Shown here in pieces: positions 1 to 29,680 of a DNA stretch of 29,680 nt (position 1 is the first letter of the stretch; every line of letters starts with the position of its first letter). The stretch comes from a virus. A program made the position numbers and the translations under genes. Under the pieces are notes generated by a model, which made no database searches, was not told the origin of the DNA, and was given only the letters and a program-made list of their open reading frames with translations. Where the stretch lies: IMG/VR virus record IMGVR_UViG_3300037041_000765, positions 1-29,680 of that record. The stretch is one strand, 5' to 3'.

Positions 1-334
1 TACCATCTTCTTCTACTAAAGGTGTCTTATCTTTATTAACTACGATAGGGCGTTTCTTAGTTGAAGCTTTTAGAGAAAAACAACCTGCATAACCATCATA
101 CTCAACTTCATCACCGTCACGTAAGCAAAGTTTATCTGCAGGAACTTTGGCACCTTTAAGATTTGTTTTAATTAACTCTGCAATCTGAGCTTTAATCTCT
201 GCAATTGTATCTGCGTGTTCTTCTTTGTTGAGAAGAAAAGTTGCTTCGTATTTGGTCTCTTCACCGTTAAATGAACCTTTTTTGAAAAGGCTTGGGAAAG
301 AAAGACGTACGTTTTTAAGAATTACTTTAGACAT
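1..334 (-). CDS. DUF2815-like ssDNA-binding protein (3' end outside window)
   Basis: The leftward reading begins at the ATG complementary to 332-334 and stays open to the window edge (111 codons seen). It starts MSKVILKNVRLSFPSLF and continues with a GEETKYEATFLL segment, a pattern I recognise from DUF2815 phage proteins, which are proposed single-strand DNA-binding or recombination partners. An AAGGA Shine-Dalgarno lies about 8 nt upstream. A candidate promoter of its own sits at 379-406. In phages this family usually travels with DUF2800 nucleases, and one lies just upstream in the same orientation, so a joint role in recombination or replication is likely. The family call is from memory of the motif; the C-terminus is not visible. 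Confidence 0.75.
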   Translation of the reverse strand, partial: MSKVILKNVRLSFPSLFKKGSFNGEETKYEATFLLNKEEHADTIAEIKAQIAELIKTNLKGAKVPADKLCLRDGDEVEYDGYAGCFSLKASTKKRPIVVNKDKTPLVEEDG

Positions 335-378
335 TTTATTTTCCTTTTGGTTTTGATTTTAAATTTTAGTTTTGGTTT

Positions 379-406
379 TTTGTACTGCGAGTTAAGTATA
401 CGTCAA
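379..406 (-). promoter_or_regulatory. candidate sigma70 promoter for the DUF2815 gene
   Basis: On the minus strand TTGACG (401-406) and TACAAA (379-384) are separated by 16 nt and lie just upstream of the DUF2815 start. The -35 is part of a TGTTGAC box like those at 2431-2471. The -10 is only a 4/6 match, so this is moderate. Confidence 0.4.
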
Positions 407-426
407 CATTTATTCTCCTGTCAAAT

Positions 427-627
427 TTATTTTATATAATTATCTTGAATTACTGTAACTTCCGAACCTGAATTTCGGCGCACAAAGTGTGGTATTTTTA
501 CTAGCTCCCAAAAAATGTTGTGTGCCTGTGTTATTCGGCTTCGGTCGGAGCTTAATTCCCACACTTGCCCTTCATCACACAAGCCAAAAATAATACCACC
601 TGAATCAATTATTTGTATTATTTTCAT
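427..627 (-). CDS. 66-aa ORFan between nuclease and SSB-like genes
   Basis: The protein starts MKIIQIIDSGGIIFGLCDEG and ends with a basic C-terminus. I chose the ATG at 625-627 over a longer in-frame start at 738, because the longer form would overlap the 3' end of the nuclease gene by about 100 nt. A GAGGG Shine-Dalgarno also sits correctly before 627, right after the nuclease stop. The fold is probably a small beta-rich domain: IIxxxGxIFGLxxxGxVWEL looks like alternating strands and turns, similar to small phage proteins with a display-like beta pattern. No function is recognised. Its place between DUF2800 and DUF2815 suggests the same transcription unit as the nuclease. Confidence 0.7.
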   Translation of the reverse strand: MKIIQIIDSGGIIFGLCDEGQVWELSSDRSRITQAHNIFWELVKIPHFVRRNSGSEVTVIQDNYIK

Positions 628-637
628 TACATTACCC

Positions 638-1765
638 TCAATCAAAGTCACTAATATCACCAGAAGATATCTCTGGTCTGTTGTCAGATTCTGGAACCAT
701 TGTCGGTTTACCCTCATGTTTAGAGATAAGACCTTCAAGTAGTCCAGCTTTCTTTTTGCCCAATGCTTTCTCAGCTTGAGGCGCAGTTATTATTTTCTTA
801 GGTGCAAACGCTGCCTCACCTAGTTCCTCTACAAGCACTTGTTCAGCAAGTTGGGGATCAGACCAAGAGCGTGACGACCTACCATGTACGAGCTTGTACC
901 CTGCGAACTCCTCCCCATTGTTGAGTTTCTCAAAGGCAAGGTTCTCTACAGCATCAAGCCAAGAGAGGATCACCTTTTTATTATCTAGAGCAAAGCGTAG
1001 GTCACGCATAGATAACTTGTCAGGGGACTTGGCATTAACAACTGCATCATCAAAGTCTGCAAGCAAAGCTTCTTCGGTCAGTCTCATCAACTCTGGGCAA
1101 GTAGGCTTGGCTTTACACCACATACAAGCTTTCTCTGAAGCTACTCTAGGTGCATCAGGTTGGGCACAAAGGGCTGCTCGATCTTTGACCCAGTTAGCCC
1201 ATTCTAAAAGTTCAGCTACACTTATTTCCCAAACCGAGATGTTATCTATGCGAGGTTGTACTATATGTATAACCACAGTCTTTAGCTCATAGAGAAAGCC
1301 ATAGTCACATAAAGCACCAATGGCATAGAGCTTACCTTGAGAGTTGTCTGTAGCGTCTACCTTTACACCTTTGCCATACTTAAGGTCAATGATGTGCATA
1401 GTATCGCCATCAATAACAATACCATCACTTGTGCCAAAACCATCAGGTACGTATTCAGAGAAGTCCACACGCTGTTCAATCATGCGTATACCTTTGAACT
1501 GATCTACGTAATCAATGTATGTTTGAACATGCTCTACCATTTCCTCGTCTACTTTCCATTTTGATTCTGGTAATAGTTGATTGAGGTAACTCTTTGCCGT
1601 ACGTCCGTTGATTAAGCATAACTCTCCCAGCTCGTGGGCAGCAGTGCCTTCCATGGCAAAGGGCGACGATCCTCGGTCTGGTATAGACTCTTCTGCTCGC
1701 ACACTGCCCGGACACGTGAGCCAACGCTCCGAGCCTGAAGCGGAAAGCTTAGCGTGTGCTGCCAT
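638..1765 (-). CDS. DUF2800 PD-(D/E)XK nuclease with Fe-S cysteines
   Basis: This is a 375-aa RecB/Cas4-type nuclease. Readable catalytic features are H44, D114 (GTSDG), D127-x-K129 (IIDLKYGKG) and a Q143-x3-Y147 motif, the standard order of the RecB-like core. Four cysteines, C18 and C214/C217/C223 (CMWCKAKPTC), match the split Fe-S cluster arrangement of Cas4/AddB nucleases. The N-terminal ASGSERWLTCPGSV and TAAHELGELC segments are typical of DUF2800. The start overlaps the upstream ORFan stop as TAATG, so translation is probably coupled. The likely role is DNA end processing in phage recombination, with the neighbouring DUF2815 protein as partner. The nuclease motifs are seen directly; the substrate and the pairing are inferred. 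Confidence 0.9.
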   Translation of the reverse strand: MAAHAKLSASGSERWLTCPGSVRAEESIPDRGSSPFAMEGTAAHELGELCLINGRTAKSYLNQLLPESKWKVDEEMVEHVQTYIDYVDQFKGIRMIEQRVDFSEYVPDGFGTSDGIVIDGDTMHIIDLKYGKGVKVDATDNSQGKLYAIGALCDYGFLYELKTVVIHIVQPRIDNISVWEISVAELLEWANWVKDRAALCAQPDAPRVASEKACMWCKAKPTCPELMRLTEEALLADFDDAVVNAKSPDKLSMRDLRFALDNKKVILSWLDAVENLAFEKLNNGEEFAGYKLVHGRSSRSWSDPQLAEQVLVEELGEAAFAPKKIITAPQAEKALGKKKAGLLEGLISKHEGKPTMVPESDNRPEISSGDISDFD

Positions 1766-1992
1766 TACGCTGGTACTCCATGTAATAGGTTTATCGCTGC
1801 AGGATAGAGTTGAGCAAGTTCTTCTATATATAAACGGATATGTTTTCCCTCAGAGAATATAATAAAGTAATGCGTCGCCCCTTCATCACGGGTGTCGATA
1901 CGTATATGTACATCGCTCATACATGGGGAATCCCCTTTTTTATGTATAGCCATGGTGTTTGGCGTATATCTATGAGTATCATGATTGATCAT
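1765..1992 (-). CDS. 75-aa ORFan coupled to the nuclease gene
   Basis: The protein begins MINHDTHRYTPN and contains a DEGATHYFIIFSEGKHIRLYIEEL core of predicted strand-helix character. Its ATG overlaps the upstream gene by four bases (ATGA) and its TAA overlaps the nuclease ATG (TAATG), so it is wedged between two coupled genes. That arrangement is strong evidence that it is translated. A later in-frame ATG (residue 14) exists, but the four-base overlap favours 1992. No family is recognised, and the position suggests an accessory function for the recombination block. Confidence 0.7.
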   Translation of the reverse strand: MINHDTHRYTPNTMAIHKKGDSPCMSDVHIRIDTRDEGATHYFIIFSEGKHIRLYIEELAQLYPAAINLLHGVPA

Positions 1993-2411
1993 TTTTGTTC
2001 CTTTTTAATAGCGACTAATTTTGACAATAATGTAGTAAGTTCTTTGTTAGAAATTTGTGACAAAGACTTCGCACCATTAAATGAAGCGAACGCCTGTTGT
2101 ACTTTCGCTTTATCATCTCGGTTTTTGTCCATGATGTCCTTGCATAACATTGGAATCTCTTCACGTAAAGCAGCATGTGATGTCTCGACGCTCTTAGGTC
2201 TCTTATCAGGGGTAGGCGCTTCTTCTATATCACTTGGAGTTACAGCAACAAGTGTGTTATCTTCTTCCTCCCTAGCTTGTTTATCTGCCAATGCTTTTTC
2301 GTAAGGATTCAAATCGACATTTGAGTCCTTTGACATTTCACTGGCTTTGATGGCTCTAGTGAGTAGAGTTATGGCGAGGGTGAGGTCTTCGATCTTTTTT
2401 TCTAAGCTCAT
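1989..2411 (-). CDS. 140-aa charged ORFan, first gene of leftward block
   Basis: The sequence begins MSLEKKIEDLTLAITLLTRAIKASE, a helical and probably coiled-coil N-terminus. A Pro/Thr/Glu-rich linker follows (about residues 45-75), then a second helical part ending SKLVAIKKEQK. The layout, a helical oligomerisation segment, a linker and a helical tail, resembles phage proteins found beside DUF2800/DUF2815, but I cannot assign a function. It is the promoter-proximal gene, preceded by AGAAAGGAAG as Shine-Dalgarno and by the repeated TGTTGAC boxes of the divergent control region. Confidence 0.75.
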   Translation of the reverse strand: MSLEKKIEDLTLAITLLTRAIKASEMSKDSNVDLNPYEKALADKQAREEEDNTLVAVTPSDIEEAPTPDKRPKSVETSHAALREEIPMLCKDIMDKNRDDKAKVQQAFASFNGAKSLSQISNKELTTLLSKLVAIKKEQK

Positions 2412-2430
2412 TGTACTTCCTTTCTATAGT

Positions 2431-2478
2431 TGTTGACGGTGTTGACTAACTTTGTTAAGCTAGTGTCAACATCTTAAC
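2431..2478. promoter_or_regulatory. divergent operator region with repeated TGTTGAC boxes
   Basis: TGTTGAC occurs at 2431-2437 and 2440-2446 and, inverted, at 2465-2471. A second pair, GTTAAG (2454-2459) and CTTAAC (2473-2478), forms another dyad. The region lies between the leftward nuclease block and the rightward Cro-like gene. TTGACA and TTGACT can serve as -35 boxes in both directions, though no clean -10 is seen. The likely reading is a lambda-type divergent control region bound by the adjacent 61-aa regulator. Confidence 0.5.
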
Positions 2479-2499
2479 ACAACCAATAGGAATTACAAT

Positions 2500-2685
2500 A
2501 TGCAAAATGAAATTTTTAAATACTTTGGCGGTAAAGCAAACTTAGCTAAAGAGATGCTAGTACACAGGTCTTCGGTATCGCAGTGGATCAAGCGTGGTAT
2601 ACCTGCAGTTAGAGCAATGGAGATTGAAGAGTTATCTTGTGGCAAGTTTAAAGCGGTAGAGATTATGGCGAAATGGTTAGATTAA
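2500..2685 (+). CDS. Cro/YdaS-like HTH regulator
   Basis: This is a 61-aa protein. FKYFGGKANLAKEML, a turn and RSSVSQWIKRG form a helix-turn-helix of the Cro/YdaS type (about residues 6-34), followed by IPAVRAMEIEELSCGKF. Single-domain regulators of this length are typical phage repressors of early promoters. TAGGA lies 8 nt before the ATG. The gene sits immediately downstream of the TGTTGAC-box region and upstream of the replication gene, so autoregulation and control of the divergent leftward block are the natural inference. A full-length CI-like repressor is not visible in the window. Confidence 0.85.
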   Translation: MQNEIFKYFGGKANLAKEMLVHRSSVSQWIKRGIPAVRAMEIEELSCGKFKAVEIMAKWLD

Positions 2686-2729
2686 AGATCCGCCACATTG
2701 CAGTTAAGAATAATTGACGAAGGATTTTT

Positions 2730-5261
2730 ATGATCAATACAATGAAATTTAACATCGCTGTCGGATCGGATCTGGGCGTTTGTAAAAACAAAGAGATGAC
2801 ATGGGATGACTTATGCGAAGGTTTTACCACACATAAGGTTTCTTCCAGTAAGGTTGGTCAGTACTTTGTAGGCGGTTACTTCAGTGGCAATGTACGTAGG
2901 GATGAGTTTCTAGTACAGAGAACTCTGCTCGCACTAGACATTGATGATAGTGATATGACTCAGGCTGAGTTAGAGTTTGACTTGATATTGGGGTTGGACT
3001 GTGCTTTTGTTGCTTACTCTACGTACTCACATACAAAGGGTGCAGCGAAGGTTAGAGTGGTTATACCGTTAAGTCGTGGTGTTACTCCAGTTGAGTATAG
3101 AGAACTGTCGCAGAAGTTCGTAGCAGAGTTAGGTATTAAGTGTGATCCGTGTTCGTTCAAACCGAATCAGGTTATGTACACACCTCGGTGTAAGAATTTA
3201 GATGATGCGTGGTCGATGCGAATGGACGGTGAATGTCTAGATGTTGAGCCTTTGCTTAAGAGTGTGGTTGATGTTGGTTTTGACTTAGAAGTTGCCGATC
3301 TTTCTGCCGATGTTGAAGATGCCGTTAAGGGCATGTTGGCTGTGGTCGCAGCAGAACCTTTAGACATATCAGATAACGAAGTTTCTGCCTATCTTGATGC
3401 GTACCCATCGTTGGGTTCTGAGTATCACGATTGGCTTAACGTAGGATTAGCGTTACATCACCAGTATAGGGGTAGTGAGCAGGGGTTTGAGCTATGGTAT
3501 GACTGGTCGAACGTCGGGTGTGATGATGAAGGGTTCGAGCGTGAGCGTGAGGATCGACATGAGTTATGGGCTAAGTACAAAGGCTTTGGCAATGGACAAC
3601 GGGAGAAGCCTCGCACCTTCGCTTCGGTCAAACATGCTGTAAAAGAGCGTGGTGGGCTGGACGAGTCGGTAGTGGCCGAACTGCGTGGTGTGTTGGTCGC
3701 AGGTTCTGAAGACTTTGAAGAGCTGTTGGTCGAAGCGTCTGAGATTGAAGACTGGGGTGCGTATAACATCTTTAAAGACAAGCTGTTGCGTATGAGTACG
3801 GTTAAGTTGGGTACAGACTTACGTTCAGCAATTGCGTCTGAGTTGTTTGCAGGGATTGGTAAAGCTAAAGGTATGAGCAAGGCTGAGATCAAGAAAGCAA
3901 TTACTCCAGCAGGGGTGAGTAATGGAGGATTGGTTAGAGACGAAGGGGAAGTAGCAGACTGGGCTTCGGTGTGGATATACATAGAGGCAACACGTTTGTT
4001 CTATAACATCAAGCGTAACTACGGGATCTCGCGTGAGGCATTCAACGCTAAGTACGATCGTATGGAAGAGTGTGTTGCGTCTGGTATGCAGGCCTCCCAG
4101 CTCTGCTTAGTGATCTATAAGATAGACACAGTCGTTGATACTATCTTTTGGCCTGGAGCTGGACAGATTGTTATGTTTGAGGGTAAGCGTATGTTCAACT
4201 CTTACAGAAAGAATGGCGTTAGGCCTTGTAAGGTTTTGGATGGTGGTGATGGAGATTCGGGGGATTCGGAAGGTCGTGAGGTTGTTGCGATGTTTCTCAA
4301 ACACTTGGAGCACCTGATCGGCGATGAGGTAGAGCGGGAGATAGTTCTGCACTGGATGATCTTTGTGGTACAGAATCCAGGAAAGCGGTTGAATTGGTCG
4401 TTGATATTGCAGGGTACGCAGGGGTCTGGAAAGTCATATATAGGTAATGTTATGGCACTGCTGTTGGGTAGTAACGTGCAGTCGTTGGATACGGCTACGA
4501 TCTCAGGGAGGTTTACCTCTTGGGCGACAGGGGCGATCTTGAACATTGTCGAGGAGATCCGAATCTCGGGGACGAATCGCTGGGCTATTATGGATAGGAT
4601 CAAACCTTATATAACGAATGATCAGATTCTTTGTGAAAAGAAAGGTAGAGATGTGCAAACGTTACCGAACTTTACATCATACTTGCTTTTGACTAATCAT
4701 AAGGATGCTGTACCTCTGGATGATGAGGATAGACGATACTGTGTGGTCTATTCGAGATTGCAAACGTCCGAGCAATTGCATGAATACTTTGGCGGTGCTG
4801 AGAAGGTTGAGGAGTATTTTGATAGACTATTCACAATGACTAGGGCGAGACCTGATGCTATTGCGAGGTATTTTATGGACTATAAGTTGCCGAGTTCATT
4901 TAAACCATTTGGAAGAGCACCAAAGACTGAAGCTAAGTCTCAGATGGTTGATCTTGCTGTATCAGAAGTTCATCAGGAAGTTGAGGATCTGTTAAGTAGG
5001 TTTGCGGATGATCTTATTAATAAAGAATTTATCGATGTGACTCATCTTAATAGTGTTGCTACTTTAAATGGTGAAGAGATTCCTAAGACAAGATCGCTTT
5101 CATCTGTCCTGTTGGATATGGGATTTAGACCTATTAAAGGGAGATATTTTAGAACCTACAAGCCAGAGCGAAAACATTATATATGGGTGAAAGAAGGTAA
5201 GACTGATGACTTTGCGATTGAAAAAGTTAAGGAAGCTTTGAAGGATGGGAGGTTGGTGTAG
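2730..5261 (+). CDS. primase-helicase (AEP-like, PriCT-2, SF3/DUF5906)
   Basis: This 843-aa multidomain replication protein should prime and unwind phage DNA. The N-terminal part carries a D70-x-D72 motif (LLALDIDD) and a TYSH segment (98-101), followed by a conserved-looking KVRVVIPL, as in archaeo-eukaryotic-type primases. Residues of about 212-308 (SEYHDWLNVGLALHHQY, then WYDWS) match the PriCT-2 linker domain. The helicase has Walker A GTQGSGKS (562-569), acidic Walker B LNIVEE (604-609), sensor Asn in LLLTNH (653-657) and an arginine-finger-like DRRY (667-670), as in DUF5906/SF3 ATPases. The start at 2730 has GAAGGA 6 nt upstream. The first replication gene after the Cro-like regulator fits an early role. 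The AEP assignment is less certain than the helicase. Confidence 0.9.
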   Translation: MINTMKFNIAVGSDLGVCKNKEMTWDDLCEGFTTHKVSSSKVGQYFVGGYFSGNVRRDEFLVQRTLLALDIDDSDMTQAELEFDLILGLDCAFVAYSTYSHTKGAAKVRVVIPLSRGVTPVEYRELSQKFVAELGIKCDPCSFKPNQVMYTPRCKNLDDAWSMRMDGECLDVEPLLKSVVDVGFDLEVADLSADVEDAVKGMLAVVAAEPLDISDNEVSAYLDAYPSLGSEYHDWLNVGLALHHQYRGSEQGFELWYDWSNVGCDDEGFEREREDRHELWAKYKGFGNGQREKPRTFASVKHAVKERGGLDESVVAELRGVLVAGSEDFEELLVEASEIEDWGAYNIFKDKLLRMSTVKLGTDLRSAIASELFAGIGKAKGMSKAEIKKAITPAGVSNGGLVRDEGEVADWASVWIYIEATRLFYNIKRNYGISREAFNAKYDRMEECVASGMQASQLCLVIYKIDTVVDTIFWPGAGQIVMFEGKRMFNSYRKNGVRPCKVLDGGDGDSGDSEGREVVAMFLKHLEHLIGDEVEREIVLHWMIFVVQNPGKRLNWSLILQGTQGSGKSYIGNVMALLLGSNVQSLDTATISGRFTSWATGAILNIVEEIRISGTNRWAIMDRIKPYITNDQILCEKKGRDVQTLPNFTSYLLLTNHKDAVPLDDEDRRYCVVYSRLQTSEQLHEYFGGAEKVEEYFDRLFTMTRARPDAIARYFMDYKLPSSFKPFGRAPKTEAKSQMVDLAVSEVHQEVEDLLSRFADDLINKEFIDVTHLNSVATLNGEEIPKTRSLSSVLLDMGFRPIKGRYFRTYKPERKHYIWVKEGKTDDFAIEKVKEALKDGRLV

Positions 5262-5269
5262 GGGGTGAG

Positions 5270-5299
5270 AACCTAGACCAATTGAGTTTGGTCTAGGTT
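5270..5299. terminator. perfect 12-bp hairpin between convergent genes
   Basis: A 12-bp perfect stem (5270-5281 with 5288-5299) closes a 6-nt loop, eight bases after the primase stop. On the plus strand ATATGTTTTAATT follows, a modest U-tract. It lies between the convergent primase gene and the small leftward gene at 5311-5484, so it could stop both transcripts. Confidence 0.75.
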
Positions 5300-5310
5300 A
5301 TATGTTTTAA

Positions 5311-5484
5311 TTAAGCGAATATGTCATCGTCTACATCTGGTTCTTCATAAGATTTATGCTCATAAATACCTCCGATAACTATATCCATCCAACTTCGAAT
5401 GGAACGATCTTCTTTTTTAGCTAGTTCTTTTATCAATTCATAGGTGTTTAAACTAACGTATATGGGTTTTAACGGGTTACTCAT
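5311..5484 (-). CDS. 57-aa ribbon-helix-helix-like protein
   Basis: The leftward reading gives MSNPLKPIYVSLNTYELIKE, then LAKKEDRSIRSWMDIVIGGIY and an acidic tail DVDDDIFA. One short strand (KPIYVSL) followed by two helices, the second starting after RSIRSW, is the layout of Arc/CopG ribbon-helix-helix regulators. An AAGGAAT Shine-Dalgarno precedes the ATG. The region upstream on its own strand contains pentanucleotide repeats (5596-5650) and a TTGACA box (5663-5668) that may belong to its promoter. The likely role is DNA binding or transcriptional control. The fold assignment is by pattern only. Confidence 0.65.
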   Translation of the reverse strand: MSNPLKPIYVSLNTYELIKELAKKEDRSIRSWMDIVIGGIYEHKSYEEPDVDDDIFA

Positions 5485-5595
5485 AGCGATATTCCTTATA
5501 GATTTGTCTACAGAAAGTGCAATGTAAAGTAATGTAAGGTTAAAGTCAAGAATTGTAATGTAAGGGGAAGAGCATTAGTTTGAGTCAATTTGGAG

Positions 5596-5650
5596 CAATG
5601 TAATGTAATGTAATGTATTCTAATGTAATGTATTGTATTGTATTGTAATG
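5596..5650. repeat. pentanucleotide tandem array (TAATG/TATTG)
   Basis: Eleven consecutive 5-bp units are read: CAATG, TAATG x3, TATTC, TAATG x2, TATTG x3, TAATG. Degenerate units (AATGTAAAGTAATGTAAGG) extend the pattern leftward to about 5520. It is AT-rich and easily melted. It could be a binding array, part of an origin or a slippage-prone microsatellite upstream of the 57-aa gene. Confidence 0.85.
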
Positions 5651-5678
5651 TAAACATGGGAGTGTCAACACGTTTGAA

Positions 5679-5713
5679 GGGGCGAAAACCTTGAACCGCC
5701 CCATTTATTGGGG
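5679..5713 (+). other. two mutually exclusive hairpins sharing CCCC
   Basis: GGGGCG (5679-5684) can pair with CGCCCC (5697-5702). The same CCCC, extended by A (5699-5703), can instead pair with TGGGG (5709-5713) around a TTTAT loop. Overlapping alternatives of this kind are how attenuators look, but no U-tract follows on either strand, so a regulatory role is only a possibility. Confidence 0.4.
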
Positions 5714-5936
5714 TCAAAAAAGATATTGCGTCGGACATTGAGGCGTTAGCTAAGTTATTGTTTTATCTTTATTTATATCTCTTTTAAGTATCAAAGGATA
5801 AATAAAATAAGAATAAAAAGATTGTTGTAAAGGTGAATAGAGGAATTGACAAAAGGTTAACTAATGGATCACTGCCCTATAGGGTAGTATGACTTTTTTA
5901 TTGAGACGTTCATTTATTAGGGCGGTAAATCCCCGT

Positions 5937-5957
5937 AGCCCATGACTGGCGTGGGCT
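5937..5957 (+). other. GC-rich hairpin in the leader of the 6051 gene
   Basis: AGCCCATG pairs with CGTGGGCT around ACTGG (8 bp including one G-U pair). The flanking TTTATTAGGG and CCCCAATAAA segments can close an outer stem with one mismatch, giving a compact multi-stem RNA of about 70 nt. A structured leader upstream of the rightward gene is possible. Confidence 0.4.
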
Positions 5958-6050
5958 GTAGCGATTGTCCCCAATAAAAACGATTAGGGCGGAAATTTGT
6001 AAGTTATTGTTTTATAAAAGTATTATTTTTAAAGTATTAGGACGGTGAGA

Positions 6051-6518
6051 ATGGATATAGAAAAGGGCAAAGAAATCGCTGAAATTGAAGACCCAAGATG
6101 GGGAAGTGAGCCTAAGAATAATTTTAATCCTAAGACAGGGTTGTATAAGTACAAGCAGATCGCCAATCGTAATTGGGTTGTTCGTTGTCATAGGGTTAAG
6201 CGTAATGGGGAGCAATGTAATGTCGCTGCCAAGAGTGATTCACGTTCGCACCGCTGTCACTTTCATAGAGGTGGAGCAAGACCACTTATGCGAGGTAATA
6301 AGCATGCGATTAAGCATGGTAAGAAGACTGTAGCAAAAATCAAACAAGCGAGAGATGATAAGGTTATGATTAGTTATTTAGAAGATGCCTTGCGAATGTT
6401 GTTCACACCTGAGAAGTTACCAAAGAATGTACCCAACTCTCCGTTCAGACCTTTTAGAAGTGTTGAGAAGGCAATTGAATATCTTTACTCAATCGGCTAC
6501 GATGAGAGCCACTGGTAG
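6051..6518 (+). CDS. phage Cys/His (HGG-type) small protein
   Basis: The 155-aa product contains C...C...CHFHRGGARPLMRGNKHAIKHG (roughly residues 50-90). The cysteines in VVRCHRVKRNGEQC and the CHFH motif look like a zinc-binding knuckle followed by the glycine-rich, basic tail common to phage HGG proteins that sit near terminase or replication genes. A GTG at 6045 is in frame, but AGGACGG lies 5 nt before ATG 6051 and would overlap the GTG, so ATG is chosen. The C-terminal part is helical and ends IEYLYSIGYDESHW. A nucleic-acid-binding role is inferred. It converges with the hydrolase gene, with a two-base gap between stop codons. Confidence 0.65.
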   Translation: MDIEKGKEIAEIEDPRWGSEPKNNFNPKTGLYKYKQIANRNWVVRCHRVKRNGEQCNVAAKSDSRSHRCHFHRGGARPLMRGNKHAIKHGKKTVAKIKQARDDKVMISYLEDALRMLFTPEKLPKNVPNSPFRPFRSVEKAIEYLYSIGYDESHW

Positions 6519-6520
6519 GG

Positions 6521-6931
6521 TCATAGAGAAGACATTACGTAAAAGACATGCTGACCTATTACTTTTACCTTTTTGCCTCGTGAGTGAGGTTTTTTACCTG
6601 TATTCCAGGAATCGGCTTTGCCAATCAACTTATGCTTAGATGAGAACGATTTCACAGCGAGGGTTTTGAAGTAAGGTTGAAGCTTTAGCGGTATATGTTT
6701 ACGGGTAACACCTTTGATCTTACATGTAGATCGTTCTGATCGCTTTGCTCTATTGATTGAAGCATGGGCTACAGCTAATTTGCCAATCTCAGGCTCACCA
6801 CGAGCTTCAGCGTAGATGATGCTACTAAGGCATTGGATTTCTTTATTCGTTGCGTGGTGACGCTCAGCGTAGGCAGAATGAGTAGGAATGAGGATAAGTG
6901 TTGCGGATAAAGCGAGTGTTGGTAGATTCAT
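6521..6931 (-). CDS. SleB-like cell-wall hydrolase with signal peptide
   Basis: The 136-aa protein starts MNLPTLALSATLILIPTHSAYA, a Sec-type signal peptide with an Ala-x-Ala-like end. Then follow IIYAEARGEPEIGKLAVAHASINRA, the diagnostic core of SleB/hydrolase_2 peptidoglycan hydrolases with the catalytic-type Glu in AEARGE, and ADSWNTGKKPHSRG with FYVM near the end. I prefer ATG 6931 to the one at 6946, because GGGAAGA lies 7 nt before 6931 and nothing resembling a Shine-Dalgarno precedes 6946. It probably acts as the endolysin, exported by the host Sec system and cutting the cell wall at lysis. It lies far from the holin-like gene at 22.5 kb. Confidence 0.88.
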   Translation of the reverse strand: MNLPTLALSATLILIPTHSAYAERHHATNKEIQCLSSIIYAEARGEPEIGKLAVAHASINRAKRSERSTCKIKGVTRKHIPLKLQPYFKTLAVKSFSSKHKLIGKADSWNTGKKPHSRGKKVKVIGQHVFYVMSSL

Positions 6932-6962
6932 AAGTAATCTTCCCATAGTTAAGATGAAAAGA

Positions 6963-6990
6963 GGGTAACCTAAGCTGTCTTAAGTTACCC
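6963..6990 (-). terminator. hairpin terminator after the KilA-N gene
   Basis: GGGTAAC (6963-6969) pairs with GTTACCC (6984-6990), extended by TAAG/CTTA after one mismatch, around a CTGT loop. On the minus strand it is followed by TCTTTTC, a short U-rich run. It lies between the KilA-N gene and the hydrolase gene and would end the leftward transcript, or let part of it read through. Confidence 0.6.
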
Positions 6991-7019
6991 TTAAAGGCAC
7001 ACCCTTCAGAAGTGTTTGT

Positions 7020-7619
7020 TTAATTCTCTACAGCGGAATGAACTAAGTTATCAAACGTCATTGTCTTTGTTGTCTTGCATAGCAAGATCACATTGCGTTG
7101 AAGCCTATCTCTTTCCTTTAGTTGTTCTTCTGTTGCACTATTCCAGTCGACAACACCTACTGTTTCACGAATTAGATTTGCAGTATTGCTGTAAAACCAA
7201 TACTTAGCACCAATATTAAACTGTGCATCCAACGCTTCGTTCATAAGTTTGAATGAATTGCCAGAATCAATACGTTTTATTAGTAGTTGATCAGCCATCC
7301 ATTTATATATTTCAACTTTAAGTGACGGGCTAAGCCATAGTGCAAAGTCCATAGCTAAGAGTTTATGCCCCCATGTAACACCCGATCTACCTCTGGATGC
7401 TGATTTAACTGTTGTAATATTCTCAACAGACTTAAGAACTTCCATAAACTCTTGAGCTTCTGTGGTTGTAAAATAATCACTCAACTTTCTCTGAGTCAAA
7501 CCAGCCATGCTCCTAGCATTATTGCCAGCCAGTAATAAATCGTTCAATGAAATGAAATCGTCTTTAGTCCTTTGACGAACATCGTAACCGTTCAATTGTC
7601 TTAACATGATATAACCCAT
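7020..7619 (-). CDS. KilA-N domain protein
   Basis: The 199-aa product has a KilA-N DNA-binding domain over roughly residues 10-110. FISLNDLLLAGN and TQRKLSDYFTTTEAQEF come first, then SASRGRSGVTWGHKLLAMDFALWLSPSLKVEIYKWM, the characteristic domain end. The C-terminal half (about 115-199) is helical and unassigned. The start at 7619 has GGAG five bases upstream. KilA-N proteins are common in phages and large DNA viruses and bind nucleic acid; exact roles are rarely known. The Shine-Dalgarno lies immediately outside one arm of a 21-bp perfect inverted repeat (7630-7685) that also contains TATAAT, so tight control of this gene, possibly by its own product, is likely. Confidence 0.88.
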   Translation of the reverse strand: MGYIMLRQLNGYDVRQRTKDDFISLNDLLLAGNNARSMAGLTQRKLSDYFTTTEAQEFMEVLKSVENITTVKSASRGRSGVTWGHKLLAMDFALWLSPSLKVEIYKWMADQLLIKRIDSGNSFKLMNEALDAQFNIGAKYWFYSNTANLIRETVGVVDWNSATEEQLKERDRLQRNVILLCKTTKTMTFDNLVHSAVEN

Positions 7620-7629
7620 AATAACTCCA

Positions 7630-7685
7630 AATTGTATGCTTTAGAAAATACATATTATAATATATATTTTCTAAAGCATACAATT
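7630..7685. promoter_or_regulatory. 21-bp perfect inverted repeat containing a bidirectional promoter
   Basis: Positions 7630-7650 and 7665-7685 are exact reverse complements. The 14-bp centre contains ATTATAAT, itself palindromic. Each strand therefore reads TTGTAT, 18 nt, TATAAT. The left-facing copy would start the KilA-N mRNA a few bases upstream of its Shine-Dalgarno. A repressor dimer on the arms would cover both -35 boxes. Alternatively the RNA of any upstream transcript folds into a long hairpin next to the ribosome site. Confidence 0.8.
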
Positions 7686-7730
7686 AAAAAATTAGGTAAA
7701 GCCCGTCCCATCCACCATTGGTGGTTTGGA

Positions 7731-7967
7731 TCAATCGTCTAAAACATAATCCTCAGTCACTAAAATCCCATCACCTTTGTAAGTGATATAGATTTTAACC
7801 TCGTCGTTAACGATCTGGTAATACTGTGCAGTTCTGGTTATCAACTTACCTGACTCGGTCTTAAGTGTCACATGATCCTTACGACCGTACTGATCTAGAT
7901 AACACCATCGAGTGTTATTAACCAAAGGTATCTTTGTGAAGTGTTGTGTATTAATTATTGCAGTCAT
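7731..7967 (-). CDS. 78-aa ORFan, last gene of small-gene operon
   Basis: The protein starts MTAIINTQHFTKIPLVNNTRWCYLDQYG, is rich in beta-prone residues (YYQIVNDEVKIYITYKGDGI) and ends in acidic VLDD. Its start overlaps the upstream stop by four bases (ATGA). No family is recognised. After its stop a short dyad, CCACCAATGGTGG on the minus strand, followed some 25 nt later by TTTTTT, may weaken transcription into the KilA-N gene. As with its neighbours, small size, acidic character and tight coupling suggest an early accessory protein acting on the host. Confidence 0.7.
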   Translation of the reverse strand: MTAIINTQHFTKIPLVNNTRWCYLDQYGRKDHVTLKTESGKLITRTAQYYQIVNDEVKIYITYKGDGILVTEDYVLDD

Positions 7968-8185
7968 TTCTTTTTCCTTTTGTTTGCAAGTTCAGCTTCA
8001 AGTTCGGCTATGCGTTTCTCTAAGTCAGCCACATAGTTAATCGCTATGAGCAGGTGCGTACCGATCCTCCATGCCACAGCTCGGGACTTCAATCGTTTAC
8101 GCACGTCCTCATGGAAACAATTCGTATCTACCCAAGCCATAGCTTCGTCTATCGTTATTGATCGGTAGTCTTTTTCTTGTTTCAT
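7964..8185 (-). CDS. 73-aa helical ORFan with coiled-coil end
   Basis: The sequence begins MKQEKDYRSITIDEAMAWVDTNCF and ends with AINYVADLEKRIAELEAELANKRKKK, a clear heptad coiled coil with a basic tail (about residues 48-73). The gene is linked by four-base overlaps to the genes on both sides. A dimeric helical protein is likely. I do not recognise a family, and a DNA-binding role from the basic end is only a guess. Confidence 0.7.
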   Translation of the reverse strand: MKQEKDYRSITIDEAMAWVDTNCFHEDVRKRLKSRAVAWRIGTHLLIAINYVADLEKRIAELEAELANKRKKK

Positions 8186-8421
8186 TGTGATATATCCCCT
8201 TCTTGAAAGTTCTTACGATTAGTTGGTAACTCTAAGACCTCATAAATCTTGGACTCCATCTTACCTTTTGTACCGTTCGGGCTATCATCTACGATAAACA
8301 TGCCTGATCGGGTTTTGTGGATCGTAAACTTATCGCTATCCTGTTTACCTGTGCCGTAACCTAAGCCAAAACCAAAGACCATTGATAATGCTATTGTTGC
8401 TATTATGTTTTTTGTGTCCAT
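8182..8421 (-). CDS. 79-aa single-span membrane protein
   Basis: MDTKNIIATIALSMVFGFGLGYGTGKQ gives one hydrophobic helix (about residues 5-24) with glycine zippers. A soluble part of about 50 residues (SDKFTIHKTRSGMFIVDDS and on) follows. The segment could be an uncleaved anchor or a signal sequence. Starts and stops overlap with both neighbours (TAATG upstream, ATGA downstream). The function is unknown; membrane-anchored early proteins of this size in phages include superinfection-exclusion proteins, which is a possibility only. Confidence 0.7.
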   Translation of the reverse strand: MDTKNIIATIALSMVFGFGLGYGTGKQDSDKFTIHKTRSGMFIVDDSPNGTKGKMESKIYEVLELPTNRKNFQEGDISQ

Positions 8422-8690
8422 TAGTATGCTCCTAAGAAGTTTATTAATTCGTTATATGTTGCTTCGCTAATCTCTTTAACACCATCGCTGTAGGTCACAC
8501 AGCCATTCGCTTGTTCGTATAACCCTTCAGCGTGACCACACTCAAGAGCAGGATCATCTTCGCTGTACCATGTTGAGCATATCTCCCCAACTTTTAGATC
8601 AATCGTTTTATCGGTTGCTTTAACCAAGACACAGGTTCTAAACTCCATGTCCCGATAACTATCGATTATGCCTACAATGTAATGTTTCAT
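8421..8690 (-). CDS. 89-aa ORFan
   Basis: The protein starts MKHYIVGIIDSYRDMEFRTCVLVKAT and contains VGEICSTWYSEDD and AEGLYEQANGC, with four cysteines spread along it and an acidic composition. It looks like a small alpha/beta domain (strand IVGIID, strand CVLVKA). Four-base coupling to the upstream 50-aa gene and one-base overlap with the downstream membrane protein gene show co-translation. No family is recognised. Confidence 0.72.
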   Translation of the reverse strand: MKHYIVGIIDSYRDMEFRTCVLVKATDKTIDLKVGEICSTWYSEDDPALECGHAEGLYEQANGCVTYSDGVKEISEATYNELINFLGAY

Positions 8691-8839
8691 TTTAAATCCT
8701 CCAGCTCGTCATCACTCCAAGTGCTAAGGTAATCAAACATATCCTTAGCGTATGCTTTGATTATTTCTCGCAATGTCATCTCGTCTATCGTTTCAGTTAC
8801 GTATGCGATAATTAAGTCACTTCTTTGGTCTTCATTCAT
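8687..8839 (-). CDS. 50-aa acidic ORFan
   Basis: The leftward reading gives MNEDQRSDLIIAYVTETIDE and ends YLSTWSDDELEDLK. It is helical and strongly acidic. GGAGAG sits correctly before the ATG, inside the end of the preceding gene, and its TGA overlaps the next ATG by four bases. The ribosome site and the coupling at both ends make translation likely despite the size. Its function is unknown. Confidence 0.7.
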   Translation of the reverse strand: MNEDQRSDLIIAYVTETIDEMTLREIIKAYAKDMFDYLSTWSDDELEDLK

Positions 8840-8840
8840 T

Positions 8841-9122
8841 TTACTCTCCAGTTATATACTTAGGTCTAACACCATTTCTCAGCGTTATATGATGTGAACT
8901 AACGGTTTCATCGAACATGATTGGATGTGCTATTACCCACATCAAGTCGTCTTCATTCATTTGAATATTACAATCGACTCCAAAACCATCGAATGTTAAT
9001 AAGACAGTATCCCACAGCTCATAACCATCGTCTTTGAAGTTGTACTCCATAGCATCAATGCTTTTTAAAATCCTAGATTCGTTTTCTATTACAGCTTTAT
9101 CCCAATTATCAAACATGTTCAT
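8841..9122 (-). CDS. 93-aa acidic ORFan
   Basis: The protein begins MNMFDNWDKAVIENESRILKS and continues with DDGYELWDTVLLTFDGFGVDCNIQMNEDD, an alternating strand pattern, ending RPKYITGE. GGAG precedes the ATG by 7 nt and lies within the preceding gene, with which it overlaps by four bases. A later ATG (residue 3) is possible. It is an acidic, probably globular protein of unknown role in the same operon. Confidence 0.72.
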   Translation of the reverse strand: MNMFDNWDKAVIENESRILKSIDAMEYNFKDDGYELWDTVLLTFDGFGVDCNIQMNEDDLMWVIAHPIMFDETVSSHHITLRNGVRPKYITGE

Positions 9123-9265
9123 TGTATTTCTCCAGCTAGGTATTTACGGAAAACTTCCAAGCCTTCTTTATATAGCTCTTCAGCTTGTTCACAACGTAAT
9201 CGATGTTGACGTTGATCCCATACCTCAATGTCCTTATTTATCTCTTCCCATGTGCGTTCATTCAT
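9119..9265 (-). CDS. 48-aa helical ORFan
   Basis: The reading is MNERTWEEINKDIEVWDQRQ, then HRLRCEQAEELYKEGLEVFR and KYLAGEIQ, a continuous amphipathic helix. The start overlaps the upstream stop (ATGA at 9262-9265) and the TGA overlaps the next ATG (9119-9122). This double coupling supports a real gene. Possible dimerisation through the helix is inferred, and the function is unknown. Confidence 0.7.
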   Translation of the reverse strand: MNERTWEEINKDIEVWDQRQHRLRCEQAEELYKEGLEVFRKYLAGEIQ

Positions 9266-9597
9266 TTCAAATACCCTTCTCTAAAGTTTCTTAATATATA
9301 CATATAGTCCGCCAGATCGCCCCCTATATCGTCATAACTGGTATAAAATACTGCTGTTATTGTGCGATCCCTATCGTCTTCTATCCAATCAAACGTGACA
9401 TCAATCATGCCATCATCTGGTAACTCTAAAGTTGGATCTTCGACATACTCCCAAGCAGGTGTGCAGTAGACAGTTCTGTTTGTTTCCACTTCCCAGCACA
9501 CAGCTCCTGTATGCATGTCGATTGAGAAGTCCTCATCATGATCTACAATCCCCTTGATCAACAGATTGAGGTAATCTCTTTTATCTTTCGGTGTCAT
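9262..9597 (-). CDS. 111-aa highly acidic ORFan
   Basis: The sequence begins MTPKDKRDYLNLLIKGIVDHDED and carries long acidic stretches such as ELPDDGMIDVTFDWIEDDRD, giving a strongly negative protein of mixed strand and helix. Acidic phage early proteins sometimes mimic DNA (Ocr- or ArdA-type anti-restriction proteins); this is worth testing but cannot be claimed from sequence. TAGGAG lies 9 nt before the ATG. It is coupled to the 48-aa gene downstream. Confidence 0.75.
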   Translation of the reverse strand: MTPKDKRDYLNLLIKGIVDHDEDFSIDMHTGAVCWEVETNRTVYCTPAWEYVEDPTLELPDDGMIDVTFDWIEDDRDRTITAVFYTSYDDIGGDLADYMYILRNFREGYLK

Positions 9598-9614
9598 AAG
9601 TCTTAACTCCTAAG

Positions 9615-9863
9615 TTAATAATCAATCGCACAATTGCGACCGTCTTCGAGTTGGTCTTCGATATCGCCTATCGCATCATCGCTCAATACTGGTAGGATAT
9701 CGACATCGCCCAATTTAACGGCATATATTTCGTATACACCTGTAAAACCGTAGACCATATCAATACCGCTTGGTGCTTCGTATGTGAATGTAACCTGCAT
9801 GTCCACACCTGCGATAACGCAAGTTGTTTCTCTAGCGTCGTAAGGAATCGTGAAGGCACTCAT
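9615..9863 (-). CDS. 82-aa acidic ORFan
   Basis: I start this gene at ATG 9863 (MSAFTIPYDARETTCVIAGV). A GTG three codons earlier (9872) is in frame, but ATG 9863 overlaps the TGA of the upstream 29-aa gene by four bases, the same coupling used throughout the operon. The protein reads as a beta-rich domain (QVTFTYEAPSG, VYEIYAVKLG) with an acidic C-terminus (DDAIGDIEDQLEDG). No family is recognised. Confidence 0.72.
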   Translation of the reverse strand: MSAFTIPYDARETTCVIAGVDMQVTFTYEAPSGIDMVYGFTGVYEIYAVKLGDVDILPVLSDDAIGDIEDQLEDGRNCAIDY

Positions 9864-9949
9864 GACAGCCACACCAACACTTGACAGATCAATCGGATTG
9901 ATCCAATGAATAAGAAGCAGGATAAACCTGCTAAAACATATATTTTCAT
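9860..9949 (-). CDS. 29-aa single-span membrane peptide, first gene of operon
   Basis: MKIYVLAGLSCFLFIGSIRL is followed by ICQVLVWLS, almost entirely hydrophobic. An AAGGGG ribosome site lies about 8 nt upstream and the stop overlaps the next gene by ATGA. A 17-bp perfect dyad (9887-9903) sits inside it. It is the first reading frame after the operon promoter. It may be a membrane toxin-like or exclusion peptide, or act mainly as a translational entry point. Small size limits certainty. Confidence 0.5.
   Translation of the reverse strand: MKIYVLAGLSCFLFIGSIRLICQVLVWLS
9887..9903. promoter_or_regulatory. 17-bp perfect dyad in the operon's first gene
   Basis: GATCAATC (9887-9894) and GATTGATC (9896-9903) are exact reverse complements around one G. 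The arms contain ATCAATCG, close to the CAATCG core of the 13-bp array at 10065-10480. It is a possible intragenic operator or binding site for the same protein. Confidence 0.4.
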
Positions 9950-10000
9950 ATCATTCCCCTTGGGAGTTAATCGTTTTGAGCCAATCCCAAAACATGGTTT

Positions 10001-10030
10001 ATTTTAGATCATTTGTTTACACTATGTCAA
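10001..10030 (-). promoter_or_regulatory. strong sigma70-type promoter of the small-gene operon
   Basis: On the minus strand TTGACA (10025-10030, perfect consensus) and TAAAAT (10001-10006) are spaced by 18 nt, placing the start near 9993. The first gene begins at 9949. No terminator is seen before 7.7 kb, so the promoter can serve all the small genes. The -35 again lies in a TGTTGAC box. Confidence 0.75.
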
Positions 10031-10064
10031 CAATTATTTTCAATCGTTTTGAATTTATTTTAAT

Positions 10065-10480
10065 CGAATTACACAATCGAATTACACAATCGAATTACAC
10101 AATCGAATTACACAATCGAATCACACAATCGCTCTACACAATCGCTCTACACAATCGCTCTACACAATCGCTCTACACAATCGCTCTACACAATCGAATC
10201 ACACAATCGAATTACATAATCGCTCTACACAATCGCTCTACACAATCGCTCTACACAATCGAATTACACAATCGAATCACACAATCGCTCTACACAATCG
10301 CTCTACACAATCGCTCTACACAATCGCTCTACACAATCGCTCTACACAATCGCTCTACACAATCGAATCACACAATCGAATTACACAATCGCTCTACACA
10401 ATCGCTCTACACAATCGCTCTACACAATCGCTCTACACAATCGCTCTACACAATCGCTCTACACAATCGAATTACACAAT
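10065..10480. repeat. 32 x 13-bp tandem array with three unit variants
   Basis: Exactly 32 units of 13 bp fill the interval. Every unit except number 12 (ACATAAT) ends ACACAAT and starts CG; the variable part is AATT (A), AATC (B) or CTCT (C). The order is AAAAB, C5, BA, C3, AB, C6, BA, C6, A. Degenerate units (CAATCGTTTTGAA) precede it. The array sits between the terminator of the GP88-like operon and the promoter of the small-gene operon, in DNA that should not be transcribed, which points to a cis-acting protein-binding or replication element. A long forward reading frame across it is a by-product of the stop-free unit. Confidence 0.95.
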
Positions 10481-10485
10481 CTCAA

Positions 10486-10518
10486 AACAAAAAAAAGGAC
10501 TATATAAAATAGTCCTTT
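10486..10518 (-). terminator. Rho-independent terminator of the GP88-like operon
   Basis: A 10-bp perfect stem (10494-10503 with 10509-10518) closes a 5-nt loop and is followed, on the minus strand, by seven T (10487-10493 as A on the plus strand). It lies 23 bases past the stop codon of the leftward gene at 10541-11287. Confidence 0.9.
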
Positions 10519-10540
10519 GGTAAATAGGTTTTACCCTCTA

Positions 10541-11287
10541 TTAAGCACCTAAAGCTAGTGGTATAAATCGACTCTTAAGCGAGCCATGAACAATGATAAC
10601 TGGATCCCCTTTATTTGTACCGACACCACCTGAGCAAGCTTTACACTCTACACAAGTTAGCCGTTTATTTTGTTCGGCACTCGCTGGACATTCGAACTCA
10701 TTTTTTAAAATTGGCTCATTGGCTGACCGTACTCTAAATGTCCTATATTTTAATAATTTAGCTTTTATTCTATCTTGCTCATTATCGGAGCTTGCCATAC
10801 ATAGATCCATGACATGGTCAGCTTTGCCTGATTGCCATTGATGTGTATAGCCTAGGTGACCTTTAGCATTGGTCAGTAATAAGTCCCACACATGACGGGG
10901 AACACTCGCTGGATCGCCGTATGTGCCAAGTCTTACCATTTTACCCGATACGGGATCATTTACGCTCGGATCATAAACGGGATAATTGCCTTTTAATAAG
11001 CTCTTATAGACCATTGTTACGCCTTGACCAACGTTAACATAACATGATCCATTGAGACCTCTGCGATGTGGACATTGCCCACATATACTGACATCACCTA
11101 GACTTTTAAGGTTTTCGAGGGGACTTTGGCCATTGTCAGCGAGTATATAAGTCTGGACAACGTCCCCTGTTTTAACATTACTGGATCGCTTAGTAATAGC
11201 TATTACTACGATCGGTTTGCTATCTAATAAGCTATTGCCACGATATAACACATAGCCTGTAGCATGTTTTTTTGTTTTAGTAGTCAT
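10541..11287 (-). CDS. GP88-like Cys-rich phage protein
   Basis: The 248-aa protein has a CGQCPHRRGLNGSCYVNVGQG motif (about residues 69-89) and a second cluster, ECPASAEQNKRLTCVECKACSGG, near the C-terminus. Between them RLGTYGDPASVPRHVWDLLL and GYTHQW are conserved-looking. This pattern matches the phage family called gene product 88 (GP88), whose biochemical role I do not know. The paired cysteine clusters suggest metal binding. AAGGTG lies 8 nt before the ATG. It follows two small genes in a leftward operon with its own promoter (11742-11772) and a strong terminator (10486-10518). Family recognition is from memory of the motif. Confidence 0.8.
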   Translation of the reverse strand: MTTKTKKHATGYVLYRGNSLLDSKPIVVIAITKRSSNVKTGDVVQTYILADNGQSPLENLKSLGDVSICGQCPHRRGLNGSCYVNVGQGVTMVYKSLLKGNYPVYDPSVNDPVSGKMVRLGTYGDPASVPRHVWDLLLTNAKGHLGYTHQWQSGKADHVMDLCMASSDNEQDRIKAKLLKYRTFRVRSANEPILKNEFECPASAEQNKRLTCVECKACSGGVGTNKGDPVIIVHGSLKSRFIPLALGA

Positions 11288-11325
11288 TTTTTATCACCTT
11301 GGATAGTAGTTAAGAGTTAAATTGA

Positions 11326-11490
11326 TTATATTCCAGCTTTGATATTACATAAAACCGTATCGACTAAATTATAAACAATAGAGTGATATCTAGTTGTTTG
11401 CCATCTATAATCTTTACTAAAACGAAAACCTGTAATTTTTAAAACTGGTATTAGTAAATAAGCATTAGTTGTTCTGATTATTTGTCTCAT
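11326..11490 (-). CDS. 54-aa ORFan
   Basis: I start at the ATG complementary to 11488-11490 (MRQIIRTTNAYLLIPVLKIT), four bases after the preceding gene's stop, rather than at 11526, which would overlap that gene by 32 nt. A GGA sits 8 nt upstream. The protein is basic, with a hydrophobic segment (AYLLIPVL) and a C-terminal NLVDTVLCNIKAGI. Nothing is recognised. The tight spacing supports a gene, but it could be chance. Confidence 0.45.
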   Translation of the reverse strand: MRQIIRTTNAYLLIPVLKITGFRFSKDYRWQTTRYHSIVYNLVDTVLCNIKAGI

Positions 11491-11494
11491 TGTC

Positions 11495-11698
11495 TTAGTC
11501 CATATCGAAGTCATAGATTGACGCAATAATCACGTCACCTTTTATAAATATCTCATTGCAATGATCATCGATATTGATGCATGAGTATTTTTTTTGAGAT
11601 TGGCAATAGTCACCTTTTATATAAACCTTTTTAGATTCTATTTTACGTTTTAAAATATCGCCTTTGTTAAGAGTTTTTAAAGCTTGCATGTTAGTCAC
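11495..11698 (-). CDS. 67-aa ORFan, first gene of GP88-like operon
   Basis: The protein begins MTNMQALKTLNKGDILKRKIESKKVYIKG and continues with CINIDDHCNEIFIKGDVIIASIYDF, a beta-barrel-like pattern with repeated KGD turns that resembles a small SH3-like fold. The AAGGTG ribosome site is the same as for the GP88-like gene. A promoter with an extended -10 and a 9-bp dyad lie directly upstream. The function is unknown. Confidence 0.65.
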   Translation of the reverse strand: MTNMQALKTLNKGDILKRKIESKKVYIKGDYCQSQKKYSCINIDDHCNEIFIKGDVIIASIYDFDMD

Positions 11699-11711
11699 CT
11701 TGTGAAGTAAT

Positions 11712-11734
11712 AGTTAATCAGGTATTGATTAACT
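11712..11734. promoter_or_regulatory. 9-bp dyad operator at transcript start
   Basis: AGTTAATCA (11712-11720) and TGATTAACT (11726-11734) are exact reverse complements around GGTAT. The dyad begins right at the predicted start of the leftward transcript, a typical operator position. TTAATCA boxes recur at 11780-11795. Confidence 0.6.
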
Positions 11735-11741
11735 TAAGACA

Positions 11742-11772
11742 ATTCTATCATATATAATTTACAATGTGTCAA
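11742..11772 (-). promoter_or_regulatory. promoter with extended -10 for the GP88-like operon
   Basis: On the minus strand TTGACA (11767-11772) is followed after 19 nt by TGATAGAAT, that is, an extended TGn motif plus TAGAAT (11742-11747). The spacer is long, which the extended -10 can offset. It is the only good promoter for the three leftward genes down to 10541. Confidence 0.6.
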
Positions 11773-11853
11773 TTATTTAATCAATTAATCAATAGATATA
11801 AAGATGTAGGGTTATTTTGCCCACGCTCATAGACTTATGCCTACACATTTACA

Positions 11854-11865
11854 ATGTTATAACAT
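11854..11865. repeat. 12-bp palindrome
   Basis: ATGTTATAACAT is a perfect palindrome at the left edge of the dyad cluster. Confidence 0.7.
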
Positions 11866-11879
11866 AACATATGATATCG

Positions 11880-11918
11880 AATTATTAGATATAGACCTTT
11901 ACTGTATATCTAATAATT
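11880..11918. repeat. 14-bp perfect inverted repeat
   Basis: Positions 11880-11893 and 11905-11918 are exact reverse complements around an 11-nt loop. The arms read AATTATTAGATATA and its complement. There is no U-tract pattern typical of a terminator. Confidence 0.85.
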
Positions 11919-11937
11919 AGATAACTAGATAATAACC

Positions 11938-12058
11938 CTATATAAATCAATAACTTAAAAATGCCCATAGCTACACGATAATGACATAAGGCAAGCCGTA
12001 GTATTACTTTATTATTATCGTGTCTTATATCGCAAATATAAGTAATTGATTTATATAG
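11938..12058. repeat. nested inverted repeats (14-bp outer, 10-bp inner)
   Basis: The outer arms 11938-11951 and 12045-12058 match over 14 bp; the inner arms 11973-11982 and 12014-12023 match over 10 bp (ACACGATAAT). A 7-bp hairpin (12024-12030 with 12036-12042) sits beside the inner arm. The 121-bp unit can fold as a branched cruciform or RNA. ATAACCCTAT (11932-11941) also pairs with ATAGGGTTAT (12081-12090). Confidence 0.85.
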
Positions 12059-12064
12059 CCTTTT

Positions 12065-12143
12065 GCTTATAGCCTATGTTATAGGGTTATAAGTCTATAT
12101 ATGATAGCTTATCGCTATCATCGGTTTGCTATGGGCTATAAGC
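12065..12143. repeat. second nested inverted repeat (10-bp outer, 8-bp inner)
   Basis: GCTTATAGCC (12065-12074) pairs with GGCTATAAGC (12134-12143). Inside, ATGATAGC (12101-12108) pairs with GCTATCAT (12114-12121) around TTATC, and CCTAT/ATAGG (12073-12077, 12081-12085) offers an alternative. Confidence 0.8.
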
Positions 12144-12421
12144 TATCGGTTTGAGTATGTTTGCGTTCTAGGACTATCTGTTTATTTAAATTTGCTGTAG
12201 GCGTAGAACCTAGACCCCCATGCCCCCAATTTTATAGCAACGAGCCTGGCTCTATTCACTACTATTACGCACAGCCAAATTCCATTTTTCAAAAAATATA
12301 TTCCACACAGCCAAACCCCCCTATGTCTTTATATTTCATAGACAAAAAAAATTTTATATTGTAAATTTTAAAAAAGCATGTTACAAATGCTAAACAAACT
12401 ACAACCTAACCTGTAGACAGA

Positions 12422-12925
12422 ATGGCAAGACACATCGATTCCGAAGCAATTGACGTTATTTTTGACGAGAAAGATAAGTCAAAAGTAATATACATGAGCG
12501 ACCCTCATGGAAATAACCCACCGTTACTTACAGAACAAGCGGCGCTAGAGTCTTTACTTTCGCGCTATGACTATCAGCTTATAAACTCTACCAATAAAAT
12601 GCGCCAATTCATTTTGGCAAAACTTTTTAGATTGGCAGATGAATCCGAAGACGAAAAAACCGCGCTCAAAGCATTAGAGACACTTGGCCGTGTCACCGAG
12701 ATTGGCTTATTTACAACTAAGATCGAAGTATCTGTGGCCGACAAACCAACAACGGACCTAGAGTCTGAACTCAGGGGCCTATTAAAGAACTACGCCAAGA
12801 CTGAAAAGCAGGTGGTAGAAGAGCTCACTGATGAAGAACTGCGTGGCTATGCCGAAGATGAGGTAGAGGATGAAGAAGAGTATGAAGAAGAGTATGAAGA
12901 AGAGTACACGGATGAGGATGAATGA
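12422..12925 (+). CDS. terS: probable terminase small subunit
   Basis: The 167-aa protein directly precedes and overlaps (ATGA) the large terminase. Residues of about 38-95 are helical (ALESLLSRYDYQLINSTNKM, then DEKTALKALETLGRVTEI), fitting the DNA-binding and oligomerisation core of small terminases, which recognise the packaging site. The C-terminus is a run of Glu, Asp and Tyr with an EEYEEEYEEEY repeat (about 148-163), unusual and possibly a large-subunit contact. Only a weak ribosome site precedes the ATG. The assignment rests on position and helix pattern, not on a clear family motif. Confidence 0.65.
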   Translation: MARHIDSEAIDVIFDEKDKSKVIYMSDPHGNNPPLLTEQAALESLLSRYDYQLINSTNKMRQFILAKLFRLADESEDEKTALKALETLGRVTEIGLFTTKIEVSVADKPTTDLESELRGLLKNYAKTEKQVVEELTDEELRGYAEDEVEDEEEYEEEYEEEYTDEDE

Positions 12926-14454
12926 GCGATCATTTAGGTGATATCTCTTTAGACGAAGACTTTCTTACTGCAGCACTTGCAGCTGCGCCTGTTAGTGAAA
13001 GAGCAAAGCTTATTGAGTTGATTGATGAGTTACGCAGGCGCCATGAGCGCGAATTTGCGCAGGAGAATTTCTTAGCCTTTGTGCAAAAGGTATGGCCCGG
13101 ATTTATTTATGGGCGCCACCATGCCAGAATGGCACAAGAATTTGAGAAAGTGGTTAACGGCAAGAATAAGCGGCTAATTATTAACCTTGGTCCTCGGCAC
13201 ACTAAGTCCGAGTTTGGGTCGTATTTGTTACCTGCGTGGTTTCTTGGTAAGTACCCTGATAAAAAGATCATACAATGCTCGCACACAGCCGAACTTGCTG
13301 TAGGTTTTGGTCGTAAGGTCCGTAACTTAGTGGCTAATCCGCTCTATCAGGAAGTGTTTCCTGGTGTGGAGCTGCAGACTGACTCTAAAGCTGCGGGTAG
13401 ATGGAACACCAGCGCGGGTGGTAACTACTTTGCGATCGGTGTCGGTGGTGCTGTAACTGGTATTGGTGCAGACATACTCATCATTGATGATCCACACTCA
13501 GAACAAGAGGCTGCAATAGCTGCAAGTAACCCTGAGATCTATGATAAGGTGTACGAGTGGTACACATCAGGTCCAAGACAGCGATTACAGCCGGGCGGGG
13601 CCATAATTATAGTCCAAACCCGATGGTCGAAACGGGACCTTACGGGCCAAGTTAGGCAAAAAGAGTTAAACGGGGGTGGGGACAAGTGGCGAGTAGTAGA
13701 ATTACCTGCCATTTTGCCTTCTGGTAAGCCATTATGGCCTGAGTTTTGGACAATAGAGGAGTTAGAGGCTACTAGAAACGCCATTGATGTCTCAAAATGG
13801 CAAGCTCAGTACCAACAAAACCCAACTTCTGAAGAAGGGGCTATAGTAAAACGAGAATGGTGGAAGAAATGGGAGAATGAGTCCCCACCACCTACTGATT
13901 TTATACTACAAACGTGGGATACTGCGTTTGAAAAACACAATAGAGCAGACTATTCGGCGTGTATTACGTGGGGAGTGTTCTATCATGCTGATGAAAATGG
14001 GGTCACACAAGCCAATATCATCATGTTAGATGCCAAACGTGACCGTATGGAGTTTCCTAGGCTCAAGGAAGAGGTACTGGACGAGTATAAGTACTGGCAA
14101 CCCGATGCGTTGATCATAGAGAAAAAAGCGTCTGGCGCCCCTTTAATTTACGAATTACGAGCAATGGGTGTTCCAGTATCAGAATTTACTCCTACTCGTG
14201 GTAATGATAAGATATCTAGACTAAATGCCGTAGCCGATGTATTTGCATCAGGTCGAGTATGGGTTCCAAACACACGTTGGGCAGATGAGGTTATAGAAGA
14301 GGTTGCATCATTCCCTGCGGGTCAACATGACGACTATGTTGACTGTGTATCAATGGGAATCTCTCGATTTAGGAAAGGTGGGTTTCTAAGTTTGCGCTTA
14401 GACTCTGACGATATGAATGATTACTTTGTAGGAAAACGCGCAGCGTATTATTAA
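12922..14454 (+). CDS. terL: terminase large subunit (ATPase and nuclease)
   Basis: The 510-aa packaging motor carries Walker A GPRHTKSE (90-97), Walker B DILIIDDPH (184-192) and coupling motif QTRW (232-235). The C-terminal RNase H-like nuclease shows D333 in LQTWDTAFE, E400 in DALIIEKKASG and D470/D471 in AGQHDDYVDC, the three acidic clusters expected. The protein pumps DNA into the prohead through the portal and cuts the concatemer. The Walker A loop has HTKS where many terminases carry HGKS, a variant I associate with environmental phages. The start overlaps the upstream stop by four bases. Confidence 0.95.
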   Translation: MSDHLGDISLDEDFLTAALAAAPVSERAKLIELIDELRRRHEREFAQENFLAFVQKVWPGFIYGRHHARMAQEFEKVVNGKNKRLIINLGPRHTKSEFGSYLLPAWFLGKYPDKKIIQCSHTAELAVGFGRKVRNLVANPLYQEVFPGVELQTDSKAAGRWNTSAGGNYFAIGVGGAVTGIGADILIIDDPHSEQEAAIAASNPEIYDKVYEWYTSGPRQRLQPGGAIIIVQTRWSKRDLTGQVRQKELNGGGDKWRVVELPAILPSGKPLWPEFWTIEELEATRNAIDVSKWQAQYQQNPTSEEGAIVKREWWKKWENESPPPTDFILQTWDTAFEKHNRADYSACITWGVFYHADENGVTQANIIMLDAKRDRMEFPRLKEEVLDEYKYWQPDALIIEKKASGAPLIYELRAMGVPVSEFTPTRGNDKISRLNAVADVFASGRVWVPNTRWADEVIEEVASFPAGQHDDYVDCVSMGISRFRKGGFLSLRLDSDDMNDYFVGKRAAYY

Positions 14455-14553
14455 ATGAATACTGAATTTAAACAAATGCTGATAGAATTTTTAGGGTGTG
14501 TGGCACTAATACTAACCGCTTGTTATATTCTGACACTTATAACCCCATGTTAA
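14455..14553 (+). CDS. 32-aa membrane peptide between terminase and portal
   Basis: The ATG follows the terL stop directly. MNTEFKQMLIEFLGCVALIL and TACYILTLITPC make one hydrophobic helix. An LTAC tetrad resembles a lipobox, but the segment is more likely a plain membrane span. There is no own ribosome site, so it would depend on termination-reinitiation. Being the only material between terL and the portal gene, it may be a real small protein; evidence is thin. Confidence 0.4.
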   Translation: MNTEFKQMLIEFLGCVALILTACYILTLITPC

Positions 14554-14566
14554 CTAAGGAACAAAT

Positions 14567-17500
14567 ATGATTTCAAAATCTGTAAACCCAGCACCTATGG
14601 GGCTTGATGCTATAGGGTTAGAAGAAGATCCCAATTTAATGCCGTTAGAGATTGAAATTGAAGACCCTGAAGCGGTAACTATTCGAGCTGATGGTGAGGA
14701 AATTTTAAAGATAGAAAAAGAAGAAGACATGGATAGGTTTTCTGAGAACTTAGCTGAACGTATAAGTGATTACACTTTACAATCCTTAGCTTCTGAATTG
14801 TTAGATGAGTTTGAAAGTGATGTCAGTGCACGTAAAGACTGGGTTCAAACATATGTCGATGGGTTAGAGCTGTTGGGACTAAAGATTGAAGAACGTGCAG
14901 AACCTTGGGAAGGAGCCTGTGGTGTATACCATCCGTTGCTAACTGAGGCTGTTATTAAATTTCAAGCCGAGACTATTACAGCTACATTTCCTGCATCAGG
15001 ACCAGTTAAAACACAAATAATTGGTAAAGAAACACAAGAGAAAAAAGACGCAGCACAACGTGTACAAGACGATATGAACTATCAGCTTACTGATGTTATG
15101 ACTGAGTATCGTCCTGAGCATGAGCGCATGTTATGGGGCCTAGGATTAGCTGGTAACGCGTTTAAAAAGGTTTACTATGACCTAGCTCTAGGTCGTCAGG
15201 TATCTATGTACGTACCTGCTGAAGATGTAGTTGTACCATATGGTGCCTCTAGTCTTGAGTCTGCTGAACGTGTAACTCATGTAATGCGTAAAACAGCTAA
15301 CGAAGTTCGTAGATTGCAATATGAAGGTTTTTATTGTGATGTAGATCTTGGTGAACCATCTAATACGATGGATGATATAGAGAAAACTATTGCTGAGAAA
15401 TTAGGATTTAGAGCCTCTACAGATGATAGATTTAAACTCTTAGAAATGCATGTCGAATTAAATCTAGAAGGGTTTGAACATGAGGGTCGAGATGGCGAGC
15501 CAACCGATATAGCTTTACCTTATGTAGTTACTATTGAAAAAGGCACAGGAACAATTTTATCTATTAGACGTAATTGGGAGCCAGATGATGAATCATGTAA
15601 AAAACGCAATCACTTCGTTCACTATGGCTATGTGCCGGGTTTTGGCTTTTATTGTTTTGGGCTTATTCATCTTATTGGTGCTTTCGCCAAGTCTAGTACT
15701 TCAATCCTTCGCCAGTTGGTTGATGCGGGTACTCTCAGTAATCTTCCAGGGGGCTTTAAAACTAGAGGACTAAGAGTTAAGGGTGATGACACACCCATTG
15801 CTCCAGGTGAGTGGAGAGACGTAGACGTACCGTCTGGTGTAATGCGTGATAACTTCATGCCCCTGCCGTACAAAGAACCGAGTCAAACATTATTAACTCT
15901 ACTGCAAGGAATCGTTGATGAAGGTCGCCGTTTTGCTGGGGCTGCTGATCTTGCTGTCTCTGACATGTCCTCTAATAGTCCTGTTGGTACAACACTCGCT
16001 GTCCTCGAGAGAACGCTTAAAGTAATGAGCGCGGTTCAATCGCGTATTCATTACTCGATGAAACAAGAATTTATTTTATTACGTGATATTATTAGGGATT
16101 ATACGCCAGATGAATATGACTATGAGCCTACAGAAGGTAGCAGACGAGCTAAGAAAGATGACTATGATTTGGTGTATGTTTTACCTGTCTCTGACCCAAA
16201 TGCCGCAACTATGGCACAAAAGGTCGTCCAATACCAAGCAGCGTTACAATTAGCTCAAGGCGCACCTCAGTTATACAATTTACCAGAGCTACATAGACAG
16301 ATGCTTGAAGTGTTAGGTATACCTAATTATCAAAAGTTAGTGCCTATGGAAGATGATATGAAACCTAGGGACCCTATTACTGAGAACCAAAATGTTCTTA
16401 AAGGAAAACCTGTTAAAGCGTTTCTATACCAAGATCATCAAGCTCATATTGCTGTACACACAGCTGCTATGCAAGATCCTAAAATACAGGCTGTATTACA
16501 ACAATCCTTGGCTGCAAATCCACAAGCTGCTCAAACTATGCAAGCGGCAATGTCTGCTCATATTAATGAGCATTTAGGATTTGAATATCGCAAACAATTA
16601 GAGCAAGCAATGGGTGTAGAGATACCTACATACGGTGACGATGATAGCGACAACCAAGTTACTATCCCTGATGATATGGAAGTTCAAATATCGCAAATGG
16701 CCGCTCAAGCTGCTCAACAGTTGTTACAACAAAATCAACAAGAAGCACAAGATCAACAAAACCAACAAACACAGCAAGATCCGTTAGTTCAAATGCAACA
16801 ACAAGAACTGCAGATTAAAGCACAAGACTTGCAACGTAAGATAGCTAAAGACCAATCTGATGCACAACTTGAAGCAATGAAGATACAAGTTGAACGTGAG
16901 AGAATTGGATCTCAACAAGAAGCTGCTGGTGCAACTATGATGGCCAAACTACAAATGGAACGTCATCGTATTGATTCTCAACAGGAAGCTGATGGCGCTA
17001 AACTTGCAGCTAGAATACAAGAAACTCAAGCTCAGATAAATGGTAAAAAGGATGAGTTATCAGCTAAGTTGGGTGTAGATGTAGCTATGAAAGAAAGTGA
17101 CCGAGAGCATCAACGTAGACAAAATACTGCGTCGCAACAACATGAGCGGTATAAAGATGAGACTTCTCAAAGTCACGCTAAGTTTTTAGCTGAAAGACAA
17201 GCTGCATTGCAAGAAAGGTTGGCTGCACAGCAAAATTTTAATAAGGGAGGAGAGGTAAAAGGAAAAAAGCCTGAAAAACCTGTAACTCATTCTGATTATG
17301 ATATGGAAGGTTACAAACAAGCTGTCAAGAGTGGTGAAATAAAACCTCGTAAAGGGGAAGAAGATCATTACCCAGATACTTTTAAACTTCCTAATCATCC
17401 TACTTTTTCGGAAGAAAGCAAATATTCTAATGAAAAAACACAGGGTGGAACATGGCAAGAAGGAGATGAAGGTCGATATTACTTTCACCCTTCTGAACAT

Positions 17501-17611
17501 AATTTGAAAAATAGATCGCCAGATAAATTGGCTGAATACTTTCATAATATAGAGAAAAAAGGCACACATGTGGTTCTTCCAGATGGGCGCATTATTGAAG
17601 GAACTAAATAA
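14567..17611 (+). CDS. P22-like portal protein with long C-terminal extension
   Basis: The 1014-aa protein forms the ring through which DNA enters and leaves the head. Residues 50 to about 640 match the P22-type portal pattern: WVQTYVDGLELLGLKIEER, EPWEGACGVYHPLLTEAV, FPASGPVKT and YVPAEDVVVPYGASSLESAERVTH, then RRFAGAADLAVSDMSSNSPV. About residues 690-890 are Gln-rich coiled coil (QQNQQEAQDQQNQQTQQ, then ERERIGSQQEA repeats), as in barrel-type portals. After a GGEVKGKK linker, the last 117 residues form an extra domain with SDYDMEGY, HYPDTFKLPNHPTFSEESKY and GRYYFHPSEHN, a module also found on other podovirus virion proteins. AAGGA precedes the ATG. The extension makes this portal longer than the usual 700-800 residues. 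Confidence 0.9.
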   Translation: MISKSVNPAPMGLDAIGLEEDPNLMPLEIEIEDPEAVTIRADGEEILKIEKEEDMDRFSENLAERISDYTLQSLASELLDEFESDVSARKDWVQTYVDGLELLGLKIEERAEPWEGACGVYHPLLTEAVIKFQAETITATFPASGPVKTQIIGKETQEKKDAAQRVQDDMNYQLTDVMTEYRPEHERMLWGLGLAGNAFKKVYYDLALGRQVSMYVPAEDVVVPYGASSLESAERVTHVMRKTANEVRRLQYEGFYCDVDLGEPSNTMDDIEKTIAEKLGFRASTDDRFKLLEMHVELNLEGFEHEGRDGEPTDIALPYVVTIEKGTGTILSIRRNWEPDDESCKKRNHFVHYGYVPGFGFYCFGLIHLIGAFAKSSTSILRQLVDAGTLSNLPGGFKTRGLRVKGDDTPIAPGEWRDVDVPSGVMRDNFMPLPYKEPSQTLLTLLQGIVDEGRRFAGAADLAVSDMSSNSPVGTTLAVLERTLKVMSAVQSRIHYSMKQEFILLRDIIRDYTPDEYDYEPTEGSRRAKKDDYDLVYVLPVSDPNAATMAQKVVQYQAALQLAQGAPQLYNLPELHRQMLEVLGIPNYQKLVPMEDDMKPRDPITENQNVLKGKPVKAFLYQDHQAHIAVHTAAMQDPKIQAVLQQSLAANPQAAQTMQAAMSAHINEHLGFEYRKQLEQAMGVEIPTYGDDDSDNQVTIPDDMEVQISQMAAQAAQQLLQQNQQEAQDQQNQQTQQDPLVQMQQQELQIKAQDLQRKIAKDQSDAQLEAMKIQVERERIGSQQEAAGATMMAKLQMERHRIDSQQEADGAKLAARIQETQAQINGKKDELSAKLGVDVAMKESDREHQRRQNTASQQHERYKDETSQSHAKFLAERQAALQERLAAQQNFNKGGEVKGKKPEKPVTHSDYDMEGYKQAVKSGEIKPRKGEEDHYPDTFKLPNHPTFSEESKYSNEKTQGGTWQEGDEGRYYFHPSEHNLKNRSPDKLAEYFHNIEKKGTHVVLPDGRIIEGTK

Positions 17612-17802
17612 TGGATAAAGAAGCAGCTATCCTATTTAAACAAATTGATGACAGAGTAGCGTTATTAACACAAGCGTTAGCGTCTGGTAGAGCTGAGGAC
17701 TATAGTCAGTATAAATATATATGCGGACAAATCCAAGGGTTAGACCAAGCGCGAAGCGCCATAGAAGTACTAACTAAAAAACTGGAGTTTGAAGACGAAT
17801 GA
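17611..17802 (+). CDS. 63-aa helical protein coupled to portal
   Basis: MDKEAAILFKQIDDRVALLT begins an entirely helical protein ending KKLEFEDE. The start overlaps the portal stop (TAATG) and the stop region overlaps the GroES-like start by four bases. Small helical proteins at this position occur in related phages, and a portal or chaperonin accessory role is inferred from position. No family name can be given with confidence. Confidence 0.75.
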   Translation: MDKEAAILFKQIDDRVALLTQALASGRAEDYSQYKYICGQIQGLDQARSAIEVLTKKLEFEDE

Positions 17803-18215
17803 GTAAAATCCTAATTGGGTCTAACCCAAACAACCCCCAAGTCGTAGGGTCTATAGACCTTGAGGCTACTAATGAGGAAAAGGCAACTCAACTGCCTACA
17901 CCAACAGGTTATCGTATACTATGCGCATTACCTGAAGTGGAGAAAGAATATGAAAGTGGTCTTCTTAAAGCTGATGAAACATTGCGGCACGAAGGTCTTT
18001 TGGCTACTGTGTTGTTTGTTGTGGCTATGGGCCCTGATTGCTATGGTGACAAAGACCGTTTTCCTTCTGGCCCTTGGTGCAAAGTGGGGGATTTTGTCCT
18101 TGTAAGACCGAATGCAGGTACACGTATGAAAATACACGGTACAGAAATGCGTATGATAAATGATGACTCGGTTGAAGGCGTTGTCCTTGATCCGCGTGGC
18201 ATTACACGAGTTTAG
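17799..18215 (+). CDS. GroES-like co-chaperonin
   Basis: The 138-aa protein has the GroES beta-barrel pattern: PTPTGYRILCALPEVEKEYE (strand and start of mobile loop, about 33-52), a mobile-loop-like ESGLLKADETLRHEG (52-66), then ATVLFVVAMGPDCYGD (69-84), KVGDFVLVRPNAGTRMKIHG and DDSVEGVVLDP. Host GroES has about 97 residues; this one has extra residues at both ends, like phage co-chaperonins (T4 gp31). It would cap host GroEL and help fold the capsid protein. Its position between portal and scaffold fits that role. Confidence 0.88.
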   Translation: MSKILIGSNPNNPQVVGSIDLEATNEEKATQLPTPTGYRILCALPEVEKEYESGLLKADETLRHEGLLATVLFVVAMGPDCYGDKDRFPSGPWCKVGDFVLVRPNAGTRMKIHGTEMRMINDDSVEGVVLDPRGITRV

Positions 18216-18224
18216 GAGATAACG

Positions 18225-19178
18225 ATGGCTAAATACGAAGCAGATGATTATGAGTTCCCTGATGAAGCAGGTGGCGAGATCGAGGTAGATACTGATGGTA
18301 TTGAAATTGAAATTGAAGACGATACCCCTGTAGCTGATAGAAATGCAAGACCACCTTTACCTAAAGAAATAGTTAATGAGTTAGAAGAAGCAGACACGTC
18401 TGATGACTACTCTGGTAAGGTACAAACTAAATTTAAACAGTATAAAAAAGCTTGGCATGACGAGCGTAGGGCAAAAGAAGAAGCCTATCGCGAGCAAGAA
18501 GAAGCTTTAGCTGTTGCTCAAAAAATACTAGATGAAAATAAACAACTTAAAGCTCTTCTTGAATCAGGAGAAAAAGAGTTAATAAGCACTTATCAATCAT
18601 CTGCTGAGTTAGAAGTTGAAAAAGCTAAACGTAATTATAAAGAAGCTTATGATTACGGCAATACTGATGCGATCATTGAGGCACAAGCTGAATTGATGAG
18701 AGCAACAAATAAACTTGACAAAGCTAATAATTTCAGGCCTACTGTTAAAAACACCGAAGATGGTGCACAAATATTACCAAAGCAGCAACGTGCTGCACAA
18801 CAGCAAGACCCGAAGGCAGCGGAATGGGTAGCCGAAAATCCGTGGTATGTTGATCCAAGTAAGAAAGCTATGAGTAGATTCGCTGTCGGTGTACACGAAG
18901 ATCTCTTAGAGACTTATGGGGAGAAGTTCATCGGAACCGATGAATATTACAAACATATCGATAAAGAAGTACAACGCAGATTCCCAGAAGAATTTAGCGA
19001 TTCAAACGATGAGCCTAAAGCTCCGCGTACATCAAAACTTAGCACGGTAGTAGCCTCTGCGAAAAGAAGCACCGCCCCTAAAAAGGTGTCACTCAATAAA
19101 ACGCAAGTAGCATTAGCCAAGAAATTTGGACTAACTAATGAACAATACGCCCGTGAACTAACCAAATTGGAGGCCTAA
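18225..19178 (+). CDS. scaffolding protein
   Basis: The 317-aa protein is acidic at the N-terminus (EIEVDTDGIEIEIEDDTP), has a long helical Glu/Lys/Ala-rich middle (about residues 60-180) and a basic C-terminus (SAKRSTAPKKVSLNKTQ, then ALAKKFGLTNEQYARELTKL). This is the classical architecture of podovirus scaffolds, where the basic tail contacts the capsid protein. The gene lies between the co-chaperonin and the capsid genes. GGAG precedes its ATG. The scaffold role is inferred from architecture and position. Confidence 0.8.
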   Translation: MAKYEADDYEFPDEAGGEIEVDTDGIEIEIEDDTPVADRNARPPLPKEIVNELEEADTSDDYSGKVQTKFKQYKKAWHDERRAKEEAYREQEEALAVAQKILDENKQLKALLESGEKELISTYQSSAELEVEKAKRNYKEAYDYGNTDAIIEAQAELMRATNKLDKANNFRPTVKNTEDGAQILPKQQRAAQQQDPKAAEWVAENPWYVDPSKKAMSRFAVGVHEDLLETYGEKFIGTDEYYKHIDKEVQRRFPEEFSDSNDEPKAPRTSKLSTVVASAKRSTAPKKVSLNKTQVALAKKFGLTNEQYARELTKLEA

Positions 19179-19179
19179 G

Positions 19180-19626
19180 ATGGCTGAGAACAGATTAAAT
19201 AGAGATACCCAAACACGTGACACTTCAGCCCGTCCTAAGCAGTGGGCGCCAGCTGAGCTTCTTCCTGAACCGGATAAGCAACCAGGTTACGCGTACAGAT
19301 GGATTAGAACGTCAACGCTAAATGCGGCTGACCCACGAAACTTATCAGCAAAACTGAGAGAAGGTTGGGAGCCTGTTAGTGTTTCGGAACAACCAAAAAT
19401 GCAACTGTTAGTCGATCCTACAAGTCGCTTTAGTGACAACATAGAAATTGGCGGTTTATTGTTATGTAAGACACCTGTTGAGTTTATTGAGCAACGTACT
19501 GCGTATGTTAATAACCAAACACAGTCTCAAACAGAAGCGGTAGATAATAATTTAATGCGCCAAAGCGATCCAAGGATGCCGCTATTTAATGAGCGAAAAT
19601 CTACAACATCATTTGGCAGACAATAA
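19180..19626 (+). CDS. conserved head-module protein
   Basis: The 148-aa protein contains RPKQWAPAELLPEPDKQPGY followed by AYRWIRTSTLNAADPRNLSAKLREGWEPV, a segment I associate with small proteins next to the capsid gene in environmental phages. QPGYAYRWIR and LREGWEPV are the most characteristic parts. The C-terminus is Gln/Arg-rich and likely flexible. It begins one base after the scaffold stop. A structural or assembly role is inferred from context; the biochemical function is unknown. Confidence 0.75.
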   Translation: MAENRLNRDTQTRDTSARPKQWAPAELLPEPDKQPGYAYRWIRTSTLNAADPRNLSAKLREGWEPVSVSEQPKMQLLVDPTSRFSDNIEIGGLLLCKTPVEFIEQRTAYVNNQTQSQTEAVDNNLMRQSDPRMPLFNERKSTTSFGRQ

Positions 19627-19648
19627 TATTCTCTTTTTGGAGGTTTAA

Positions 19649-20506
19649 ATGGCTTACCCTACTGTAAGTGCACCATACGGCTTAAAACCCGTAAACTTGA
19701 TTGGAGGTCAGGTTTTTGCTGGCTCCACTCGCAATTTGCCTATCGCATATGGTTACGCATCTAACATCTTTTATGGTGACTTAGTAACTATTGGCACAGC
19801 TACCAGCAACGCAGGTTTCATAACTTTAAGTGCTACTAGCACTTCATTGGGTTTGAAAGGTACTGTTGGTGTATTTTTGGGTTGTTCTTATACTAACCCA
19901 ACTACTAAGCAAAAGTTGTTTTCACAATACTGGCCTTCTGGAACTCTTGCTGGCGATGCTGTTGCAATCGTTTGTGATGATCCTGATACTGTATTTAAAG
20001 CTGTTGCTGTTGCAAGTGCTTCATCTAACGTAATATCTTCATTCCCAACAGCTATGATTGGTTTGAACGCTACAATCAATACTCCAGTTGGTAGCACAGC
20101 TACTGGTAACTCAGGCATTGGTTTAGTTGCTGCAAACACTACTCTTGCAGTTGGCTCTGGCGGTACTTTCCGTATTTTGAATCTTGTACCTGATACACAA
20201 GTTAGTACTTCTTGCGTATTTGTTAGTACTACTACAACTTCTTTTGTAGTATCTGGTTTACCTGTTGGAACAATTATTCCAGTTGGTACTGATATTGCTC
20301 AATTAGTTGGCGGTCAATTACAGCAATTAGGTGTTGGTGCTAACGTAGCAACAGCTGCTACTGTAACTACTACAGGTAATACTACATTGACTATCAGTGC
20401 TGCTGTAACAACTACACCTACTGCAGGTACTACTATTGCCTTGATTCAATCACCTGAAGTATTGGTGAAATTGAACTTTGGCGTTCACAACTATTACGCT
20501 GCATAA
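19649..20506 (+). CDS. head decoration or structural protein
   Basis: The 285-aa protein begins MAYPTVSAPYGLKPVNLIGG and contains TRNLPIAYGYASNIFYGDLV, a signature of an abundant phage structural family beside the capsid gene, often called decoration or minor head protein. The C-terminal half is Thr/Val/Gly-rich beta (VTTTGNTTLTISAAVTTTP), suggesting an exposed Ig-like or beta-sandwich part. GGAGG stands 6 nt before the ATG, a strong site for a highly made protein. Confidence 0.75.
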   Translation: MAYPTVSAPYGLKPVNLIGGQVFAGSTRNLPIAYGYASNIFYGDLVTIGTATSNAGFITLSATSTSLGLKGTVGVFLGCSYTNPTTKQKLFSQYWPSGTLAGDAVAIVCDDPDTVFKAVAVASASSNVISSFPTAMIGLNATINTPVGSTATGNSGIGLVAANTTLAVGSGGTFRILNLVPDTQVSTSCVFVSTTTTSFVVSGLPVGTIIPVGTDIAQLVGGQLQQLGVGANVATAATVTTTGNTTLTISAAVTTTPTAGTTIALIQSPEVLVKLNFGVHNYYAA

Positions 20507-20519
20507 GGAGTAATAATAT

Positions 20520-21428
20520 ATGGCTATTTCACGTGCACAACTATTAAAAGAACTATTACCGGGCTTGAATGCTCTGTTTGGTTTGGAATATGCTCGTTAT
20601 GGTGAAGAACATAAAGAAATTTATGAAACTGAATCTTCTGAGCGTTCATTTGAAGAAGAAACAAAACTGTCTGGTTTCTCTGCAGCTCCTGTCAAAAACG
20701 AAGGTTCAGCCATCGCTTATGACAATGCTCAAGAAGCTTGGACTGCTCGCTACAACCACGAAACTATTGCTCTTGGCTTCTCATTAACTGAAGAAGCTAT
20801 TGAAGATAACTTGTATGACTCTTTGTCTGCTCGTTATACTAAAGGCTTAGCTCGTGCAATGTCTTACACTAAACAAGTTAAAGCAGCTGCTGTATTAAAC
20901 AATGGCTTCTCTTCAGCTTATGTTGGTGGTGACGGCGTGTCTTTGTTCTCATCTGCTCACCCATTAGTTAATGGCGCTACTAACAGCAACATTCCTTCTA
21001 CTCCTGCTGATTTAAACGAAACTTCTTTGGAAGCGGCTGTTATTCAAATCGCTGCATGGACTGATGAACGTGGCTTGTTGATTGCTGCTAAACCTAAAAA
21101 GTTGATCGTTCCACCTGCATTGCAATTCGTTGCAACTCGTTTGTTGGAAACTGAACAACGTGTAGGAACTGCTGACAATGATATCAACGCATTGAAAAAC
21201 AACGGTTCTATTCCACAAGGTTACGCTATCAACCACTTCTTGACTGATAGTAATGGCTGGTTCTTAACTACTGATGTTCCTAATGGTATGAAGCATTTTG
21301 TTCGTGCTCCTATCACTAATGACATGAGCGGTGATTTCGACACCGGAAACGTAAGATACCGTTCAAGAGAGCGTTACAGCTTCGGCTGGAGTGATCCACT
21401 TTCTATGTACGGTTCAACTGGCGCTTAG
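20520..21428 (+). CDS. major capsid protein (Mu gpT/HK97-fold type)
   Basis: The 302-aa protein shows the gpT-like pattern: YEEIYETESSERSFEEE-type N-terminal segment (here KEIYETESSERSFEEETKL, about 32-50), GFSLTEEAIEDNLYD (86-100), LFSSAHPLVNGATNSN (141-156), KKLIVPPALQFVATRLLET and MSGDFDTGNVRYRSRERYSFGWSDP at the end. This is the HK97-fold shell protein. GGAG lies upstream. A very strong terminator follows, as expected after the most highly expressed gene. Confidence 0.92.
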   Translation: MAISRAQLLKELLPGLNALFGLEYARYGEEHKEIYETESSERSFEEETKLSGFSAAPVKNEGSAIAYDNAQEAWTARYNHETIALGFSLTEEAIEDNLYDSLSARYTKGLARAMSYTKQVKAAAVLNNGFSSAYVGGDGVSLFSSAHPLVNGATNSNIPSTPADLNETSLEAAVIQIAAWTDERGLLIAAKPKKLIVPPALQFVATRLLETEQRVGTADNDINALKNNGSIPQGYAINHFLTDSNGWFLTTDVPNGMKHFVRAPITNDMSGDFDTGNVRYRSRERYSFGWSDPLSMYGSTGA

Positions 21429-21453
21429 TGAAATCAGGCACTTAGAGTAAATT

Positions 21454-21479
21454 AAGGGCTTCTTCGGAGGCCCTTTTTT
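21454..21479 (+). terminator. strong UUCG-loop terminator after capsid gene
   Basis: A 9-bp stem (AAGGGCTTC with GAGGCCCTT, one G-U pair) is capped by a C(UUCG)G tetraloop at 21462-21467 and followed by TTTTTT (21474-21479). All features of a strong intrinsic terminator are present. Confidence 0.95.
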
Positions 21480-21497
21480 ATGATAGATAAAATAAAC

Positions 21498-21526
21498 TTG
21501 CAAGACTAAATAAAGTGGAGTATAAG
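21498..21526 (+). promoter_or_regulatory. candidate promoter restarting transcription after the capsid gene
   Basis: TTGCAA (21498-21503), a 17-nt spacer and TATAAG (21521-21526) lie between the capsid terminator and the next gene. Matches are 4/6 and 5/6 with ideal spacing. A start near 21533 would give an 85-nt leader. Confidence 0.55.
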
Positions 21527-21550
21527 TACAACATACCGGGGAACAATCCG

Positions 21551-21593
21551 GCTTAGTAGACAGCCCCCGCTGACGCATAGAAGACTACTAAGC
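21551..21593 (+). other. structured 5' leader hairpin
   Basis: GCTTAGTAG (21551-21559) pairs exactly with CTACTAAGC (21585-21593). Just upstream, CCGG/CCGG (around 21536 and 21548) can form a second stem. The loop carries CAGCCCCCGCTGACGCATAG. The structure lies in the predicted leader of the next gene, ending about 10 nt before its Shine-Dalgarno. Confidence 0.5.
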
Positions 21594-21619
21594 TTAGACT
21601 TTCTATGAAGGAAACTAAA

Positions 21620-22078
21620 ATGGCATTTACTACATTTTCAGGGCCAGTCCGCGCAGGTACTGTTAAAGATACTACTGGCACAACTGTTGGCTATATTAAC
21701 AACACAGGTGTTGTTGTTTTATCTCAAACTGCAAACTTAGGTTTAACAACCGCTACTCCTTTCGTACTTCCCGCTGGTTCTCAAATCTTAAACATTTTTA
21801 TCGATGTTACTACCACCTTTACTACAGGTGCAACATTAGCGGTAGGTAATAGCACAACAGCAGCAGCTTATGTAACTGCAATAACCACTCCAACAGCTGG
21901 TCGCCAAGCTCTAACACTAACTTCAGCCCAACTTACAGCTATGAGTAATGTTGGAACTACTGATATGCAAATAGTTGTAACTATGGCTGGCACTACTGCA
22001 ACTGCAGGTGCTGGTTTTATTACTATAAATTATGCTCAAAAATCATCTACTGGCGCTGAAAATCCTATTTCAGCTTAA
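21620..22078 (+). CDS. beta-rich structural protein
   Basis: I start at ATG 21620 (MAFTTFSGPVRAGTVKDTTG), preceded by AAGGA at 7 nt, rather than at the in-frame ATG at 21605, which has no good site. The 152-aa protein is Thr/Ala/Gly-rich with alternating strands (QILNIFIDVTTTFTTGATLA, MQIVVTMAGTT), like small phage virion surface or decoration proteins. Its start FSGPV(R)AGT recurs in structural proteins of related phages. It is the first gene after the new candidate promoter. Confidence 0.75.
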   Translation: MAFTTFSGPVRAGTVKDTTGTTVGYINNTGVVVLSQTANLGLTTATPFVLPAGSQILNIFIDVTTTFTTGATLAVGNSTTAAAYVTAITTPTAGRQALTLTSAQLTAMSNVGTTDMQIVVTMAGTTATAGAGFITINYAQKSSTGAENPISA

Positions 22079-22171
22079 TAATTAGTCTAAGGGGGCCAGA
22101 GTTGATCGACCTCGGCCTTAAACGATAATGCATAATACAGCCCTTAACTTTATACATATAGGAGATTAATT
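22079..22171 (+). other. 93-nt leader with GC-rich pairing
   Basis: TAAGGGGGCC (from about 22087) can pair with GGCCTTA (around 22114) with a G bulge, enclosing GAG/CTC and a GTTGATCGAC loop; TAAGGG can alternatively pair with CCCTTA near 22142. It is a second structured stretch between neighbouring virion genes, with AGGAG before the next ATG. The pairing is modest. Confidence 0.35.
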
Positions 22172-22465
22172 ATGAGTATGCAAACAGACGTCAAAAGCGT
22201 CCATACGGGCGGGGCGCAAACAAATCAAGCTTTGATTTCAGGTCGAGTACGTATAAAAGCAGTTGTTTTAACAGGTGGTGTAGGCACGGGCGCCGCTAAA
22301 TTTTTAGATGCCTCTGACGGAACGGTGTTGTTGGAACTTGACACAGGTACAAATTCTAATACAGCAAATGTAATTCTTCCTGGTGAAGGAATTTTGTTTC
22401 CAAACGGCGTTTGGTATACCGCTACTGCTGTTGTTCCAATTGGCGTAACTGTTATATACGGCTAA
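22172..22465 (+). CDS. small beta-rich virion protein
   Basis: The 97-aa protein starts MSMQTDVKSVHTGGAQTNQA and continues RVRIKAVVLTGGVGTGAAKF, LELDTGTNSNTANVILPGEG and TAVVPIGVTVIYG, a compact beta-sandwich pattern seen in small tailed-phage structural proteins. AGGAG precedes the ATG by 7 nt. It probably decorates the head or forms a minor tail component; no precise role can be given. Confidence 0.72.
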   Translation: MSMQTDVKSVHTGGAQTNQALISGRVRIKAVVLTGGVGTGAAKFLDASDGTVLLELDTGTNSNTANVILPGEGILFPNGVWYTATAVVPIGVTVIYG

Positions 22466-22468
22466 GTT

Positions 22469-22726
22469 ATGGAACATCTAAGATCTTCCGACCCAGAAGT
22501 TAGAACAGCTAGAGAACTAGCTGAACATGGTGCAGATATAAGGCATTTGCAATTGGATATGGATAAGATGGTTAAAGATATGGATGAAATAAAAGAGTCC
22601 ATACGAGAAATCAGTAAGACTTTATCTGAAGCTAAAGGGGGATGGCGGATGTTTATGATGATCGGCGGTGTAGGTGCTACGGTTGGTGCTGCGGCTTCTT
22701 GGATATTTGACGTAATAAAGAATTAA
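22469..22726 (+). CDS. XhlA-like holin
   Basis: The 85-aa protein has an N-terminal helical coiled-coil part (DIRHLQLDMDKMVKDMDEIK, residues of about 23-42 and on to 55) and one C-terminal membrane helix (WRMFMMIGGVGATVGAAASW, about 59-78) ending IFDVIKN. This is the layout of haemolysin XhlA-type proteins, which act as holins that let the hydrolase reach the wall or trigger lysis. Here it lies among virion genes, far from the SleB-like hydrolase at 6.5 kb. The family call rests on architecture. Confidence 0.75.
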   Translation: MEHLRSSDPEVRTARELAEHGADIRHLQLDMDKMVKDMDEIKESIREISKTLSEAKGGWRMFMMIGGVGATVGAAASWIFDVIKN

Positions 22727-22727
22727 T

Positions 22728-22994
22728 ATGGCTACTAAAAAAGCTCCGAATTTAGCTGTTGGTAGAGGTGAAAAACTTCCAGTATCTAAAGGTGCTGGTT
22801 TGACTGCCAAAGGTAGAGCCAAATACAATGCGGCTACAGGTTCTAATCTCAAAGCTCCTCAACCACAAGGCGGTGCTCGTAAAAAGTCATTTTGTGCCAG
22901 AATGTCAGGGATGCCTGGGCCTATGAAAGATGAGAACGGCAAACCTACACGCAAGGCTGCGTCATTAAAAAGGTGGAAATGCGGTGCCAAGTAA
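22728..22994 (+). CDS. conserved small basic phage protein
   Basis: The 88-aa protein contains GLTAKGRAKYNAATGSNLKA, APQPQGGARKKSFCARMSGM and PGPMKDENGKPTRKAASLKR in succession, a strongly conserved arrangement I recognise from many environmental phages, where its role is unknown. It is very basic with two conserved cysteines (in KSFCARM and KRWKCGAK). It overlaps the following gene by 11 bases. Nucleic-acid or virion binding is inferred from charge. Confidence 0.8.
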   Translation: MATKKAPNLAVGRGEKLPVSKGAGLTAKGRAKYNAATGSNLKAPQPQGGARKKSFCARMSGMPGPMKDENGKPTRKAASLKRWKCGAK

Positions 22995-23910
22995 ATCAAA
23001 GAAACAACATAATTTCATGGAGATGATTGCTCATTCTCCTAAAATGGCGAAGAAAGCGGGCGTTCCGCAAGCAGTAGGTAAAGAGTTTGCCGCTGCCGAT
23101 AAAGGTAAAAAATTTAAACAAGGTGGCGAAATGGCTAAAAAATCTGATTTGAAGAAACTATTTAAAGGCAAAGACACTAAGAGCGAAGAGCTTAAAGAAG
23201 CTAAAGCTATTAAGTCTGGCAAAATTACTCCTGAAGAATATGCTAAAGGTGAAAAATCTGAAGGTACTCATAAGATGAAATCTGGCGGCTCATGCTATAA
23301 AGATGGCGGTTCTGTTAAACCTAAAGTTTCAGAGTCAGTTAGAAGTGCTAAAGCGGCGGCAATGGCTCAAAAAATTAAAGACATGCAAGCTAAAAGAATG
23401 ACAAAAAACACTTCCGCTCAACAAGCTCCACCTACCAGTATAACTGCTAAACGGGATGTAAGGGATCGAAAAATGCAAGCAATGAAAGCTGCTCAACAAG
23501 CTAAAGCACAGGCAAAACCTATGCAACAAGCTCCAACTCAAAGCTCTCAGCAAGACTCTATGCAAAAAATGCAAGCAATGAAAGACACGCAAAAAATGCA
23601 AGCAATGAAAGCAATGAAAGCTGCTCAACCAGTTAATCCTTCTCCTTTACCACGACCTCAAACTGGTACACCCAATCCATTACCAGTGGCTTCTAGGGCG
23701 GGACAACCAAGCCCTATGCCAGCAGAACCCTCATACCCTATTGGAGGCGGTGCTGCTTCAATGAACAAACTGAAAAAAGGTGGGGTTACCAAATCTAAAA
23801 TTGATGGCGTTGCACAACGCGGTAAAACCAAATGCATGAAGAATGGCGGCTTTGTAAGAGGTGCTGATGGCTGCGCAACTAAGGGTAAAACTAAAGGGAG
23901 ATTCGTATAA
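22984..23910 (+). CDS. basic Lys/Gln-rich virion-associated protein with KGG motifs
   Basis: The gene starts with GTG (MPSKSKKQHNFMEMIAHSPK), chosen because AGGTGG lies upstream and the SKSKKQHNFM-type start followed by KKAGVPQAVGKEFAAADKGK is a conserved phage N-terminus. The middle (about residues 110-220) is low-complexity Met/Lys/Ala/Gln (MQAMKAAQQAKAQAKPMQQ). Gly-Gly motifs flanked by basic residues recur: FKQGGEMAKK, KSGGSCYKDGGSVK, KKGGVTKSK and KNGGFVRG. The C-terminus ADGCATKGKTKGRFV matches the end of the next protein. Its function is unknown; the composition suggests an internal head or DNA-condensing protein, though this is inference. Confidence 0.78.
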   Translation: MPSKSKKQHNFMEMIAHSPKMAKKAGVPQAVGKEFAAADKGKKFKQGGEMAKKSDLKKLFKGKDTKSEELKEAKAIKSGKITPEEYAKGEKSEGTHKMKSGGSCYKDGGSVKPKVSESVRSAKAAAMAQKIKDMQAKRMTKNTSAQQAPPTSITAKRDVRDRKMQAMKAAQQAKAQAKPMQQAPTQSSQQDSMQKMQAMKDTQKMQAMKAMKAAQPVNPSPLPRPQTGTPNPLPVASRAGQPSPMPAEPSYPIGGGAASMNKLKKGGVTKSKIDGVAQRGKTKCMKNGGFVRGADGCATKGKTKGRFV

Positions 23911-24839
23911 TGGCCGCTGCTAAAGCTCCAAAAGTCTTAACCGCATCGCAACAAGCTACTGCAGATAAACAAGCTGCTAATAAAGCTAAACAAGCAGAAA
24001 CACAAGCTGCTAATAAAGCTAAACAAGCAGAAACACAAGCTGCTAATAAAGCTAAACAAGCTGCTAATAAAGCTAAACAAGCAGAAACACAAGCTGCTAA
24101 TAAAGCTAAACAAGCAGAAACACAAGCTGCTAATAAAGCTAAACAAGCTGCTAATCAAACAGCTAATAAAGCTAAGCAAGCTGCGAATCAAGCAGCCGCT
24201 AAAGCAAGGCAAGACGCCGCAAAAGCTAATGCTGATAAGCAAAAAGCAGCGCGAGCAGAATTAGCAAAACGAAACAAAGAGGCTAGAGATAAAGCTGCCT
24301 ATGCAAAAACACCAGCTGGTAAATGGGAGGCGATTCAAGCTAGTGAAAAAGCCGCCGCTGATAAAGCTGCTGCCGACCAAGCCGCAGCTGATAAAAAAAT
24401 AGCAGACAAAGAAACCGAAGCTATACGGCAAGAGGATATAACTGCTCAAGCGCAAGAAGATGCAATTACACCTGCTTCTAGAAACCCTTATGCTATGGGC
24501 GGTGGTGGTGGCGGAATTATGGGTGGAGGCCAAGCTGGCTCAGGTGCTCAAATTCAAACTCGCCCTATATTTGCAATGCCAAGAGGTGTTGATGCGGCGT
24601 ATGTTAATGATATACGAAACAAGTTAATGCCTGTACGAGATCCTGCATTATCACCAGCAAATACCATGAAGAAAGGTGGTAAGGTTGCTGCTAAAGCTTT
24701 TGCTAAAGGCGGTGTAGTTAGATCGGCTAAACCTGCAGCTAAACCTGTAGCAAAGACCTCTTCTAAGCCTAAAGCTTCTTCTGCTTCTCGTGGTGATGGT
24801 TGCGCTCAACGTGGTAAAACAAGAGGCAGATACTGCTGA
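23910..24839 (+). CDS. Ala/Lys repeat protein with GKTRGR C-terminus
   Basis: The 309-aa protein starts at a TAATG overlap with the previous gene. Residues of about 20-110 consist of an 11-residue helical repeat (AETQAANKAKQ and shorter AANKAKQ forms), then helical AADKAAADQAAADKK, a glycine linker (AMGGGGGGIMGGGQAGSG, about 195-212) and a basic C-terminal part with KKGGKVAAKAFAKGGVV and DGCAQRGKTRGRYC. The 33-bp DNA repeat suggests recent expansion by slippage. The C-terminal block is shared with the preceding protein. A fibrous virion component or DNA-binding protein is possible; no enzymatic motif is present. Confidence 0.78.
   Translation: MAAAKAPKVLTASQQATADKQAANKAKQAETQAANKAKQAETQAANKAKQAANKAKQAETQAANKAKQAETQAANKAKQAANQTANKAKQAANQAAAKARQDAAKANADKQKAARAELAKRNKEARDKAAYAKTPAGKWEAIQASEKAAADKAAADQAAADKKIADKETEAIRQEDITAQAQEDAITPASRNPYAMGGGGGGIMGGGQAGSGAQIQTRPIFAMPRGVDAAYVNDIRNKLMPVRDPALSPANTMKKGGKVAAKAFAKGGVVRSAKPAAKPVAKTSSKPKASSASRGDGCAQRGKTRGRYC
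23986..24163 (+). repeat. 33-bp coding repeats in the Ala/Lys protein
   Basis: In-frame copies encode AANKAKQAETQ or the short AANKAKQ. Copies are nearly identical at the DNA level (CAAGCTGCTAATAAAGCTAA), so copy number probably varies between strains. Confidence 0.85.
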
Positions 24840-24949
24840 TGCGTCCATCACGTGGGATGGGAGATATAAATCCTAAGAAGATAGATAAGAAAAGGAGGGT
24901 AGTTAAATCATGCCCTCCTCTTACCAAAAATAGACAGGGTAGAAAATGA
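24839..24949 (+). CDS. 36-aa conserved basic mini-protein
   Basis: The reading is MRPSRGMGDINPKKIDKKRR, then VVKSCPPLTKNRQGRK. Its ATG overlaps the preceding stop (TGATG) and its TGA overlaps the next ATG (ATGA), so it is coupled on both sides. The RPSRGMG...NPKKI start matches a short phage protein that I have seen beside connector genes and that often ends in a KKGG tail; that tail is missing here. Role unknown. Confidence 0.65.
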   Translation: MRPSRGMGDINPKKIDKKRRVVKSCPPLTKNRQGRK

Positions 24950-25662
24950 CCACTACGGCAACGACTGCATTTAATTTAGATCTTGGCGAACTTATAGAAG
25001 AAGCCTTTGAGAGGTGTGGTTCTGAGCTTCGTAGTGGTTATGATTTAAAAACAGCTAGACGCTCCTTAAATTTGTTATTAATAGAATGGCAAAACAAAGG
25101 TCTAAACCTTTGGGAAGTAGAGCAAGGTCAAATTGTTTTACATACTGGGCAAGCCGTGTATGACCTGCCTATTGATACTGTAGATTTGCTTGACCATGTG
25201 ATACGCACAGGTTCAGGTCAAAATCAATCTGACTTAACCATATCAAGAATTTCAGGTTCTACCTATTCGACAATTCCTAATAAGAACGCGCAAGGTAAAC
25301 CTATACAAGTTTGGATAAATAGGCAAACAGGTGCAACAACACCAACAGGAATAGCCTATCCAACTATCAATGTGTGGCCTACGCCACAAGCTCCAGACAG
25401 TCAATATACGTTTGTGTACTGGAGACTAAGAAGATTGAAAGATGCTGGAAATGCTGTAAATACGCAAGATATACCTTATCTATTCCTACCAGCATTGGTT
25501 GCGGGCTTAGCTTATTATTTGGCTATGAAGCTTCCTAACATAGATGTAAATAGAGGTGCAGCGCTTAAGGCGGTATATGATGAGCAGTTTCAATTAGCTG
25601 CAGATGAAAACCGTGAGAAAGCACCTGTACGTATGGTTCCACGGATGTCATTTAGCCGATGA
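24946..25662 (+). CDS. P22 gp4-like head-tail adaptor
   Basis: The 238-aa protein has LDLGELIEEAFERCGSELRS, then YDLKTARRSLNLLLIEWQNK and GLNLWEVEQGQIVLHTGQAV, the helical pattern of P22 gp4-type packaged-DNA stabilisation proteins, followed by VWPTPQAPDSQYTFVYWRLR and a C-terminal helical domain (IPYLFLPALVAGLAYYLAMK). It should bind below the portal ring and plug or extend the channel after packaging. Confidence 0.85.
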   Translation: MTTTATTAFNLDLGELIEEAFERCGSELRSGYDLKTARRSLNLLLIEWQNKGLNLWEVEQGQIVLHTGQAVYDLPIDTVDLLDHVIRTGSGQNQSDLTISRISGSTYSTIPNKNAQGKPIQVWINRQTGATTPTGIAYPTINVWPTPQAPDSQYTFVYWRLRRLKDAGNAVNTQDIPYLFLPALVAGLAYYLAMKLPNIDVNRGAALKAVYDEQFQLAADENREKAPVRMVPRMSFSR

Positions 25663-26129
25663 GTTCTAAGTACGCCCTAGGTAAGATTGCGATATCGCAA
25701 TGTGATCGTTGCGGAATGGAATACTTATTAAAAAGATTGAAGCCTTTAACGATAAAGACTAAGATAACCAATATCTTAGTCTGCCCTACTTGTTGGGAGC
25801 CTGATCAACCACAGTTAAGTCTTGGTATGTATCCGGTAAGTGATCCGCAGGCTTTGCGTAACCCACGTAGGGACACAAGTTATCAGGTCTCAGGTTTAGA
25901 TATTAACAACCAGCCTTCTGGTGGGTCTAGAATATTTGAATGGGGTTGGGCACCTGTAGGTGGGGCTTCACAATTTGACGCAGTTTTAACCCCTAATGCC
26001 TTAGTTGCAATAGGACAAGTGAGTTCAGTAACTATAGGGACGTCTTTAGTTCCTTCGGGATGGTATATTGCTAGTGAAAACTTATATGATATACTTACGC
26101 AAAACGATAGTTATGTTATTACGGAATAA
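25659..26129 (+). CDS. zinc-ribbon phage structural protein
   Basis: The 156-aa protein overlaps the adaptor gene by four bases. It has a Cys4 zinc ribbon, CDRCG (residues 15-19) and CPTCW (42-46), then DPQALRNPRRD and a beta-rich C-terminus (VSSVTIGTSLVPSGWYIASE). This combination is a frequent companion of gp4-like genes in environmental podoviruses, and a connector or tail-hub role is inferred from that position. Confidence 0.75.
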   Translation: MSSKYALGKIAISQCDRCGMEYLLKRLKPLTIKTKITNILVCPTCWEPDQPQLSLGMYPVSDPQALRNPRRDTSYQVSGLDINNQPSGGSRIFEWGWAPVGGASQFDAVLTPNALVAIGQVSSVTIGTSLVPSGWYIASENLYDILTQNDSYVITE

Positions 26130-26131
26130 AT

Positions 26132-27892
26132 ATGACAACAATTAAAGTATCAGAATTGCCCATAGTAACTACACCGTATGATGGTAGTGAATACACACTG
26201 GGTATTCAAAATGGAGCGTCTGTAAAGGTCCCCGCATTAAATTTAGCTGCGGCCACTGGTGCTTCATTAATTGGAACAACCCCTTCCGGCACATTAGCTG
26301 CATCTACGGTGGCTGCATCTTTATCTGAATTAGACACAGAAAAAGCATCAACAGCTGCACTTAGTTCAGGATTAGCCCTTAAGGCTGATACATCTACAGT
26401 TGATTCACAATTAACCCTTAAAACAAATATAACTGATTTATCAGCCTCCACAGGCTCAACTCTAGTCGGTACAATTCAATCAGGCACAGGCGCAGTTACT
26501 CGTACAGTAGCGTCTAAGCTAAATGACACAGTTTCAGTTAAAGATTTTGGTGCTGTAGGTGATGGTGTTACGAATGATACTGTGGCTATACAAGCAGCTT
26601 TAAATAGTGGCTATAGCATTAAGTTACCAAAAGGCAATTATAAAACAAGCGCACCATTAACTATATCCACTTCGGGCGCAATGTTTTATGGTGAGACTGG
26701 AGCGCAAATTACAAAATCAGGGGCTTATGATGCGATTGTCATAACTGCGTTTAACTGGTCTTTAGATCACATTGTAGTAAACTGTAATGGCTTTGGTGGA
26801 TCAGGGATTGGCATTAAAGGTGGCAATAATCTGGTATCGTTTTGCGAGGTTTATGGTAGCACTGGAGTGGCTAACGCTCATGGTATTTATTTGGATGGCA
26901 CAGCTTCGGTCTGTATTTACAATAGAATAGTCGGTAATTGGGTGCACCAAGTGGGCGGTGTAGGTATTGCGTCAAATACTGCTCCTGACAATGTAAGGAC
27001 TGAAAACGTAATCTATCAATCAGGTTTAGAGGGCATTACTGACGACTTGCCAAGTTATAGGTCAATTATTGCTAATAATTATATTGGTGCTGCATGTCAA
27101 GCGGGTGGTGTAGGCGGTATAGGTATCGACCAAGCTTCTGACGGCACAGTGACTGGAAATATTATTAATGGAACAGGCAGTAATTTACCGGCCATAAAAA
27201 CTCAAAATAATGTTGGAAGCTCTAACTTTTTAACCCTTACAGGAAATACGCTTACTAATAATTCTGGCGGCGGTATTTGGTTGTCTACAAACGGTGCATA
27301 TACATCAAATAATAATGTGGTATCAAGCAACACCTTTCAAAATAATACCAGCTTTGATATTAAAATCGATTTAAATAGCGCACAAAACACCGTGTCATCC
27401 AACGGGGTTAATGCGGTTATTATTGATGCAAATCTAGCGGGGGTTAATCCAAAATTAGGTATTCGAAGCAATTTTAGAGCGTACTTACTGGGTAGTATTG
27501 CAAATGCAACGGGCGACGGTACTCTTGTGCAGGTGCCATTTGCTAATACTACCTTTAACAATGGCGGTAATTTTAATGCTTTAACATATACATTTACCGC
27601 ACCTGTTACGGCGTTATATCAGGCTAATGCGGGGGTAAGGTTGCAATCTGGGACAGGCGGGACTTTTGCACAATTACAAATTATACAATCAGGTAGTTTG
27701 TCCCAAACCGCACAAGCTGAAATTGATATTTCAGCAACATCTTCATCTTATAACTTGTGCGTTTCAGACATCTTTCCAATGGCAAAAGGTGATACTTTGC
27801 TTTGCAAAACAGTAGTGGGAGGTGGTACAAAATCTTATGCGATCAATGGGTCGACATCAACCACTTATTTTTCATGTTCACAGGTAGGGTGA
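26132..27892 (+). CDS. tailspike with pectate-lyase-type beta-helix
   Basis: The 586-aa protein carries an N-terminal virion-attachment part (MTTIKVSELPIVTTPYDGSE), a linker helix region (about 60-130), then SVKDFGAVGDGVTNDT (135-150), the hallmark start of the pectate-lyase-3/beta-helix fold. Asn/Gly-rich rungs follow to about residue 445 (VTGNIINGTG, LTGNTLTNNSGGGIWL). The last 130 residues (TFTAPVTALYQANAGVRLQS) look like a C1q/TNF-type jelly-roll that trimerises the spike. It should bind or degrade host surface polysaccharide and set host range. The catalytic residues cannot be placed. Confidence 0.88.
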   Translation: MTTIKVSELPIVTTPYDGSEYTLGIQNGASVKVPALNLAAATGASLIGTTPSGTLAASTVAASLSELDTEKASTAALSSGLALKADTSTVDSQLTLKTNITDLSASTGSTLVGTIQSGTGAVTRTVASKLNDTVSVKDFGAVGDGVTNDTVAIQAALNSGYSIKLPKGNYKTSAPLTISTSGAMFYGETGAQITKSGAYDAIVITAFNWSLDHIVVNCNGFGGSGIGIKGGNNLVSFCEVYGSTGVANAHGIYLDGTASVCIYNRIVGNWVHQVGGVGIASNTAPDNVRTENVIYQSGLEGITDDLPSYRSIIANNYIGAACQAGGVGGIGIDQASDGTVTGNIINGTGSNLPAIKTQNNVGSSNFLTLTGNTLTNNSGGGIWLSTNGAYTSNNNVVSSNTFQNNTSFDIKIDLNSAQNTVSSNGVNAVIIDANLAGVNPKLGIRSNFRAYLLGSIANATGDGTLVQVPFANTTFNNGGNFNALTYTFTAPVTALYQANAGVRLQSGTGGTFAQLQIIQSGSLSQTAQAEIDISATSSSYNLCVSDIFPMAKGDTLLCKTVVGGGTKSYAINGSTSTTYFSCSQVG

Positions 27893-27895
27893 CTC

Positions 27896-28012
27896 ATGGT
27901 CTCTGACACCGATATTTGTAATCTTGCTCTGGCCAGGCTAGGTGATGAAGCTACTATAATCAGTATCTCGCCATACGATCAACAAATTTTAAACATACAA
28001 CATAGAGAATGA
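27896..28012 (+). pseudogene. truncated connector gene fragment (38 codons)
   Basis: MVSDTDICNLALARLGDEAT then IISISPYDQQIL and NIQHRE, stop. The first 26 residues match the well-conserved start of a phage connector/tail-tubular-like protein (DICNLALARLGDEATI.SIS) that normally runs on for some 150-200 residues. The match ends abruptly after ISISP, so the rest appears deleted or replaced. It may still be translated, since AGGTAGGG lies upstream. It may be a remnant left when the tailspike was inserted or exchanged. Confidence 0.65.
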
Positions 28013-28013
28013 T

Positions 28014-28175
28014 ATGACTATTTTATCTGATAAATATCCACAAATTAAACCAGTAAAAGTACCCAATGTGCCAAGTGCAGGGACTCCTGTAAAAGATGTA
28101 AAAACCTCTGGGATCAAAATACGAGGCACAGGTGCTGCTACAAAAGGCACTCAAGCTCGTGGTCCAATGGCATAA
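28014..28175 (+). CDS. 53-aa conserved phage mini-protein (GAATKGxxARGPMA)
   Basis: MTILSDKYPQIKPVKVPNVP leads to a C-terminus TSGIKIRGTGAATKGTQARG then PMA, which is a recurrent short motif at the ends of small phage proteins, always near connector and tail genes. It is basic and probably unfolded outside the virion. It lies between the fragment and the adaptor gene. Only a weak ribosome site (AGAGAA) is present. Function unknown. Confidence 0.65.
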   Translation: MTILSDKYPQIKPVKVPNVPSAGTPVKDVKTSGIKIRGTGAATKGTQARGPMA

Positions 28176-28178
28176 ATA

Positions 28179-28847
28179 ATGAATTATGCTGCGTTAGTTA
28201 GTGCTATACAAGCGTATGCGGAGAATACAGAGTCTCTTTTTGTCTCCAATATCCCTTTGTTTGTTCAAGAGGCAGAGCTACGTATATATAACTCTGTACA
28301 AATTCCAGTACTTAGAAAAAACGTAACTGGCGTAGTAACCGCAAGCAATCCTTATTTGTCTTGTCCAGATGATTTTATGGCTGTGTATTCACTTGCGGCT
28401 ATAGATGCTTTAGGTGCATATAATTTTCTTATTGATAAAGATGTAAGTTTTATACGAGAAGCGTATCCTAACCCTACTGACACAGGGCTTCCAAAGTACT
28501 ATGCTATATTTGGTCCACAGTTAACATACCCCAATGAGTTATCACTCATTTTAACTCCGACACCGGATGACAACTATACTGTAGAACTACATTACTATTA
28601 CATGCCTGAGTCTATAAGCACAACAGCTTCTGGAACTAGTTGGCTCGGTGACAATTATGACCCTGTGTTATTTTATGGGGCTATGCGTGAGGCAATGATC
28701 TTTATGAAAGGTGAAGCCGACATGGTTGGGTATTATGAACAAAAATATCAAGAAGCTTTAACACAACTAAAACGTTTAGGTGATGGTTTAGAACGTGGCG
28801 ATGCATATAGAAACAACCAAACTAAAGTGCCATATAACTCATTATGA
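28179..28847 (+). CDS. phage adaptor (neck) protein
   Basis: The 222-aa protein starts MNYAALVSAIQAYAENTESL, FVSNIPLFVQEAELRIYNSV, then LSCPDDFMAVYSLA, IFGPQLTYPNELSLILTPTP and VELHYYYMPESIS. This order is typical of the adaptor/neck family found downstream of the connector genes, which joins the portal-adaptor stack to the tail. It is distinct in sequence from the gp4-like protein at 24.9 kb. It overlaps the next gene by four bases. Confidence 0.82.
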   Translation: MNYAALVSAIQAYAENTESLFVSNIPLFVQEAELRIYNSVQIPVLRKNVTGVVTASNPYLSCPDDFMAVYSLAAIDALGAYNFLIDKDVSFIREAYPNPTDTGLPKYYAIFGPQLTYPNELSLILTPTPDDNYTVELHYYYMPESISTTASGTSWLGDNYDPVLFYGAMREAMIFMKGEADMVGYYEQKYQEALTQLKRLGDGLERGDAYRNNQTKVPYNSL

Positions 28848-29263
28848 TAGTTCAAACACAGTGCACCATATTTAAAAAGAACTTGTTAAGCGGGTTAGAA
28901 AACTTTGCAACAGGAACTACGCAAGTATATAAGATTGCATTGTATACAGCTAATGCAAATTTAAATGCAGATACATTAGTCTACACAACAAGTGATGAGG
29001 TGGTTGGAACTGGCTATATAGCAGGAGGAGAAGTTTTAACACTCATTCCTCCCGATAGTTCTGGCAGTACTGCATATGTATCATTTGATAATGTGTCTTG
29101 GCTATCATCTAATTTCTTATGCCGTGGTGCTTTGATATATAATAGTTCAACTAATGCCGCTGTAGCCGTTTTAGATTTTGGATCAGATAAAACTGCATTA
29201 GGAACATTTACAGTAACTTTTCCAATAGCTACAGCTACTACAGCTGTTATTAGAATTTCTTAG
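28844..29263 (+). CDS. beta-rich tail or virion protein
   Basis: The 139-aa protein reads FKKNLLSGLENFATGTTQVY then KIALYTANANLNADTLVYTT and VVGTGYIAGGEVLTL, a common small virion protein in this gene neighbourhood. It is beta-rich with many Thr/Ser. FLCRGALIYNSS and AVLDFGSDKTALGTFTVTFP are further characteristic segments. A tail or spike-base role is inferred from context. Confidence 0.72.
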   Translation: MIVQTQCTIFKKNLLSGLENFATGTTQVYKIALYTANANLNADTLVYTTSDEVVGTGYIAGGEVLTLIPPDSSGSTAYVSFDNVSWLSSNFLCRGALIYNSSTNAAVAVLDFGSDKTALGTFTVTFPIATATTAVIRIS

Positions 29264-29273
29264 GAGTAATAAA

Positions 29274-29680
29274 ATGTATAGCGAAAAAACAAACATAGGT
29301 GACATTTGTGCGGCATCAGTGGATCGTGGAGCAGGGCATCACGAAGGCGTAGAGATGCATGGGTTTTACCATGTCGAATGTCATGGTCCAAATGGTGAGC
29401 TTAAATGGGAAGACGACATCCATAACTTAGTTACCACTGTAGGTAAGAACCTTACTATCACTGGGGCGCTAACCAACGCGGCACAAGGTGTGTCTTATAT
29501 GGGCCTTAAAGGTACAGGCACTGCTCTTGTCGGGGACACTCAAGCTTCACACACATGGTTAGAAGTGGGTGCAACAAACGCTCCTACCTATACAGCCCCT
29601 CGTAAAACGCCAAGCTGGGGAACAGCGTCTGCAGGGGCAATATCTCCTACAGCGGCACAAGTATTTGCCATAACAAGTTC
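29274..29680 (+). CDS. tail-associated structural protein (3' end outside window)
   Basis: The reading frame opens after AGGAG with MYSEKTNIGDICAASVDRGA and stays open to the edge (135 codons). GFYHVECHGPNGELKWEDDI then HNLVTTVGKNLTITGALTNA and GLKGTGTALVGDTQASHTW are typical of a conserved phage structural family found after the adaptor/neck genes. The C-terminus is missing. The function is not established. Confidence 0.75.
   Translation, partial: MYSEKTNIGDICAASVDRGAGHHEGVEMHGFYHVECHGPNGELKWEDDIHNLVTTVGKNLTITGALTNAAQGVSYMGLKGTGTALVGDTQASHTWLEVGATNAPTYTAPRKTPSWGTASAGAISPTAAQVFAITS

Follow-up and report, generated by a model that had tools for sequence, protein, structure and literature searches.

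The window analysed here (the whole stretch of DNA examined, 29.7 kb; IMG/VR record IMGVR_UViG_3300037041_000765) is a fragment of an uncultivated lytic-type tailed phage, the relatives of which have genomes of ~60–66 kb. Terminase, portal, and structural genes are encoded rightward, and genes for an exonuclease (DUF2800), a KilA-N protein, and small proteins are encoded leftward; a primase-helicase containing PriCT_2 and DUF5906 is also present. The closest cultured relatives are HTVC023P-type pelagiphages and similar phages of 58–65 kb, with a TerL identity of ~50%. A contig search for host or prophage copies yielded only six distant TerL relatives (58–64%), which reside in MAGs of mixed phyla and contain no array of the type described below, and thus no host was assigned.

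Two intergenic sites are described, namely site A, the terminator-to-promoter gap that contains a tandem array in the window, and site B, which extends from a leftward promoter to the terS leader. The features of the region are as follows.

9615–9872, minus strand: 85-aa protein with no assigned function, downstream of the array and promoter
9973–9993, minus strand: leader hairpin GTTTTGGG-ATTGG-CTCAAAAC, kept after this promoter in relatives
10001–10030, minus strand: near-consensus sigma70-type promoter (TTGACA-18-TAAAAT), leftward, adjoining the array downstream and kept in relatives
10031–10064, minus strand: AT-rich spacer with CGATT motifs, from the array to the -35 box; the conserved edge at which the differing arrays of relatives start
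10065–10480, no strand: site A, tandem array of 32 × 13 bp
10494–10518, minus strand: intrinsic terminator of the leftward gene 11287–10541; the array begins just past its T-tract
10541–11287, minus strand: 248-aa protein (PHROG 2554) with no assigned function, upstream of the terminator
11935–12070, no strand: long imperfect palindrome at site B, ~110 nt (RNA fold z of -5.5, plus strand)
12264–12325, plus strand: 36-bp element TATTnCGCACAGCCAAATTCCATTTTTCAAAAAATA in about two imperfect copies, just upstream of terS
12422–12925, plus strand: 167-aa gene upstream of terL, taken as the terminase small subunit (terS) by position and used as the reference point for site B
12922–14454, plus strand: terminase large subunit (terL)

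Structure and setting of the 13-bp array

The array consists of 32 head-to-tail 13-bp units in unbroken phase and in three variants (AATTACACAATCG, AATCACACAATCG, and CTCTACACAATCG), with the variant tetramers AATT (A), AATC (B), and CTCT (C). The core, ACACAATCG, starts at 10071, 10084, and so on to 10474 at a constant spacing of 13 bp and has no occurrence elsewhere in the window. The copies are almost free of point mutations; one A unit contains ACAT in place of ACAC (10214), and the final unit ends in T. With a TRF score of 578 (period 13, 31.7 copies), this is by far the strongest array of the window. Unit phasing and TRF bore out the preliminary description, in which 32 units of 13 bp were given in the order A4 B C5 B A C3 A B C6 B A C6 A. 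In that description, the pairs AB and BA were taken to separate the C-runs. The order itself stands, but a simpler reading is AAA + (A B C5 B A C3) + (A B C6 B A C6) + A, in which one block of 14–16 units appears to have been duplicated, the C-runs then differing. The proposal that the array grew by block duplication is therefore supported, as the order comprises two versions of one block. A coding role was rejected because the 13-bp unit shifts the reading frame and the sole long ORF across the array is mechanical. An Rfam search gave no match.

The terminator (10518–10494) and promoter (10030–10001) both face leftward, and the array was thus correctly placed between a terminator and a promoter of the same direction, in DNA that apparently has no need to be transcribed. 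PHROG and Pfam searches gave no function for the genes flanking the array. Immediately after the promoter, a hydrophobic peptide of ~29 aa (MKIYVLAGLSCFLFIGSIRLICQVLVWLS; 9860–9949, minus strand), which is absent from ORF lists set at 60 aa, has close counterparts in four relatives (L137, L138, L139, and L141). The terminator-side gene beside the array (window 10541–11287; L009 6601–7293; L184 and L141) is swapped among relatives, and additional genes are present on the promoter side, suggesting a gene-exchange junction at the array. The pentamer AATCG on the plus strand (CGATT on the coding strand), which forms the core of both the 13-mer and the promoter flank, seems more frequent in the leftward gene block (6000–10600) than elsewhere in the window. 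A third noncoding array, AATGT × 11 (5597–5653), is located in a long gap near the primase-helicase gene. Imperfect tandem repeats of ~300 bp in three copies, probably coding, were found in G006 (10187–11095) and G001 (26829–27684).

Arrays at sites A and B in related phages

The promoter flank of site A (promoter, leader hairpin, and CGATT-containing AT-rich spacer) is conserved across relatives, whereas the content beyond it differs completely. The 13-mer array recurs at this locus in G001, G002, and G026, and G025 contains about one such unit; the others have different units or none. G024 and G003 contain CGATAGG × 5 followed by GGCTCT × 19–21, G006 contains GGCTCT × 31 and GGCTCAA × 8, and G028 contains the same types in other copy numbers. 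In G006, the CGATT spacer has been lost as well, only the promoter and leader being in common. L184 and L139 have no array at site A, which, as far as presence or absence of the array is concerned, speaks against the functional array envisaged in the preliminary description. Over 46,858 bp, G024 and G003 show 0 mismatches and differ by a single 12-bp gap, corresponding to two 6-bp GGCTCT units in the site-A array, although this difference lies between metagenome assemblies, presumably short-read, and could be an assembly effect. G001 and G026, contigs of one metagenome, have a 523-bp end in common at 100% identity and both stop inside the 13-mer array at their other ends; they jointly span ~65.8 kb, with the array as one of the two assembly break points.

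Site B contains an array in most relatives, the terS-proximal end of which is usually located 310–510 bp from the terS start. The unit lengths are 6, 7, 8, 10, 11, 14, 15, 18, or 27 bp, and the sequences are unrelated. Such arrays were found in 11 of the 17 relatives that combine a TerL identity of at least 75% with upstream DNA of 1 kb or more, but in 2 of the 41 with an identity of 63–70%. Close relatives without an array at site B exist, and L184 lacks an array here as well as at site A. In the window and its closest relatives, site B is instead occupied by a long palindrome and the 36-bp element. The palindrome at 11935–12070, for which no Rfam match was found, is kept in L010, L183, L184, and L012, and its arms are retained in L017; many other relatives have a tandem array in that place. 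The 36-bp element occurs in tandem in L183 (× 2.9; 1141–1243) and as a 39-bp version in L017 (× 4.2; 9220–9382). This 36–39-bp element (TATTnCGCnCAGCCAAATTCCATTTTTCAAAAAATA), present in two to four tandem copies, is a better candidate than the arrays for a terS-linked recognition or control site.

The comparison between G024 and G025 (a partial genome of 23.8 kb) is the most direct. The two are 97% identical, with TerS (156/156) and a Cro-like protein 100% identical and the primase-helicase 98% identical, yet their arrays are unrelated at both sites. At site B, G024 contains TCACAGGC × 16, whereas G025 contains AACGGCTCAACGCTC × 10 and TATCTG × 17, and the right flank is identical at 362 of 375 positions. 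The TATCTG × 17 tract of G025 occupies the place of an unexpanded CTATCTATATTTGTATATC in G003 and shows the de novo, in-place birth of an array from local sequence.

The units at site B have one property in common. GCT on the terS-sense strand is present in 16 of the 23 units (arrays L183–L218) versus 4.4 expected from shuffling, suggesting that the units are not random sequence; no 3-mer reached this level in 4000 shuffles, and 13 of 17 units contained GCT after the 11-mer family had been collapsed, although the units are in part related to one another and the test was made post hoc. A general strand bias of site B was rejected as the cause because array-free relatives show no such bias, and the enrichment thus belongs to the arrays. 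This strand-biased core is the main unexplained lead towards a putative secondary role.

A probable hypervariable minisatellite and its alternatives

We consider the chances slightly better than even that the array represents a minisatellite (VNTR), noncoding and hypervariable, of a type that is born and lost in unconstrained spacers between regulatory signals. These compact genomes retain a small number of such noncoding spacers, and in seven genomes noncoding arrays were essentially confined to such gaps. At sites A and B, short local sequences have been repeatedly amplified head-to-tail, copy numbers have changed, and arrays have been replaced or are absent, while the flanking signals are kept. 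As in a VNTR, the tandem units are near-perfect, copy number differs between otherwise identical assemblies, and alleles with one or no unit exist (G025 and L184), although the copy numbers are uncertain because all sequences are metagenome assemblies, presumably short-read. The array-free relatives show that neither array is indispensable; together with the in-place birth of an array, they suggest that the arrays expand and contract by replication slippage or recombination between repeats in unconstrained spacer DNA. Arrays would be tolerated in places free of sequence constraint from either transcript or promoter, and their units would have no conserved sequence-specific job. The lack of a sequence-specific role is the weaker of these two inferences, and the array may act indirectly, by spacing or insulating the operons on either side. 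Against the minisatellite reading, arrays recur at two fixed places and are absent from some long gaps, such as one of 800 bp in G010 and G012, and the GCT bias of the site-B units likewise counts against it.

The preliminary description proposed a specific DNA-binding job (iterons, a packaging site, a decoy, or a scaffold). This is not supported, since the units of relatives differ in sequence and period or are reduced to one or none, and an identical TerS and a 98% identical primase-helicase coexist with unrelated arrays. Helical phasing of every fourth unit fails likewise, as the periods in relatives range from 6 to 27 bp. An iteron-type replication origin, in which an initiator would bind lineage-specific units and melt the adjoining AT-rich DNA, is unlikely. 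The tandem units, the AT-rich neighbour, the intergenic location near divergent operons, the GCT core of most site-B units, and the encoded primase-helicase are all consistent with it, and an enzyme of the PriCT_2/DUF5906 type acts on repeated sites in phage P4. However, the arrays of G024 and G025 do not follow their near-identical primase-helicases, G010 and G012 have site-B arrays without a detectable relative of this primase, L184 is arrayless at both sites, and the GC skew, suggested earlier as a means of locating the origin, tracks gene strand and marks no clear origin. It is similarly doubtful that sites A and B are one fast-evolving functional element in which a conserved protein recognises a short strand-oriented core, e.g. 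GCT(C/A), while the units turn over freely. The recogniser would be, for example, a primase or some other initiator encoded beyond the region that was compared; almost any tandem repeat with that core could then serve, and the element would persist.

A packaging or concatemer-processing element, with a job like that of the short repeats beside the T7 terminal repeat or of cosB/pac by the small terminase gene, has a still slimmer chance. The distance of 310–510 bp between site-B arrays and terS in most relatives, the 13-bp spacing shared with the T7 left-end repeats, and the clustering of contig ends near site B (19 of 71 fall 750–1250 bp upstream of terL) point in this direction, but the repeats are not constrained when TerS is constant, close relatives are arrayless at site B, and the window array is ~1.9 kb from terS with genes between. 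Moreover, the window and G024 assemble straight through, and thus the site is not a fixed physical end, and assembler breaks account for part of the cluster: several contigs have a terminus within an array, across ~80–160 bp of perfect repeats, as expected if short-read assemblers break there. A regulatory role, in which copy number would tune the early leftward promoter via a bound regulator or upstream DNA structure, is improbable. The array ends ~35 bp upstream of the near-consensus -35 box and shares CGATT motifs with the promoter flank, whereas the promoter is conserved even where the upstream arrays are unrelated or absent, and site-B arrays are farther from promoters. That the array is a collapsed or invented repeat is very improbable, although it comes from a metagenome assembly and several contigs stop within arrays of this kind. 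Independent contigs contain the same 13-mer array in the same place, and the unit variants make the window array resolvable by a short-read assembler, the longest exact internal repeat being 101 bp, such that only the exact copy number is doubtful; pure arrays in relatives exceed 101 bp and break contigs.

Comparison with known repeats and significance

The closest known look-alike is the set of CCTAAAG heptamer repeats near the left end of T7, named SRL and SRR. In the T7 record, CCTAAAG cores are located at 175–239 and 267–332, mostly 13 bp apart, and they resemble the present array in having a short core, a spacing of 12–13 bp, and a noncoding location near early promoters. The T7 repeats adjoin the terminal repeat, are imperfect, and number ~12 copies, whereas the units described here are near-perfect, unconserved among close relatives, and internal between two operons. 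IMG/VR assigns these contigs to no class of end repeat. Iteron origins (iteron plasmids, SaPI/PICI, and P4 ori/crr) likewise have tandem short units beside AT-rich DNA; here, no co-varying initiator was found when the primase-helicase and TerS were compared, and array-free relatives exist. The cosB/pac sites near small terminase genes resemble the site-B arrays in lying upstream of terS, but an identical TerS is found here with different repeats and the window array lies elsewhere. Like the present arrays, bacterial and eukaryotic VNTRs or minisatellites consist of head-to-tail units, vary in copy number between genomes that are otherwise identical, and show block duplications and concerted homogeneity; the present arrays differ in occupying fixed intergenic places in compact phage genomes and in the replacement of the unit itself between close relatives.

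The locus is best classed as a minisatellite, and what is new about it is the fixed position together with the complete turnover of the unit in a phage clade. To our knowledge, phages have not commonly been reported to contain hypervariable tandem arrays at fixed intergenic positions, and a search of the open-access literature found no fitting phage report. The arrays account for the repeated breaks at one and the same point in assemblies of these phages and provide a natural VNTR marker by which phage strains could be told apart in metagenomes. They also make the birth and death of minisatellites readable in compact genomes in which nearly all else is coding, and, if the GCT core proves functional, they would represent a conserved element with an unconserved sequence.

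Follow-up and report, generated by a model that had tools for sequence, protein, structure and literature searches.

A two-fold symmetric element with inverted IHF-type sites at a divergent gene boundary of an environmental phage: a candidate control point

Between the leftward genes and the rightward terminase and head genes of the window (an entire IMG/VR record of 29,680 bp, analyzed as one stretch) lies a symmetric element of 107 bp (HP2, 11945..12051), in which two inverted sites of the integration host factor (IHF) type flank two inverted half-sites. This inverted, fixed-length architecture is shared, with its pattern of variation, by 13 distinct copies, those of the window and 12 relatives. 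The nested hairpins look mostly like a mirror-image pair of docking sites for IHF, the DNA-bending protein of the host, and the control element is probably one in DNA, not RNA. As an overall explanation, which we hold at a little under even confidence, we propose an IHF-bent, two-fold symmetric element that would control the divergent early/late boundary. A striking set of hairpins can thus consist of inverted protein sites rather than RNA, and the element would provide a point of host-factor control, open to experiment, in a poorly studied phage related to the abundant HTVC023P-type phages.

The divergent gap and its dyads

The window encodes an exonuclease, a primase-type protein, the terminase large subunit (TerL), a portal and a major head protein. 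Mechanical ORF calls leave a 723-bp gap (11699-12421) without supported genes, with leftward ORFs starting at 11698 and the rightward terminase operon at 12422; this agrees with the first-pass annotation, which had placed the dyads in a noncoding gap where transcription diverges. The gap is AT-rich (GC 0.30), and the same layout, with a minus-strand ORF upstream and a plus-strand ORF downstream, was found in the relatives L004, L008, L010 and L014. TerL is encoded on the plus strand at 12922..14454 (PHROG 38, E 4.7e-108). Its nearest named phages are 023Pt_psg01, HTVC027P, DSL-LC04, MinM2/Pag-Yong1 and HTVC023P, to which it is 49-54% identical over most of its length; unlike the window, three of four such pelagiphage-type relatives have their annotated small terminase elsewhere, and the fourth has no annotated one in view. 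In the window, the plus-strand ORF at 12422..12925 is probably the small terminase subunit gene (terS), judging by its position and its conservation in relatives. PHROG and Pfam searches with this ORF returned no match, a profile search of solved structures hit nothing but designed filament proteins, and its AlphaFold2 model had a mean pLDDT of 55.8. The claim that the small terminase gene adjoins the dyads thus stands as regards adjacency to the terminase genes, while a family match for terS was not obtained. Comparison of 11690-12925 with annotated phages gave no DNA similarity, a tRNA search gave nothing above threshold, and sigma-70-like promoter sites were as frequent as expected (9 found vs 8.4), with none prominent.

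Within 11880-12143 we found six perfect dyads of 8-14 bp (arms of at least 8 bp, loops of 3-120). An upstream hairpin (HP1) has 14-bp arms at 11880-11893/11905-11918 and an 11-base loop. The central outer dyad, of 14 bp (11938-11951/12045-12058), encloses a central inner one of 10 bp (11973-11982/12014-12023); downstream, a 10-bp dyad (12065-12074/12134-12143) encloses one of 8 bp (12101-12108/12114-12121); and a crossing 8-bp dyad pairs 11928-11935 with 12012-12019. The earlier count of at least five, two of them nested, is therefore borne out. Its description as far beyond chance holds in part, as judged from 500 dinucleotide-shuffled versions of these 264 bp. Four dyads of at least 10 bp were observed, compared to a mean of 0.32, a number reached in 0/500 shuffles, and the longest arm of 14 bp was reached in 1/500; the bare count of dyads of at least 8 bp (6 vs a mean of 2.6) was reached in 32/500 and is only mildly unusual.

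We then compared the region among relatives, taking the best 80 of 598 loci encoding a TerL relative (598 of the 600 stretches retrieved by pattern did so). Among these 80, L004, L005, L008, L010 and L014 gave blastn alignments to the portion of the gap that holds the hairpins. Further homologs were fetched with patterns of the central dyads, and most of those not derived through TerL came from patterns that require the arms. Thirteen distinct elements resulted: the window, L004, L096, L184, L008, L010, L095, L094, L014, L187, L185, L186 and L092. Duplicates were not counted (L097 and L088 equal L004, L087 equals L008, L089 equals L014 and L090 equals L010), and L005, whose element is cut at the contig end, was excluded.

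The component dyads evolve differently among these relatives, which speaks against the earlier view of one ordered set. At HP1 (11880..11918) the place is retained and the sequence swapped: it is of the TTATTAGATA type in the window and L096, GTAC in L004 and L184, CCGAAC in L008 (imperfect in L010 and L095), AGATATA in L094 and TAACATA in L014 and L187, and in L185, L186 and L092 no upstream hairpin rose above shuffles. Summed over the 13 homologs, which are related rows and not 13 independent events, upstream hairpins scored 106 compared to 70.8 in shuffles (0/100). Such exchange might reflect an operator that can be swapped or, in L008, a terminator acting in both directions. Of the downstream pair, the outer dyad (12065..12143) has not been kept by L004, L096 or L184, and the inner one (12101..12121) is retained in L004 and L096, broken in L184 and not seen in the other homologs. 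The downstream sum was mildly above shuffles (84 vs 72.9; 2/100).

A short palindrome, ATGTTATAACAT, at 11854..11865 recurs in the flanks of L004, L008, L010 and L186. Closer to terS, two direct repeats on the plus strand, TATTACGCACAGCCAAA and TATTCCACACAGCCAAA, occupy 12263..12315. A TTCCGCWCAGYCAA-type block precedes terS here and in the upstream flanks of L006, L008, L013, L068, L073 and L076; it is retained in more distant relatives than the hairpins are, and seven scanned loci matched the pattern used.

Architecture of the central element and the case for protein sites

The central element keeps a constant order in its homologs: an IHF consensus, 18/19 bp, CGATAA, 33/34 bp, TTATYG, 18 bp and an inverted IHF consensus. 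Its length is 107 or 108 bp in all 13 copies, even though identity in the interior falls to 43% (median 56%). In the window, the predicted left site, AATCAATAACTTA, lies at 11945..11957 on the plus strand and the right one, AATCAATTACTTA, at 12039..12051 on the minus strand; both match WATCAANNNNTTR, the IHF consensus as quoted in an excerpt of PMC4585315. The left inner half-site, ACGATAAT (11975..11982, plus strand), has its CGATAA beginning 18 bp past the IHF-type site, and the right one (12014..12021, minus strand; ATTATCGT as read on the plus strand) leaves 33 bp between CGATAA and TTATCG. Variants of the inner hexamers are CAATAA in L010 and, on the right, GTATCG in L004 and TTATTG in L092.

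The whole window holds four matches to WATCAANNNNTTR, two of which are the arms. Both arms match in the window and in the 12 further distinct homologs, a set that had been filtered on WATCAANNNNTTR. To avoid the bias of patterns built on the arms, we also scanned with a pattern restricted to the inner part; this recovered six loci, and in 6/6 both arms matched. In the 13-homolog alignment neither arm varies in its ATCAA or TTA columns, and arm mismatches fall in the columns that match the free positions of the consensus: unpaired cells occur in 5/13 at W and, for three N columns out of four, in 1/13, 4/13 and 3/13. Pairs also break frequently beyond the 13-bp sites, at the three outermost pairs and at those adjoining CGATAA. 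We therefore consider it probable that the outer dyad is two inverted IHF-type sites, and a pair of inverted half-sites for a putative partner is the best reading of the inner one. A search of 23 phage records found no IHF/HU gene over the cut-off (0/23).

The first-pass annotation had also offered a structured RNA or a cruciform. Folding of 11870-12160 is indeed strong on both strands (z = -6.1 on the plus and -6.3 on the minus strand, with 0/200 shuffles as good in each case), and five of six element sequences gave z values of -4.7 to -6.0, the truncated L005 giving -1.1. Yet inverted repeats fold both strands alike, so this lends an RNA no support. We next stated the structure explicitly and shuffled the letters of the 3' arms. 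Among the 13 homologs 84.4% of cells were paired, compared to 83.5% after shuffling (reached in 85/500), the covariation score was reached in 68/500, and each of the five measures used was reached by 58 to 246 of the 500 shuffles. RNAalifold gave -8.7 kcal/mol with an unfavorable covariation term of +0.24. The named structure beat its slid versions, as expected of any conserved inverted repeat. An Rfam search returned nothing above threshold, and the arms mutate without compensation in homologs, which is what the annotation itself had named as counting against its reading. A structured noncoding RNA or RNA leader is thus very improbable. A cruciform is an unnatural reading of the main dyad too, since the loop would span 93 bases and the arms are protein-type sites.

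Candidate functions of the element

Two bending sites, two inverted half-sites and fixed lengths would call for a symmetric nucleoprotein complex. We propose that host IHF would bind the inverted sites at 11945-11957 and 12039-12051 and bend the DNA sharply at both ends of the fixed-length segment. A DNA-binding protein of the phage, probably acting as a symmetric dimer or larger assembly, would then dock on the inverted pair of ACGATAAT half-sites that the bent segment presents. With the leftward genes on one side and the rightward terminase/head genes on the other, the complex might govern transcription of both divergent units, for instance by helping to turn on the terminase operon. Transcription control is, as an output, plausible though short of probable; an origin is doubtful, packaging somewhat more so, and any other output a little less likely again. 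Our preference for divergent transcription control has three grounds: the symmetry of the element, its position where the leftward genes meet the terminase operon, and its absence from a relative whose terminase is almost identical.

That relative, L006, has a TerL 95% and a TerS 85% identical to those of the window, and the inverted pair is absent throughout its 48.7-kb contig, the gap being occupied by a tandem array; the element is therefore dispensable or replaceable. Since IMG/VR contigs are fragments, an absence is weak evidence unless the contig covers the entire gap, which that of L006 does. Among 15 records searched whole, an inverted pair at 70-95 bp spacing occurred in five, in one copy each.

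Two known systems pair IHF with a partner protein. In lambda cosB, IHF works with TerS, and the excerpted account (PMC4856287) places a single IHF site, I1, with the TerS sites R3 and R2 around it, all to one side of the cut. Both cases combine an IHF-type site with sequence-specific partner sites, set at defined distances and near terminase genes; the window differs in having two inverted IHF-type sites outside two inverted half-sites, known here from sequence. At the promoter of the Caulobacter GTA cluster, IHF works with the activator GafY, again a phage-type partner acting before a phage-like gene cluster. There, however, an IHF element and a GafY element lie upstream of one promoter, and the excerpted account (PMC11150451) describes no symmetric 107-bp architecture.

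By analogy with I1, IHF could bend a cosB-like packaging site for the small terminase subunit, and the element does lie ~275-485 bp upstream of putative terS in 12/13 homologs, the contig of the 13th, L092, ending 146 bp after the element. We nevertheless think packaging unlikely: cosB is one-sided and the element here symmetric, a TTCCGCACAGCCAA-type block (window 12263-12315), also present in more distant relatives, lies closer to terS and is more widely retained, and the absence of the inverted pair from L006 despite the near-identical terminase speaks against an indispensable packaging site. Contig ends upstream of TerL do cluster, with 25/62 at 500-1249 bp, but several contigs begin in tandem arrays, and assembly breaks explain the cluster at least for these. 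A physical genome end as the cause of the clustered starts was likewise weakened, as L009, L012, L013 and L026 begin in such arrays; the heptamer array of L012 also occurs in L092, after the element and close to the end of that contig.

Replication could instead start here, with IHF and an initiator protein bending and opening the AT-rich gap for bidirectional synthesis. Consistent with an origin are the symmetric element in an AT-rich strand-switch gap, a local minimum of cumulative GC skew at 11-13 kb, the primase-type gene in the window and the tandem arrays beside the element in L014, L185, L187 and L092. The skew, however, follows gene direction and is not independent, no initiator gene was identified, and the L006 contig lacks the pair, which leaves an origin a possibility of roughly one chance in a few. 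An iteron reading of the window gap was rejected, as TAACATT-type repeats gave only one hit there.

Highly unlikely, finally, is a recombination or mobile element whose inverted arms would be terminal repeats or integrase sites. Similar inverted pairs do enclose tRNA-/tmRNA-like 3' ends in a few contigs with integrase genes, and L086 carries five arm-plus-partner copies as well as inverted copies of the pair. Integrase genes were nonetheless present in just 9/49 records searched, none of them the window or an element-bearing relative in that set, so that an integrase site was rejected as a general explanation. The integrase search gave no hit for the window or for the partial contigs of L004, L008, L010, L014, L092, L095 and L097; the location is the same across the clade, each of the five records that have the pair holds a single copy, and no target duplication was seen by eye.

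The arm motif in other phages and neighboring repeats

The 13-mer AATCAATRACTTA is clustered between genes in many unrelated viral contigs (L188-L366 and L098-L123; GC 0.30-0.64), with direct pairs the commonest arrangement among the matches listed; at least seven such pairs in inverted arrangement lie on a single 305-kb contig. In viral contigs the arm motif formed inverted pairs in 26 stretches, divergent pairs in 68 and direct pairs in at least 120. In the genome collection, inverted arm pairs numbered none with a wider-spaced pattern and five stretches with a narrower one.

To see how the motif varies, we used loci L188-L366, picked for two copies of it. In 73 imperfect neighboring copies, 84/114 mismatches fell at the four N positions, compared to 117/330 in a far control. 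Position 1 changed from A to T in 10/10 of its mismatches and position 13 from A to G in 4/5; 15 further mismatches hit fixed positions of the consensus. This distribution recovers the W, NNNN, R pattern without its having been imposed, which independently favors IHF as the protein, and near-copies of AATCAATRACTTA thus vary mainly as the IHF consensus permits. When the pattern leaves the N positions free, the arms within a single element often carry different letters there. The wider motif also favors TRAC at the N positions and G or C beside TTA, beyond what the IHF consensus demands, which counts against the IHF reading, and its sites have an AT-rich flank on the ATCAA side.

Nearly all arm-motif sites (433/454) lie outside ORFs of at least 90 aa. 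A 17-bp site followed by AGG bears what we take to be a resemblance to a phage RNA-polymerase promoter; this reading was rejected, since gene direction does not bias how the sites are oriented (172 vs 173 of 474). It is conceivable, though we think it improbable, that AATCAATRACTTA with its conserved flanks (G/C inside, TATAAGG-like outside) is a widespread intergenic-cluster signal of environmental phages with a reader more selective than classical IHF, the window element being its version with two-fold symmetry, linked to a partner site specific to the clade. A literature search gave no text match for TAAGTCATTGATTTATA, and the titles and abstracts in the search results held nothing on paired inverted IHF sites in such phages. 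An intergenic motif common to many phages could be mined for IHF-dependent control in uncultured viruses.

Other loci place the motif in different settings. A lone IHF-type site stands amid four to six TAACATT/GAACAAT repeats at L028:1128-1205, L029:2610-2711, L032:2820-2904 and L056:1711-1804, where these repeats reach 20-36 per kb, compared to 1-3 per kb over the locus; this looks like an iteron-type origin or a regulatory site. In L131, L148, L171, L178 and L137, inverted IHF-type pairs surround tRNA-/tmRNA-like 3' ends, as judged by eye. They are likely attachment sites, and an integrase gene was present in 4/4 of the records searched (L131, L171, L178 and L137). The five copies in L086 join an IHF-type site to another partner sequence within ~1 kb, again a site-plus-partner unit; the array lies ~1.3-2.4 kb before a small-terminase-like gene whose protein, from a more distant relative, is 39% identical.

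Several repeats and insertions accompany the terminase region. TerL matches in L096, L185, L186 and L187 are interrupted by insertions of ~0.1-1.0 kb, for which an Rfam search found no family; an intein or an unlisted intron is possible. Short, phage-specific tandem arrays with units of 7-27 bp stand beside the element or replace it in the gap (L012:1-125, L009:1-127, L006:4027-4149, L014:3924-4079, the starts of L026 and L013, and the upstream flanks of L185 and L187), and contigs often end there. In the window itself, a 28+28-bp palindrome without a loop, 96% complementary, lies between two leftward genes at 7630-7685, and a 13-bp tandem array of 31.7 copies of TACACAATCGCTC lies between leftward genes at 10070-10481; L004 begins in a similar array.
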